Assembly (NCBI RefSeq): GCF_000373925.1
Contig: NZ_KB892742.1
Coordinates: 1 to 57,173 of the forward strand
Origin: Actinopolymorpha alba DSM 45243
Lineage (GTDB): Bacteria > Actinomycetota > Actinomycetes > Propionibacteriales > Actinopolymorphaceae
DNA: 57,173 nt
Direction of reading: 5' to 3'
Under the pieces are notes generated by a model, which worked only from the letters and a program-made list of their open reading frames with translations, made no database searches and was not told the DNA's origin. This document shows positions 1 to 57,173 of this stretch, in pieces. The position numbers were made by a program, and so were the translations under genes. Positions within the stretch are counted from its first letter, which is position 1, and each line of letters starts with the position of its first letter.

Positions 1-2
1 CC

Positions 3-356
3 GGACAACTGTTGAGCCTGCACCCCATGGCGCAACGATTCCTCCGCGGACTCCCCGCAGAACTCGTGCAGTCACTCAACCAACGCTGCACCTGGATGCT
101 CTGCCGCCGCCCAGCCATCAGCTGCGACCTCGACCACACCAAACCGTACGCTCAAGGCGGCGAAACCTCCGTGGACAACGTGGCACCGCTATGCCGACGC
201 CACCATCGGGTGAAGACCGAGGGCGACTGGAAGGTCGAACAAACCAGCCCAGGCCACCTCAGGTACACCGACCCGCACGGACGGAAGTATGAGGTGACCC
301 CACCACGCCTCACCGACCCCGTAGAACCCGACGACCCCGACCCCCCACCTTTCTAG
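3..356 (+). CDS. C-terminal part of a 13E12/DUF222-family HNH endonuclease (cut by window edge)
   Basis: The reading frame is open to the left edge, so only the C-terminal part is visible. It has the HNH signature of the 13E12 repeat family: a cysteine-containing segment, then CDLDHTKPYAQGG, then an asparagine and CRRHHRVKTEGDW. The D-H pair and the final H-H supply the metal-binding beta-beta-alpha fold. The tail ends in an acidic, proline-rich run and PPF, much like the PIPF end of the second family member at 23995-25468. Members are usually about 400-500 residues, with an N-terminal DUF222 region that would lie outside the window. The family is multicopy in many actinobacteria and its biological role is unsettled. 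A TTG at 12 and an ATG at 27 lie in frame but are probably internal. Confidence 0.8.
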   Translation, partial: GQLLSLHPMAQRFLRGLPAELVQSLNQRCTWMLCRRPAISCDLDHTKPYAQGGETSVDNVAPLCRRHHRVKTEGDWKVEQTSPGHLRYTDPHGRKYEVTPPRLTDPVEPDDPDPPPF

Positions 357-389
357 CCAGGGCGGAAAGAAGGGGACAAGGAAACAAGA

Positions 390-434
390 CGGCAGGCTCG
401 AAACCCTTGAAAGAAGGGGCTGTCGAGCCTGCCG
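390..434. repeat. 12-bp inverted repeat, possible terminator of the HNH gene
   Basis: CGGCAGGCTCGA at 390-401 is exactly complementary to TCGAGCCTGCCG at 423-434, with a 21-nt loop. It starts 34 bp after the HNH stop codon. No T-run follows, so it could be a U-less actinobacterial terminator or an end of the insertion-sequence debris that follows. Confidence 0.55.
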
Positions 435-481
435 GTATGCGCGTTCCGAGCTATGGACCAGGTGGCACGACTGCCCAACCC

Positions 482-565
482 CGCCGCGTCCTGGGCTGGC
501 GAGCCGCCACGACGATGAAGACCCAGCTCGTGCTGGACGCGCTGGAGATGGCGATCTGGATCCGC
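482..565 (+). pseudogene. Relic of an IS3-family transposase (OrfB, DDE core fragment)
   Basis: About 28 codons read RRVLGWRAATTMKTQLVLDA followed by LEMAIWIR. This matches the well-known IS3-family OrfB stretch that follows the first catalytic Asp (family form: SRR-hydrophobic-GWR ... LVLDALEMAIW-R). Nothing recognisable of the transposase remains upstream or downstream, and the frame runs straight into the 3' end of the neighbouring dehydrogenase gene. I read it as the scar of an old insertion. The call rests on family recognition by eye; the fragment is too short for a subfamily. Confidence 0.6.
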
Positions 566-580
566 GGCACGATCCACGCC

Positions 581-1477
581 CTAGGAGGGCTGTCCATCCC
601 GCGACTCGCGCAGGTATGCGGCGAGGGCGCTGAGATCGCGCTCGCTGTAACCGGCGTCCGCGGCCTCGTGGACGAGCCGGCGGTTGAGGGGTAGCTGTTC
701 CAGCGGAGCTTGCACGCGACGAGCGAGCGCGTCGGCGAGGTCCAGGTCCTTGGCCAGCAGCCTGAGGCTGAAGTCCACCGGTGCGTCTTCTGGTCGTACG
801 AAAGCGTCCCGCTTGTAGTGGACGAACGGCGCGGCGATGGCGCTCGCCTCGAGCACGTCGTAGGCGGTGGCCCGGGCGATGCCCGCGCGTTCCGCGAGGA
901 CCAGAGCCTCAGCCAGCGCGGAGTTGAGCCCGCCCAGTGCGGAGTTCACGGCGAGTTTCATGACTGAGCCGGTCTCGATCTCACCAACGTGGATCACCCG
1001 CCGTGCCAGGATGTCGAGCACCGGCCGCACGCGGTCGAGGACTTCCGGGTCGCCGCCCACCATGACGGTCAGCTCCCCGTGCTCGACCAGCTGGACGCTG
1101 CCCGACACGGGTGCGTCCAGCAGGGCCGCCGACCGTGCCTCGATGGCAGGTGTCAACTGGCGAACGGTTTCGGGTGCGACCGTGCTCGTCTCGACCAGGA
1201 CGGCGCCCTCGGAGACACCCGCCGCGAGGCCGTCCTCGCCTTCGTGTACGGCGATCACGGCCTCGTCGTTGGCGAGCGACACGAGTACGACATCCGCGCG
1301 CGCCGCCGCCTCGCGAGGGGTGTTGACGGCCACCGCGCCCGTCATCGCGGCGACCTCGAGGGCGCGGGCCCGGGTGCGGTTGTACACGAAGACAGGGCGG
1401 TTCGCCCGCCGGAGGGCGCCGACCATGGCCGACCCCATGGTGCCGGCCCCGATGACGGCGACGGCGTTCTCGACCAT
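581..1477 (-). CDS. NAD(P)-dependent beta-hydroxyacid dehydrogenase (3-hydroxyisobutyrate dehydrogenase family)
   Basis: This 298-residue protein has the usual length for the family. The N-terminal Rossmann fold shows VIGAGTMGSAMV (GxGxMG nucleotide-binding loop, about residues 8-19). The substrate-binding signature DAPVSGSVQLVEHG lies mid-protein, and the catalytic lysine is in GSVMKLAVNS. Enzymes of this family oxidise 3-hydroxyisobutyrate, tartronate semialdehyde or related beta-hydroxyacids, or reduce imines. The substrate cannot be told from sequence. The start was placed at the ATG before VENAV because the Rossmann fold begins there and AAAGGGCGG precedes it; the longer open frame upstream has no family similarity. 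It is divergent from the channel gene, with about 95 bp between them. Its 3' end abuts the IS3 relic, and the last residues may have been altered by that event. Confidence 0.85.
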   Translation of the reverse strand: MVENAVAVIGAGTMGSAMVGALRRANRPVFVYNRTRARALEVAAMTGAVAVNTPREAAARADVVLVSLANDEAVIAVHEGEDGLAAGVSEGAVLVETSTVAPETVRQLTPAIEARSAALLDAPVSGSVQLVEHGELTVMVGGDPEVLDRVRPVLDILARRVIHVGEIETGSVMKLAVNSALGGLNSALAEALVLAERAGIARATAYDVLEASAIAAPFVHYKRDAFVRPEDAPVDFSLRLLAKDLDLADALARRVQAPLEQLPLNRRLVHEAADAGYSERDLSALAAYLRESRDGQPS

Positions 1478-1571
1478 GGCACGACCGCCCTTTCCGAACA
1501 GCTGCCCCCATGCTCGCAGGGACTGTCGGTACTCTCCCCCAGATCTGTCAAAGACACTTAGGGGGTTGTGG

Positions 1572-2381
1572 GTGTCCCGCGAACACGTACGCCAACTGGT
1601 CGAGCGGCGGTGGTTCCAGCGAACCATCATCGCGGTCATCGTCGGCAACGCCGTCACGCTCGGCCTGGAAACGTCGCACACCATCGTCGCGGCGTACGGC
1701 AGTGTGTTGCACGTGCTCGATCGCGCGGCACTGGCGATCTTCGTTCTCGAACTCCTGCTGCGGTTGTATGCGTACGGCACAAGGTTCTTCCGTGACCCGT
1801 GGAGCATCTTCGACCTGCTGGTTGTGGTGATCGCTCTCGTGCCGGCGTCCGGTCCGTTCTCTGTCGTGCGTGCCCTGCGGGTGTTGCGCGTCCTCCGGTT
1901 GGTCTCCCAGGTCCGGTCGATGCGCCGCGTGGTGTCAGGGTTGCTGGCCGCGATGCCTGGCATGGCGTCCACCGGCGCTCTGCTGGGGCTGGTCATCTAT
2001 GTCGCCGGCGTGATCGCCACCAAGCTTTTCGGGCCGATCTCGCCGGAGTTCTTCGGCAATCTGGGCACCACGCTCTTCACGTTGTTCCAGGTGATGACCG
2101 GGGAGGCGTGGCCGGACATCGCGCGGGAGCTGATGGCCGAAGCCCCGATGGCGTGGATCTTCTTCGTGATCTACATCCTGATCTCGAGTTTCGCCGTCCT
2201 CAACCTGTTCATCGCCGTGGTGGTCAACGCGATGGAGGCCGAGGTCGCCGAGGAACGCCGCGCAGAGGACGCCGAGCAGGAGGCCGCCGCGATGGAGCGG
2301 GACCGCATCCTGCTCGAGGAACTGCGCGCCCTGCGCGCCGAGGTCGCCGAGTTGCGGAAGGTCGGGACGACCTCGGGCTAA
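1572..2381 (+). CDS. Single-domain voltage-gated cation channel (BacNav/NaChBac-like)
   Basis: This 269-residue protein forms one six-helix channel subunit, expected to assemble as a tetramer in the cytoplasmic membrane. S1 to S3 are clear (TIIAVIVGNAVTLGL, AALAIFVLELLLRLYAYG, SIFDLLVVVIALV). S4 carries regularly spaced arginines in VVRALRVLRVLRLVSQVRSM. S5, a pore helix and S6 follow (VIYILISSFAVLNLFIAVVVNAME). The tail is an acidic-basic coiled coil rich in E, R and A, as in BacNav C-terminal bundles. The selectivity filter is TGEAWPD (T176-D182), not the TLESW typical of sodium-selective BacNavs. GTG at 1572 was preferred because AGGGGG ends six bases before it; an in-frame TTG at 1566 is the alternative. 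The cupin gene follows immediately and may be co-transcribed. Confidence 0.9.
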   Translation: MSREHVRQLVERRWFQRTIIAVIVGNAVTLGLETSHTIVAAYGSVLHVLDRAALAIFVLELLLRLYAYGTRFFRDPWSIFDLLVVVIALVPASGPFSVVRALRVLRVLRLVSQVRSMRRVVSGLLAAMPGMASTGALLGLVIYVAGVIATKLFGPISPEFFGNLGTTLFTLFQVMTGEAWPDIARELMAEAPMAWIFFVIYILISSFAVLNLFIAVVVNAMEAEVAEERRAEDAEQEAAAMERDRILLEELRALRAEVAELRKVGTTSG

Positions 2382-2405
2382 CTGGTGCTGGAAGGATCGG
2401 ACGGC

Positions 2406-2849
2406 ATGGGAGAGATCGAGGTACCTGACGACCCGTTCCACCGGATGCTGCACCACATCGGTCCGGGCCAGCTGTCCACCGACACTGCCCAATCCAGCGG
2501 CATGCTCCGGTCGGAGGCGATCAGCGGGCGATCGGTCGGGTCCCGGCACCTGTGGATGGGGCACACGCAGGTGTCGGCGCGGACCAGTTCGGCCAACCAC
2601 CATCACGGTCCGTCGGAGACAGCGATCTACGTCGTGAGCGGCCACCCGGAGTTCGTGTTCTTGGACCTCGAGGGCGACGAGCCCCGGGAACGCCGGATCC
2701 GCACGCAGCCGGGTGACTATGTGTTCGTCCCGCCGTACGTTCCGCACCGGGAGGAGAACCCTCATCCCGATGAGGAAGCGTTGGTCGTCATCGCGCGTAC
2801 CACCCAGGAAGCGATCGTGGTCAACCTCCCCGACCTGCGCTGGAGCTGA
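2406..2849 (+). CDS. Cupin-domain protein
   Basis: This small protein of 147 residues has a single cupin barrel. Motif 1 is visible as SANHHHGPSETAIYVVSG (HxH, then E, then G), and motif 2 as PGDYVFVPPYVPHRE with its closing histidine. The metal ligands are therefore three histidines and a glutamate. Such proteins range from sugar isomerases and dioxygenases to small-molecule sensors, and the substrate is not predictable here. ATG at 2406 was chosen because GGAAGGA lies nine bases upstream; an in-frame GTG at 2385 has no ribosome site. It starts 24 bp after the channel gene and is probably in the same transcript. Confidence 0.8.
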   Translation: MGEIEVPDDPFHRMLHHIGPGQLSTDTAQSSGMLRSEAISGRSVGSRHLWMGHTQVSARTSSANHHHGPSETAIYVVSGHPEFVFLDLEGDEPRERRIRTQPGDYVFVPPYVPHREENPHPDEEALVVIARTTQEAIVVNLPDLRWS

Positions 2850-2882
2850 CGCCGCGCCGTTGTCGGTCGTACCTGCGAACAT

Positions 2883-4772
2883 GTGCGCGTGCGTCAACCG
2901 GCGTGGGTTCGTGAGGGCGAGGCGCTCCTTGAGTCGCTCGCGCGGGCCGGGGTCGATGCGGGCGGCCTGGTCGCGATCGTGGTCGTCCCCGGGCTCGGCC
3001 TGGGCGTCGCGGCGGGAGCGGAGCGGTGGGCAGTCGCGGCGAATGACCCGGCGGCCATCGTCTCGACTGTCGCCGGCGTCCTCCGCCCGCGGTGGGTGTG
3101 GTGGGACGCCCGCACGGCCGCCGGACCGATGCTGGCGTCAGGTGTCCGTGTGCGCGCGTGCTGGGATCTCGCGGCGGTGCATCTGGTGCTCCACGGCGGC
3201 CGGCGCTGCGACCCGGCGGCCGTGTGGGCGGCGGTCCGCGATCTGCCTGACCCGCCACCACCCCGCGAGGAGGTCACGCTACTCAACCTCGCCGGCGACG
3301 GTGGTGAGGAGAGTCTCGCGCCCATCCGCTCAGACGGGCAGCTGGACCCCGACTGGTCCGAACGCGACTGGGCCGAACGCGACTGGACGCTTGGCCCGGC
3401 TTTGACGCGGCCCGGCGAGGCAGCAGCCCTGCTTGCCCAGGCCGCCACGTGGGCGTCGCTCGCCCTCGACGTACAAACTCATCAGGAGCGCGGCCTGCGC
3501 GCCATCCCCGATCCGCGGCCGGCGCCGGGTCCGGTGCCGCTCGCGGTGGTGACGGCCTACGCCGAGTCCGCGGCCGCGCTGCTCGCCGCGGAGTTGGAGT
3601 ACGACGGGCTCCCGCTCGACCTGTCGGCGGCCGAGTCGCTGATCGCCGAGCACATCGGACCGCGCCCCATTGACGCGGCTGAGGAGACGGCGGTGCGGGC
3701 GCGCCGGGACACTGCGGTTCTCCGGCACTTCCCGCCCGGGCGGTCCTACGACCTGCGTAATCCCGCACAGGTTCGCGAGCTGCTGGCCCGGATCGGGCTG
3801 GCACTCCCCGACACCAGGTCCTGGCGACTGGAGCCGTTCCGCGACACCCACCCGGGCGTCGCCGCGTTGCTGGAGTGGCGGAAGGCGGAGCGCATCGCGA
3901 CGACGTACGGCTACGGCTGGCTCGACCGGCACGTGGGCGCGGACGGCCGGCTCCGTGGCGGATGGAGCGCCGCCGACGGTGGAGCCGGCCGGATGACGGC
4001 CGGTGCGGGCTTACACAACCTGCCGGCCGGTTTCCGGATCGCGGTCGCGGCCGAGCCCGACCAGGTGCTCGTCCGCGCCGACCTCGGGCAGATCGAGCCG
4101 CGGGTGCTGGCCGCCGTGTCGGGTGACCGGGCGCTGGCGCGGGCGGCCCGCGACGACGATCTCTACGCGCCGGTCGCAGAGCAGTTGCGGTGCGACCGGC
4201 CCACTGCGAAGGTCGCCGTTCTGGCCGCGATGTACGGCCAGACGTCAGGCACCGCGGGGGAGGCGCTCAAGCGGATGGAACGCTCCTACCCGAAGGCCAT
4301 CGCCTACCTCCGGGCGGCAGAGGAAGCGGGCCAGGTCGGCGAGGACCTTCGTACCTTCGGTGGCCGGCTGCTCCGCCTCCGGCGGCGCGCCCCGGTGGAA
4401 GCCGAGCCGGATCCCGAGCCTGACCCGCAGGACGCGCTCGTGACCGCCGACGCCCCACCGGGTGCGCGGCCGGCCGGCCGTGCGTCGGGTCGCGGGAGAT
4501 TCGCTCGGAACGCCGTGATCCAGGGTGCCGCGGCAGAGTTGTTCAAGGCGTGGGCCGCGAGCGTGCGGACCGGCCTGATGCCCCTGGGCGGCCGCGTCGT
4601 CCTGTGCCTGCACGACGAGCTCCTGCTCCACGTCCCCGTCGCGCACGCCGACGCCGCCGCCGACCTCCTCACCCGGTCGCTCGCGTCCACGACGGCGCTG
4701 TGGGCAGCCGGCAGCGGCGTACGCTTCGTCGCTGACGTCGCGGTGGTCCAGCGCTGGTCCGAAGCCAAGTAA
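2883..4772 (+). CDS. Family A DNA polymerase without 5' nuclease (actinobacterial 'bifunctional 3'-5' exonuclease/DNA polymerase')
   Basis: This 629-residue protein carries the palm and fingers motifs of Pol I. Motif A is DLGQIEPRVLAA (D400), motif B is RPTAKVAVLAAMYG (R439 and K443), and motif C is LHDE (H577, D578, E579). The 5'-3' nuclease domain of housekeeping PolA is absent. The N-terminal 200 residues correspond to the exonuclease-like region, but no convincing DEDD set is visible. Motif B has Leu where E. coli Pol I has Phe762, and Ala where Gly is usual. This resembles a known actinobacterial paralogue family annotated as bifunctional exonuclease/polymerase, probably a repair enzyme. 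Around residues 155-165 there is a short repeat, SERDWAERDW. The start is the GTG at 2883; a GTG two codons later is equally possible. Confidence 0.85.
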   Translation: MRVRQPAWVREGEALLESLARAGVDAGGLVAIVVVPGLGLGVAAGAERWAVAANDPAAIVSTVAGVLRPRWVWWDARTAAGPMLASGVRVRACWDLAAVHLVLHGGRRCDPAAVWAAVRDLPDPPPPREEVTLLNLAGDGGEESLAPIRSDGQLDPDWSERDWAERDWTLGPALTRPGEAAALLAQAATWASLALDVQTHQERGLRAIPDPRPAPGPVPLAVVTAYAESAAALLAAELEYDGLPLDLSAAESLIAEHIGPRPIDAAEETAVRARRDTAVLRHFPPGRSYDLRNPAQVRELLARIGLALPDTRSWRLEPFRDTHPGVAALLEWRKAERIATTYGYGWLDRHVGADGRLRGGWSAADGGAGRMTAGAGLHNLPAGFRIAVAAEPDQVLVRADLGQIEPRVLAAVSGDRALARAARDDDLYAPVAEQLRCDRPTAKVAVLAAMYGQTSGTAGEALKRMERSYPKAIAYLRAAEEAGQVGEDLRTFGGRLLRLRRRAPVEAEPDPEPDPQDALVTADAPPGARPAGRASGRGRFARNAVIQGAAAELFKAWAASVRTGLMPLGGRVVLCLHDELLLHVPVAHADAAADLLTRSLASTTALWAAGSGVRFVADVAVVQRWSEAK

Positions 4773-4822
4773 CACCTCATGGATGGGGTCACGGCTTCTT
4801 GATCAACCGGGCCGTCAGCGGT

Positions 4823-4872
4823 GACTTGGCGGAGGTGTCTCGGCATAGAAGCCGAGACACCTCCGCCAAGTC
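4823..4872. terminator. Perfect 22-bp hairpin, probable bidirectional terminator
   Basis: The 22-base arm at 4823-4844 (beginning GACTTGGCGG, ending TCTCGGC) is exactly complementary to 4851-4872, with a six-base loop ATAGAA. It lies 50 bp after the polymerase stop and between two convergent genes, so termination is the simplest reading. The stem is unusually long and perfect for a terminator, and no T-tract follows on either strand. Confidence 0.6.
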
Positions 4873-5069
4873 GCCTCCCGCTACCTTCACGATGCCGCGA
4901 CCTGTCGGCGTGAAGGTTCTTGAACAAGCCTCGATGTGAGACAGCGGCGACCTCACGCGCCCCACCATGCAAGGCCAATTGGGCATGCCTCGAGGGTCAA
5001 CGAGCAGGGGTCCCTGGTATGAAAGCTTTCTGAATAAGCTCGGCAGCCGCGCGTGGGCATGTGGGCAAA

Positions 5070-5084
5070 GCCCCGAGAGGGGGC
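5070..5084 (-). terminator. Short GC hairpin directly after the reductase/hemerythrin gene
   Basis: GCCCC at 5070-5074 pairs with GGGGC at 5080-5084 around a GAGAG loop. It sits immediately downstream of the minus-strand stop codon at 5085. It is short, and only its position argues for it. Confidence 0.35.
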
Positions 5085-5912
5085 CTACGCGTCGAGGATC
5101 GGGATCAGCTGCTCCTCCTCGTAGGCCAGATGGCGTTCCAGCTCGTCCGTGAGCCGTTCGACTTCGGGCAGCACCAGCAGGGGATCCGCGCCCTCGGTGG
5201 AGATCGCCTTTTGCAGGTCGTCGAGGAGGGCCGCGATCTTCTGGTGCTCCTCGCGCAGCCGGTCCAGGGTCGGGGCGAGTGCGGGGTGGCGCTCGGCAAT
5301 GGCCGGGAACCACCCGCCGTCCTCACCGGTGTGGTGGTGATGCAGCCCTTGGCAGACGGTCAGGCAGTTGACCCGGAGTTGGGCGCCCAGGCTGGGGCCC
5401 GACTCGGCGAACTCCTTGCGGATCAGGGCGAGCTCTCGCCGGAACGCGTCGTGGATCAGCTTGAGGGCCGCACCCAACGACGTGGCGTTCGGGCGTAGGC
5501 CCCCGACTGACTCCAGGCCGACCACGGGGATGACGCGCCTCGTCTTGGCCTGGTAGTCGGCCCAGCCGGAGTCGGCCTCGACCGCACGGGCGAAGACGCG
5601 GTCGCGTTCGGCGCCCTCCAGGACGGTGGCCTGCGCCTCGTAGGTGAAGGCCCCGACCTCGACCGTGACGCGGGGATTGGCGACCAGGTTGTGGAACCAC
5701 GCTGGATGGTTCGGTGCGCCAGCGGCGGAGGCGATGACCAGGCTTCGTTCGGCGCCGTCAGGAAGGTAGCCGAGCGGGGTCGTGTGCGGCGCACCGGACC
5801 GCGCTCCAGTGGTGGTCAACAGCAGCAACCGGGCTCCTTCGAATGGACCCCCGACCTGCCCGCCGTTGGCGCGGAACTCCTCGATGATCTGCTGGTTGAA
5901 ATCGTTCGGCAT
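5085..5912 (-). CDS. Fusion of a deazaflavin(F420)-dependent nitroreductase domain and a hemerythrin domain
   Basis: This 275-residue protein has two domains. Residues about 1-125 are a DDN/PF04075-type split beta-barrel, recognisable from GPFEGARLLLLTTTGARSG, then PLGYL, APNHPAWFHNLVANPRVTVE and the closing WADYQAKTRRVIPVV. Family members bind F420 (or FMN) and reduce quinones or nitro compounds. Residues about 150-275 are an HHE hemerythrin four-helix bundle, with histidines in LIHDAF, CQGLHHHHTGED, LREEHQKI and ELERHLAYEEEQ. These are suited to a di-iron site that binds oxygen or senses iron or redox state. The start was set at the ATG before PNDFNQQ, where the domain begins; GGAG lies about 13 bases upstream. 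An 18-bp palindrome lies 28 bp upstream of the start. Confidence 0.85.
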   Translation of the reverse strand: MPNDFNQQIIEEFRANGGQVGGPFEGARLLLLTTTGARSGAPHTTPLGYLPDGAERSLVIASAAGAPNHPAWFHNLVANPRVTVEVGAFTYEAQATVLEGAERDRVFARAVEADSGWADYQAKTRRVIPVVGLESVGGLRPNATSLGAALKLIHDAFRRELALIRKEFAESGPSLGAQLRVNCLTVCQGLHHHHTGEDGGWFPAIAERHPALAPTLDRLREEHQKIAALLDDLQKAISTEGADPLLVLPEVERLTDELERHLAYEEEQLIPILDA

Positions 5913-5940
5913 TCTTGTTTTCTTCTCCAGGATTGGTGAT

Positions 5941-5958
5941 CCCGCGAACGTTCGCGGG
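5941..5958. promoter_or_regulatory. 18-bp perfect palindrome, candidate operator
   Basis: CCCGCGAACGTTCGCGGG is a perfect palindrome, 29-46 bases upstream of the start of the minus-strand reductase/hemerythrin gene. The position suits a repressor or activator site for that gene. It is not the actinobacterial LexA box, which needs GAAC-N4-GTTC. The cognate regulator is unknown, and none is adjacent. Confidence 0.5.
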
Positions 5959-6125
5959 CATGAGGAAACAGCCCGATGGGCAAAGCGCATGGATACGTCG
6001 CGCGAAAATGCGCGGAAACGTAGAAGGGGCGGGCCTCTCACCCACCCGGCACTCACGCCCTGGCCGGGTGACTCTCTCGCTCTTGGCCCACGGCCGACCC
6101 GGCAGTCACACTGTGGACCCTACTG

Positions 6126-9100
6126 TCATGAATCGGCCAAGGCAACGTTGTGGCTGGAGGTGACGGCGTCGGCGAGTCGGCGAACCCGCTCGGCGTGGGC
6201 GTCGTGACCGATCACGACCGGTGGTTCGTTGTACGGCATCGCGTCCGAGCTCCGGCGCAGCTTGATGTACTCACCGCACGCGTCGATGGCGTACGGCTCC
6301 ATGTCGTCCTGCAATGCTCCGACCACCGTGATGCCGTGCGACTCGCCGATCTGGCGGAACAACGCGACCGCCTCCCGCCGGTGCTCCTTGCCGAGGTTGC
6401 GGCCGAGCTCGTCGAGCACCAGGTAGAGGTTGGCCCCGCCAGCACTGGCGAGCGCGGCGGCACAGACCAGCTTGACGGCCTTCTCGTCCATGAGCGCGGT
6501 GTTGGCCCGCCGGTTGTACGACACGGGATTGTGGCCCTCGGCCCGGCGCCACCGCGGGACTGCCCGCCAGCGCCACTCCTGCTCCGGATCGGCCGGCGCC
6601 TCAGGCGTCGGGTAGTCCAGCGTCGCGCCGTACCCGCCGTACGCCCGGTCCAGCTCGTCGAAGTACTCCGCGACCCTCTGCAGCCGTGAACGGATCGCCT
6701 TCGTGACGGTCGCCCGGCCGATCTGCGCGGCGCTCGCCGCCTCAGCGACCCCCTTCTGTGCCGCTTCGAAGTCGGCCCGCCGGGCGGTGCGCTGGGACTC
6801 GATCTGCTGCCGCTGGTGACGTTCGTACTCCTCCTGCTGGCGGAGGTAGGACCCCAGCCCCTGGCTCAGCCGGTCGAACGTGCGGAGCTGGCGTTCGGCC
6901 GGGGTCCCCTCGCCGTCGCGGCGGTACGTCAGGTCGAGGCGCAGCTGTTCGGGCAGGTCGGGGTCGTTGACCCCCTGCGGGAACGCCGCGCGCAGTGCCT
7001 CAGTCAGGGCGCCCTCCGAGGCGTGCGACCAGGCGTCGGCGTCCCAGGCCTGCTGCTGGGGGTCGAGGGTGAGCAGGCGTTCCTGGGCGCTCTCCTCGGA
7101 ACTGCCCCAGGCGGTGCGGCGGGCGTCGAGGTCGAGGGCGGTCCGTTGGTCGGTGAGCTCGCCGGCCCGTTTGCGGGCCTGGAACCGCAGCTCGGCGTAC
7201 CGATCGCGTTCCTTCGTCAGCAGGTCGATCTGGAGCTGGCGGTTTTCGACCCGGGTGCGCAGCTCCTGGAAGACCTTGTCGGCGCTGGATCGCTGGGGTT
7301 CGAACGCCAGCTCCTCATCGGCGATCTCCTCCAGCCGCTGTCGGAGCCGGTCGACGGACTCCCGGAGCGCGGCGGCCTCCTCGACCGAGCGGGCCGCCGC
7401 CAACCGGCGCTGGGCCGCGGTGCGCAGGCCCGTCGCCCGGCGTACCTCCTCGTTGGCCGACTCGACCGCGGCCGCCGCGAACTCGGCGCGGGCCGCCCCG
7501 GCCCGCACCCGCGCCTCGCGTCCGGTCATGGGGTCGGTGAAGCCGCCGATCACGACGATGTTGGTACGCCGGTCGACCACGCGGTGCGGGTCCTGGGCGG
7601 CGGACACGTCGGCGCCGAGTGCGGCGAGCAGGTCGGGCAGCGCGAGCGGCGTGTCCTGGGCGACGGATTCGTCCGAGGGCACGAGCACCGAACCGGGATG
7701 GTCGGAAAGGGCCGCCACGGCGGCGTCGAGATCGGCCGCCGCGACCACCAGGGCGTCGCGGTAGGGCCACACGGCTGGCTCGTAGAGTGACCGCTCGGCC
7801 GGCCCCAGCGTGAGCGCGTCGAGCAGGCCGACCGCGGGGATGCCGGCGGCGGCGAGCGCGGCGAGCTGTTCCGGTGCGGCGGACCGGCCGGTCTCGGCGG
7901 CCCGCAGGTCGGCCTCGGCCGCTGTCAACTCGCTCTTGGCGCCGCCGACGGCCTCCTGGGCGCCGGCGAGGACCGCCTCGGCGTCGGCCAGCTCCCGCTC
8001 CGCGGCGTCGGCGTCCCGGCCGTCCGCGTCCCGGCCAGCTTCGGTGAGGGTGTTGATCCGGATCCGGAGTTCGTCGAGCTTGCTGGAGGTGACCGCCTGC
8101 TCCTGGCCCAGCGCGGTGATCTGCTGCTGGACGCTCGCCAGCGCCTTGCGGGCGTCGGCCAGGTCGCGGTCGAGCTGGTCGTCGCCGAGTTCTGCGATCT
8201 GGGCGTTGACCGTGGTGATGTTTCCGCTGGCTTCGGCGAGGAGCCGCTGCTGCTCGTCGAGCTCGGCCTGAAGACGCTGGTCTTCCTCGGTGCCGTCGAC
8301 GAGAAGCTTGGCGGCGCGGGTACGCCAGTGCTCGACGGCGGTGGCCAGCTCCGCCCGGGCGCGGTCGCGCCGGTCAAAGGTCACCAGCAGCGCGCCCGCG
8401 TCGTACTCCCACTCGGTGAGGCGGTCGAGTGCCTCGGCGGCCTTGGTGCGTTCGGCGTGCTCGTCGGCGCGGGCCTTGCGTTCGGCCTCCAGCTCGCGGT
8501 CGAGGCCGGTGAGCGCGGCGATCGCGGCGAAGATGCGTTCGGGGCCTATCTCGTTGAGGGGCTGGGAGAGCAGGTTGGTCGCCACCCGGCTGCGTACGGA
8601 CGTCGAGAGGAACGACACGCAGCGCACGCGGTTGCCGTAGAGAACCCGCCCGAGGTCCTTGGCCACGAAGTCTCGCCGGCCCGCGGACTTCGGGAGCTGC
8701 TGCCAGTGGTCGTCGGCGAGGCGGACCCGCTCGGCCTCGGACGCCGCCGTCGACATGTGGATGCCGCGGGTCCACCGCAGCTGCAGGTGCGGCGCGTCGA
8801 CGTTCACCCGCAACCACACCGTCAAGGCGTCGTTGACATCCTCGTCCCGCGGGTCGGCGAAGACGCCGACGATGTAGCCATGGTCCGCGCTCGCCCAGTG
8901 GTTGTCCCCCTGGGCGGCGAGTTCGGCGTTGAACAACAGCTCGGCGACCGCCTGCGCGCCCGACGCGAACCTCCACTGCTCGTCACCGAGCAGCGCCGTG
9001 ATCGAGGCGATGAACGACGACTTCCCCGCGCCGTTGGAGTCCTTGGGTCCCTGGCCCGCGACGACGAGCAGCGTGCCGGGCACGATCGGGACCGGATGCG

Positions 9101-9194
9101 TGGACAGCCGGGAGATGTTGACCGCCTGGACCGCGACCAGGGTGCGGTCGCCGATGATGTCGACGGCGTCGTCGCGGTGCGGCGTACTCGTCAC
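6126..9194 (-). CDS. SMC/MukB-like coiled-coil ATPase of a condensin-type operon
   Basis: This is a 1022-residue ABC-type ATPase with SMC architecture. Walker A is GQGPKDSNGAGKSS (K58) at the N terminus. A long Glu/Ala/Arg/Leu-rich coiled coil covers roughly residues 230-860, broken near 450-570 by a globular hinge-like segment (AAGIPAVGLLDALTLGP onward). The C-terminal head has a degenerate signature region (NPVSYNRRANTALMDEKA), Walker B LYLVLDELGR (D928, E929) and a switch region VVGALQDDM. In MksB, JetC and MukB the two heads pair through ATP while a kleisin and winged-helix dimers bind them. GTG at 9194 is preceded by GAGGTG. It is the last of four coupled genes (13 bp after the previous stop). 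The family assignment is by architecture; I cannot name a database family. Confidence 0.75.
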   Translation of the reverse strand: MTSTPHRDDAVDIIGDRTLVAVQAVNISRLSTHPVPIVPGTLLVVAGQGPKDSNGAGKSSFIASITALLGDEQWRFASGAQAVAELLFNAELAAQGDNHWASADHGYIVGVFADPRDEDVNDALTVWLRVNVDAPHLQLRWTRGIHMSTAASEAERVRLADDHWQQLPKSAGRRDFVAKDLGRVLYGNRVRCVSFLSTSVRSRVATNLLSQPLNEIGPERIFAAIAALTGLDRELEAERKARADEHAERTKAAEALDRLTEWEYDAGALLVTFDRRDRARAELATAVEHWRTRAAKLLVDGTEEDQRLQAELDEQQRLLAEASGNITTVNAQIAELGDDQLDRDLADARKALASVQQQITALGQEQAVTSSKLDELRIRINTLTEAGRDADGRDADAAERELADAEAVLAGAQEAVGGAKSELTAAEADLRAAETGRSAAPEQLAALAAAGIPAVGLLDALTLGPAERSLYEPAVWPYRDALVVAAADLDAAVAALSDHPGSVLVPSDESVAQDTPLALPDLLAALGADVSAAQDPHRVVDRRTNIVVIGGFTDPMTGREARVRAGAARAEFAAAAVESANEEVRRATGLRTAAQRRLAAARSVEEAAALRESVDRLRQRLEEIADEELAFEPQRSSADKVFQELRTRVENRQLQIDLLTKERDRYAELRFQARKRAGELTDQRTALDLDARRTAWGSSEESAQERLLTLDPQQQAWDADAWSHASEGALTEALRAAFPQGVNDPDLPEQLRLDLTYRRDGEGTPAERQLRTFDRLSQGLGSYLRQQEEYERHQRQQIESQRTARRADFEAAQKGVAEAASAAQIGRATVTKAIRSRLQRVAEYFDELDRAYGGYGATLDYPTPEAPADPEQEWRWRAVPRWRRAEGHNPVSYNRRANTALMDEKAVKLVCAAALASAGGANLYLVLDELGRNLGKEHRREAVALFRQIGESHGITVVGALQDDMEPYAIDACGEYIKLRRSSDAMPYNEPPVVIGHDAHAERVRRLADAVTSSHNVALADS

Positions 9195-9207
9195 TGCGTC
9201 ACCTCTG

Positions 9208-9858
9208 TCACGTGGACTCCTCCCTGACCGGGCTGACCCGGCGGGCGCGGACCGCCGCCGCGAGCGGACTGTCGGGCCCGGCGGCGAGGATCAGCTCCTC
9301 CGACAACCGCCGCCGGGCGGCATCGGTGAGCCGGTGGAACTGCGGCCCGGGGATGTATCCCCCGACCGCGTCGCCAGCCGTCTTGACCTGGGTCACCAGG
9401 CCGGCCTGGCGGAGCCGGCGGAGCGCATCCTCGATCTCGCCGACGCCGAGCATGGACCGCTGCAGATCCTCAATGGGCGTGGGGTACGGCGAGAGCCAGG
9501 AATCCTCGGCCAGTTTGTTGCCGGCGCGGGGGATCGCGACGGAGTGGATCAGGACGAGGGTGAGGACCGCGCGGTCGACCTCGGCGCGCCGGCCCGCCGG
9601 GTCGGCGGCGAGGACGGCGGCCACGTCGTCGCGGTAGCCGGACGTCCAGCCGAGGCGGGACCGCACCAGGGTGCGGCCCATCCGGCGGAGGATGTCGTTG
9701 ACCTTGCGGCGCAGGGGCGGCTCGCGGAGCGCGGCGAAGCGGACCTCTGGGACCGGCTCGGCGGCGTACTCGACCGCCATCAGGGCGGCGACCACCTCGG
9801 CGCGTTCGCGCTCGTCGAGGTGGCGCAGGGATCCGAAGACGGGATGGTCGTCGGTCAT
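9208..9858 (-). CDS. Small winged-helix protein, MksE/JetB-like subunit (third gene of SMC operon)
   Basis: This 216-residue, mostly helical protein has a winged-helix segment near residues 130-190: EDLQRSMLGVGEIEDALRRL, RQAGLVTQV, then a wing and FHRLTDAARRRL. Size, position just before the SMC gene and fold suggest an MksE/JetB (KITE-like) subunit, which would bind the kleisin and stabilise the SMC ring. Its ATG overlaps the stop of the preceding gene (ATGA, 9855-9858), so translation is probably coupled and stoichiometry fixed. No catalytic motif is visible. The assignment is inferred from context and predicted fold; primary sequence similarity to known MksE cannot be claimed. Confidence 0.6.
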   Translation of the reverse strand: MTDDHPVFGSLRHLDERERAEVVAALMAVEYAAEPVPEVRFAALREPPLRRKVNDILRRMGRTLVRSRLGWTSGYRDDVAAVLAADPAGRRAEVDRAVLTLVLIHSVAIPRAGNKLAEDSWLSPYPTPIEDLQRSMLGVGEIEDALRRLRQAGLVTQVKTAGDAVGGYIPGPQFHRLTDAARRRLSEELILAAGPDSPLAAAVRARRVSPVREEST

Positions 9859-10496
9859 GGCGACTCCGTGACCGGGCTCGCGTCGGCGGTCGTCTCGCCG
9901 TCCGCCGTGGGCAGGGCGCCCTCTGCCGTGGGCAGGGGAACGCGGCGCAGCGTCTCTCGCAGCGGCGTCAGCGTGTCCTCCGGCCAGGTCGCCACCCGCG
10001 GGCCGAGCCGGACCGTCGCGGTGGTCTCGTCGAGCAGGACCCAGCCCGAGTCGTGGAGGCGCCGCAGCGCACCCAGCGCCCAGCGGGGCAGCAGGTCGGC
10101 CGGGCCGCGGGCCAGCCCGGAAAAGACCGTGGCCACGGACGACACGGAGGCCGTGACGCCGGGCCAGGGCGAGCCGTCGAGGTCGACCCAGCAGCAGCGC
10201 AGGGTCGCGGCCAGGACCCTGCGGGTCTCACCGGCCCGCTCGACCGGCACGGGCGCGACGTCGTACTCCGCCACCAGACTGGGCGTCGCGCCGTCCGGCC
10301 AGGTGCCGAGCAGCCAGCCGTCGCCGGCGGTTTCGGGGTTCTCAGCGATCCCGAGGTCTTCGGGGTGCCCGGGGTTTTCGGCGGGCCCGCCGTTCGCGAC
10401 GTACGCCATCCCGGCCAGCGGCTGGCTGGCGCACTGCGGGCCACGGCTGCGCCAGCGGGCCCAGGCGAGGACGCCGGGGTCGAGGTCGTTCGTCAC
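9855..10496 (-). CDS. Second small winged-helix protein of the SMC operon
   Basis: This 213-residue protein starts with GTG in a GTGA overlap with the kleisin-like gene (10493-10496) and ends in an ATGA overlap with the next gene. The N-terminal half is unique and contains a degenerate proline/glutamate repeat (AENPGHPEDLGIAENPETAG). Residues about 125-185 look like a winged helix: LPRWALGALRRLHDSGWVLL followed by a beta wing TATVRLGPRVATW. The tail is a low-complexity PTAEGALPTADGETTAD segment. It may be a second KITE-like subunit, paired with the 216-residue neighbour as a heterodimer, or a system-specific accessory factor. I do not recognise the family. Confidence 0.55.
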   Translation of the reverse strand: MTNDLDPGVLAWARWRSRGPQCASQPLAGMAYVANGGPAENPGHPEDLGIAENPETAGDGWLLGTWPDGATPSLVAEYDVAPVPVERAGETRRVLAATLRCCWVDLDGSPWPGVTASVSSVATVFSGLARGPADLLPRWALGALRRLHDSGWVLLDETTATVRLGPRVATWPEDTLTPLRETLRRVPLPTAEGALPTADGETTADASPVTESP

Positions 10497-11752
10497 CGGC
10501 GCTTCCCCTTGTCCGGCTCGGTGGTCGCGGCCGGCTCCGTCTGGCGTTCGAACCAACCCCCGCAGCGCCAGGCTGGCACGGCGTCGGGGTGAACCGTCAC
10601 CGGTCCGGTCCAGCGCAGGCGATAGGGCAGGTCCGGGTGGAGATCGGCCGAGGCCAAATCGGCGAGCAGGCGCCGGGCTGTCGGCCAGTCGGAACAGCCG
10701 GTGAGTACGTCCTGCACTGGAGTGCTGTCCGCGCCGCCCAGGACCTCCTCGGCCACCACCCGCAGGCGGCGTGCGGCCGCCTCGTCCTGCCGGTCGAGGT
10801 GCCCTTCGAGGCCGGCGTCGGGGAGGGGCGAACGTGGCGGCGCCGGGCGAGCCGGCTCCGCGCGGGGACTCTCGTCGACGGCGGCCACGATGTCGGCCGG
10901 CGCGTGCCAGGGTGCGGGCGCGTCGAACACGAAGCTTTCGAGCACCGCGGCCAGCCGTGCCGTCGTGGCGGTCTGGGCGAACGTCCGCCACGTCTCGGCG
11001 GGAAGCAGGCTCAGGTTGCGGGTCGTACCCGCGGAGTCCCGCAGTCGCGCGGCGGCCCGCAGCGAGACGTCGCCGTACGCGTAGATCGCGGCCCTCAACT
11101 CGGCACACAGGGGTTCGAGCCTTGGCCAGCGGTCGAGGATCGCGGCGTGCAGGGCTTCGGCGCGTTCGCGGATCTTCTCGCTGCCCCAGAGTTTGGGTGC
11201 GTGCTCGCGGAGGTCCTCGATCTTGCCCGTGGTCAGGCTGGCGAGCTCGATGGTCCAGAGCCGGAACGCCCGGATCAGGCCTTCGGCACTCGCCCGGGCG
11301 TCGTCCTCGTTGGCGTCGGGGTCGGTGAGCGAGAGTTGCTCGAGTGCCAGCAGGCGGTGCATCTCAGACTGGCCGCCGTCCGCCATCATCCGGCGGATGA
11401 ACAACAACCCCACCGCGGACGTGAACGACGCGCGGTAGCGCCGCTGGTGCGGCTTGGGGAAGGTCTCCCGGATCGCGCCCATGCCGCGGAGTACGGCGAG
11501 CCGGCTTTCGAACTCATCCGTACGGAAGCGCCGGCACGCCTCCCGCATCTCCTCGTGTGTCAGACCGTCCTCACCCGCGCGGGCGAACGCACTGAGGAGC
11601 GTGTCTGCCACGTCGACGAGCCCAGGGTCGGTGACGACCGCGCCGCTGTCGCGCGCGAGTGGCGCGAACATCTGGCGGTAGATGCCGAGCACCGCCTCGT
11701 CGGCGAGCACCTCGTCGAGGCTCGGCATGGCGGCGGGACCCGGGCTGGACAT
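10493..11752 (-). CDS. Kleisin-like subunit (MksF/JetA-like), first gene of the SMC operon
   Basis: This 419-residue, mainly helical protein has an N-terminal winged-helix-like region (residues about 25-110, including DGLTHEEMREACRRF and SRLAVLRGMGAIRETF). A long helical middle follows, then a disordered proline/alanine linker near 300, and a C-terminal domain with another winged-helix-like end (DLPYRLRWTGPVTVHPDAVP). This N-terminal WH, helical body and C-terminal WH layout is that of kleisins such as MukF, MksF and JetA, which bridge SMC heads. It opens a four-gene unit in the order kleisin, WH, WH, SMC. An ATG eight codons in (11728) is an alternative start. Sequence-level family membership is not provable by eye. 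Confidence 0.6.
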   Translation of the reverse strand: MSSPGPAAMPSLDEVLADEAVLGIYRQMFAPLARDSGAVVTDPGLVDVADTLLSAFARAGEDGLTHEEMREACRRFRTDEFESRLAVLRGMGAIRETFPKPHQRRYRASFTSAVGLLFIRRMMADGGQSEMHRLLALEQLSLTDPDANEDDARASAEGLIRAFRLWTIELASLTTGKIEDLREHAPKLWGSEKIRERAEALHAAILDRWPRLEPLCAELRAAIYAYGDVSLRAAARLRDSAGTTRNLSLLPAETWRTFAQTATTARLAAVLESFVFDAPAPWHAPADIVAAVDESPRAEPARPAPPRSPLPDAGLEGHLDRQDEAAARRLRVVAEEVLGGADSTPVQDVLTGCSDWPTARRLLADLASADLHPDLPYRLRWTGPVTVHPDAVPAWRCGGWFERQTEPAATTEPDKGKRR

Positions 11753-11820
11753 GGCGCTCTACGGTAAAGGATCGCGCCGACGTCGCGTTCAGGCCGTACC
11801 TCCCGGTGGCCCGCGACCTC

Positions 11821-12372
11821 CTAGGCGCGGTAGTCGTCGAGTCGGTCGTTGACGGTCCGGAGCCCGTGTTCGTCGAGGGGGATCTCGGAGCCCGCGGCTC
11901 CGACCGCGACCGGCCCCACGTCGGCGACCGCGGCCCACGCATCGTTGACCGTACGAGTCCAGAAGAGGACCGGCTGGTTCTCGACGGCAATGGTCTGTGG
12001 CGTCCACTCGGGCGGGGCGAGGTGGTAGGCGAGTTCCGCGGCTCGGTGGTCCTCGTCGAGGAACCCGGCCGACCGCCGCCCGTCAGGGTCCGGCGGGAAC
12101 GCGAGGTCGTTCATGTGCAGGAGGGCCGCCCGCGCCGCGTCCGTGACGTTCGACCTGGGCCGGCCGCCGCGGTGTCGGGCCTGCCACCAGTGCTTGGCGT
12201 CGGTGTGCACGATCACGTGCCCGGCGTTCGGATCACCGTGGCCGAGGCCGACGTGCCAAAGCCGGCCGCGTTCGCTGCCACGCCACCAGTTCCAGACCTT
12301 GAACCAGCGCGGTCCCGTGAACGAGTCGGCAAGACCGTACACGGGAAATGGCGGCGAAAGAGGGGATCCCAT
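11821..12372 (-). CDS. Unknown protein upstream of the SMC operon
   Basis: I do not recognise this 183-residue protein. It is rich in Trp and His: FKVWNWWRGSERGRLWHVGL, GHGDPNAGHVIVHTDAKHWW, then APPEWTPQTIAVENQPVLFW. The C terminus is acidic and ends NDRLDDYRA. There is no signal peptide or membrane helix. The pattern GHGDPNAGHVIVHTD could be a beta-hairpin carrying potential metal ligands, but no known nuclease or hydrolase motif is complete. It shares the orientation of the SMC operon and ends 68 bp before it, so it may be transcribed with it. The start (ATG 12372) is uncertain because the frame stays open to 12546 and no clear ribosome site is visible. Confidence 0.6.
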   Translation of the reverse strand: MGSPLSPPFPVYGLADSFTGPRWFKVWNWWRGSERGRLWHVGLGHGDPNAGHVIVHTDAKHWWQARHRGGRPRSNVTDAARAALLHMNDLAFPPDPDGRRSAGFLDEDHRAAELAYHLAPPEWTPQTIAVENQPVLFWTRTVNDAWAAVADVGPVAVGAAGSEIPLDEHGLRTVNDRLDDYRA

Positions 12373-12606
12373 CCGTTCAGGATGAGCCAGAGCGCGGCGC
12401 CCCGTCAGCCAGTCGGGTGACCCGGGACCCCGCTGCCCCACCGCCTCCGTGCACATGGCGAATTTCCGGAGAAGGCTCATCCAAACCCGTGGCGCCGGCG
12501 ACCTCAGCGAACGTCTCACATAGTGAGCGCCCGGTAAGCCGTCCACTATGTGGCCAGTCTGGGGTCCTCAACGTGGAAGCGCCGCCGTACATCACCAGGC
12601 CAGTGG

Positions 12607-12640
12607 TGGGTTCACCAGGCGCAGGAGCCTGGTGAACCCA
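12607..12640. repeat. 14-bp perfect hairpin
   Basis: TGGGTTCACCAGGC at 12607-12620 pairs exactly with 12627-12640, around a loop GCAGGA. The stem continues outward as CCAG/CTGG after a 3-base bulge. TCACCAGGC also occurs directly upstream at 12592-12600, giving a partial direct repeat. Confidence 0.6.
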
Positions 12641-12706
12641 CTGGCAGCCTCGTGATGGCCGGTCCATCTCAGATTGTGTACAGCGTTCTTCTGGTTCCGG
12701 TCGAAT

Positions 12707-12780
12707 GAAGTTGATCAACGGCGGCCAAACCGGACGGCCGCAGCGGCGAAACGCCCGAACCAGCACCGTTGATCAACTTC
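12707..12780. repeat. 14-bp inverted repeat containing two GTTGATCAAC palindromes
   Basis: GAAGTTGATCAACG (12707-12720) is exactly inverted at 12767-12780, 46 bp apart. Each arm holds the self-complementary decamer GTTGATCAAC, so the pair could be two operator half-units or the ends of a small element. Confidence 0.55.
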
Positions 12781-12842
12781 GCGGATGCGCGGGCCACGGC
12801 GAGGAGCAGTTCTCGTCGCTAGGTGGTGAATCGGGCGAGGCA

Positions 12843-12890
12843 GTGGAGCATTTCCTCATGCGGAGCACCGGCAAAGCTCCGCTGCTCCAC
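12843..12890. repeat. Two-part hairpin upstream of the LLM oxidoreductase
   Basis: GTGGAGCA (12843-12850) pairs with TGCTCCAC (12883-12890), and inside it GCGGAGC (12860-12866) pairs with GCTCCGC (12876-12882). A nine-base bulge separates the stems. It ends about 70 bp before the next start codon. Confidence 0.5.
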
Positions 12891-12963
12891 GCCCGCGCCC
12901 CGCGGCGGCCAGTTGTCTCACGAACCAGACGACTGGCGGCGGATCAATGGGTAGGAGGGTGCT

Positions 12964-13818
12964 GTGGACATCGGTATTGGGCTCCCGAACACCCTGGACA
13001 TCGGCGGGCCGGCGATCGTGGAGTGGGCGCTGCGGGCAGAGGAGCGCGGTTTCAGCGTGCTCGCGACGATCGACCGCATCGTCTATCCGTCGTACGACTC
13101 ATTGACCGCACTCGCAGTGGCAGCCGGAGCGACGTCGAGGATTTCCCTACTGTCAGACATTCTGTTGACGCCGCTGTATCCGCCGGTGTGGTTGGCAAAG
13201 GCGGCCGCGAGCCTCGATGCGATGTCGAACGGCCGGTTGACGTTGGGCCTTGGCGTGGGTGGCAGACCCGATGACTTCGCGGCAATGGGCCGGCCGATGG
13301 AGAAGCGCGGGCGATTGATGGACGAGGCTCTCGACCTCATGCACCGTGCCTGGGCGGGCGATCCGGTCGCTGGCGGGGAGTTCGCGGTCGGGCCCGCGCC
13401 AGCGTCCGGAAACCGGGTCCGCGTGATGATCGGCGGCACCAGCGAAGCGGCGGTACGCCGGACGGTGAAGTACGCAGAGGGGTGGACCGCGGGTGGCGGT
13501 GGACCCGAGATGGCGGCGCCCGTGATCGAGAGGGTGCGACAAGCCTGGCAGGAGGCCGGCCGAGCCGGTACGCCACGGATCTCCGCGCTCGTCTACTTCG
13601 GTTTGGGTGACCCGGACGCCTCGCGCGCGTCGCTGCGCAGCTACTACGGCTTCCTCGGCGACTGGGTGGGAGCGATCGTCGAAGGCGCGATTCGTACGCC
13701 GCAGGCCGCGCAGGACGCCATCCGCGCCTTTGCGGGCGTTGGTGTCACGGAGGTCGTCTTCATGCCGAGCGTTGCCTCGATCGAGGAGGTTGACCGGCTC
13801 GCCGGCGCTGTTCTGTGA
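12964..13818 (+). CDS. LLM-class flavin/F420-dependent oxidoreductase
   Basis: This 284-residue protein is a TIM barrel of the luciferase-like monooxygenase superfamily. Typical blocks are [10 protein letters not shown] at the start, [13 protein letters not shown], the [22 protein letters not shown] strand-helix pair, [21 protein letters not shown], then [20 protein letters not shown] near the C terminus. In actinomycetes such proteins mostly use reduced F420 to reduce or oxidise carbonyl and sugar substrates. The substrate is unknown. GTG at 12964 has TAGGAGGG seven bases upstream. It is the first gene of a plus-strand pair with hutI, but with 160 bp between them, so co-transcription is uncertain. 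Confidence 0.85.
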
Positions 13819-13978
13819 CTGGCGGAGGCGTGCATGTCAGCGTCCGGCGAGAGCGGAGCACATGCGCCGGGAAGAATGCCGGCATGAGCGAGACTCGCAC
13901 GTCGCCGGCAGGGGCGCGGCCGGCAGGGGCGCCGCCGGCGGGGTGGATCCGGCTGGCGGAGTACACCCACGGCGGTGG

Positions 13979-15169
13979 ATGGTGACGTTGTTGCTCGACG
14001 AGATCGGGCTCCTGGTGACGAACGACCCGGGCCAGGGCGACGGTGGGCCGCTCGGCGAGATCCCGGACGCGGCACTGGTCCTCGACGGCGAGCGGATCGC
14101 CTGGGTCGGGTCCCGCGCCACCGCGCCGGCCGCGGATACCGGGATCGGAATGGGTGGGCGCACGGTGCTCCCGGGCTTCGTCGACAGCCACGCCCACCTG
14201 GTCTTCGCGGGCGAGCGGGCGGGGGAGTTCGCCGCCCGGATGGGCGGGCAGCCCTATACCGCTGGCGGGATTCGCTCCACGGTGGAGGCGACCCGGGCCG
14301 CGAGCGACGAGATGCTGCGCGCCGGCGTTGCCCGCCTGGTGGGGGAGATGCGTGCCAGCGGCACCACGACGGTGGAGATCAAGAGCGGGTACGGCCTGAC
14401 CGTACGCGACGAGGCCCGCTCGTTGGCGATCGCGCAGGAGTTCACCAGCGAGACCACCTATCTCGGGGCGCATGTGGTTCCGCCGGAGTACGCCGACCGC
14501 CGCGATGACTACGTGACGCTGGTCTGTCAGGAGATGCTTGACGCGGGTGCGGCGTACGCGCGCTGGGTCGACGTCTTCTGTGACCGGGGCGCCTTCGATG
14601 CCGACGAGACGCGGGCGATTCTCCAAGCGGGCAAGGCGCGCGGCCTGCATCCGCGCCTGCACGCAAACCAGCTCGCGCCCGGTCCCGGTGTGCGGCTCGG
14701 CGTGGAGCTGGGTGCGGCGTCGGTGGATCACTGCACGTACCTGACCGACGCCGACATCGCTGCGCTCGCGGACTCTGAGACGGTCGCGACGTTGCTGCCG
14801 GGGGCGGAGTTCTCCACCCGTTCGCCGTATCCCGATGCGCGCCGGCTGCTCGACGCCGGAGTGACGGTCGCGCTGGCGACGGACTGCAACCCTGGATCGT
14901 CGTACACCTCGAGCCTGCCGTTCTGCGTCGCCGTTGCCGTGCGCGACCTGGGAATGACGCCAGCGGAGGCGGTGTGGTCGGCTACCGCGGGTGGTGCGCG
15001 AGCCCTGCGCCGCGACGACGTCGGTGTGCTGCGGGTGGGTGCGCGCGCGGACCTCGCGGTGCTTGAGGCGCCGTCGTACGTCCACCTGTCTTACCGCCCG
15101 GGTGTCCAGCTCGTGGTCGACGTGTGGAAGGACGGCGAAAGGTTGGTTCCCGGTATCGCTTATAAATAA
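13979..15169 (+). CDS. hutI: Imidazolonepropionase (histidine degradation)
   Basis: This 396-residue amidohydrolase hydrolyses 4-imidazolone-5-propionate to N-formimino-L-glutamate, the third step of histidine degradation. Visible family blocks include [18 protein letters not shown] (metal HxH), [65 protein letters not shown] and [18 protein letters not shown]. All expected metal and substrate residues appear present. The ATG at 13979 is used, with GGCGGTGG just before it. A 33-codon frame (13884-13985) overlaps the start. No other hut genes lie within the window, so hutI is isolated from its pathway here. It converges on the next gene, and the two stops overlap by 10 bp. Confidence 0.92.
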
Positions 15170-15627
15170 GGGCTCGCCTCGACGAGCGCGGCCAGGTTCG
15201 CCAGCGCCATCCGCGTGCCCGTCTCGTTGTCGGCGGCGGGGACGGCGTCGGGGATTCCGTCGTGCACGATCACGACATCGGTGCCGCCATCGGCGTCGGT
15301 GAGCGTCGTCGTCATCGTCATCGTCCCGCGCAGCGCGGGATCCGCGGTCTCGAACTCGAACACCTCGACCACCCGCTCGTTCGGAACGAGCTCCGCGAAG
15401 TGGCCATGGTAGGTATCGGTGTGCGTCGCCGACTTGCCGGTTGGTCCCGGCGCGTCGTAGGTGAGCGAGATCCGGAACGAGCCGCCTTCGCGAGCGTCGA
15501 ACTCGTGGACCTGGCTGCTCATGTCCGCCGGCACCCGCCATTTGGCGATCATGTCCGCATTCACGAGTGCCTGGTAGACGGCCGAAGGCGGCGCGTTCAC
15601 GTGCTGAGAGACCTGCGTCGAGTACAT
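15160..15627 (-). CDS. SRPBCC/AHSA1-family protein
   Basis: This 155-residue protein has the START-like helix-grip fold. The signature opening is [20 protein letters not shown], followed by [10 protein letters not shown], then a beta sheet with SFRISLTYD and [18 protein letters not shown], and a long C-terminal helix [19 protein letters not shown]. Small AHSA1 proteins bind lipids or hydrophobic ligands, or act with co-located regulators. No partner is adjacent here and the function is unknown. The ATG at 15627 matches the conserved N terminus. Confidence 0.85.
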
Positions 15628-15666
15628 GCCACCGACCTTACGGCGAACTCCGGGAACCTCAGCGAC

Positions 15667-16710
15667 TCACGCGGCAGTGACCGTGCGGTAGACCTGGGCC
15701 GTCTCGTCGGCGATCCGGGACCACCGGTGGCGGATCCGCACCCGCTCGTAGGCCGCGACGCCGAAGCCTTCGAGATGGAGCGGGTCCGCCAGCAGGTCGC
15801 GTACGGCCCGGGCCAGCGCCGCCGGGTTACGCGGTGGCACGAGGACACCTGTCGTCCCTTCGATGACCGTGTCGCGGAGCGCGCCGACGTCGGAGGCGAT
15901 GACGGGGGTGCCGCAGGCGGCCGCCTGGAGCGCCACCAGGCCGGTCGCGTCGTACGACGGAGCACACACGACGAGGCAGGCGGACCTCAGCAGGTCGGGC
16001 AAACGCTCCTCGGACACCTGACCGAGAAACCGGACCCGATCGCGCACCCGAAGCCGTTCGGCGAACGTACGCAGGCGATCGGTGACTGCCGGCGAAGGGC
16101 CTTCGGCCAGGAGAAGCTCGGCGTCAGGTATGCCGCGCAGTGCGGCGATCGCGGTGTCGAAGCCGGCCCACTCGACCGGCGGGCCCACAACCAGGAGGCG
16201 CGCGCGGTCCCCCGCGGGGACAGGTCCAGCTTCTGGCCGGAACGCCTCAGTGTCGACGCCGTACGGGACCACCGTGACCTTCGCGCGGGGAGTGCCGAGC
16301 CGGCGGAGCTCCTCCACGGCGTACTCGCAGTGGGCGACGACGTGGTCGGCGTCGTGGCAAACGGCTCGCTCCAGGCGGATGCGGTGATCCGTGTTTTCCC
16401 AGTGTTCCCGGTTTTCGCTGCCAGGGCGTGGCCTCGGACCGAGGCCCTCGAAGCTGTGGACCATCGGCGTACCAGTGCCACGCCGGCCGAGAAGACCAGC
16501 GATGGCCGCCGGCCAGCTCAGGGTGTGTACGACGTCGGGCGGAACGGCCCGCCAGGCGTCCGCGAGTTCCGCGCCGAACTCCGGGAGGCCGGCCAGCAGC
16601 GCATCACCGTCATGGCGCGGGTTGTGGAAGGTGACCTCAAGACCCGCGTCAGCGAGGGCGTCCACAAGATCGGTGTCATGGGCATGCTCGGATACGACAG
16701 CGACTCTCAT
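15667..16710 (-). CDS. Glycosyltransferase, family 4/GT-B type
   Basis: This 347-residue GT-B protein has an N-terminal acceptor domain beginning MRVAVVSEHAHDTDLVDALA. The UDP/GDP-sugar-binding C-terminal domain shows VVPYGVDTEAFRP, RLLVVGPPVEWAGFD, VRFLGQVSEERLPDLLRSA and the donor-binding ExxxxxxxE-like block SYDATGLVALQAAACGTPVI. It is a retaining transferase by family. Donor and acceptor are unknown. It starts five bases after the stop of the sigma-factor gene on the same strand, so the two are probably one transcript. That would place this enzyme among stress-induced envelope or storage glycosylation functions; this last point is inference. Confidence 0.88.
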   Translation of the reverse strand: MRVAVVSEHAHDTDLVDALADAGLEVTFHNPRHDGDALLAGLPEFGAELADAWRAVPPDVVHTLSWPAAIAGLLGRRGTGTPMVHSFEGLGPRPRPGSENREHWENTDHRIRLERAVCHDADHVVAHCEYAVEELRRLGTPRAKVTVVPYGVDTEAFRPEAGPVPAGDRARLLVVGPPVEWAGFDTAIAALRGIPDAELLLAEGPSPAVTDRLRTFAERLRVRDRVRFLGQVSEERLPDLLRSACLVVCAPSYDATGLVALQAAACGTPVIASDVGALRDTVIEGTTGVLVPPRNPAALARAVRDLLADPLHLEGFGVAAYERVRIRHRWSRIADETAQVYRTVTAA

Positions 16711-16715
16711 GAATC

Positions 16716-17522
16716 TCAGCTGGCCTTACGGCGCTGCCGCTGGGTCGGCCACTGAATGGGTTGACCGCTCGGGTCGAAGACGGCTGCCCTGATCAGGCTG
16801 AGCGTGCTGGCGATGAGGCGGGACACGTGCATCTGCGACATCTCGAGCTCCTCGGCGATCTGTCTCTGCGTATGCTCGCCGAAGAACCACAGGACGAGGA
16901 TGTGCCGCTCCCGGGGCGGGACCTCCGCGAGGATCCGGCGGACGGTCTCGCGTTCCTCGACCTGGACAAGCGCTTCGTCCTCCGCACCGATCAGCTCGGC
17001 CAACGACCGGCTCTCGCCGTCGGAGGAGTCGGACGCCGGACTGTCCAGAGAGGTCGCCGAATAGGCGCTGCCGGATTCCTGCGCCTTGATGATCTCCTCA
17101 TCGCGGACGTCGAGTTCGGTCGCCAGTTCCCTGACGGTGGGCGGCCGTTTCAGCTCCGCCGACAGGCGTTCGTTCGCACGGAGCACAGCGTGGTAGAGGT
17201 CGTGCAACGGGCGCGGAATGTGGACGGCCCAGCAGTAGTCCCGGAAATGCCGGCGGATCTCGCCGAGGATCGTGGGTACGGCGAAGGACGCGAAGTGGGA
17301 GCCGCGTTCCGGGTCGAAACGGTTGGCTGCCTGGACCAGACCGAGCATGGCGACCTGGACAAGTTCGTCCATCGGCTCACCGCGACCGGCGTACCTCGCG
17401 GCGAGCTTGCGGGCCAGGCCAAGGTGATCGAGAACCAACCGTGCGGAGCCGTCCGAATCGTGCTCGCTGGCGACCTCCGCGCCGGGCATGTCGACTGCGG
17501 ATGGCATGGTCATCTGCTTCAT
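16716..17522 (-). CDS. RNA polymerase sigma factor, SigB/SigF/SigG family
   Basis: This 268-residue sigma-70 group 3 factor has region 2 (ELVQVAMLGLVQAANRFDPE, then FASFAVPTILGEIRRHFRD), region 3 (RPPTVRELATELDVRDEEII) and region 4 (PPRERHILVLWFFGEHTQRQ, then IAEELEMSQMHVSRLIASTL). The FAVPTILGEIRRHFRD block is diagnostic for SigB/SigF-type stress and sporulation factors, which are usually controlled by anti-sigma and anti-anti-sigma proteins. None of these is adjacent. The ATG at 17522 has AAGGGG directly touching it; the in-frame ATG three codons later (17513) is better spaced and may be the true start. Two copies of a 12-bp repeat lie at the ribosome site. Confidence 0.92.
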   Translation of the reverse strand: MKQMTMPSAVDMPGAEVASEHDSDGSARLVLDHLGLARKLAARYAGRGEPMDELVQVAMLGLVQAANRFDPERGSHFASFAVPTILGEIRRHFRDYCWAVHIPRPLHDLYHAVLRANERLSAELKRPPTVRELATELDVRDEEIIKAQESGSAYSATSLDSPASDSSDGESRSLAELIGAEDEALVQVEERETVRRILAEVPPRERHILVLWFFGEHTQRQIAEELEMSQMHVSRLIASTLSLIRAAVFDPSGQPIQWPTQRQRRKAS

Positions 17523-17524
17523 CC

Positions 17525-17549
17525 CCTTGATCGCTTACCTTGATCGCTT
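17525..17549. repeat. Tandem 12-bp repeat at the sigma gene ribosome site
   Basis: CCTTGATCGCTT occurs at 17525-17536 and again at 17538-17549, one base apart. On the coding strand this puts AAGCGATCAAGG twice, immediately upstream of the start codon, with the proximal copy supplying the Shine-Dalgarno bases. Confidence 0.6.
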
Positions 17550-17691
17550 TCCAGGGGACTCCGCGATCAAACGTCGGCGGACACAGATGGCCCTATGCCG
17601 GACATCAACGCAGGAGCAGACTGCCGCATACCAGGACGAGCCCGACGATCTGGTGCCCGTTCTCAGCGAGCACCACACGCATGGTTTCCCC

Positions 17692-18162
17692 TCAGGACGT
17701 GGTCTGTGCCGCGAACATCCAGCGGTGTTTCTCGAGCTTGCGCAGGAGCTCGATCACCACGTCCTGACTTACCTGGTCGATCTCGTCGAGCGGGCCGAGT
17801 GCCTGCCGGCCCCGGCTGATGGTGGCGTCGATCTGGTCGACGATGGCGCTCACCACTTTGTCGTCGCCGAGGAATCCCTGGTCGAACTCCGGCAGGTTCG
17901 TGGTGGTGGCCACGGCGGCAGGCCGGCCGTCGACCGGGACGTCCAGCGCGATCAGGCGTTCGGCCACGTCGTCGGCGCAGTCGCGTACGTCGTCGACCAG
18001 GGTGTCCAGTTGCTCATGCACCTGGGTGAAATGCCGGCCCTGCACGTGCCAGTGTGCCTGCTTGGCGTTGAGGGAGAGGGCGATCAGGTCGACGAGTACC
18101 GGTTGGAGAAGCCGGCCGACGTCCTTACCGGGTACGGGGATCGGCGGCGTGTGGGCGTTCAC
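17692..18162 (-). CDS. dps: Dps-family ferritin-like DNA-protection protein
   Basis: This 156-residue protein has the Dps four-helix core. The di-iron ligands are in AKQAHWHVQGRHFTQVHEQL (two His at the dimer interface), followed by DTLVDDVRDCADDVAERL and the C-terminal helix VVIELLRKLEKHRWMFAAQT. Dps dodecamers oxidise and store iron using hydrogen peroxide and bind DNA under starvation. The GTG start at 18162 has GGAGGGG seven bases before it. It lies about 170 bp upstream of, and in the same orientation as, a SigB/SigF-type factor, the class that often drives dps; a direct link is only inferred. Confidence 0.92.
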   Translation of the reverse strand: MNAHTPPIPVPGKDVGRLLQPVLVDLIALSLNAKQAHWHVQGRHFTQVHEQLDTLVDDVRDCADDVAERLIALDVPVDGRPAAVATTTNLPEFDQGFLGDDKVVSAIVDQIDATISRGRQALGPLDEIDQVSQDVVIELLRKLEKHRWMFAAQTTS

Positions 18163-18247
18163 TCAAGACCCCTCCTCTCGGGGTTCGGGGGTGAGGGTCC
18201 AACCAGGAACCCCTACCCCCGAAGCCCGCAGGCATTCCTCCCAAGGG

Positions 18248-19156
18248 TCACTGGCCGCCGAGGCCGGTGGTGGCAACACCGCGGACGATCTGCCGCTGGA
18301 AGAAGACGAAGACGACAAGCAGGGGCAGAGCGGCGAGCACCGCGGCCGCGGAGTTCTGGGCGTACTGCAGGCCGTATCCGCTGCGTACGTTGGCGAGACC
18401 GACCGGCAGCGTCATGAGGTCGGGGTTGTTGGTCACGATGAACGGCCAGAGGAAGTTGTTCCAGGCGCCGATGAAGAGGAAGATCGACACCGCCGCGAGC
18501 ACTGGGCGGGACAACGGCAGGATGATCGACCAGAAGATCCGCAGTGGTCCGGCGCCGTCCATCCGGGCGGATTCCTCCAGTTCACGAGGAATTCCGTCGA
18601 AGAACTTCTTGAGGATATAGACGATCACCGGGTGGACCAGCTGGGGGAGGATCACGCCCCAATAGGTGTCCACCAGATCGAATGACGCCATCTGGCGAAA
18701 GAGTGGGACGATCAGCAGTTGCCCCGGAACCATGATGGACGCCAGAGTGATGGCGAGCAGTAGCTTGCGTCCCCTGAAGGCCATCCGTGAGAAGCCGTAC
18801 GCCGCCAGCGCGCAGATCAGGACGCTGAGCACGGTCACGGCGACCGCTACCACCACGCTGTTGGTGAACCACACAACGAGATTTCCCTGCCCGAGTACGC
18901 GGCGGTAGGCCTCGAGGGTGAAACCGCCCTCGGGCATGATCTGCACGGGCACCCGTACCGCGTCCTGCTCGGACTTGAACGACGTGAGGATGTTCCACAG
19001 GAACGGCACGAGCCACGCCGCGGCGAGCAGGACCAGCGATATCAGGCCGAGCACGCGCCAGGGAGTCAGGCGGCGGGGCGAACTCCCCGCCCAGGTCTGG
19101 GACGAGCTCCGCGCGCGGGAATTCGAGGAAACCTGCGGCAGCGTTTCTGCGGTCAT
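18248..19156 (-). CDS. Carbohydrate ABC transporter permease (MalG/CUT1 type)
   Basis: This 302-residue inner-membrane permease has about six transmembrane helices. The coupling EAA loop is ELEESARMDGAGPLRIFWSI, and the C terminus runs ALPLLVVFVFFQRQIVRG as in MalG-like proteins. The N terminus is a Ser/Arg-rich cytoplasmic tail. It pairs with the permease encoded just upstream and with a lipoprotein binding protein. No ATPase is encoded nearby, so a shared MsiK-type ATPase is likely, as in Streptomyces CUT1 systems. The sugar is unknown. Confidence 0.92.
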   Translation of the reverse strand: MTAETLPQVSSNSRARSSSQTWAGSSPRRLTPWRVLGLISLVLLAAAWLVPFLWNILTSFKSEQDAVRVPVQIMPEGGFTLEAYRRVLGQGNLVVWFTNSVVVAVAVTVLSVLICALAAYGFSRMAFRGRKLLLAITLASIMVPGQLLIVPLFRQMASFDLVDTYWGVILPQLVHPVIVYILKKFFDGIPRELEESARMDGAGPLRIFWSIILPLSRPVLAAVSIFLFIGAWNNFLWPFIVTNNPDLMTLPVGLANVRSGYGLQYAQNSAAAVLAALPLLVVFVFFQRQIVRGVATTGLGGQ

Positions 19157-19176
19157 GAAGTCTCTCTCCTTTTGCC

Positions 19177-20100
19177 TCAGTCGCTACCGCGTGAGAACAG
19201 TTTGAGCTGGCCCAGGGACAGGATGACGATGACGGCGAACACCAGGTAGGAGATCGCGGCCGCGTACCCCAGGCGGAATCCGGAGAAGCCCACGTCGTAG
19301 ACGTACAACAGCACTGGTCGCGTGCTGCCGTTCGGCCCGCCACGGGTCAGGAGGTAGATCTGGTCGAACACCTTGAGCGACGCGATGAGCTGGAGCACCG
19401 CGATCAGGCCGGTGATCCGGCCGAGCATGGGCAGGGTGATCGACCACATCGACCGCCACGCGCCCGCACCGTCGATGGCGGCCGCTTCGTACAGATGCTG
19501 GGGGATGTCCTGCAGTGCGGCGAGGTAGAGCAGGTAGTTGAAGCCGAGCGTCCACCACACCGTGGTGACCGCCACCGAGAGCATCGCGTACCGCTCGTCC
19601 TGCAACCACGGAACGCGATCCAGGCCGATCGCCTCCATCGCGGCGTTCAACAGCCCGAAGTCGGCGTGGTACATCCAGCCCCAGAAGATCGTCACCACCG
19701 TGACCGGCAGGAGGAACGGCGCGAAGAACGACATGCGGTAAAGCCATTGCCCGGGAAATCCGAGGTTGGTGAGCAGGGCGGCACCGAGCGGGATCACGAC
19801 CATCGGCAGGGTCGTAATCAAGGTGAAGAGCACGGTGTGCCACAGGGTCCGCCAGACCTCGGGGTCCCCGAACGCCTCGACGTAGTTGCCGAAACCGACG
19901 AAGCTCGCCGGCCGGCCGTTGAGGCTCGCGTCCGTGAAACCCATAACGAAGCCGGAGATGATCGGCCAGACGAGGAATATCGCGAACACCAGGAGGAACG
20001 GCACCACGAACAACACGCCTGAATGCCACAGGCGGGTGGTCCAGGGGGCGCGGCCGCCTCCTGCCGCCGGGATTTCCTGCTCGAGAGCAGCGCTTGTCAT
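19177..20100 (-). CDS. Carbohydrate ABC transporter permease (MalF/CUT1 type)
   Basis: This 307-residue permease has six predicted membrane helices (for example FVVPFLLVFAIFLVWPIISG and TLWHTVLFTLITTLPMVVIP). The EAA loop is HLYEAAAIDGAGAWRSMWSI and the C-terminal helix AISYLVFAVIVILSL. It is the MalF-type partner of the next permease, 20 bp downstream, and follows the binding-protein gene by 47 bp. The three genes form one operon. Confidence 0.92.
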   Translation of the reverse strand: MTSAALEQEIPAAGGGRAPWTTRLWHSGVLFVVPFLLVFAIFLVWPIISGFVMGFTDASLNGRPASFVGFGNYVEAFGDPEVWRTLWHTVLFTLITTLPMVVIPLGAALLTNLGFPGQWLYRMSFFAPFLLPVTVVTIFWGWMYHADFGLLNAAMEAIGLDRVPWLQDERYAMLSVAVTTVWWTLGFNYLLYLAALQDIPQHLYEAAAIDGAGAWRSMWSITLPMLGRITGLIAVLQLIASLKVFDQIYLLTRGGPNGSTRPVLLYVYDVGFSGFRLGYAAAISYLVFAVIVILSLGQLKLFSRGSD

Positions 20101-20147
20101 GCTGGATCCTTCACGCGTCGAGTCCCGGGTGGGCCGGAAGCGGGGTT

Positions 20148-21506
20148 CTACAGCGGGCTGGGAGATTCGATCTGTTGCCGGGTTTGGCTGATCACCTCGT
20201 CGACCGCCTGTTCTGAGGTCATCTGCTTCAATAGCGCGGACTGGAATATCTGGCTGATCCGGTCGTCATAAGGGGTTCCGGCGCCGGCGAACCACGCATT
20301 TGGTCCGAGGAAGAGATTGTTCGCCGCGTCCTGGTAATGCGACTGCGGCACAAGCTTGCGGTATCCCTCGGAATCGCGTACCGGCTTGTAGGCGGGCACG
20401 TGACCGGCGGTGGCCCAGATGTTCCCGGCCTTCACCATGTGCGCGACGAACCTGTACGCGGCCTGACGTCCGGCCTCGTTGACGTTCTTCTGGTACGGCA
20501 GGACGAAGCAGTGGGAGTCGGAGAACGCGCCGGGAAGGTCGAAGATCTTGGGGAACGCCGCCGCGTCCAAGGGAATGTCGGTGTCGCGCAGGGTGGCAAG
20601 ACTCCAGGTGCCCCCGAAGAGAATGCCGGATCGCTTGGAAACGAAGGTGGCGTACTGATCGGAGCCGTCCACGGTCGGTGAGACGGTGCCGTCGTGGACC
20701 TTCTTCATGAACTCCAGCGTCGAAACCGCGATGTCCCGGTCGAACTTCAGACCCGAGCTGTCGCGACTTCGTGGGATGTCGATGGTCCCGCCGGCCTGGC
20801 CGTAGAAAGTCCAGAACGTGCGGAGCGTTCCCCCTTGGGAATAGCCGAAGCCGTTGCTGACCTTCGCAAGCTCGCGCCCGGCCTCGAGATAGCGGTCGGG
20901 GGTGTCGAGCCCGGTGAGACGGCCGTTGCTGTCGAGCAGGCCGACCTTGCCGCAGTAGTCAGTGTTGTAGAACGCGAGCAGGGGATGGCTGTCCAGGGGA
21001 ATGGCGACGACCCCGGCGTCAAGTGAAGCGCGGTCCCACAGGTCGGGGTTGAAGTCGGCCTCGTTGAGACCGAGGTCGCTGAGCGCGTCGAGGTCGAACG
21101 GCGCGAGCAGGTTGCCTTCGCCAAGCGCGGGCACCCTCGACATGTGGGCGATCGCGACCTCGGGAGCCCGCCCACCAGCGGACGACATCGCGAGCTTCGT
21201 GTAATAGGGCTGTCCCCATGACAGGGTGACCGGCCGGAAGTCGACGTCAGGATTGTCGCGTCTGTAGCCGCTGTACATCTCCTGCAGGATGGGGTATTCG
21301 CCGCCCTCGAAGAGGTTCCAGAACCTCACCAGGGTGCCGCTTCCGGTCACCAGCGGCTGTGCACACGAACTCAGCACGCCAGCGGCGAGGAGTGCGCTCC
21401 CACCTGTCAGAGCGCCCTTCAGAAAGGCCCGCCGGCTGTGGCCGGTGCCCTGCGCGGCCATGGACGCGCGGTCGGCGGCGGCGTGGCGGGACGGGTTCGG
21501 CGGCAT
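20148..21506 (-). CDS. Extracellular sugar-binding lipoprotein of a CUT1 ABC transporter
   Basis: This 452-residue family 1 solute-binding protein has a Tat-like signal SRRAFLKG with a hydrophobic stretch and a lipobox LSSC (Cys near residue 48), so it is probably a folded lipoprotein exported by Tat. The mature part has typical SBP1 blocks: LVRFWNLFEGGEYPILQEM, then VAIPLDSHPLLAFYN, and the C-terminal AYRFVAHMVKAGNIWATAGH. It is first in the operon with two permeases. The upstream spacer holds short inverted repeats that could be operators, but no regulator gene is adjacent. Substrate unknown. Confidence 0.9.
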   Translation of the reverse strand: MPPNPSRHAAADRASMAAQGTGHSRRAFLKGALTGGSALLAAGVLSSCAQPLVTGSGTLVRFWNLFEGGEYPILQEMYSGYRRDNPDVDFRPVTLSWGQPYYTKLAMSSAGGRAPEVAIAHMSRVPALGEGNLLAPFDLDALSDLGLNEADFNPDLWDRASLDAGVVAIPLDSHPLLAFYNTDYCGKVGLLDSNGRLTGLDTPDRYLEAGRELAKVSNGFGYSQGGTLRTFWTFYGQAGGTIDIPRSRDSSGLKFDRDIAVSTLEFMKKVHDGTVSPTVDGSDQYATFVSKRSGILFGGTWSLATLRDTDIPLDAAAFPKIFDLPGAFSDSHCFVLPYQKNVNEAGRQAAYRFVAHMVKAGNIWATAGHVPAYKPVRDSEGYRKLVPQSHYQDAANNLFLGPNAWFAGAGTPYDDRISQIFQSALLKQMTSEQAVDEVISQTRQQIESPSPL

Positions 21507-21562
21507 TCGTTGCCCTCTCTTTGGTGCACACAGCGGGGGTGGTGACTAAGGAGTGGACCGCG

Positions 21563-21580
21563 CGTTCGAAATACCGAACG
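21563..21580. promoter_or_regulatory. Short inverted repeat, possible operator of the sugar ABC operon
   Basis: CGTTCG at 21563-21568 is inverted as CGAACG at 21575-21580, with a six-base spacer, about 57 bp upstream of the binding-protein start. Sugar operons of this kind are usually controlled by LacI-family repressors binding 14-20 bp palindromes. This site is short and imperfect outside the arms. Confidence 0.35.
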
Positions 21581-21894
21581 ACGTCTGTGATGTCGTAGGG
21601 GGAAACCGTAGGGGTGGGCGGTTTCGGCGTCAACATCGACGTAACGAACATGGTTGGTCGGGGCCTCGAGAACGTTCCCGATGGCCGGTAGTGGTCAGGG
21701 CCGCGAGCGGTCCCGGAGTCGGCCCATCGACGAATTCCAGCTCCCCGGCGGAGTCGCGGGACATGTCGAGGATGCGGTATTTCGTCCGTCCAGAATGGAC
21801 GAGTGAAGTGCATTAACCGAGCCTTCAGTCCGTTAGCCCGTGAATGGCAAGGGAATCCGCTGACCGGGTTTTTCGGGTGCCGAAAAGCCGGCTC

Positions 21895-21900
21895 GATAAT
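21895..21900 (+). promoter_or_regulatory. Possible -10 element for murT-gatD
   Basis: GATAAT at 21895-21900 stands out in a GC-rich context, 28-34 bp before the likely murT start codons. No good -35 is visible. It supports a start downstream of 21900. Confidence 0.35.
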
Positions 21901-21933
21901 GTCAGGCGGCGACTAGTCTCGCTGGTTGTGACC

Positions 21934-23169
21934 ATGCAGTTGCCGGCCCGGGCACGACTTGCCAGGTCGGTTTCCCGTGGGGTCGCGGCACTTTCGCGCG
22001 CGACCGGCCGCGGCGACGGCTCGGTGATCGGTGGGCGGATTGGAATGGTGATCGATCCGGATCTGCTCGCTCACCTGGCGGCGCGGCGGCAGATCGCGCT
22101 GATCTCCGGCACCAACGGCAAGACCACAACCACGCGGTTGACCGCGGTCGCCGTCGGGGTTCTCGGGCCAGTCGCCAGCAATTCTCTTGGTGCGAACCTT
22201 CCGACCGGACACGCCTCCGCACTGGCCAAGGCGGGTGCCACGGCGCACGCCATCCTGGAGGTCGACGAGCACTACCTGCCGCATGTACTCGCCGCGACCC
22301 AGCCCCGAGTTGTCGCGCTCCTCAACCTCACGCGCGACCAGCTTGACCGCGCGAAGGAGGTGGCGATGCTCGCCAGGCTGTGGCGGGACACATTGCGCGG
22401 TCAGCCCATCCACGTGGTTGCCAATGCCGATGACCCGATGGTGGTGTGGGCCGCGTCCAGCACCGAACGGGTCAGTTGGGTCGCCGCCGGGCAACGGTGG
22501 TTCGACGATTCGTGGGTGTGCCCTGAATGCGGCGGCTCGATCCGCCGGGAGCGCCGGAACGGCTCGGTCGACTGGTGCTGCACCACGTGCGCGTTGCGCC
22601 GGCCAACGCCGCACTGGACGCTGCACGGTAACGCTGTCGTGGATCCGCGCGGTATGTGCCACGACGTCAAGCTGAGCTTGCCAGGTGAGATCAACGTCGC
22701 CAACGCGGCCATGGCACTCGCGGTGGCCGCGGAGTTTGGCGTACGCCCGGAGGACGCGGTGCCCCGAATCGCTGAGATCACCTCTGTGGCCGGGAGATAC
22801 ACCATCGTGGAACGCGCCGGCCGGGCGATCCGGCTTTTCCTTGCCAAGAACCCCGCCGGGTGGCTGGAAGCGTTCGACATGGTGGACCCCGCGCCGATCC
22901 TGCTGGTCATCAATGCCCGCCAGCCCGATGGCTTTGACACGTCCTGGTTGTTCGACGTGGATTTCGCTCCGCTGCGCGGTCGACCCGTGCTGATCACCGG
23001 CGAGCGGGCGTACGACCTGGGCGTCCGCCTCAAGGTCAACGGGGTGGCGTTCACACATGTCCCGTCGTTTGCCGAAGCCGTCATGGCAACCCCACCCGGA
23101 CGGCTGGAAGTGATTGCCAACTACAGCGCCTTCCAGAAGATCAGAGTGGAGTTGGACCGTGCGGAATGA
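21934..23169 (+). CDS. murT: Mur ligase-like subunit of lipid II isoglutaminyl synthase
   Basis: MurT with GatD amidates the alpha-carboxyl of D-Glu in lipid II at the cytoplasmic membrane face. The protein (411 residues from this start) has the Mur-ligase P-loop SGTNGKTTTTRL, the central Mur domain (LEVDEHYLPHVLAATQPRVV, NLTRDQLDR) and the MurT-specific Cys4 ribbon (CPEC ... CCTTC). The C-terminal DUF1727 domain includes LAKNPAGWLEAFD and NARQPDGFDTSWLFDVDF. The start is chosen at ATG 21934; GTG 21928 and ATG 21844 are in-frame alternatives. It overlaps gatD by 11 bp, as expected for an obligate complex. Confidence 0.92.
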   Translation: MQLPARARLARSVSRGVAALSRATGRGDGSVIGGRIGMVIDPDLLAHLAARRQIALISGTNGKTTTTRLTAVAVGVLGPVASNSLGANLPTGHASALAKAGATAHAILEVDEHYLPHVLAATQPRVVALLNLTRDQLDRAKEVAMLARLWRDTLRGQPIHVVANADDPMVVWAASSTERVSWVAAGQRWFDDSWVCPECGGSIRRERRNGSVDWCCTTCALRRPTPHWTLHGNAVVDPRGMCHDVKLSLPGEINVANAAMALAVAAEFGVRPEDAVPRIAEITSVAGRYTIVERAGRAIRLFLAKNPAGWLEAFDMVDPAPILLVINARQPDGFDTSWLFDVDFAPLRGRPVLITGERAYDLGVRLKVNGVAFTHVPSFAEAVMATPPGRLEVIANYSAFQKIRVELDRAE

Positions 23170-23875
23170 AAGTGCCCTGCGGATCGTCTGGGTCTATCCG
23201 GACCTGCTCTCGACGTACGGCGACCGGGGAAACCTGCTGATCCTGGCCCATCGGGCGAGCCTGCGAGGGCTGGCCGTGGAGAGTGTGGAAGTCCGCTCCG
23301 ACCAGAACCTCCCAGCAGAGGCTGACATCTATCTACTCGCCGGCGGTGAGGACGCGCCGCAGGTCCTTGCGGCACAGCGCCTGGCCGCCGACGGAGGGCT
23401 CCGGCTTGCGGCTGAACGTGGTGCGGTGATCCTCGCGGTCTGCGCGGGATACCAACTGGTCGGGGGATCGTTCGTGGCGAACGCGCGCATGTACGCCGGG
23501 CTTTCCCTTCTCGACATACGGTCGGACCGTGGGCTGACCCGAGCCGTCGGGGAACTCGCTGGTGAGGTGGATGTCAACCTCGGCTTGCCGATGCTGACCG
23601 GGTTTGAGAACCACGGCGGACGCAGCATCCTGGGGCCGGAGGCCAGGCCCCTCGCGCGGGTGGTGGTCGGTGTCGGAAACGACGGACGTACGGAAGGCGC
23701 ATGGGCGGGCCACCTCATTGGTACGTACGCCCACGGGCCGGTGTTGTCGCGCAACCCTGCCTTGGCGGACCTCCTGCTGAGATGGGCGACCGGCATCGAG
23801 TTCCTCGCCCCCGTGGACGACACCTGGCATGAACGGCTACGCGCCGAACGCCTCGCCGCTGTCAAGGCCGCTTAG
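23159..23875 (+). CDS. gatD: Glutamine amidotransferase subunit of lipid II isoglutaminyl synthase
   Basis: GatD is a class I-like (CobB/CobQ-type) glutaminase that feeds ammonia to MurT. The 238-residue protein has WVYPDLLSTYGDRGNLLIL at the N terminus and the nucleophile region VILAVCAGYQLVG (Cys). The histidine of the catalytic pair is in HLIGTYAHGPVLSRNP. LPMLTGFENHGGRS is the conserved CobQ-like loop. It starts with GTG inside the 3' end of murT. The following spacer has no clear terminator. Confidence 0.93.
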   Translation: MRNESALRIVWVYPDLLSTYGDRGNLLILAHRASLRGLAVESVEVRSDQNLPAEADIYLLAGGEDAPQVLAAQRLAADGGLRLAAERGAVILAVCAGYQLVGGSFVANARMYAGLSLLDIRSDRGLTRAVGELAGEVDVNLGLPMLTGFENHGGRSILGPEARPLARVVVGVGNDGRTEGAWAGHLIGTYAHGPVLSRNPALADLLLRWATGIEFLAPVDDTWHERLRAERLAAVKAA

Positions 23876-23981
23876 GTAGCAGTTCGGGACCGCGATGCCC
23901 CGTGCCGCCCGCGCCGGATCGCCGGACTGATCGCCTTGTGGATAAGAGGTTCTGGGCCCTGCGAGGTGAGCGGTTCGTCGT

Positions 23982-23987
23982 TATACT
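23982..23987 (+). promoter_or_regulatory. -10 element suggesting a leaderless transcript
   Basis: TATACT at 23982-23987 lies only seven bases before the ATG at 23995. A start site 6-8 bases downstream of the -10 would fall on or next to the A of the ATG. This is the leaderless arrangement common in actinobacteria, and no Shine-Dalgarno is present. Confidence 0.5.
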
Positions 23988-23994
23988 GGCACAC

Positions 23995-25468
23995 ATGTTC
24001 GATCACGGGGTTGTTGATGTGTCGGCGTTGGCTGAGGCTGCGCCGGGTCCTGAGCTTGCCGCCACGCTGGCGGCGATCGATTTGAATGCTGTGAATGGCT
24101 ATGCGCGGGTTGTGGTGATGCGGGCGTGGCAGCGTCAGGGTGTCGTGGGCGTCGTGCCGCATGTATGAGGCGATGTCCTACGTGGCGCGGTCACCGATGG
24201 GTGGCGAGGACGCGCCACCAGAGTTGATGGATACCTGCAGCGAGTTCGCCTCTGTCGAGATCGGTGCGGCGTTGACGTTGGCGCCGGGTTCGGCCGATCG
24301 TGAGCTGTGTTTGGCGCTTGACCTCACCGCCCGCCTCCCAGGGACGCGGGCGGCGCTTGAGGCGGGCTGGATTGATGTGGCCAAGGCGCGGGAGATTGCC
24401 TCCGAGACGAGTTGCCTGTCCGATGAGCTTGCCCGCGAGGCCGAGGAGTGGATCCTCCCCAAAGCTTCGGGGTTGACCAGGCAGCAGATCGAGCGCCGGT
24501 TGAAGGCGAAGGTGGTGTCGCTGGATCCGGTGGGTGCGGAAGAACGCCGGAAGGCAGCCAAACGCGAACGCCGCATCAAGTTCAGCGCCGGTGTGAACGG
24601 GGTCGCGAGTATCTTCGGCTATGACCTACCGCTGGAGAGAGTCGTCCAAGCGAAGGCATTCATCAAGGAGATGAGTGAGCATCTCAAGGCCGGTGGGGAT
24701 GACCGCTGGCTCGACGAAATCGAAGTCGACGTCTTCCTCGACCTGCTGTGCGGTCGGCATCTGGACACGGGCGGCATGGCAGTCAAGGTCGAACTTGTCG
24801 CCCCACTCGACACCTGGCTCAACGCCGCCGGACAGGTCGGCCGGACGGATGAGGGCACTGCCGGCGGTCAGGCTGACGAGGATGCTGGCGATGCCGGGTT
24901 TGAGCCGGGTGATCTGAAGGACTTCGGACCTGTCTCGCCTGAGGTGATTGCGGACATCATGAGGGCGGCCGAGGCGGGGTTCGAGTACTGCTGGACAGTC
25001 ACCGCTGATGGGGTGGTCGTCTACCACCAGCGCAGCGCCTACCGGCCAACGAAGAAGCAGCGGGAGTTCGTGCAGGCGAGGGACCGCACCTGCCGCCACC
25101 CCGGCTGCGAGCGGGTAGCGGAGAAGTGCGAAGCAGACCACACCTTCGAACACCGCAATGGCGGGACCACCTGCGCCTGCAACCTGACGATGCTGTGCAA
25201 GCGCCACCACCGCGCCAAGCATGAGGGCGGCTGGTGGTGGACCCGCCAAGAGCCAGGAACCATGCGAGCACAAAGCCCACTCGGACACGCCTACGACGTG
25301 GACCCCGACCCCCTGCCAGGCGGCCGAATCCCACAACAGGCAAACCCCGACCAGCGGCCGGGTCGCCGCACCGTCGCGGCGTACATCACCGGAGTCGCGA
25401 AGAATGCTGGCGCCCACCCGGGCAAAGCTGCGTGCCCCGCGCAGGAAGACGAGCCCATACCTTTCTGA
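23995..25468 (+). pseudogene. 13E12/DUF222 HNH endonuclease interrupted by a frameshift
   Basis: The N-terminal DUF222 start (MFDHGVVDVSALAEAAPGPE, then NGYARVVVMRAWQRQ) runs in one frame to a stop at 24168. The family continuation (VSWASCRMYEAMSYVARSPM onward) is in the next frame, so one extra base near 24126-24132 (CAGGGTGTC) splits the gene. The rest is intact and about 440 residues: a helical DUF222 core, then the HNH motif with C-R-H-P-G-C, CEADHTFEHRNGG, CACNLTMLCKRHHRAKHEGG and a tail ending PIPF. All nuclease ligands remain. The shift could be a real mutation, a programmed slip or a sequencing error. It belongs to the same family as the fragment at the window's left edge. Its role is unknown; such genes behave like dispersed actinobacterial repeats. 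Confidence 0.75.
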
Positions 25469-25543
25469 AGCATGGCGGCCGCACGAATTCTGGGCAGACG
25501 TCCTGAGTTGAACCAACCTGTTTCCTGTGGTGAGGTTGCGGTC

Positions 25544-26551
25544 ATGTCTGTGACGAGGCCACCGGGCGCGGAGATGCCCACACTGACGATGCTCTGGGAG
25601 AGCGAAGACCCGCAGGCGGCCCTGACTCGGCGGTTCGGGTTTACGGGCGTCGACCAGGCGACTGAATGGCTCGCCACCATCCTGGCTCGTCACTGGGACC
25701 TCGAGCTGAAATCCTGCGACCGCCTGGTGATCAGCGCCGGCAACGCGCTCGCATGGGTGACCACTGACCGGTGTCAGATGGTCGTCAAGTGGTCGGTCGT
25801 GGCGAGGTTCTATCCACGGTTGGCTGAGCACGCACGACTCACCGCCTGGCTCGGCGAGCGTGGCCTGCCGGTGTCGTCGCCGGTCCCGTCACGGGACGGT
25901 CACCCGCAAGTCGAGGTTGACGGGGTGTCGATCGGTCTGCAGGAAGTGGTCGACGGCGTCCACCTTGACGTTGACGACGCGGAGCAGGTCCGCATGGCCG
26001 GCAAGGTCCTCGCCCACCTGCACACGGCGATGGTCGACTATCCGGACGCCGACCGCATCGCCGCGCTGTCGGGACGACCGAGCCCAGAATCCTTGAACGG
26101 CAGGATCGCCCAGAGCCTCGAATCTTTCACCCACGAGCGGCTCCAGGAAGCCACGAAGGTTCTCCGTGAAGCTCTCCACGCGTTGAGATCGGCACCGCCC
26201 CTGACCGCACAGCTCATCCACAATGACTTCCGATCGGCCAACATTCTCTGCAGAGACGGAAGGATCGCCGCGGTGCTGGACTTCGAGGAGGTCGCCGTCG
26301 ACCACCGCGTCTTCGACCTGGCCCGCAGCGCCGTCCTGCTCGGAACGCGGTTCAGAAACTGGGGACCGGTAGCTCCAGAGACTCATGAGACCCTCGTGGC
26401 CGGCTACCAGTCGATCCGTCCCCTATCGCCCACCGAGGAAGCCTGGTTGAGAGTCCTCATCCTGTGGCGGACCATGCAGGCCGTCCCGGGTGGGGATGAC
26501 CCAGCCGGTTGGATCGGGTCCGTCGAACGGCTTGCTGAGGCTAGCCTGTGA
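25544..26551 (+). CDS. Aminoglycoside phosphotransferase-like kinase (APH family)
   Basis: This 335-residue protein has a protein-kinase-like fold. The C-lobe has the Brenner motif HNDFRSANIL (catalytic Asp and Asn) and the metal-binding DFEEVAVDHRVFDLA. The N-lobe has a lysine-containing strand QMVVKWSVVARF. APH-family enzymes phosphorylate antibiotics, homoserine, choline, methylthioribose or sugars; nothing here identifies the substrate. ATG at 25544 was taken because GTGAGG lies nine bases upstream. The open frame reaches back to 25472, four bases after the HNH gene. The SDR gene follows by 48 bp on the same strand. Confidence 0.82.
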   Translation: MSVTRPPGAEMPTLTMLWESEDPQAALTRRFGFTGVDQATEWLATILARHWDLELKSCDRLVISAGNALAWVTTDRCQMVVKWSVVARFYPRLAEHARLTAWLGERGLPVSSPVPSRDGHPQVEVDGVSIGLQEVVDGVHLDVDDAEQVRMAGKVLAHLHTAMVDYPDADRIAALSGRPSPESLNGRIAQSLESFTHERLQEATKVLREALHALRSAPPLTAQLIHNDFRSANILCRDGRIAAVLDFEEVAVDHRVFDLARSAVLLGTRFRNWGPVAPETHETLVAGYQSIRPLSPTEEAWLRVLILWRTMQAVPGGDDPAGWIGSVERLAEASL

Positions 26552-26599
26552 CGAAACGTACGTCGTGCAGACGTACGTAGGTCGTGACGGAGGTGACGC

Positions 26600-27352
26600 G
26601 TGCGGCTTTCCGGTACGTTCGCGGTGGTCACCGGAGCGTCCAGCGGGATCGGCCAGGCAGTGGCCGAACGCCTTGCCAGCATGGGCTGCCAGCTCCTCCT
26701 CGTCGGTCGTAATCCCGACCGGCTCCACGAGGTTGCCCGGAGGACCGGAGGCGAGCCGGTCGTTGCGGACCTGGAAAACCCCGACGCACTCGCCGACTTG
26801 GCGGCCAGGCTCGCCAAGCTCCAGCCAGCTCCCGACCTGCTGATCAACAACGCCGGCATCGGTCGGGTGGGATCGGTGTCAGAGCCGGACGGTCACCACT
26901 TCGAACGGCTGCTTGCCGTCAATCTCCGGGCGCCGGTGACGCTCACGCAGGCGGTGCTTCCGGCCATGCTCGAACGCGGTCGCGGACATCTGGTCTTCGT
27001 CAGCTCCATCGCCGCCATGCTGGGCGTCGCGCGGGAGGCGGGCTATGCGGCCGGCAAGGCGGGCTTGCACGTCTTCGCCGCGAGCGTCCACGCCGAGGTG
27101 GCTCAAGCCGGCATCGGTGTGACCACCGTGGTGCCGGGCATCGTCGACACCGACTTCTTCGCAAGGCGAGGAACGCCTTATCCCCGGCGATTTCCGCGCC
27201 CGCTGCCGCCGGCCAGGATCGCGGACGCACTGATCAAGGCGGTCGAACGCGAACGCGTCGAGGTGATCGTTCCGCGCTGGCTCCGCGTTCCGGTTGCCCT
27301 TCGCGCGCTCGCCCCCACGACGTACGCACGCCTGGCCGGCCGCTGGGGTTAG
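26600..27352 (+). CDS. Short-chain dehydrogenase/reductase
   Basis: This 250-residue classical SDR has the cofactor motif VVTGASSGIGQAVAERL, the structural LLINNAGIG, the catalytic Ser in LVFVSSIAAM and the YxxxK in YAAGKAGL. R38 after the second strand (LVGRNPDRL) suggests NADP preference, which is inference. The C terminus is basic and hydrophobic (VPRWLRVPVALRALAPTTYA), like SDRs acting on lipids. The GTG start has GACGGAGGTG just upstream. Its stop overlaps that of the convergent hpnH by four bases. Confidence 0.9.
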   Translation: MRLSGTFAVVTGASSGIGQAVAERLASMGCQLLLVGRNPDRLHEVARRTGGEPVVADLENPDALADLAARLAKLQPAPDLLINNAGIGRVGSVSEPDGHHFERLLAVNLRAPVTLTQAVLPAMLERGRGHLVFVSSIAAMLGVAREAGYAAGKAGLHVFAASVHAEVAQAGIGVTTVVPGIVDTDFFARRGTPYPRRFPRPLPPARIADALIKAVERERVEVIVPRWLRVPVALRALAPTTYARLAGRWG

Positions 27353-28359
27353 TGCCCGCCGATCGCCCGGAGTGACTGGCGGAGGGAGCCGAGCGTCGCG
27401 AACACTGCGGTGGGCTCATAGCCGCAGTGCGCCATGCAGTTGGCACACCGCGGATCCTTGCCACGGCCGTACGCCGACCAGTCGGTTTCCTCGATGAGCT
27501 CCCGGTAGGTCTGGGCGTACCCATCGCTCATGAGGTAGCACGGCCGCTGCCACCCGAAGAGCGAGTAGCTCGGGATTCCCCAAGCGGTACAGGCGAAATC
27601 GGCCTTTCCTTCGAGGAAGTCGAGGAACAGCGGCGAATGGTTGAGTCGCCAGCGCTTGCGGTTGCCGCCCGCGAACGCCTTACGGAACAGCTCCCGGGTT
27701 TCGGTGACGCCGAGGAAGTGTTCCTGGTCGGGTGCCTTCTCGTAGGCGTACGCGGGCGAGATCATCATCTGGTCGACGCCCAGGTCGTCGTTGAGGAAGT
27801 TGAGGACGTCGATGACGTTCTGCGCGCTGTCGTTGGTGAAGAACGTCGTGTTCGTCGTCACCCGGAAGCCACGCTCCTTGAGGAAGTGGACGGCGGCGAC
27901 CGCCTCGTCGAAGACGCCTTCCTTGTCGACGGATTCGTCGTGGCGCTCGCGAAGGCCGTCGATGTGCACGGCGAACGCGAAGAACCTCGACGGCTTGAAG
28001 TCGAACCTGTCCCACCACTTACGGAGCAGGACCGCGTTGGTGCACAAGAAAACGTACTTCTTGCGGGCCACGAGTTCGTTGACCAGCTTGTCGATCTCGG
28101 GGTGCATCAAGGGCTCGCCACCGGCGATGGACACCATCGGCGCACCGCACTCCTCCATTGCCGCGACGGCCTGATCCACCGGCATCCGCCGCCGGAGCTC
28201 GTCGGCCGGGTGCTGGATCTTGCCGCACCCCACGCAGGCGAGGTTGCAGGCGAAGAGGGGTTCGAGTTCGACCAGCAACGGAAACTTCTCGCGGCCACGA
28301 AGGCGTTGAGTGACCAGATAACGGGCGATACGCAGGCTCTGCCGTAAGGGCATGCTCAT
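27349..28359 (-). CDS. hpnH: Adenosylhopene synthase, radical SAM (HpnH)
   Basis: HpnH joins a 5'-deoxyadenosyl group to diploptene to give adenosylhopane, the first step to C35 extended hopanoids. The 336-residue protein has the radical SAM CxxxCxxC cluster in CNLACVGCGK, GGEPLMHPEI, the FAVHIDGLRERHDESVDKEG block and a C-terminal cysteine region (CANCMAHCGYEP) typical of HpnH. It is the last gene of the hopanoid operon, starting two bases after the stop of the HpnG-IspH fusion. Length and motifs match the family. Confidence 0.95.
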   Translation of the reverse strand: MSMPLRQSLRIARYLVTQRLRGREKFPLLVELEPLFACNLACVGCGKIQHPADELRRRMPVDQAVAAMEECGAPMVSIAGGEPLMHPEIDKLVNELVARKKYVFLCTNAVLLRKWWDRFDFKPSRFFAFAVHIDGLRERHDESVDKEGVFDEAVAAVHFLKERGFRVTTNTTFFTNDSAQNVIDVLNFLNDDLGVDQMMISPAYAYEKAPDQEHFLGVTETRELFRKAFAGGNRKRWRLNHSPLFLDFLEGKADFACTAWGIPSYSLFGWQRPCYLMSDGYAQTYRELIEETDWSAYGRGKDPRCANCMAHCGYEPTAVFATLGSLRQSLRAIGGH

Positions 28360-28361
28360 GA

Positions 28362-29876
28362 CTACCGCACCTCCTTCGGCAGGGTGAAACGGATGTCCTC
28401 GCGGGTGACCTCACGTTCGTAAAGGTCAACCGGGCCAAGGCCACGAAGCGCCTGGACCACCTCGTCGACGAGCGAGGTCGGTGCGGAGGCCCCTGCGGTC
28501 ACCGCGACGGTGGCCGCGCCGGCGAGCCAGTCCAGGTCGATTTCGGACGCGTCGTCGATCAGGTGGGCGGGGGTGCCCATCCGGGTGGCGGTTTCGACGA
28601 GACGGTTGGAGTTGGAGGAGTTGCGGGAGCCGACCACCAGCACCACGTCGGCCTCATGGGCGACCGACCGGAGGGCGTGCTGGCGGTTCGTGGTGGCGTA
28701 GCAGATGTCGTCGGATCCAGGCGCCTGGAGGTTCGGGAACCGCTCATGGAGCGCGTGGAGGATCTCGTCGACCTCGTCAACGGCGAGCGTGGTCTGGACG
28801 AGGTAGGAAACGTGGTTCGCGTCTGGTACGTCGACGCTGCGGGCCGCCTCCAGATCCTCGACCAGAACCATGCTCTCGGCGCGTTCGCCCATCGTGCCTT
28901 CGGTTTCCTCATGCCCGGCGTGGCCGATGAAGAGCACGGTGTCGCCCCGGTCTGCGAACCGTCGCGCCTCGCTGTGCACCTTCGCGACCAGCGGGCAGGT
29001 GGCGTCGACGACCGCCAACCCCCGGTCGTCTGCCTCGGCCCGCACCGAGGGCGCGACTCCGTGCGCGGAGAAGACGACGGTGGCCCCGTCGGGTACCTGA
29101 TCGAGCTCGTCCACGAACACCGCCCCACGCGCCTCGAGCCCCCGGACGACGTGGGCGTTGTGCACGATCTGCTTGCGGACGTAGACCGGCGCGCCCCGCT
29201 GGTCGAGCACCCGCTCCACGATGTCGATGGCCCGCTCGACGCCGGCACAGAACGACCGGGGCGAGGCGAGCAGCACCCGGCGGGGCCGGACCGCGCCGCC
29301 CCAGTAGGCGAGTGCCGGGCTGATCGTCGCGAGGGTGCGAAGGGCGGTGCGCAGGTGCCCGACGGTGGCAGGACGCAGTATCGGCCGGGTCGCCGGATCC
29401 GCGATCACGCGTACGCAGGCCGGGGTACCACCGTCAGCGGACGGGCCCAGCAGCCAGGCCGACTCCATGTCGACCGCCAGCGCACCGGTCCGGTGAAGCT
29501 CCGCGCGTTCCTGACCCGTGACGAGATGGTCCGTGCTCACCACCGGGCCGGTGACGACCCGCTGGCCCGACCGCCGGAGCGCCGCGGCCAGCAGGGGAGC
29601 GCTCGGGCACGGGATCACCCGGTCGGTGCCACGTTCGCCGTGCCGGCGTACCTCGGTGGCCACGACGACGTCGCCTGGCGCGAGCTCCGGATCCAGCGCC
29701 CCCGCGATCCCGGCGACGGCCACGGCTCCCGCGGCAAGCAGTTCGGTCGACGTGGCAGCGGCCTCCGATCGTCGCCGGCCGGCACCGGTACGCCGGACAA
29801 CCGCCGGCCCGAGCCCACGGCGAAGGCTCCTCGCCTCCAGGTGGGTCGGCGCACACACGAGGTACGAAAGCGGCAT
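28362..29876 (-). CDS. Fusion of HpnG-like nucleosidase/phosphorylase with IspH (HMBPP reductase)
   Basis: This 504-residue protein has two complete enzymes. Residues 1-195 resemble the hopanoid-associated purine nucleoside phosphorylase HpnG ([52 protein letters not shown]), which removes adenine from adenosylhopane. Residues about 199-504 are IspH, which reduces HMBPP to IPP and DMAPP using a 4Fe-4S cluster. The three cluster cysteines are present ([13 protein letters not shown]210, [12 protein letters not shown]294, [13 protein letters not shown]392), as are [11 protein letters not shown] and SNSNRLVE. The ATG at 29876 lies two bases from the shc stop. The fused arrangement suggests IspH serves isoprenoid supply for this operon, possibly as a second copy beside a housekeeping ispH. 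Confidence 0.9.
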
Positions 29877-29878
29877 CG

Positions 29879-31765
29879 CTACCTCCCCAGCAGGCGACCG
29901 ACGGCGCTGATCGGAAACACCAGGCGATAGAGGTGGTAGTTGATGTAGAAGTCGCCGGGAAAGCCGGTGCCGGTGAACTCCGGCTCGTCCCATCCACCGT
30001 CCGCGCGTTGCGACTCCACGAGCCACGAGACCGCCCGCCACGCCGCCTCGGAGTCCGCTTCGCCGGCCGCGTGCAGGGCGAGCAGTGCCCAGGCGGTCTG
30101 CGACGCGGTGGAGGTGCCGACCCCGACGTGGGCCGGATCGTCGTACGACCGGAGGTCCTCACCCCATCCGCCGTCGGCGTTCTGGTGTTTGTCCAGCCAC
30201 GCCACCGCCCGGCGGATCGCCCGGTGCTGGGGACCAAGACCCGCCGCGACCAGGGCGGGCACCACAGCGCCGGTGCCGTACACGTGGTTGGCGCCCCACC
30301 GACCGAACCACGACCCGTCCGGCTCCTGCTCGGTGAGCAGCCACCGCACCGCGCGCCGGATCGCCGGCTCCTCGGCCAGTCCCTCGTGCGCGAACATCTC
30401 CACGATGTGGGCGGTGACGTCGGCGCTGGGTGGGTCGATCACCGCGCCGAAGTCGCAGAACGGCAGCTGGTAGGCGAGTTCGCGGGTGTTGTCGGCATCG
30501 AACGCACCCCAGCCGCCGTTCCTGGACTGCATTCCCCGCACCCAAGCGAGCGCCCGGCCCACCGCGTCGTCCACCTCGGGTTTGGCGGCGGTGCGGCGCA
30601 ACCCGAGGACCACCTCGGCGGTGTCGTCGGTGTCGGGGTAGCCGTCGTTGTCGAACTCGAACGCCCACCCGCCGGGCGGGGTGTCCGGCCGCCGGACCGC
30701 CCAGTCGCCGCGTACCCGGATCTCCTCGTCGAGCAGCCAGTCGCGGGCCCGCACCATCACGGGATCGTCGGGTGCGACGCCCGCGTCCCCCAACGCCACC
30801 AGCGCAAGCGCGGTGTCCCAGACCGGGGACTGGCAGGCCTCGATCCGGCGCGACCCGTCCTCCCGGAGGGTGAAGCGTTCCCAGCCGCGCAGCCCGGTCG
30901 CGAGGACCGGATGGTCGAGCGGGTATCCGAGCGCGTGCAGAGCCATCAGCGAGTAGACCCAGGGTGGTTGGATGCCGCCCCAGGACCCGTCGGCCTCCTG
31001 CCGGGCGATGATCCACTCGGCGGCCCGGCGCAGCGCGGCGCGGCGTAGCGGCCGGAAGGCGATGCGTTCGTACCCGTGCAACAGCGTGTCGAGCCGCTGG
31101 AACGCGCCCTTCCACGTGGTGGCGGGCGCCTGTGGTGGCGTCGCCGCACCGGTCCGGAGCTCCACTGTGCTCACGCCGAGCGGGCGGCGTGGCCGGAGCG
31201 CGCCGAGGATAGTGAGGGGAACGACGGTCTGCCGCGCCCAGCAGGCCCAGTCGTACACGTTGAACGGCACCCAGGACGGCAGGAAGATCAGCTCGGGCGG
31301 CATCGCGGGGACGTCGTTCCAGCTCCACTCCCCGAACAACGCCAGCCAGAGCCGGGTGAAGACCCGGGTGCGTTCCAACCCGCCGCCCGCAAGGATGAAT
31401 TGACGCGCCTCCTCCAGGTGGGGGGAGTCGGGGTCGTCGCCGGCCAGCCGCAAGGCGATGTACGCCTCCACCGTCGTCGACAGGTCGCCCGGCCCGAACG
31501 CGAAGTTCGCCCACGACCCGTCGTCGCGTTGCTGGCTACGGATCCAGCGGGCAGTCTCCTGGGTCTCGGCGTCTGTGCGGATCCCGAGGAACTGCCGCAT
31601 CAGCAGGTCCTCGGCGTCCATCGTGACGTTCGTCTGGAGTTCGCCCTTCCACCACCCGTCGGGGTTCTGCAGGTCGCGCAGGTGGTCGATGGCGAGGTCG
31701 AGGGTGGCGTTGGCGAGGTCACGGAGTTCTTCGCGAGTGCTGTGGTCGGCTGTCGTCGTCATCAT
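29879..31765 (-). CDS. shc: Squalene-hopene cyclase
   Basis: This 628-residue protein cyclises squalene to hopene/hopanol at the membrane. The protonating DxDD motif is DTDD at residues 378-381. Multiple QW repeats are visible ([81 protein letters not shown]). The closing [18 protein letters not shown] is typical. Length matches the family. It starts in an ATGA overlap with the polyprenyl synthase stop (31762-31765), with two consecutive ATGs. Confidence 0.97.
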
Positions 31766-32781
31766 CGATCCCGTCCGCGTACCTGATAGGCGGTGGAGGT
31801 GAGGCCGGCGCGGACCTCGGCCGGCAGCGGGAGTGGGGCGAGCGCGGCGACGCCGGCGGCGATCTGCCGGTCGACTTCCGCCTCGGTCCACCCGCGACCG
31901 CCCGACTCCTCGACCAGGGCAGCGGCCTCGGCGAGTTCGGTGTCGGCCAGGGGTTCGGCCTGGACGTAGAGCGCGCGCAGCCGTTCACCCGCGGCCGACC
32001 TCGACGTCAGCGCCACCACCACGGGGGCGGTCTTCTTGCGGGCCCGGACGTCTGACAACACCGGCTTGCCGGTGACCGCCGGATCGCCCCAGATCCCCAG
32101 GAGGTCGTCGGTGAGCTGGAACGCCATCCCGAGGTGGTGGCCGAACGTCGCCAGCCCGCTCGTCAATGTCGCCGGGGCGCCCGCGAGCACCGAGCCCAGG
32201 GAGGCCGAGCACGCCAGCAGCGCCGCCGTCTTGTCGGCCGCCATCGTGAGGCACTCCTCGAGCGTCACGTCGTCGCGTTTCTCGAACGACACGTCCGCGC
32301 TCTGGCCCGCGATCAGTCGACGCACTGTGGCGCTGAGCCGGGCGACGGCGGGAGCCACGGTCACGGTGCCCACCTCGCCGAGCACCTCGTTGGCGAGCGC
32401 GAGCAGGGCGTCACCGGCGAGGATCGCGTCCGCGACACCGAACCGCGCCCAGACCGTCGCCCGGTGCCGGCGTTCGGTGTCCTTGTCGATCACGTCGTCG
32501 TGCAGGAGCGAGAAGTTGTGGACGAGTTCGCAGGCGACTGCCGCGGGGACGCCCTCCTCAGCGGGTACGCCGGCGGCGAGCGCCGACAGTACGGCCAGCG
32601 TCGGCCGGAGGCCCTTGCCGCTCGCACTCGCCTCGGGCCGGCCGTTGGCATCCCAGAAGCCGAGGTGGTAGCCGCAGGCCCGGCGGGTACCAGCGTCGAG
32701 GCGGTCGATGGCCGCGCGCATGGCGGGCCTGACCAGGCGGCGGATGTCGGTACTCGGGTTCTGCGTCGGGGTCAACGTCAT
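31762..32781 (-). CDS. Polyprenyl (farnesyl/geranylgeranyl-type) diphosphate synthase
   Basis: This 339-residue trans-isoprenyl diphosphate synthase has GKGLRPTLAVL, the first Asp-rich motif LLHDDVIDKDTERR and the second FQLTDDLLGIWGDPAVTGKP. Residues before the first motif (HNFSL) would set chain length, but product length cannot be assigned safely. In this operon it most simply supplies farnesyl diphosphate to HpnC/HpnD. Its ATG overlaps the hpnE stop by four bases and its stop overlaps shc. Confidence 0.93.
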   Translation of the reverse strand: MTLTPTQNPSTDIRRLVRPAMRAAIDRLDAGTRRACGYHLGFWDANGRPEASASGKGLRPTLAVLSALAAGVPAEEGVPAAVACELVHNFSLLHDDVIDKDTERRHRATVWARFGVADAILAGDALLALANEVLGEVGTVTVAPAVARLSATVRRLIAGQSADVSFEKRDDVTLEECLTMAADKTAALLACSASLGSVLAGAPATLTSGLATFGHHLGMAFQLTDDLLGIWGDPAVTGKPVLSDVRARKKTAPVVVALTSRSAAGERLRALYVQAEPLADTELAEAAALVEESGGRGWTEAEVDRQIAAGVAALAPLPLPAEVRAGLTSTAYQVRGRDR

Positions 32782-34184
32782 GGCGTGGCCTCTTCGATAG
32801 GTCGCGACACCCGGGTGAAGGAGTCGATGTCGATCGCGTCCGCCGCCAGGAGGCCACTGCGCACAGCGCCCTCCATCGTGTCCGGCCAGCCGGTGCCGGT
32901 CCACGCTCCGGCGAGGGCCAGGCCGGGCAGGCGGGTCCGGGCGGGTGGCCGGAGCGCTGCCGTTCCCGGGACCTGTCGGAAGGTCGCATGGGGTTCGCGG
33001 GTCACGAACGACTGCAGCAGCCGCGCTTGCCGAGCCTTCGGGAACAGCGTGGCGAGGGCGCCGGCGTAGGCGTGGCGGATCTCGTCCGCCGGTCGGTCGG
33101 CGAGCCCGTCCGCGGCCGAGATCGACACCACGAGGTACTGCCCGTGCTCGACCGAGGCGGCCCGGGTCCGGTCGAAGATCCACTGCACGGGGGTGTCCAG
33201 CCCGGCGGCGTACGGCAGGTCCGTCACCGGGCGGTCGTACACCACGTGGACATTGACGATGGGCGAGGAGCCGAGCCCCGCCCAGCGGTCGCGGTCGGGT
33301 GCGGCCGTGGCGGGGACCAGTTGCGTGGCGGCCTGGTGGGGTACGGCGACGACCACCGCGTCGGCGGTGAGCTCGCCGGTCCTGGTGTGGAGGACGAAGC
33401 CCGGTCCGGCCGGCCCGGACCCGCCGGATGGTTCGGCCTGCTCGACCTGCTCGGTCGGCTCGATGCTGAGCACCTTTGCCTTGGTGTGGACGCGCACGCC
33501 GAGCCGGGCCAGCAGCCGCGCGGCGGGCTCCGCGTGCAGCTCGCGAAGGGGTACGCCGGGGATCCCGATGTCGGCGGCGTCGGGTCGCTCCAGCAGAGCG
33601 GTCCGGAAGACCCGGGCGGCCAGGGCCAGCGACGCCTGGTCGGGCGGGAGGTTGAGGGCCGCCACCGTGATGAGACCCCAGAGACGTTCGACGGCCCGAT
33701 CGGACTGGCCCTGGGCACGGAGCCAGGCACCGAACGTCGTCCGGTCGGACACCGGGTCGTCGGGATCCACGGAACGCAACGCCAGCGCCGCGGTCCCTGC
33801 CCGGAGCCGATGGCTGAGGCCCAGCGGCCGGTAGCCGGCGAGGGCTCCCGCGAGATGCAGCGGCGCGGGTCCGCGGCGGCCGCGTCGTAGCCGGGCCTGC
33901 CGCCCACCGGCGTACAGCACGGGGATCTCGAACCGCTCCTGGATCGGGGCGAGCGCGCTCACGCCCATCCGGTCCAGCAGGTCGCGGTAGGACTCGTAGC
34001 AGCGCAGGAAGACATGCTGCCCGGTGTCGGCGAGGAGACCGCCCCGGGGAAAGGAGTACGTCGCCCCGCCCAGGTGAGGTCGGGCCTCGACCAGAGTCAC
34101 CCGCGCGCCACGATCCGCGAGGCGTACGGCGGCCGCGATACCGGCGAGGCCGCCACCGACCACGACGACGGCCGGGCCCCTCAC
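32778..34184 (-). CDS. hpnE: Hydroxysqualene dehydroxylase (HpnE)
   Basis: This 468-residue FAD amine-oxidase-type protein converts hydroxysqualene to squalene. It has the dinucleotide fold VVVVGGGLAGIAAAVRLADR, then VTLVEARPHLGGATYSF, DTGQHVFLRCYESYRDLLDR (typical of HpnE), GIPGVPLRELHA and the C-terminal FAD contact LALAGAWTGTGWPDTMEGAV. The start GTG overlaps the hpnD stop (GTGA, 34181-34184), and its end overlaps the next gene. Together with HpnC and HpnD it makes squalene from farnesyl diphosphate. Confidence 0.94.
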   Translation of the reverse strand: MRGPAVVVVGGGLAGIAAAVRLADRGARVTLVEARPHLGGATYSFPRGGLLADTGQHVFLRCYESYRDLLDRMGVSALAPIQERFEIPVLYAGGRQARLRRGRRGPAPLHLAGALAGYRPLGLSHRLRAGTAALALRSVDPDDPVSDRTTFGAWLRAQGQSDRAVERLWGLITVAALNLPPDQASLALAARVFRTALLERPDAADIGIPGVPLRELHAEPAARLLARLGVRVHTKAKVLSIEPTEQVEQAEPSGGSGPAGPGFVLHTRTGELTADAVVVAVPHQAATQLVPATAAPDRDRWAGLGSSPIVNVHVVYDRPVTDLPYAAGLDTPVQWIFDRTRAASVEHGQYLVVSISAADGLADRPADEIRHAYAGALATLFPKARQARLLQSFVTREPHATFRQVPGTAALRPPARTRLPGLALAGAWTGTGWPDTMEGAVRSGLLAADAIDIDSFTRVSRPIEEATP

Positions 34185-35065
34185 GCGACGCCCCGGGTGA
34201 GAGCGCGGGCGGCGACGGCGAGTTTCTGCTTGCCCGGCAGGGAGAGCCGCTGGTGGCGGACCGCGTCGGGGTCGGCCCGGATCTGTCCGAGGAGGCGGTG
34301 GTAGATCCCGGCCATCGCGGCGGTGCAGGCCCGGCTGCGCCGGTCGAGCAGAGGTAGCAGCGTGAGCCCCCGGGCGTACCAGGTTTCCGCGCGCTCGGCT
34401 TCGAACCGCACCAGGTCGGCGAACCGTTCCGACTCGGCGAGGTCCCCGTCGGGTGCGAGCTCGATCCGGCAGCCGAACCGGTCAAGGTCCTCCTGCGGAA
34501 GGTAGGTCCGGCCGCGCTGCCGGTCCTCCCGGAGGTCGCGCAGGATGTTGGTGAGCTGCAGGGCGATGCCGAGCGTGTCGGCGAGCGGCGCCGCGGTGGC
34601 CTGGTCGGGCGGGTTGAAGACCCCCAGGGACAGCCGGCCGACCGAACCAGCGACGCAGCGGCAGTACCACACGAGGTCGTCGAAGGTCTTGTAGCGGCGG
34701 CCCACAACGTCGGCCTCGCACCCGTCGATGAGTTCGTCGAAAGCCGGGAGCGGGATGGGGAATCTCTGCGCGGCGTCCGCGAGCGCGGTGAGGACGAAAT
34801 CGTCCTCGAGGTCGGCAGCCGGATGGCCGGCCTCGACGCACGCCCTGAGCCGGTGGAGTTGGCGGCGTACGCCGGCGAGCCGGGTCAGCTTGTCGGACGC
34901 GGGCAGGTCGCCGTCGCCGAGGTCGTCGATCCGGCGGGCCATCGCGTACACCGCTGACAGCGCCCGCCGTTTGGGTGGCGGCAGCAGCCGGATGCCGTAG
35001 GAGAAGTTGCGCGCCTCCCGGCGGGTGATCTCCTCGCACGCGCGGTACGCCTGTCCGGCGATCAT
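34181..35065 (-). CDS. hpnD: Presqualene diphosphate synthase (HpnD)
   Basis: This 294-residue squalene/phytoene synthase-family protein condenses two farnesyl diphosphates to presqualene diphosphate. It shows REARNFSYGIRLLPPPKRRA, the first Asp-rich motif YAMARRIDDLGD, then YCRCVAGSVGRLSLGVF and the second motif LGIALQLTNILRDLREDRQR plus GRTYLPQEDL. ATG at 35065 overlaps the hpnC stop (35062-35065). The frame remains open further upstream, but the family begins at about this methionine. Confidence 0.95.
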   Translation of the reverse strand: MIAGQAYRACEEITRREARNFSYGIRLLPPPKRRALSAVYAMARRIDDLGDGDLPASDKLTRLAGVRRQLHRLRACVEAGHPAADLEDDFVLTALADAAQRFPIPLPAFDELIDGCEADVVGRRYKTFDDLVWYCRCVAGSVGRLSLGVFNPPDQATAAPLADTLGIALQLTNILRDLREDRQRGRTYLPQEDLDRFGCRIELAPDGDLAESERFADLVRFEAERAETWYARGLTLLPLLDRRSRACTAAMAGIYHRLLGQIRADPDAVRHQRLSLPGKQKLAVAARALTRGVA

Positions 35066-35901
35066 CCCCACCCCCTGAGCGCACTCCAGAACCACGCGCC
35101 GGCAATGTGGCGCGATGTGGGCTTCGGTACCCGTTGCAGCGGGTCGTAGTCCCCCCGCCTGATCGCGGCGAGGGCCGCCCGGCCGCCCGCGACGTATCCC
35201 GACACGGCGAGCCGCGCCCAACCGGACAGCGTGGGGAGCAGGGGTACGCCGGAGTCGAGCCAGGCCTCGGCCCGCTGGCACTCGAACGCGATCAGTGCGC
35301 GCAGGGCCGGCGTCGCGCGGGTCCGACCGAGGTCCTCCTCCGCCACCCCGAAGCTGTGGAGGTCCGCCTGCGGCAGGTAGATGCGACCGCGCTGGTAGTC
35401 CTCGGCGACGTCCTGCCAGTGCTCGACCAGCTGGAGTGCCGTACAGATCCGGTTGGACAGGGCCAACCGCTCGGTGGTCGCCCGGCCGAAGACGTGCAGG
35501 ACGAGCTCGCCCACCGGGTCGGCGGACAGGCCGCAGTATCCGACCAATGCGTCGAACGTCGGGTAGCGGGTGACCCGCTGGTCCTGGCGGTTGGCCTCGA
35601 TCAGGCGCAGCAGGGGACCGGCCGGTATCCGGCGCCGGGCGACCGTGGACGCGAGGCCCGCGACCACGGGATCCCGCACCGACCGCGGGTCGCCGTCGTA
35701 GAGGGTGCGGACCTCGCGCTCGAACTCCTCGAGTGCGCCGAGCCGGTCGCCGCTCGCTTCATCACCAAGATCGTCGACGTGACGGGCGTACCTGTAAATC
35801 GCGTGCAGGTCCTCGCGGGTGCGAGCGGGCAACACTCGCAGCGCGACCGGAAAGTTCTCACCGCTGGCCTTGATGAGCGGGTCGTCTTCCAGGACACCCA
35901 C
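35062..35901 (-). CDS. hpnC: Hydroxysqualene synthase (HpnC)
   Basis: This 279-residue squalene/phytoene synthase-family protein converts presqualene diphosphate to hydroxysqualene. The opening ENFPVALRVLPARTREDLHA and the Asp motif YRYARHVDDLGDEASGD are HpnC-like. The second site has the variant ALQLVEHWQDVAEDYQRGRI followed by YLPQADL, as expected for HpnC (H and W in place of N and I). GTG at 35901 has GGAGGCGAG nine bases upstream. It is the first enzyme gene of the operon, 74 bp after the MarR gene. Confidence 0.95.
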   Translation of the reverse strand: MGVLEDDPLIKASGENFPVALRVLPARTREDLHAIYRYARHVDDLGDEASGDRLGALEEFEREVRTLYDGDPRSVRDPVVAGLASTVARRRIPAGPLLRLIEANRQDQRVTRYPTFDALVGYCGLSADPVGELVLHVFGRATTERLALSNRICTALQLVEHWQDVAEDYQRGRIYLPQADLHSFGVAEEDLGRTRATPALRALIAFECQRAEAWLDSGVPLLPTLSGWARLAVSGYVAGGRAALAAIRRGDYDPLQRVPKPTSRHIAGAWFWSALRGWG

Positions 35902-35975
35902 GGCTCGCCTCCAGTGTGCGATCCCATGGCGCCCGCGAAACCCTATCGGGTCACGAGCTATTTGCGACCTTCAGC

Positions 35976-36449
35976 TTAGATCTGATCGCGGTCCTGAGTG
36001 TTGGTAATGTCGCGAGAAACCTGGTCAAGAAATCGTTCCGAAATCTCTCGAAGAAGGCCCTCGGAGACGTTTAGCGCGGTCGCGACCTCGCGTAGCTCCT
36101 CCAGGTGGGTCGGCGCCATCTCCTCGATGCACTGGCGACCACGCGGAGTGAGTTGAAGCCGGACTATCCGATGATCGGCGGGATCGGGATATCTGCTGAC
36201 CAGACCCATCGCCTCCACCCGGGCGACCAGCTCGACCGCGCTGTGATGGCGGACCAGGAGGTATTCGGCCACCTCGCGGATACTCGGCGGCGTGGGATTC
36301 GGATAGCCGCGAAGGATCAGCAGAAGTTGATGTTGCTGGGACGTCAGTCCGACCCGGGACGCGCTTTCGGCACTGCGCAGCAGGAAGCGCCGCAGCGCAT
36401 AACGGAAAACGAATAAGCTGCGAAACTGCTCGTCGGTGAGGCGATCCAT
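35976..36449 (-). CDS. MarR-family transcriptional regulator
   Basis: This 157-residue winged-helix regulator has LTSQQHQLLLILRGYPNP, the recognition region SIREVAEYLLVRHHSAVELV and the wing GLVSRYPDPADHRIVRLQLT with the conserved D-x-R. It lies 74 bp upstream of hpnC on the same strand, so it may be part of the hopanoid transcript or autoregulate and control it. No palindrome is evident in the short gap. The ATG at 36449 is preferred over a TTG at 36479. Confidence 0.88.
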   Translation of the reverse strand: MDRLTDEQFRSLFVFRYALRRFLLRSAESASRVGLTSQQHQLLLILRGYPNPTPPSIREVAEYLLVRHHSAVELVARVEAMGLVSRYPDPADHRIVRLQLTPRGRQCIEEMAPTHLEELREVATALNVSEGLLREISERFLDQVSRDITNTQDRDQI

Positions 36450-36542
36450 GGCGTCAGGTCCGGTAGCCGGCCGCTCCAAAGCACCGGTGCGGTGGCCTTC
36501 ATGGTAGGCGTGCGGCGTCCCCTTTACACGAGGTGCGGGACA

Positions 36543-38159
36543 CTAGCCGTCTGGTTTCGTACGCCGGAATCGAAGGTCGCGCAGGCTTTCCCGGAGTTCG
36601 GCGAGTGCGGGCACCCGCAGGAGCAGCAGCACCCCGAGATAGGACGCGAGGCAGGCCGTCCCGATCGCCCCGAGCGCCAGCAATGCATCGCCGGCGTGGT
36701 GGACCGGAAGTTCCTTGAGCAGCACCCAGCCGCAGCCGGCGGACACGGCGGCGGCGATGCCGACGGCAAGGGTCGTGCGGAGCATTGGAAGCAGCCCGAC
36801 CGCCTGGTGCCGCCGGGCGGTGAGCAGGCTCAGCACGACCGCGGCGAGGACGACCGAGAGGGACGTCGACAACGCCAGGCCGCCCACACCCCACCACCGC
36901 CCGAGCGTGAGGTCGCCGACCACGTTGACCACCATCGCGGCGAGCGCGGTGAGGACCGGTGTACGGCTGTCGCCCACCGCGAGGCAGGTGCGGGCCGCCA
37001 CTTCGCGGACGGCGAGGGCGACGAGCGAGATGGAGTACATCGCCACCGCCAACGAGGTCAGCTCCACGTCCCGGCTGTCGAAGTTTCCGCGCGCGAAAAG
37101 GAGGACGACGATCGGCCGGGCCGCGACCGCCAGCACGATGACGACGGGGCTGATGAGGACGAGCACCACGCCCAGGACGCGATCTGTCGCCTGCCGTAGC
37201 TCCGCCCGGCGTTCTGGCGTACCCAGCGCACTGAACGCGGGAAACAGCGCGGTGGTGAACGCGGTCACCACCACGACCTCGGCGAGCGTGACGACCCGCC
37301 AGCCGTAGCTGAGCGACGAAATGGTGCCCGGGCCCTGCGACGACCCGACGGCCCGGTCCACCATGGTGTTGACGTTGAGGATGGCGCTGCCGACGAGCAG
37401 TGGCGGCACCATCGCCACGACTTCCCGGAAGCCCGGATCCCGCACCCGGAACGACGGGCGCAGCCGGAGCCCGATCTGGCGGACCGCCGGCAGCTGCGCG
37501 AGGAGCCTGACGGCGGAGCCGACCACGAACCCCACGGCCAGCGTGATCACACCGAACTGACCGCCGAGCGTCACGGTCACGACGATCATGACCACGTTGA
37601 ACGGGATGCCCTGCACACCCGACCAGAAGAACCGGCCGTGCGCCTGCGCCGCGCCGGCGAGGAGGTTCGTCCCCGCGATGAACACCGTGGCGACCAGGAC
37701 GATCCGGGTCATGGTGACCGCCAGCCGTTGGGTCGCCGGGTCGAAGCCCGGAGCCAGGATGTCCGCCACCGTGTCGGCGGCGACGAACATCACGACCGAC
37801 GCGACCACCAGCACCGCGGTGGTGACGGTCAGGGCGACCCGCACGGTGCGGTGCCCCTCGTCAACCCGCCCGGAGTCCACCGCTCGCGAGACCGGAGGCA
37901 CCAGCGAGCGCGCCATCGCGCCGGTGATCAGGCCGAGGACGACGTTCATCAGGCCCTGCGCGACCAGGAAGGCGTCCACGTCCGAGCCGGCACCGAAGAC
38001 GGCTGCCATGGACGCGTCCCGGGCGAACCCCAGCACCTGACTGAACGCGGTGAGCCCCACGAGCAGGGCGGACGAACGGACGATGGCCGCCCGCCGGCCG
38101 CCGCGTACGTTCGGGGCGGGTGATTTCGGGCTAGCGGGCGGGCCGGACGCGGTGCGCAA
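36543..38159 (-). CDS. murJ: MurJ/MviN-type lipid II flippase
   Basis: This MOP-superfamily protein of about 538 residues has fourteen predicted membrane helices. The N-terminal block is GFARDASMAAVFGAGSDVDA, followed by FLVAQGLMNVV, a hydrophilic VSRAVDSGRVDEG loop and LAPGFDPATQRLAV (the MviN L-x-P-G-F signature). RLLAQLPAVRQIG and NTMVDRAVGSSQGPGTISSL follow. It flips lipid II or a related polyprenyl-linked envelope precursor. A TTG start at 38159 is proposed because AAGGGG lies about eight bases upstream. It then overlaps the histidine kinase 3' end by 29 bp. Confidence 0.85.
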   Translation of the reverse strand: MRTASGPPASPKSPAPNVRGGRRAAIVRSSALLVGLTAFSQVLGFARDASMAAVFGAGSDVDAFLVAQGLMNVVLGLITGAMARSLVPPVSRAVDSGRVDEGHRTVRVALTVTTAVLVVASVVMFVAADTVADILAPGFDPATQRLAVTMTRIVLVATVFIAGTNLLAGAAQAHGRFFWSGVQGIPFNVVMIVVTVTLGGQFGVITLAVGFVVGSAVRLLAQLPAVRQIGLRLRPSFRVRDPGFREVVAMVPPLLVGSAILNVNTMVDRAVGSSQGPGTISSLSYGWRVVTLAEVVVVTAFTTALFPAFSALGTPERRAELRQATDRVLGVVLVLISPVVIVLAVAARPIVVLLFARGNFDSRDVELTSLAVAMYSISLVALAVREVAARTCLAVGDSRTPVLTALAAMVVNVVGDLTLGRWWGVGGLALSTSLSVVLAAVVLSLLTARRHQAVGLLPMLRTTLAVGIAAAVSAGCGWVLLKELPVHHAGDALLALGAIGTACLASYLGVLLLLRVPALAELRESLRDLRFRRTKPDG

Positions 38160-39279
38160 GGACGATCCCCTTCTTAGTGGGTCGGTCTGCCGGGAGGGCG
38201 GGCGCGAGCGGGATGACGATGGTGAACCTGGCGCCCTGGTCGGGCACCGAATCGAGTACGACGGTGCCGCCGTGGGCCTCGGCGATGGCGGCCACGATCG
38301 CGAGGCCGAGCCCTGACCCCTCGCCGTTGGCCGCGCCGCGTTCGAACCGCCCGAAGATGCGCCGGCTGTCCTGGGGGTGGACACCCGGGCCGCGGTCGCG
38401 CACCCACAGCCGGACCGTGCCGGCGGACCGGTCGACGCTCGAACCGAGCCAGATGGTGTCGGCGGGGTCGGTGACCTTCACGGCGTTGTGGGCCAGCTGG
38501 AGCAGCGCCTGCGTCAGCCGCTGGGCGTCGGCCATCACCACGATGTCGGTGCGCGCCTCGACCTTCCAGCTCCGGGCGCCGAGCATCCGCGCCTTGCGGG
38601 TCACCTCGTCGACGAGCTGTCCGACACCGACCGGTGCGGGGCGCAGGAAGTTCGGGGCGTCGGCTCGGGCGAGCATGGTGAGGTCGTCGACGAGCCGGCT
38701 CATCCGGTCGAGCTCACCAAGAATCAACACCCGCGTTTCGGCCACCTCGGCGCGGCTGCTCGCGTCGAGGAGTTCGAGGTGCCCCCGCATGACGGTGATG
38801 GGAGTCCGCAGCTCGTGCCCGGTGTCGTCGAGGAACTGGCGCTGGAGGGTGCCGGATCGTCCAGTTGTCTGGGCGGCAAGCGCGGGTTCGATCACCCGGC
38901 CGGCCACGAACCACCCGATGGTGGCGACTGGGAGGAGTCCGGTGAGGGCGACCAGGCCGTAGATGACAACGATGTCGTCGATCTCTCTGCGAGCGTGCCG
39001 GAGTATGGCGGGCACGAGACGTTCCAGCGTGATGACCCGTTCGCCGGTCCGCGGATCGACTTCGTGCACCTCCAGTTCGCGGAACTCCGCGATCTCCTGG
39101 CTGATCGACTCACCCGGGTCGAAGATGAACCGAACTCGCTCGATCAGGTACGCGGTGGTTCCGGCGAAGGTCATTCCCACCAGGGCGAGCAGGACCATGC
39201 ATCCGAGGATTCGTGCTCGCGCGGAGCGTTGGGTACCTGACACGGCGCGAGCCCGACGCGTCGCAGTCGTCGGAGTCAC
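38131..39279 (-). CDS. Two-component sensor histidine kinase
   Basis: This 382-residue membrane kinase has TM1 (ILGCMVLLALVGMTFAGTTA), an extracytoplasmic domain of about 65 residues with acidic E/R-rich segments, and TM2 (IYGLVALTGLLPVATIGWFV). A short linker follows, then the HisKA box QFLDDTGHELRTPITVMRGH, an N box (LLQLAHNAVKV), G1 (VRDRGPGVHP), F (RIFGRFERG) and G2 (GEGSGLGLAIVAAI). No HAMP is obvious. The GTG start at 39279 sits directly after GGACGGGGG. The cognate regulator is divergent, 165 bp away. Overlap with murJ suggests an envelope signal; that is inference. Confidence 0.92.
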   Translation of the reverse strand: MTPTTATRRARAVSGTQRSARARILGCMVLLALVGMTFAGTTAYLIERVRFIFDPGESISQEIAEFRELEVHEVDPRTGERVITLERLVPAILRHARREIDDIVVIYGLVALTGLLPVATIGWFVAGRVIEPALAAQTTGRSGTLQRQFLDDTGHELRTPITVMRGHLELLDASSRAEVAETRVLILGELDRMSRLVDDLTMLARADAPNFLRPAPVGVGQLVDEVTRKARMLGARSWKVEARTDIVVMADAQRLTQALLQLAHNAVKVTDPADTIWLGSSVDRSAGTVRLWVRDRGPGVHPQDSRRIFGRFERGAANGEGSGLGLAIVAAIAEAHGGTVVLDSVPDQGARFTIVIPLAPALPADRPTKKGIVLAHRVRPAR

Positions 39280-39444
39280 CCCCCGTCCACCCGACTCACG
39301 ATGTGAGTAGCCGCCCTCATTATCTGGGGAATCTCGCGATGACGCGTACGAATCGCGATTATCGTCGGCTCAACGTCCAGTCGAAAATGTGCGACACATG
39401 AGGACGCTAATAAATCTTGGTCGCGGCCAGTAGGAGGTGTGGGG

Positions 39445-40122
39445 ATGGCGCATATTCTCATCGCCGAGGATGATCCCGGGATCTCCGCCCTGATCGAGAA
39501 AGGCCTGCGTCTGAATGGCCTCACGAGCACCGCGGTGTCAGATGGCGCGGCAGCCCTGGAGCAGGCCGCGAAGGGCGAGTTCGATCTCCTCCTGCTCGAT
39601 GTCGGACTCCCGGGCCTCGATGGGTTCACTGTGCTACGCCGGCTGCGGGAGTCGGGCCATCCAATTCCGGTGATCATGGTGACCGCGAGGCATTCGGTGG
39701 CCGACACGGTGGCCGGCCTTGACGGCGGGGCGGACGACTACCTGAGCAAACCGTTCCGCGTCGAGGAGTTGCTGGCGAGGGTACGCCGGCGGCTTCGAGC
39801 TGGGCACGCCGCGGCCGAGGTGGCCTTCGTACGCCATGATGATCTGTGCCTCGACCTGCGGGCCCGCCAAATTACTGTCAATGGTCGGGTCGCCGATCTC
39901 ACCGCCCGGGAATTCCGGCTCGTCGAGATATTTCTGCGCTATCCCGGTGAGGTGCTTTCCCGGGAATGGCTTCTCGCCCAGGTCTGGGGCTACGACTTTG
40001 ACCCCGGGTCAAATGTGGTCGACGTTTATGTGCGCTATCTGCGTCGCAAAATTGGGTCCAGGCGTATCGAGACTGTCCGGGGACATGGCTACCGGCTCGT
40101 CTCCGGCTTTTCCTGCGATTAG
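39445..40122 (+). CDS. OmpR/PhoB-family response regulator
   Basis: This 225-residue regulator has a receiver domain with acidic pair E8/D9-D10 (IAEDDPG), phospho-acceptor D52 (LLLDVGLPGLDG), T80 (VTAR) and K102 (YLSKPF). A winged-helix DNA-binding domain follows (VADLTAREFRLVEIFLRYPG, QVWGYDFDPGSNVVDVYVRY, RGHGYRL). ATG at 39445 has a strong AGGAGG (39432-39437) seven bases upstream, which decides it over the GTG at 39439. It is divergent from the histidine kinase. Confidence 0.93.
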   Translation: MAHILIAEDDPGISALIEKGLRLNGLTSTAVSDGAAALEQAAKGEFDLLLLDVGLPGLDGFTVLRRLRESGHPIPVIMVTARHSVADTVAGLDGGADDYLSKPFRVEELLARVRRRLRAGHAAAEVAFVRHDDLCLDLRARQITVNGRVADLTAREFRLVEIFLRYPGEVLSREWLLAQVWGYDFDPGSNVVDVYVRYLRRKIGSRRIETVRGHGYRLVSGFSCD

Positions 40123-40215
40123 GAAGCTCTCATTCCGCAGGCGTGTTGTCTGGCCCTATCCAATATGGAGACGGTAACTCGATTCGGTCGTAGGTGAAGC
40201 CGGGGGTGTCGTCCC

Positions 40216-40896
40216 ATGTCAATTGTTGCTCCTCGTCAATGGACGAAAATCGTTATTGACGGACACTCATATCTGCGGCTCCCGCTGCACACCCGATGGC
40301 TTGAGGATGGCGACGATCTGGCCGCGGTGCTGCTGGATTTCGCCACCGGCCGGGAGACCGGCGACACGGTGGTAATCAGCGAGAAGGTCGCTCTGCTGCT
40401 GGAGGGCCACAGCGTCCCCATGGACTCGATCCACACCGGCTGGCAGGCCCGGCTCCTGGCCCGCTTCGTCCGGCCGCGGACGGAGTCGCGTGGGCTGTCG
40501 ATTCCGGAGAAGATGCAGTACGTCCTTGACACGGTGGGGCGTCCGCGGGTCTGGCTCGCGGCGGCGGTCACCGCGGCGACCCGGCCGTTCCGGGTGCGCG
40601 GGCTCTTCTACCGGATCGCGGGCAGCCTGGCCCGCGACATCGACGGAGGCCGACCGCCGTACGAAGACCGGCTCTTCCCGCCGTTCGAGGTGGGCGATGC
40701 CACCAGGCTCTGCGACCGGCTCGAACGCCTCCTCGACACGGGCGTCGCGATCGTCGACATCAATGACTTCGGTGGTTCGATCCGGGCGGTCTCCACCAGG
40801 TCTCTTCCGGCGGCGACGTTGTCGGCGGTGCTCGCCGACAACCCCCTTCGTCAGCGGCTGACTGGCACGCCGTTCGCGATCATCCGGCCGACCTGA
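40216..40896 (+). CDS. CofE-like (F420-0:gamma-glutamyl ligase family) protein
   Basis: This 226-residue protein resembles the N-terminal part of CofE/FbiB-type ligases. The opening contains PLHTRWLEDGDDLAAVLLDF, followed by the characteristic GDTVVISEKVALLLEGHSVP, then GRPRVWLAAAVTAATRPF and GVAIVDINDFGGSIRAVSTR near the end. True CofE adds glutamates to F420-0 in a GTP- and metal-dependent manner. This is an orphan with no cofC, cofD or cofH neighbours, so it may have another amide-forming role. Start at ATG 40216; GGGGGTG is nine bases upstream. Confidence 0.65.
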   Translation: MSIVAPRQWTKIVIDGHSYLRLPLHTRWLEDGDDLAAVLLDFATGRETGDTVVISEKVALLLEGHSVPMDSIHTGWQARLLARFVRPRTESRGLSIPEKMQYVLDTVGRPRVWLAAAVTAATRPFRVRGLFYRIAGSLARDIDGGRPPYEDRLFPPFEVGDATRLCDRLERLLDTGVAIVDINDFGGSIRAVSTRSLPAATLSAVLADNPLRQRLTGTPFAIIRPT

Positions 40897-40913
40897 GCAC
40901 GGCGCGGCCTTGT

Positions 40914-40945
40914 TGGTGGGTGGGCCCGCCCGGGCCCACCCACCA
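40914..40945. terminator. 15-bp GC-rich hairpin between convergent genes
   Basis: TGGTGGGTGGGCCCG (40914-40928) is exactly inverted at 40931-40945. Allowing a minimal loop, about 14 pairs form. It lies 17 bp after the CofE-like stop and 17 bp before the stop of the convergent GAF-ANTAR gene, ideal for a bidirectional terminator. Confidence 0.75.
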
Positions 40946-40962
40946 GGTGCGTCCCGGTCTGC

Positions 40963-41772
40963 CTACGAGAGCCGGGACGTGTCAGGGCGCGCGGCCGCGG
41001 CGTTCGGTTGCGGCCGGAGGCGCGGGCGGGGTGCCGCTCGGCCTTCGGCTGCCGGCGCCAGGTCGATACTGCCGTCGATCACCTGCTTGGCGAGGGTGGC
41101 AAGCCGCATCTGGTGCCGCCGGGCGTGCCCGCGGAGCACCGTGAAGGCCTCCTCGAGCCCGAGGTTGCGGCGTACCGAAAGGATGCCCTTCGCCTGCTCG
41201 ATGACCAGCCGGCTGTCGAGTGCCCGCTGGAGCTGGTGGGCAAGGATGTCGGCCTGCTGCTGCCGGCGTTCTCGGAGAACGCTGATCGTCGCGACCTTGA
41301 CAAGCGTGTCGGCCCGGCGGGCGTCGGCCTCGTCCAGCTGACCGGGCTGGGAGAGGTAGACCTCCGCGGCACCGATCGTCTGGTCGTGGTGGCGCAGCGG
41401 CCACGCGTGCACCGAACGCACGTCGGCGGCCCGCGCCCGCGCTGCGAATCGCTGCCAGGAGTCCGGCGCGGACTCGAGGTCCGGGCATGACACCGGAAGG
41501 CTGGAGCGATAGCAGTCTGGTGCGGGACCGCTGCCGTCCACCAGGTCGAGGGGTTCGGCCGGGCGGATATCCGGTGACGTTGCCGCGACCAGCGAGAGCT
41601 GGCCGTGGTCGTCAGCCATCAGGACGCTGGCGCCCGCGGCGCCGAGGATGTCGACACAGTGATGTGCGAACGTACGCAGGAAATCCGCGACGTCGAACGG
41701 TGTGGTGAGTGTGTCCGCCAGTTCGACGATCGCCTTTGTCAGGCGTTCGTCGCGTGACATCGCAACTCCCAT
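40963..41772 (-). CDS. GAF-ANTAR domain transcription antitermination regulator
   Basis: This 269-residue protein has an N-terminal GAF domain (about 5-165; LRTFAHHCVDILGAAGASVL, VRSVHAWPLRHHDQTIGAAE). A C-terminal ANTAR helical bundle (about 185-250; LQRALDSRLVIEQAKGILSV, then LGLEEAFTVLRGHARRHQMR) binds dual-hexaloop RNA hairpins to prevent termination. The tail is disordered, with A, R and P. The ligand of the GAF domain is unknown. ATG at 41772 follows GGGGGTTGGAAC; the in-frame ATG at 41760 with GGGAG is equally good. Confidence 0.88.
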   Translation of the reverse strand: MGVAMSRDERLTKAIVELADTLTTPFDVADFLRTFAHHCVDILGAAGASVLMADDHGQLSLVAATSPDIRPAEPLDLVDGSGPAPDCYRSSLPVSCPDLESAPDSWQRFAARARAADVRSVHAWPLRHHDQTIGAAEVYLSQPGQLDEADARRADTLVKVATISVLRERRQQQADILAHQLQRALDSRLVIEQAKGILSVRRNLGLEEAFTVLRGHARRHQMRLATLAKQVIDGSIDLAPAAEGRAAPRPRLRPQPNAAAARPDTSRLS

Positions 41773-42229
41773 GTTCCAACCCCCATAGTGATCCTCACAG
41801 AGCTCCCCACTCCGGATAACGCAGACCGGTAGGGACTCTCGACGACATTCGCGCGAACGCGTGATCGCAGATAGCCGCCTCCATACCCAGCGGTCCGACG
41901 TTTCATCCATTGGTCCAATTTCTTGACCCTGTGGCCGGCTTTACACCGTGCCCCTCCCCGGCCGACGAACACTACCGGAATGAACAGCCTGTGTGGAACG
42001 AATGTGGAACAACTCGCTCGTTCGGCAAAGATCCGCTAGGGACTTCGTTGACTCCGCAATGGTCGAAGGGAGGGCTGGCCATGACCGAAGGCGGTACCGC
42101 ACGCCTGGTCTGTCCCGAAATGTGTCGGTCCTCTGGCCGGCGGGGGTGATGAGACGCCAGACTCTGCCGTGCCCGCGGGGCGTGCACGACCTCCGCGGGC
42201 ACGGCACACAAACCTGGAGAGGAGTCGCC
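41773..42229. other. Divergent spacer upstream of the lysozyme gene
   Basis: The plus frame is open from 41993, but composition and lack of similarity argue against coding before 42230. The region contains a repeated GTGGAAC (41992 and 42004) and a 14-bp inverted repeat at 42165-42206. I see no reliable -35/-10 pair. Confidence 0.5.
42165..42206 (+). promoter_or_regulatory. 14-bp perfect hairpin in the lysozyme leader
   Basis: TGCCGTGCCCGCGG (42165-42178) pairs exactly with 42193-42206 around a 14-nt loop that itself contains GTGCAC. It ends nine bases before the Shine-Dalgarno GGAGAGGAG and 23 bases before the start codon, so it could act as an attenuator, an mRNA stabiliser or the target of an antiterminator. 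Confidence 0.55.
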
Positions 42230-43336
42230 TTGGCGCTGGTGAGAGGGATCGACGTGTCGCGGTACCAGACCGTGACGTCGTGGCGGTCGGTGAAGAACGC
42301 TGGTTATGGCTTCGCCCTCATCAAGGCGACCGAGCGGGACAACTACCTCTCACCCACCTTTCGTGGCTATTCCCGCGATGCGAGATCGGCCGGGCTGCTG
42401 GCCGGCTCCTATCACTTCGCCAGGCCGGCCCGCTCCACCGCCGCCGCGCAGGCGAGGTGGTACGTGCGGCAGCTGCGGGCCGCCGGATTTCGTTCTGGTA
42501 CCGACCTGCCGCCCGTACTCGACATCGAGGACGCCGGCGGCCGGAGCAGATCCGCACTGACGCAGTGGTGCCTGGCCTTCTGTCGCGAGGTCGACCAACT
42601 GCTCGGGCTCGCGAGCCAGTGGTCGCGGTGCGGTATCTACTGCAACCGCGACTTCTACCGCAACCGCCTCGACGGGCCGCGGGTCCACGACGGCCGCTGG
42701 TGGTGGCTCGCCTACTGGCCGGAGCGGCAGGAGCAACCCCGCGACGAGGACGAGCTGCCGGCCGGTGCGGCGATCTGGCAGTGGACCGACCGGGGCCGCG
42801 TGCCCGGCGTACGGGAGAACACCGACCTCAACGTCACGCGCGCCGCCGACGTACGCAGCCTCGCACCCGCCTTCTTTGGAGAGGACGACATGCCGACTTT
42901 CCGCCACTACGGGCTTGGCCAAGATTTTCCTATCCCGCCGGTGAACGCGGAGGGCGTGCCGTCCCCCAGGGCCCTGAACTTCCACGTCGAATGGGCCGAC
43001 CCCGCGCCCACGGCCCACGGTGTCGGCGGGTCTTCCTACGTACGCAAGTCCAGCGACGGCTGGACCAGCCACGAGTTGTCGGGTGTCCGTATCGAGGGCA
43101 TGAAGCCCGGCGACCAGTACCAACTGCAGTTGGTGATTGTCGACCCCGGCGGTGAGGAAATCCTCTGGAGCGCCGTCCTTCACGAGGCCCGGGCGACGGC
43201 AGGAGATGAGCACGCCTCGGTGGTTCGTACGCTGCGGAGCAGGGTTGGCCAGCGAGTTCGTTGGCGATTCATCTACTTCGGACACCAAACTTCCGTCAAA
43301 GTCGCCCGCGCGGAGTGGGTTATCAAGGAGTACTGA
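42230..43336 (+). CDS. GH25 lysozyme (1,4-beta-N-acetylmuramidase) with extra C-terminal domain
   Basis: This 368-residue protein starts directly with the GH25 barrel: VRGIDVSRYQTVTSWRSVKN, FALIKATERDNY, LLAGSYHFARPA, the catalytic DxE in LPPVLDIEDAGG, then GIYCNRDFYRN and AAIWQWTDRGRVPGV ending near residue 205. The remaining 150 residues form an unrecognised beta-rich domain (VEWADPAPTAHGVGGSSYVR, RVRWRFIYFG), perhaps a wall- or surface-binding module. No signal peptide is present, so export would be non-Sec or lysis-dependent, as in phage-like muramidases. TTG 42230 was chosen for GGAGAGGAG seven bases upstream; GTG 42239 is possible. Confidence 0.88.
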   Translation: MALVRGIDVSRYQTVTSWRSVKNAGYGFALIKATERDNYLSPTFRGYSRDARSAGLLAGSYHFARPARSTAAAQARWYVRQLRAAGFRSGTDLPPVLDIEDAGGRSRSALTQWCLAFCREVDQLLGLASQWSRCGIYCNRDFYRNRLDGPRVHDGRWWWLAYWPERQEQPRDEDELPAGAAIWQWTDRGRVPGVRENTDLNVTRAADVRSLAPAFFGEDDMPTFRHYGLGQDFPIPPVNAEGVPSPRALNFHVEWADPAPTAHGVGGSSYVRKSSDGWTSHELSGVRIEGMKPGDQYQLQLVIVDPGGEEILWSAVLHEARATAGDEHASVVRTLRSRVGQRVRWRFIYFGHQTSVKVARAEWVIKEY

Positions 43337-43408
43337 CCGGTGGCCTGAACCGGGCATCACAACATGTTGACTTGGTAGGACGCCGGGAATTTACTTGGCC
43401 CACCACGT

Positions 43409-43429
43409 TGGGCAGGCGACGTCTGCCCA
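43409..43429. terminator. Short hairpin between lysozyme and transporter operon
   Basis: TGGGCAG (43409-43415) pairs with CTGCCCA (43423-43429) around GCGACGT. It lies 72 bp after the lysozyme stop. It is a weak terminator or an operator for the ABC operon that starts at 43484. Confidence 0.35.
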
Positions 43430-43483
43430 CCCCATGCTGCTGCGTTTCGGTGCGCTACGCACGACATCTGGAGGGCCGGCGCG

Positions 43484-45337
43484 ATGGAGCCGACAGGGAA
43501 GAAGTACGAGAACACCGAAGATGTCCTTCGCTATCAGCTCATGAATCGGCGCCGCGCGCTCAAGGCCGGTTTCGGCGCCAGTGCCGCGCTCGCCTTTGGC
43601 GGTGGGATTCTTGGTGCGTGCTCCTCTGATGGTGGCAGTTATTCGGGCACCGGAAAGAAGCCGCCAGCAGGCGCCGAGGAGCCGCCGCCGGCGAGTAAGG
43701 CCAATATCCCGACGCCGAGAGAAAAGACGTTGGTCGTCGGCCAGGTCGATTTCCAGGTCTTCGACAGCTTCAACCTCCGGATCCCGAACGGCAACCAGTC
43801 GGGCAACGGCTTCGACGTCGTCTGCCGGGAGTATCTCTTCTATCTCAACCTGCCGACGGGCGAGTTGATGCCGTGGCTGGCCACCGGCTACGAATACAAC
43901 GCCGACTTCACCGCGCTGACCTTCAAGTTCGACCCCAAGGCGAAGTGGAACGACGGCGAGGCGTTCACCTCCAAGGACTTCAAGTTCACGGTCGAGCTGA
44001 TGCGCGACCACCCCGACCTGCTCGGTGGCGGCGGCGACCTGAAGGACTTCGTCAAGAACGTCCTGACACCAGACGACCAGACCGCGACGCTCGAGCTCAG
44101 CAAGCCGAACCCGCGGCTGCACTACGGATTCATCTGCACGATCGTCAGCGGCTTCGACGTACTCCCGGAGCACATCTGGGCCGACCAGGACCCCACGAAG
44201 TTCCGTGACAACCCGCCGGTGCGCACCGGGGCCTACCAGCTCGACAAGGCGATCGCCAGCCAGAAGATGTTCGTCTGGAAGAAGAACCCCAACTACTGGA
44301 ACAAGGAGAAATTCGACCCGGCGCCGGAGTTCGTCATCTACCAGACGACGGCGAAGTCGCAGGACGCGGCGAGCCAGGCCTTCAAGCGCGCGGAGTTCGA
44401 CGTCGGCTCCCTTGACGAGGAACACGCGAAGGTCCTGCGGGGTGAGGGCTACCAGAATCTCGTCACGACGCCGTTCCACGACCCTTGCCCACGGGCGCTC
44501 TGGCTCAACTCCGACTCCTCGCGCGGCATCATGAGTGACCCCCGTATGCACTGGGTGATCTCCTACGTGATCGACCGGGGAAAGGTCGGCACCACCGTCT
44601 GGCCGGTCAAGACGCCCGCCGCGCAGTATCCCTGGGCCGACTACGACGGCAACGACAAGTGGGAGATCTCGTCGATCGCCGACAAGTACAAGCTCGAGTA
44701 CAACCCGGAGAAGGCCGCGCAGCTGCTCGACGAGATGGGCGCGAAGAAGGGGCCCGACGGCACCCGCATGTGGAAGGGCAAGCCGGCCGCCGTCGAGATC
44801 ATCACCCCGTCAGGCGTTGACGGTGCGGAGTTCATCATCGGCCAGCTGGTTGTCCAGGAGCTGAAGAAGCTGGGCCTCAAGGGATCCTCGATCCGCAGCT
44901 ACAGCGGATCCGTGCACAGCGAGAAGTGGGAGCGGGGACAGTTCGACGTCTCCTCCCAGTGGGTGTGCAACGTCTCCTGGGATCCCAACCAGCTCTACAA
45001 CTCGATGCAGAGCCGCTGGGCCAAGAATGTCGGCACCAACGCGGTCGGCCGTAACCAGGTGCGCCTGCGCGACCCCGAGCTGGACAAGCTGTCGCGACAG
45101 CTCGACGGCATGAATCCGGAGAGCGCAGAGGCGAAGGCGCTGCTGGAGAAGGCCCTCGAGGAGTACTACCGCAATCTGCCGGTGATTCCGGTCATCCAGA
45201 CCGCCTATCCCGCCTACTACAACACGACCTACTGGACCGGCTGGCCCACACAGGATGATCTCTACCAGGTCCCGAACAACTGGTGGGGGCAGTTCGTGTT
45301 CGTCATCGGCAAACTCAAGCCGACGGGCAAGAAGTGA
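43484..45337 (+). CDS. Family 5 (peptide/oligosaccharide) substrate-binding lipoprotein
   Basis: This 617-residue SBP5-type protein has a long leader with NRRRALKAGFGASAALAFGG and a lipobox LGAC, consistent with a Tat-dependent lipoprotein. Family blocks include the early GELMPWLATGYEYNADFTAL, KWNDGEAFTSKDFKFTVELM, TGAYQLDKAI and the C-terminal YYRNLPVIPVIQTAYP. The last part, YYNTTYWTGWPTQDD followed by a Trp-Trp-Gly segment, resembles family 5 proteins that bind oligosaccharides rather than peptides; this is a pattern judgement. It is the first gene of a five-gene operon, overlapping the next gene by four bases. Confidence 0.88.
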   Translation: MEPTGKKYENTEDVLRYQLMNRRRALKAGFGASAALAFGGGILGACSSDGGSYSGTGKKPPAGAEEPPPASKANIPTPREKTLVVGQVDFQVFDSFNLRIPNGNQSGNGFDVVCREYLFYLNLPTGELMPWLATGYEYNADFTALTFKFDPKAKWNDGEAFTSKDFKFTVELMRDHPDLLGGGGDLKDFVKNVLTPDDQTATLELSKPNPRLHYGFICTIVSGFDVLPEHIWADQDPTKFRDNPPVRTGAYQLDKAIASQKMFVWKKNPNYWNKEKFDPAPEFVIYQTTAKSQDAASQAFKRAEFDVGSLDEEHAKVLRGEGYQNLVTTPFHDPCPRALWLNSDSSRGIMSDPRMHWVISYVIDRGKVGTTVWPVKTPAAQYPWADYDGNDKWEISSIADKYKLEYNPEKAAQLLDEMGAKKGPDGTRMWKGKPAAVEIITPSGVDGAEFIIGQLVVQELKKLGLKGSSIRSYSGSVHSEKWERGQFDVSSQWVCNVSWDPNQLYNSMQSRWAKNVGTNAVGRNQVRLRDPELDKLSRQLDGMNPESAEAKALLEKALEEYYRNLPVIPVIQTAYPAYYNTTYWTGWPTQDDLYQVPNNWWGQFVFVIGKLKPTGKK

Positions 45338-46404
45338 CGGCCGTCGCGACGCCGGAGCGGGCGTCCGGGCGAGGTCTGCGGGCCTGGCTCGGCGCCCACC
45401 CGCTCGCGGGTTACGCCATTCGCAGGTTCGGGTTGTATCTCCTCGAACTCTGGGGTGCGGTGACCGTCGCGTTCTTCTTCTTCCGGATGATTCCTGGCGA
45501 TCCGATCCAGACCTTCATCCAGACTCTGCAGCAGAACTACGTCTACAACGCGCAGGCCAGCGCCGAAGTCATCGCGCGCTATCGGCAGGAGTTCGGGCTC
45601 GACGGGAACCTCTTCTCGCAGTACCTGCACTATATGTACAAGGTGCTGGTCCAACAGGATCTCGGCCCCTCCCTGCTCAACTATCCGACGCCCGCCCAGG
45701 ACGTCATCATGCGGGCGATGCCCTGGACGATGGGCCTGCTGGGGATCGCCGCCGTGCTGGCCTGGATCCTCGGCCTGCTCGCGGGTGCGCTCGCTGGTTG
45801 GCGTCGTGGCAAGTTCGGTGCCGATCTGGTGACGAACCTCTCCATCGCGCTCTCGCACGTGCCGTACTACTTCCTGGCCCTGATCCTGACGTTCGTCTTC
45901 GCCTACCAGCTGAACTGGCTGCCGGCGAGATCGGCGTACGACGCGAGACTCCAACCAGGCTTCAGCCTGGAGTTCATCGCAAGCCTGCTGCGATATGGCC
46001 TGTTGCCCGGTCTATCGATCGTGGTGATCGGCGTCTTCTCCTGGCTGCTGTCGACCAGGATGTTGATGGTGCCGGTGCTTGGTGAGGACTATCTGACGTA
46101 CGCACAGGCGAAGGGCCTGCGGCCGCGTAGGATCCTCACGAGGTACGCCCTGCGCAACTGCTACCTGCCGCAGGTGACGGCGTTCGGAATCTCGCTCGGC
46201 TTCATCTTCAACGGCAACGTGCTGGTCGAACAGCTCTTCAGCTATCCCGGCCTCGGCGCGACCCTGGTGCAGGCCATCGGCATTCTTGATTTCAACACCA
46301 TCATGGGGATCACCAACCTGGCCATCTTCTCGGTACTCACCGCCAACCTCATCCTCGATCTCCTGCTCCCGCTGCTCGATCCGCGGGTGAAGTACTGGCG
46401 CTAA
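45334..46404 (+). CDS. ABC transporter permease, DppB/OppB type
   Basis: This 356-residue permease has the DppB-type N-terminal helix (FGLYLLELWGAVTVAFFFFR followed by MIPGDP), a periplasmic region, five further helices and the EAA loop DYLTYAQAKGLRPRRILTRY. The conserved end is NLILDLLLPLLDPRVKYW. It starts with GTG in a GTGA overlap with the binding-protein stop, indicating coupling. It forms the pore with the next permease. Confidence 0.93.
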   Translation: MTAVATPERASGRGLRAWLGAHPLAGYAIRRFGLYLLELWGAVTVAFFFFRMIPGDPIQTFIQTLQQNYVYNAQASAEVIARYRQEFGLDGNLFSQYLHYMYKVLVQQDLGPSLLNYPTPAQDVIMRAMPWTMGLLGIAAVLAWILGLLAGALAGWRRGKFGADLVTNLSIALSHVPYYFLALILTFVFAYQLNWLPARSAYDARLQPGFSLEFIASLLRYGLLPGLSIVVIGVFSWLLSTRMLMVPVLGEDYLTYAQAKGLRPRRILTRYALRNCYLPQVTAFGISLGFIFNGNVLVEQLFSYPGLGATLVQAIGILDFNTIMGITNLAIFSVLTANLILDLLLPLLDPRVKYWR

Positions 46405-46417
46405 CGAAGGTGGTGCG

Positions 46418-47311
46418 ATGACCCTGCAGTCCACTCTGAGACCCCTGCGTGGCGTGGCGCGAAGATTGCGGGAGAACTGGAAACTCTCGACCGGGCTGGT
46501 GCTGCTCATCGGCCTGATCCTGCTCGCCCTGCTCAGCCCGCTCATCTCGGCCGCGGTCGGTCAGGGTACCGATCCGGTTGCCATCGCGGCGTACCAGAAA
46601 TGGCTCCGGCCCTCGCCGGACCATTGGTTCGGTACGGATCAGTTCGGTCGGGATCTCTTCGCGATGACGATCGGCGCCCTCCGTGTGTCGCTCGAGGTCG
46701 GCGCGATCGCGGGTGTGCTGTCGACGGTGGTCGGCGTGATCATGGCGTTCGTCGCGGGCTACAAGGGCGGCGCGGTGGACGGCACGCTCTCGACCATCAC
46801 CGACATGGTGCTCGTGGTGCCGAGCTTCCCGCTGCTGATCGCGCTGTCGGCCTACACCAAGAACGTCGGCATCGTCGAGCTCGGTCTGATGCTCGCGGCG
46901 TTCAGCTGGCCGTTCGCGGCGCGCACGATCCGCTCGCAGGTGTTGAGCCTGCGGGCCCGGCCCTATGTCGAGCTCGCCAAGGTGAGCAAGCTTCGCGACC
47001 TCGAAATCATCGCCTACGAGCTGCTCCCGAACATGCTGCCCTATATCGGGGTCGGTTTCGCCTCGTCGGCGTTGGGCGCGATCTTCGCCCTGGTCGGCCT
47101 GGAGGTGATCGGCCTCGGGCCCGGTGAGACCATCGACCTCGGGAAGATCATCTTCAGTGCCATCGGCACCGGTGCGATGACGCTGGGCGCCTGGCCGATG
47201 TTCGTCGCGCCGATCTTCCTGCTCACCCTGCTGTTCGCGGCACTCAATCTCATCAACATCGGGTTGGAAGAGGTCTACAACCCGCGCCTGCGAGGAGTTG
47301 CCGGTGCCTGA
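46418..47311 (+). CDS. ABC transporter permease, DppC/OppC type
   Basis: This 297-residue permease has an N-terminal helix (STGLVLLIGLILLALLSPLI), the conserved DHWFGTDQFGRDLFAM block, the EAA loop YVELAKVSKLRDLEIIAYEL and the C-terminal INIGLEEVYNPRLRG typical of DppC. It follows the DppB-like gene by 13 bp and overlaps the next gene by eight bases. Confidence 0.93.
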   Translation: MTLQSTLRPLRGVARRLRENWKLSTGLVLLIGLILLALLSPLISAAVGQGTDPVAIAAYQKWLRPSPDHWFGTDQFGRDLFAMTIGALRVSLEVGAIAGVLSTVVGVIMAFVAGYKGGAVDGTLSTITDMVLVVPSFPLLIALSAYTKNVGIVELGLMLAAFSWPFAARTIRSQVLSLRARPYVELAKVSKLRDLEIIAYELLPNMLPYIGVGFASSALGAIFALVGLEVIGLGPGETIDLGKIIFSAIGTGAMTLGAWPMFVAPIFLLTLLFAALNLINIGLEEVYNPRLRGVAGA

Positions 47312-48146
47312 CGATGCGCTCGTCGAGATCAAGGACCTCAGGGTTCACTACCGCACGACGCAGGGCGACGTACCAGCCGTGGACGGCGTCGATCTCACCG
47401 TTCGGCGTGGTGAGATCCTCGGTATCGCGGGGGAGTCCGGCAGTGGCAAGAGCACCTTGGCAGTCGCTCTCCTTCGCCTGCTGAGAGCACCGGGCTACGT
47501 CGCGGGCGGCTCGATCGACTTCCATCCGTCGGGCCAGCCGTCGGTCGATCTCCTGGCGATGGACGAACGCCGGCTCCGTTCGCTGCGCTGGCGGTCGCTG
47601 TCGTACCTCCCGCAGGGGTCGATGAACTCCATGAATCCGGTCATGCGGGTGGGCGAGCAGTTCCGCGACGTCATCCTCGAACACGCACCCGAGCGTCGAA
47701 ACCAACTCGCCACGATGGTCCCCCGGCTCCTCCGTCAAGTTGGCCTTGACGAAGGTGTCGTCCGGATGTATCCCCACGAGCTGTCCGGTGGCATGAAACA
47801 GCGCGTGCTGATGGCGATGTCGATCGCGCTCGAGCCCGACCTGGTGGTCGCCGACGAGCCCACCACCGCGCTCGACGTCACGATTCAGCGGGTGATCCTG
47901 CAGAGTCTTGGTGACCTACGCGACGAGTTCGGCGTCACCCTCGTGGTGATCTCGCACGACATGGGCGTGCACGCGCAACTCGTGGACCGGGTCGCGGTGA
48001 TGTACGAGGGCAAGGTGGTGGAGGTCGGCGATGTCCGGCAGGTCTTCAAACAACCACGCCATCCCTACACCCGAAGCCTGATCGAGTCCATTCCACGCAT
48101 CGGCGAGGCGCCGTGGCGGGACGAGAAGCGGAGTCCGGTGGCATGA
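47304..48146 (+). CDS. ABC transporter ATP-binding protein, DppD/OppD type
   Basis: This 280-residue ATPase has Walker A GIAGESGSGKSTLAVALLRL, a Q-loop (YLPQGSMNSMNPVMRV), the signature ELSGGMKQRVLMAMSIALEP, Walker B LVVADEPTTALDV and an H-loop VVISHDMG. The C terminus has the OppD-like HPYTRSLIESIPRIG. The GTG at 47304 is preferred because GAGGAG is six bases upstream; a TTG at 47298 is in frame. It shares an ATGA overlap with the next gene. Confidence 0.94.
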   Translation: MPDDALVEIKDLRVHYRTTQGDVPAVDGVDLTVRRGEILGIAGESGSGKSTLAVALLRLLRAPGYVAGGSIDFHPSGQPSVDLLAMDERRLRSLRWRSLSYLPQGSMNSMNPVMRVGEQFRDVILEHAPERRNQLATMVPRLLRQVGLDEGVVRMYPHELSGGMKQRVLMAMSIALEPDLVVADEPTTALDVTIQRVILQSLGDLRDEFGVTLVVISHDMGVHAQLVDRVAVMYEGKVVEVGDVRQVFKQPRHPYTRSLIESIPRIGEAPWRDEKRSPVA

Positions 48147-49042
48147 GCGCGAGAACGAAGGACATCGAGCTCCACGACGTCGAGCAGCGGTTCCACGCTC
48201 GCGGCAGCGCGACGGGGTTCCTCACCGCGGTGCATGAGACGTCGTTCACGCTGCGCTCCGACCCACCGCACATCGTCAGCCTGGTGGGCCAGAGCGGCAG
48301 CGGCAAGAGCACCATCGCTCGGATCATTCTCGGCCTGCAGCGACCGACGTCGGGCACCGTGACCTACGGCGGCAAGGACATCTTCAAGCTGTCACGGGCG
48401 GAGTACGACGACTACCGGCGCAACGTCCAGCCGGTTTTCCAGGACCCGTACGCGATCTTCAACCCCGTCTACCGCGTCGACCGGGTGCTGCGGACGGCGA
48501 TCAAGAAGTTCGGCCTCACGAAGTCGAAGGCACGCGCCCAGGAGTTGATGGAGGAGTCGCTTCGCGCGGTGAAGCTGGATCCGGCACAGGTGCTCGGGCG
48601 CTACCCGCACCAGCTTTCGGGAGGGCAGCGCCAGCGCATCATGCTGGCCCGGGTGCACATGCTGCGGCCGGCGTTCATCATCGCCGACGAGCCGGTCTCG
48701 ATGCTCGACGCGCAGGTCCGCAAACTCTTCCTTGACATCCTTGTGGACTTCCAGCGTGCGTACGGCATGACGACGCTCTTCATCACCCACGACCTGTCGA
48801 CGGTCTACTACGTCGGTGGGGACGTCATGGTCATCACCAAGGGCCGCGTCGTGGAGCGGGGCCCGGTCGCGCAGGTGATGCACACGCCGAGCCACTCCTA
48901 CACCAAGATGTTGCTGGCATCGGTTCCACAACCCGACCCGGACAAGCGCTGGACGGACCGCATCGACATCGAGGAGGCCGACCGCGAGGAGGCCGCGCCG
49001 GAAGTCCCTACCTCTGATCCTGCGAGAGTGCCCCGGCCTTGA
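48143..49042 (+). CDS. ABC transporter ATP-binding protein, DppF/OppF type, C terminus altered by an insertion
   Basis: This 299-residue ATPase has Walker A LVGQSGSGKSTIARIILGLQ, FQDPYAIFNPVYRVD, the signature QLSGGQRQRIMLARVHML, Walker B FIIADEPVSMLDA, an H-loop FITHDLSTVYYV and SHSYTKMLLASVPQPDP. The start overlaps the previous stop (48143-48146). The last residues (PARVPRP) and the stop codon are encoded by the left end of the IS605-type element, so the native C terminus was probably replaced. The domain itself is complete and should work. Confidence 0.92.
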   Translation: MSARTKDIELHDVEQRFHARGSATGFLTAVHETSFTLRSDPPHIVSLVGQSGSGKSTIARIILGLQRPTSGTVTYGGKDIFKLSRAEYDDYRRNVQPVFQDPYAIFNPVYRVDRVLRTAIKKFGLTKSKARAQELMEESLRAVKLDPAQVLGRYPHQLSGGQRQRIMLARVHMLRPAFIIADEPVSMLDAQVRKLFLDILVDFQRAYGMTTLFITHDLSTVYYVGGDVMVITKGRVVERGPVAQVMHTPSHSYTKMLLASVPQPDPDKRWTDRIDIEEADREEAAPEVPTSDPARVPRP

Positions 49043-49492
49043 GGTCGGGGGATCGTATCCCTCCGTTGCCAGCCGGACGTCGGTCCGGCCGTTTCTGCTG
49101 AGCGATGTACTCCTTCACGACAGACAGCGGTGCGCCGCCGCACGATCCGGCGAAGTACGAAGGGGACCAGAATCGGCCGTCCATGGTCGCGTGGATCACG
49201 CGGTCGGTGAAGTCCCGTCGGAGGATGCGGGACGAGACACCCTTGAGGCTGTTCACGAGCGAAGCCAACGCGACCTTGGGCGGGTAGTGCACCAGCAGGT
49301 GTACGTGATCGGCGTCGCAGTTGAACTCTTTCAGCTCCGCGTCGAAGCCCTCGCACACTTTGCGCATGACCTCTTCGCAGCGCGTCAGTATCTCGTAATT
49401 GAGGACACTGCGCTGGTGACGAACACCAAATGTGCGTGAAGGTTGTAAGCAATCGTTCGGCCCTTACGAATAACGGGATTCAGGTTTTCCAC
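49008..49492 (-). pseudogene. tnpA: IS200/IS605 TnpA (Y1 HUH transposase), frameshifted
   Basis: Two frames are needed to read this gene. The N terminus (from a GTG near 49492) reads NPVIRKGRTIAYNLHAHLVF then VT. The family text should continue with KYRR, but a few bases (about seven) are missing near 49410-49416, and the rest (QRSVLNYEILTRCEEVMRKV onward) is in another frame. The core is otherwise intact: HUH motif DADHVHLLVHYPP, ASLVNSLKGVSSRILRRDF, WSPSYFAGSCGGAPLSVVKE with the catalytic Tyr in EYIAQQKRPD. The ATG at 49367 could give a truncated protein lacking strand 1. The copy is probably not self-mobile. Confidence 0.8.
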
Positions 49493-49526
49493 CTTGGTGA
49501 CATAGACCAACGGTAGAGTGATCGTC

Positions 49527-50744
49527 ATGCAGCTTCGGTACGGCTTCCGCCCGTACCCGAACGGGCGTCAGTGTGCTGCGCTGGCACGGGCGTTCGGGTG
49601 CGCCCGGGTCGTCTTCAACGACGCGCTCCGCGTCCGCGAGGACGCCCGCGCGGCCGGACTGCCGTACGTCCCGACGGCGGAGCTGTCCAAGCAGCTCACC
49701 GCCGCGAAGAAGACCGCCGAGCGGGCCTGGCTCGGCGAGGTATCCGCTGTCGTGCTGCAGCAGTCCCTGCGTGACCTGGACACCGCCTATCGAAACTTCT
49801 TCGACGGGCTGAAGGGCAAGCGTCCGAAGATGGGTGCGCCCCGGTTCAAGTCCCGCAAGGACACCCGCCAGTCGATCCGGTTCACCGCGAACGCCGGATG
49901 GAAGATCACACCGGGCGGCAAGCTCCGGCTTCCGAAGATCGGCGACGTATCGGTGAAGTGGTCGCGCACGCTGCCGTCCACGCCGTCCACGGTGACGGTG
50001 GTCAAGGACAGCGCGGGCCGGTACTTCGCCTCGTTCGTCGTGGAGACCGGCCCGTGCGAGGTGCTGCCCGAGACCACGCCCGAGATCGGCATCGATCTCG
50101 GGCTGGGGCACTTCGCAGTTCTATCGGACGGCGAAAAGATCAACTCTCCGCGCTTTCTGCGCCGCGCGGAGAGGAAACTCAAGAAGGCTCAGCGTGCCCT
50201 GTCCCGAAAGGCGAAGGGGAGCAAGAACAGGGACAAGGCCAGGCACCGGGTTGCCCGTGCTCATGCGCGGGTGGCCGACGCGCGGCGGGAGTTCCACCAC
50301 CAGCTCTCAACCAAGCTGATCCGCGAGAACCAAGCGATCGCCGTTGAGGACCTGGCGGTAAAGGGACTCGCCCGCACGCGCCTGGCCAAGTCCGTCCACG
50401 ACGCCGGATGGTCCGCCTTCACGGCGATGCTGGAGTACAAGGCCACCCGGTACGGGCGTGCCTTTGTCCGCATCGGCCGATTCGAGCCCACTTCTCAGGT
50501 GTGTTCCGTGTGTTGCGTGAAGGACGGCCCCAAACCCCTGCACATCCGAGAGTGGACCTGCGGGGCGTGCGGAACCGTCCTGGACCGAGACATCAACGCG
50601 GCGGTCAACGTCGCCAAGGCCGCCGGACTGGCGGTGACAGCCTGTGGAGCGCAGGTAAGCCCGGGACTCGTCCCGGCACAGCGCGGTGAAGCAGGAACCC
50701 ACCGAGACGGTCAGCCGACCGTGGTAGGAATCCCGGTCCTTTAG
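49527..50744 (+). CDS. tnpB: TnpB, IS605-family RNA-guided nuclease
   Basis: This protein of about 405 residues is a Cas12 ancestor. The N-terminal WED/REC part starts MQLRYGFRPYPNGRQCAALA. The RuvC catalytic residues are all visible: Asp in EIGIDLGLGHFAVLS, Glu in AIAVEDLAVKGLARTRLAKS and Asp in DRDINAAVNVAKAAG. The zinc ribbon is CSVCCVKDGPKP ... WTCGACGT. TnpB cleaves DNA at TAM-flanked targets matching its omega-RNA guide and keeps the element in place. An upstream in-frame GTG (49518) is an alternative start. The stop lies inside the right-end hairpin. Confidence 0.92.
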   Translation: MQLRYGFRPYPNGRQCAALARAFGCARVVFNDALRVREDARAAGLPYVPTAELSKQLTAAKKTAERAWLGEVSAVVLQQSLRDLDTAYRNFFDGLKGKRPKMGAPRFKSRKDTRQSIRFTANAGWKITPGGKLRLPKIGDVSVKWSRTLPSTPSTVTVVKDSAGRYFASFVVETGPCEVLPETTPEIGIDLGLGHFAVLSDGEKINSPRFLRRAERKLKKAQRALSRKAKGSKNRDKARHRVARAHARVADARREFHHQLSTKLIRENQAIAVEDLAVKGLARTRLAKSVHDAGWSAFTAMLEYKATRYGRAFVRIGRFEPTSQVCSVCCVKDGPKPLHIREWTCGACGTVLDRDINAAVNVAKAAGLAVTACGAQVSPGLVPAQRGEAGTHRDGQPTVVGIPVL

Positions 50745-50757
50745 ATCCGGGAGGAAG
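50640..50757 (+). ncRNA. Predicted omega-RNA region at the 3' end of tnpB
   Basis: In IS605 elements the omega-RNA overlaps the tnpB 3' end and the right end. Here CCGGGA (50661-50666) pairs exactly with TCCCGG (50671-50676) around CTCG, and the right-end hairpin follows at 50731-50752. The guide would be the flanking DNA after about 50757, beginning in the 3' end of the Mrp-type gene. The boundaries are inferred from the family. Confidence 0.55.
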
Positions 50758-54752
<3,995 letters not shown>

Positions 54753-54923
54753 TCAACGGTAGAGCCCGCTCCGGGGTGGGAGCGATCTGGGAGTGATATG
54801 GGAGCGCACCGCCCTAGCCTCGCTCGCGGCTCGCGCTGCCCGGTTCTGGTCACGGGTGGTTCGGGCGACCGTGTTGGCCGCGGCACGGTCTCGATATCGG
54901 ATCCCACCAAGGAAGATCACACC

Positions 54924-56180
54924 ATGATGAAGAAGTCGCATGCCGTCCTCGGGGTGGGCGCGTTACTTGCTGCCGGGCTCATCACGGGTTGTGCCGGCGA
55001 CGCGGCGAGTGGGGAGGTCACGCTCAACCCCGTCTCGTGGTTCAACGATGCGGAAGCTGATCGCGGGGCCCAGGACGAGACGAGCCCCAATGCCTCCGCG
55101 AAGGGGAGTGGCCACACACGCGACAGGGCCTCAGACCCGTCGGTGACGCCGGGCGTGGAAGCGGGCGCCGGGGACGCTGGTGACGCCGATGGCAAGACCT
55201 CCGATCAGTCGGCGGCCGACCGGCGCGCGAAGGTTGAGTCGGGCGAGGCTGAGGCCGCCGCCCGGCGTTCCGAGCGCGAGTCGGCTGAGGTCAAGGGTCT
55301 GGTCGAGCCGGGCACCAGGTTCGCGCCGGGCGACGCGGTGAAGTCGCCCAACGGTAAGTACACGCTCGGCCAGCAGCCCGATGGCAACTTCGTCCTGCTC
55401 GACAGCTCTGACAAGGCAGTGTGGAGTACGCAGACCCACGGCAATCCGGGCGCTTACACGCGGTTCAACCATGACGGCAACCTCGTGACGTACACCGCTA
55501 AAGGAGAGCCGCTCTTCGAGAGCGTCACCAAGAACGTCGGCACGGCACTCGCCGTACAAGACGATGGCAACGCGGTCGTCTACGGTGCCAAGGCGGTCTG
55601 GGCCAGCAAGACGCAGGTGTCCCGGATCTACCCCGGCCAGCGCCTGCGGCCGAACCAATCTCGTACCTCTCCCGACGGGAGGTACCGACTTCAGCAGTTG
55701 GGCGACGGCAACCTGGTCGTCCTGAACGGCTCGAACAAGGCGATCTGGAGTTCCCAGACCCACGGAAATCCGGGCGCCTACACCGTTATGCAGACCAACG
55801 GCAACCTTGTGGTCTTCAGCGCTGCCGGCAAGAGCCTGTGGTGGTCAGCGTCGAGCGACCCGAACGCCTTCGCCCACATGAACGTCGACGGCAATCTCGT
55901 CGTCGTGCGGCCCGATGGCAAGGGCGTGTGGGGGTCGTCGACCACCAGGCATCAACTGCTGCGTGGCCAACAACTCCGCGCTGGCCAGGATCGTTGGTCC
56001 GTGAACCGCGCGTACCGCCTCGATCAGTACTCCGACGGCAACCTCGTCATCCAGGACGCGGCGCAGAAGGTCATCTGGGCGACGGGGACGCACGGCAATC
56101 CCGGCGCTTACACCGTTTTCCAGGGCGACGGCAACGTCGTCGTGGCCAGCGCCAGCGGCCGTCCCCTGTGGTCGACATAG
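54924..56180 (+). CDS. B-lectin (bulb-type mannose lectin) lipoprotein, interrupted by an in-frame amber codon
   Basis: From ATG 54924 (GGAAG upstream) the protein has a lipoprotein signal with lipobox LITGC, an acidic/Ala-rich linker of about 100 residues, then bulb-lectin repeats of the DGNxVxxxx type. Seen in order are DGNFVLLDSSDKAVWSTQTH, DDGNAVVY, GDGNLVVLNGSNKAIWSSQT, NGNLVVFSAAGKSLWWS, DGNLVVVRPDGKGVWGSS, DGNLVIQDAAQKVIWATGTH and GDGNVVVASASGRPLWST. It stops at TAG 56178-56180. The same frame continues TAGKSGRAFTIGPDGNLVLR and NAANQPLWASNTAR to a TGA at 56283-56285, completing another repeat. The protein likely binds mannose-like glycans at the cell surface. The amber is either a nonsense mutation or is read through. 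Confidence 0.88.
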   Translation: MMKKSHAVLGVGALLAAGLITGCAGDAASGEVTLNPVSWFNDAEADRGAQDETSPNASAKGSGHTRDRASDPSVTPGVEAGAGDAGDADGKTSDQSAADRRAKVESGEAEAAARRSERESAEVKGLVEPGTRFAPGDAVKSPNGKYTLGQQPDGNFVLLDSSDKAVWSTQTHGNPGAYTRFNHDGNLVTYTAKGEPLFESVTKNVGTALAVQDDGNAVVYGAKAVWASKTQVSRIYPGQRLRPNQSRTSPDGRYRLQQLGDGNLVVLNGSNKAIWSSQTHGNPGAYTVMQTNGNLVVFSAAGKSLWWSASSDPNAFAHMNVDGNLVVVRPDGKGVWGSSTTRHQLLRGQQLRAGQDRWSVNRAYRLDQYSDGNLVIQDAAQKVIWATGTHGNPGAYTVFQGDGNVVVASASGRPLWST

Positions 56181-56313
56181 ACGGCCGGCAAGAGTGGTAG
56201 GGCGTTCACCATCGGGCCTGACGGCAATCTCGTTCTCAGGAACGCCGCGAACCAACCCCTCTGGGCGAGCAACACCGCCCGCTGAGAAACCGCGGACATC
56301 CGCCCGCCTGCTT

Positions 56314-56335
56314 CCGGCCGTGGCTTCACGGTCGG
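56314..56335. terminator. Hairpin between convergent genes
   Basis: CCGGCCGTG (56314-56322) pairs with CACGGTCGG (56327-56335) around GCTT, with one G-T wobble. It is nested inside a wider CCGCCCGC/GCGGGCGG pair (56300-56307 and 56348-56355). It lies between the lectin gene and the convergent PIG-L-like gene, suiting bidirectional termination. Confidence 0.6.
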
Positions 56336-56369
56336 CAGCAGTCGGCTGCGGGCGGTGCGGGTCGGCGCG

Positions 56370-57107
56370 TCAGGGGGTCAGCCGGTCGACGAGGAAGCTG
56401 CCCTCCCGGCGGTACGCCTCGCCCAGCACCGCTCCGGAGTGCGACGCCAGACCGTTGGACAGGGCGAGGGCGGTGAACAGCTGCCGCTGCCCTTCGCGGC
56501 CGAGGGTCTCGAGGCTGCCGTCGTTCCAGGCGGGGATGATCGACTGGAGGACCTCGTCGCTGGCCTGCGCGCGCCAGTGCTGGGCGCTGAAGGTGTTCTG
56601 GGACGAGAGCACGGCGAGCGCCTCCTGCTTGAGTGCGAAGACCTCGCTGATCTCGACGACGACGTTGGGGTGTTCGGGCGTCATGTAATAGATCGTCGGG
56701 ATCCTGATCGGCGGGTGGCCGCCGCACTCCTCGATCCGCCAGTCGCGGGAGGACACCGCGAGGGCCTCGGCGTAGAGCAGCGCGATGATCCGGCGGTCGG
56801 GGTCGAGGTCGTGCTGTGCGTGCTGAGGATCCTGCATGATCACCAGATCGGGGCGGACCCTGCGAAGCAGTTCGACAATACGTACCTTGCTGGCCGGCGA
56901 CAGGTCGACCTCGCCGGCGTTGACGCCGAGGAACTCCACGTCCGCGATGCCGAGGATGCTCGCCGCCTTGATGACCTGCGGCCGGCTCTCCTCCCGCGAC
57001 ATCAGGACCGCCGCGTGTACCTCATCGCCGGCGGCCAGCGCACGCGCCAGCGCGCCACCGCATTCGACGATCTCCAGCCCGTAGCTCGCCAGCATGAGGA
57101 CCTTCAT
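56370..57107 (-). CDS. PIG-L/LmbE-family protein with a degenerate metal site
   Basis: This 245-residue protein has the LmbE fold: MKVLMLASYGLEIVECGGAL, DEVHAAVLMSREESRP, ILGIADVEFLGVNAGEVDL, RRVRPDLVIMQDPQHAQHDL then DPDRR, and IPTIYYMTPEHPNVVVEIS. Active PIG-L deacetylases have A-H-P-D-D at the first site; here the aligned residues are A7-S8-Y9-G10-L11, so the zinc-binding His and Asp are lost although the following E and C-G-G are kept. The second site has H-D-L-D-P-D-R where D-H-R is usual. It may be a non-catalytic or changed-specificity paralogue. The ATG at 57107 has GGAGGGATCC upstream. Confidence 0.8.
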   Translation of the reverse strand: MKVLMLASYGLEIVECGGALARALAAGDEVHAAVLMSREESRPQVIKAASILGIADVEFLGVNAGEVDLSPASKVRIVELLRRVRPDLVIMQDPQHAQHDLDPDRRIIALLYAEALAVSSRDWRIEECGGHPPIRIPTIYYMTPEHPNVVVEISEVFALKQEALAVLSSQNTFSAQHWRAQASDEVLQSIIPAWNDGSLETLGREGQRQLFTALALSNGLASHSGAVLGEAYRREGSFLVDRLTP

Positions 57108-57173
57108 CGGTCAGGATCCCTCCGTCGCCTCAGGTTCGGTGGCGTATAGGTATACCCCCTTTATGTATGTGGT
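57108..57173 (-). promoter_or_regulatory. AT-rich upstream region of the PIG-L-like gene
   Basis: On the minus strand the sequence runs ATACATAAAGGGGGTATACC then TATACGCC, followed by the ribosome site. The GGTATACC octamer is palindromic, and either TATACC or TATACG could be a -10. The region is cut by the window edge, so no -35 can be assigned. Confidence 0.4.

Follow-up and report, generated by a model that had tools for sequence, protein, structure and literature searches.

Does a four-gene SMC-type operon with two small subunits and no adjoining JetD nuclease belong with the anti-plasmid systems or with the complexes that organize the chromosome? The question is raised by positions 6126–11752 of a 57,173-nucleotide window (the whole stretch of DNA that was analysed) from Actinopolymorpha alba DSM 45243, where four open reading frames lie on the minus strand (Table 1). 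By analogy with known complexes the operon looks like one encoding a DNA-looping machine that would be a relative of an anti-plasmid system and appears to be uncatalogued within the open-access literature.

Table 1 Features of the window discussed in the text
Feature	Position	Strand	Basis
Gene 1, kleisin-like subunit (MukF/JetA role), 419 aa	10493..11752	-	Predicted model and Foldseek
Gene 2, first KITE-like subunit (JetB/MukE role), 213 aa, GTG start	9855..10496	-	Predicted model and Foldseek
Gene 3, second small subunit, 216 aa, probable second KITE	9208..9858	-	HTH-level matches and gene 2 fusion
Gene 4, short-armed SMC ATPase, 1022 aa, GTG start	6126..9194	-	Alignments, motif tallies, sub-threshold SMC matches
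Stretch holding the operon, 12.9 kb	4780..17702		blastn against five congeners

Organization and conservation of the operon

All four reading frames described in an earlier note on this DNA are present, with the order, sizes, GTGA and ATGA overlaps (genes 1/2 and 2/3) and 13-bp gap (genes 3/4) that it gave. The complete set occurs in identical order in 36 of 41 genome_contigs loci (gene 1 is shortened in one), and the remaining five have a contig edge 21–259 bp upstream of the genes they hold. The four reading frames are therefore genes and not chance ORFs. The same gene order is found again in other families. A start codon giving the 4-nt overlap of genes 1 and 2 is present in 34 of the 36 loci with gene 1, a tally biased toward overlap because the start nearest the gene 1 end was chosen. 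An SMC operon in MukFEB/JetABC order with two small subunits and no adjoining JetD, as the note proposed, is supported, the top-ranked Foldseek chains agreeing with weak E-values.

All four proteins score below the cut-off of every Pfam and NCBIfam model, PADLOC gives no JetA, JetB or JetC match to them at E-values up to 10, and phmmer and hmmsearch against the PDB return no sequence match backing any of the subunits. When the kleisin-like and small subunits, genes 1–3, were compared by profile (hhalign) with MukF and MukE of E. coli, no similarity came up, a point against the proposed kinship. Identity with ordinary Wadjet I–III or MksBEFG was ruled out, as no Jet model matches and no JetD adjoins. 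Lamassu was also ruled out, the LmuB matches being weak and chiefly in the coiled coil.

Nuclease, genomic setting and candidate function

No JetD was found beside the window operon. Among 67 loci of the family, JetD adjoins the operon in two, L114 and L119, directly after the SMC gene (PF09983, 48.9 bits with a cut-off of 22; DUF2399, 36 bits with a cut-off of 23.4). The earlier statement that no JetD follows thus holds for the window copy and for 65 of the 67 loci but fails for these two, and a standard JetD in most genomes, the contrary case considered in the note, is not what the family presents. Both JetD-bearing copies are divergent (29–34% SMC identity). L116, a fragment outside the 67, also matches the JetD profile (E 3.8e-11). 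It and the truncated L115 were excluded from the 67 loci and from the 28 region loci; L120 and L121, whose contigs match the records of L040 and L033 in length, were excluded from the 67 and from the motif tallies and kept among the 28.

A genome-wide search for the family's JetD type, with a profile that other JetD types may escape, left 24 of 26 main-branch genomes without a match. The other two are the window genome, where the match is a gene of a complete, ordinary type II Wadjet, and G759, which has a second, JetD-bearing copy. PF09983 finds nothing in the window genome (0/1) and also misses JetD2 of its separate type II Wadjet. Since JetD adjoins the operon in two loci, both divergent, the family is Wadjet-related with a nuclease-less main branch. 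Because the divergent members carry JetD, loss of the nuclease by the main branch is more likely than a gain of JetD elsewhere; this history rests on a small unrooted sample, with two intact loci as the known JetD-bearing relatives and the SMC present in 2 of 66 genomes of the class of G151. The neighbourhood survey brought to light no fifth gene common to the lineages, the flanking clusters being lineage-specific (heuristic gene calls in flanks of at most 10 kb).

The main branch is present, under purifying selection, in all 31 sampled genomes of family f117, which we take to be Kribbella, and five of the eight copies fetched from it lie on contigs of 7.6–8.9 Mb. Within the window's genus the operon is found in one of six genomes; the operon is thus no general housekeeping Mks, universal though it is in the sampled f117 genomes. 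In all five congeners (L153–L157) the 12.9-kb stretch is missing between its two flanking genes: by blastn, the part of the window ending before 4780 and the part starting at 17703 have their matches there 5–38 bp apart. The stretch is composite, with parts of it elsewhere in the congeners. Occurring in one of six congeners, within a stretch new to that place, the operon has the look of an accessory element rather than that of a condensin.

Grouping of the window SMC with the f117 version from the same order is rejected (AU p 0.0001), and we infer that the window genome gained the operon horizontally. This genome also has a canonical SMC (on C35), so the operon represents an additional complex. 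Carriage by phages or plasmids was not found: phages gave no match, tblastn confirmed none of 328 pattern matches in viral_contigs, and the one record from 'plasmids' belongs to a Nonomuraea replicon of 11.85 Mb. The class and phylum draws are samples, and in one search with 29 matches one of them (G501) is a fragment. In the large genome searches the number of candidates scored per genome fell as low as two, and second copies may escape them.

We lean towards the view that the operon encodes a self-contained, non-cutting, MukBEF-like loop-extruding SMC complex, which would have lost its nuclease, would serve a chromosomal role and would have reached the window genome by horizontal gain. Gene 1 would supply a MukF-like kleisin and genes 2 and 3 the two unlike halves of a KITE pair, to be combined with two copies of the SMC protein (gene 4). 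If the complex works as MukBEF and JetABC do, its SMC heads would close and open as ATP is bound and hydrolysed, DNA would be clamped onto the heads by the kleisin and the KITE pair, and the complex would pull the DNA into loops. As JetD is absent, the complex would fold or tether DNA rather than cut it. Once without the nuclease, the main branch most likely took on a condensin-like role on the chromosome, in more than one actinobacterial lineage.

A rival and rather unlikely reading is anti-plasmid or anti-mobile-element defence without a nuclease of its own, in which the complex might silence or destabilize small circles by extrusion and compaction, or lend its activity to a nuclease elsewhere, such as JetD2 of the type II Wadjet. 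The relation to JetD-bearing copies, the presence in one of six genomes of the genus with the stretch missing from that place in the others, and the complete type II Wadjet in the window genome all favour defence, as does the ability of SMCs to act on circles, which Smc5/6 and Wadjet illustrate according to an excerpt of PMC10586767. Against this, 24 of the 26 main-branch genomes lack a match to the family JetD profile, which other JetD types may escape, and PADLOC finds nothing in three of four neighbouring window proteins, the fourth, a DNA polymerase A-like protein, matching RTasPolA (E 1.7e-10). Most defence systems are not universal within a family, unlike the main branch in the 31 f117 genomes.

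Predicted subunits

The AlphaFold model of gene 1 (mean pLDDT 62) has an N-terminal winged helix (about residues 43–108), helices at 149–241 and a C-terminal winged-helix-like domain at 315–403. Foldseek ranks first 9gm7_C of a MukBEF entry (E 0.021, prob 0.66, TM 0.17, rmsd 43.9, i.e. no global superposition), a 440-residue chain taken as MukF by length, and the top 50 include seven more MukF-sized chains, from 3euh, 3rpu and 1t98. On these weak models the fold appears to resemble the kleisin MukF, as the note had expected; the MukF chain at rank 1 speaks for this, but the E-value, TM-score and pLDDT speak against it.

The gene 2 model contains a confident winged helix within residues 87–185, with pLDDT of 82–94 across the 10-residue blocks from 121 to 180 and a mean of 66. 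Its first-ranked chain is 8dk1_E of a JetABC entry (E 0.0097, prob 1.00, TM 0.34), 176 residues long and taken as JetB by length, and further matches are 8as8_C, 8dk1_F and MukE chains, with plant methyltransferases interspersed. No Foldseek match to the gene 1 or gene 2 model has an E-value of 0.001 or better. The predicted gene 2 fold resembles the JetB/MukE KITE; a JetB chain in first place argues for this, tempered by the E-value of 0.0097 and the mean pLDDT.

Predicted structures were made for genes 1 and 2, and gene 3 was assigned from its sequence. A winged helix appears in its C-terminal half, a tandem winged helix being read by eye; PADLOC matches residues 75–190 to a Csa3 HTH (E 7.7e-4), and HTH regulators are among the non-significant PDB matches of the C-terminal half. 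Profile comparison of genes 2 and 3 (hhalign) gives no significant similarity, in keeping with the earlier description of two unrelated winged-helix genes, although by eye their C-terminal halves are similar in layout. Of the 28 region loci, 8 have the two genes joined into a single reading frame (L110–L113, L117, L118, L119 and L123). In the SMC tree these fusions fall on two branches. This favours a KITE pair, which genes 2 and 3 probably form. The relatives examined have two small-subunit genes or their fusion rather than a single MukE/MksE-type gene.

It is improbable that genes 2 and 3 form no KITE pair. In that case one would be the KITE and pair with itself, as MukE does, while the other would be an additional regulator that binds DNA, or an adaptor or effector replacing JetD. 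The missing similarity between them and the solely HTH-level matches of gene 3 would fit such a split, but the in-frame fusion, found on two branches and once beside JetD (L119), suggests a fixed partner and not a JetD substitute, and the JetD-bearing L114 and L119 both carry the two small genes.

In the loop-extruding complex that we favour, the ATPase would be gene 4. It has a Walker A motif (GPKDSNGAGKSS, residues 49–60) and a Walker B motif VLDE (D928 E929), with ALMDE (900–904) at the place expected for LSGGE. None of the 69 SMC loci tallied (two are fragments) has an LSGGE-type (LSGGx) ABC signature; 64 have NTA(L/Q)MDEKAV in its place, and a pattern for the replacement signature matches 66, the exceptions being L101, L115 and L116, of which the last two are partial. 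The ABC signature is usually needed for ATP hydrolysis, so hydrolysis by gene 4 may differ or be weak. SMC models match residues 237–446 below threshold, TIGR02168 scoring 20.9 bits (cut-off 567) and best in the coiled-coil region, and a putative hinge between two coiled-coil arms is read from the layout. Alignments A1–A6 hold 36, 32, 37, 35, 38 and 13 rows (A4 and A6 are those of gene 4) and the SMC tree 32, each covering part of the loci only. Foldseek E-values above 0.001, pLDDT in the 60s, a TM-score of 0.17 to MukF and the missing LSGGE signature are among the points against the favoured reading.

That the operon is a decaying, functionless Wadjet remnant left by JetD loss, as the missing JetD, the non-canonical signature and an apparently frame-disrupted gene 2 in one locus (L035) might indicate, is very improbable, being contradicted by purifying selection (dN/dS 0.05–0.39 in nine pairs for each of the four genes, the two values for genes 2 and 3 overlapping in L110/L112, where they are a single fused ORF) and by intact genes and conserved overlaps in tens of genomes, including all 31 from f117.

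Comparison with known SMC complexes

The operon shares with Wadjet (JetABCD, or MksBEFG, types I–III) the kleisin–KITE–SMC order, with JetD last in L114 and L119, and the gene 2 model, to judge by a weak E-value, may be JetB-like. It differs from Wadjet in lacking JetD, as 65 of 67 relatives do, in having two small subunits where Wadjet has one, and in that no PADLOC Jet model fits its proteins; gene 4 also lacks the SGGE signature, which is retained in JetC of the window genome's type II Wadjet. Since one family includes both JetD-bearing copies and a nuclease-less branch present in every sampled f117 genome, a step from defence to housekeeping becomes testable with relatives.

The gene order equals that of E. 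coli mukF-mukE-mukB, the gene 1 model may be MukF-like, and MukBEF, like this presumed condensin, has no nuclease. However, MukE in MukBEF/MksBEF is one protein whereas two small subunits are found here, gene 4 has 1022 residues compared to 1486 in E. coli MukB, and genes 1–3 have no detectable sequence similarity to MukF or MukE. According to the excerpt of PMC10586767, MukBEF replaced Smc-ScpAB, whereas this operon co-exists with a canonical SMC. With Smc-ScpAB itself it would share the SMC, kleisin and KITE classes, but gene 4 is far below the TIGR02168 cut-off and the true SMC is encoded separately.

Two different KITE-type subunits on one kleisin, as predicted here, recall the Nse1–Nse3 pair of Smc5/6. 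That complex is eukaryotic and has two different SMCs, whereas the operon has one SMC gene, and no RING-bearing subunit is seen in it, Nse1 being the subunit that bears the RING in Smc5/6. Tentatively, the operon may represent a further class of bacterial chromosome-organizing SMC complex beside Smc-ScpAB and MukBEF/MksBEF, marked by a KITE pair of two unlike subunits and by an ATPase signature that departs from the canonical one. Such a class would have arisen from a plasmid-cutting relative of Wadjet that lost its nuclease and became fixed in the chromosomes of several actinobacterial groups. The operon may also offer an SMC protein without the ABC signature and a bacterial two-KITE complex for comparison with Smc5/6.

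The four-gene operon and the predicted folds of its products

The four-gene unit described in the earlier note is present on the minus strand of the window, with products of 419, 213, 216 and 1022 aa, and the tight coupling claimed for it is borne out by junctions of GTGA, then ATGA, then a 13-bp gap. In hmmscan searches of the four proteins against Pfam and NCBIfam (E up to 10), genes 2 and 3 gave no match, the sole match of gene 1 was a sub-threshold one to nSTAND1 (E 0.051), and all matches of gene 4, the SMC, were sub-threshold, including SMC_N (12.5 bits, cut-off 40) and SMC_prok_B (20.9 bits, cut-off 567). None of the four matched a Jet protein in PADLOC; gene 1 weakly matched DrmMI (E 0.021), gene 3 gave an HTH match, Csa3 (E 7.7e-4), and gene 4 gave weak matches to LmuB and mad3.

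The AlphaFold model of gene 1, built from an alignment of 36 rows (mean pLDDT 62), carries a winged helix in its N-terminal part and a winged-helix-like domain in its C-terminal part, with helices in between. Its first Foldseek match in the PDB is chain C of the MukBEF entry 9gm7 (423 columns, E 0.021), taken as MukF from its length of 440 residues. Seven further MukF-sized chains from MukEF or MukF entries stand in the top 50, along with many generic winged-helix regulators. The model superposes poorly on 9gm7 chain C (TM 0.17, rmsd 43.9); a model that is flexible and of low confidence can give such a result. For gene 2, whose model has a mean pLDDT of 66 and a winged helix predicted confidently inside residues 87–185, the first match is chain E of the P. 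aeruginosa JetABC entry 8dk1 (E 0.0097, probability 1.00, TM 0.34), taken as JetB from its length. More JetB and MukE chains follow, yet plant methyltransferases appear at equal or similar E. No match for either model reaches E 0.001; still, for two independent proteins of one operon, the top-ranked chain is in each case the corresponding subunit from the same class of complex. Gene 3 appears by eye, from the alignment, to hold two successive winged helices.

In 8 of 28 region loci, the profiles of genes 2 and 3 both match a single open frame of 391–446 aa. Seven of these are in family f91, and the six included in the SMC tree form one branch. The eighth, L119, is a divergent second copy in the f117 genome G759, and its sister L114 is unfused. 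The simplest reading is two independent fusion events, which support a partnership of the two products.

Distribution of relatives and the JetD nuclease

An SMC-based scan of genome contigs yielded 41 loci, nearly throughout from Actinomadura or close genera; gene order 1–4 is complete in 36 and the remaining five begin at a contig edge. The SMC profile matches 29 of 394 genomes of the window's class (one a fragment) and 32 of 97 in its order, namely the window's genome and all 31 of family f117. It matches 1 of 8 genomes in the window's family, 1 of 6 in its genus, 2 of 66 in the class of G151 and 3 of 396 in the phylum sample, the last count being the same with a single-sequence query and a broader alignment. 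Contigs of 7.6–8.9 Mb carry five of the eight f117 copies retrieved, which makes those five chromosomal.

Two divergent loci, L119 and L114 (in G151), match all four operon genes, with SMCs that share 29% and 34% identity, respectively, with that of the window. In both, a same-strand gene of 469 or 461 aa follows the SMC, matches JetD_C (48.9 bits, cut-off 22) and DUF2399 (36 bits, cut-off 23.4) and is assigned as JetD by PADLOC. The absence of JetD after the window's operon, claimed in the earlier note, holds, and a nuclease of this type is found in just 2 of the 67 related loci whose downstream flank covers 1.6 kb or more (fragment L116 excluded). A standard JetD beside most homologues, which that note named as a refuting outcome, is not what these loci show: only L119 and L114 have one. 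Fragment L116, in G501, carries an open frame that matches the JetD profile, shares part of its span with a region matching the C-terminus of the SMC and adjoins a gene named JetD2 by PADLOC; it is probably a relic of a JetD-bearing copy.

Over 30 whole genomes, the JetD profile matches four: G759, G151, the congener G396 (weakly, E 0.009) and the window's own genome, where the match is part of a complete type II Wadjet. PF09983 alone gives no match in this genome (controls were positive in 2 of 14 named genomes), so this model misses the JetD2 there. As a canonical SMC and type II Wadjet were both found, the nuclease-less operon is the third such complex of the genome. Among other carriers, G502 has no TIGR02168 match at 1e-50 and G759 has its canonical SMC split in two pieces, either through search artefact or partial SMC loss.

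Coordinates of features in the window and in related loci
Feature	Location	Remark
Four-gene operon	window 6126-11752	
DNA-polymerase-A-like gene	window, up to 4779	
Dps-like gene	window, 17703 onward	by eye
Segment matched in G397	window 5087-6124	
Segment matched in several congeners	window 13977-15136	at other places
HNH-like repeat	window 1-440	by eye; about 30 copies elsewhere in genome among matches listed, 75-94% identity
Element of ~250 bp, upstream of operon	window 12685-12938	five more genome copies (83-89%) among matches listed
Inverted repeats	window 4820-4875, 12590-12657	
Type II Wadjet JetA2-B2-C2-D2	own genome G000, contig C106; L132:1619-9977	PADLOC
Fused gene 2-gene 3	L110-L113, L117, L118, L123, L119	
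JetD-profile open frame	L116:9938-11161	
~1100-aa gene downstream of SMC	L028:7994-11350 and 15 other loci	alpha-solenoid-like by eye
~216-aa gene (cluster c23) downstream of operon	L094-L101	8 of 8 f117 loci
SbcCD-like genes upstream of operon	L005:1828-6002, L040:148-3837	by eye; some Actinomadura-type loci

Origin of the window's copy and its neighbours

In all five congeners, matches to the DNA-polymerase-A-like and Dps-like genes lie 5–38 bp apart; in the window 12.9 kb, operon included, separates the two. This stretch is composite, with parts sitting elsewhere in congeners (table). In the congener G397, the match to 5087–6124 ends 2 bp before gene 4 does, and none of the operon genes was found there. 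The window's SMC is 57–60% identical to f91/Actinomadura-type copies versus 41% to the f117 copies of its own order, and an AU test rejects its grouping with f117 (p 0.00012, long branches flagged). The empty site in congeners and the placement of the SMC apart from f117 argue for horizontal gain, in which the four genes would have been acquired as one unit.

Across relatives the operon is flanked by lineage-specific, mostly ordinary genes, and the survey of neighbourhoods, by heuristic gene calls, found no fifth gene common to different lineages. In the cluster of the ~1100-aa gene, 14 of 17 members lie downstream on the SMC's strand at a median distance of 25 bp; the one member searched had no Pfam match. 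Speculatively, the product is possibly a lineage-specific partner recalling HEAT subunits. One c23 member matches Imm52 barely above cut-off (26 vs 25 bits).

Function and comparison with known complexes

By analogy, the operon would encode a non-cutting, loop-extruding complex. A chromosomal role appears more likely than defence, because the operon occurs in all sampled f117 genomes, has no nuclease and is under purifying selection in all four genes (dN/dS 0.05–0.39). Defence, the less likely reading, draws on the patchy occurrence among genomes of the window's genus, on the operon's new location in this genome and on the kinship with JetD-bearing copies; the direction of the JetD change is unrooted.

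In the parts consulted of PMC10586767, PMC10512200 and PMC10123090, JetB is the KITE of Wadjet, MukE is a dimeric KITE, the KITEs of Smc5/6 are Nse1/Nse3, and the origin of Wadjet is given as unresolved. Among the titles and abstract openings covered in an open-access library, none reported a Wadjet family lacking JetD or a two-KITE family in bacteria. Among the loci tallied, the SMC conserves Walker A as GPKDSNGAGKSS or a close form and Walker B as DELGRNLG or a close form, except that partial loci are without one or both. The canonical ABC signature occurs in none of the 69 loci tallied; in the window, the Glu of the motif at the expected LSGGE position lies 24 residues ahead of the Walker B Asp. 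In the window's genome, the JetC of the type II Wadjet retains LSGGE, whereas the operon's predicted SMC ATPase has ALMDE in its place.
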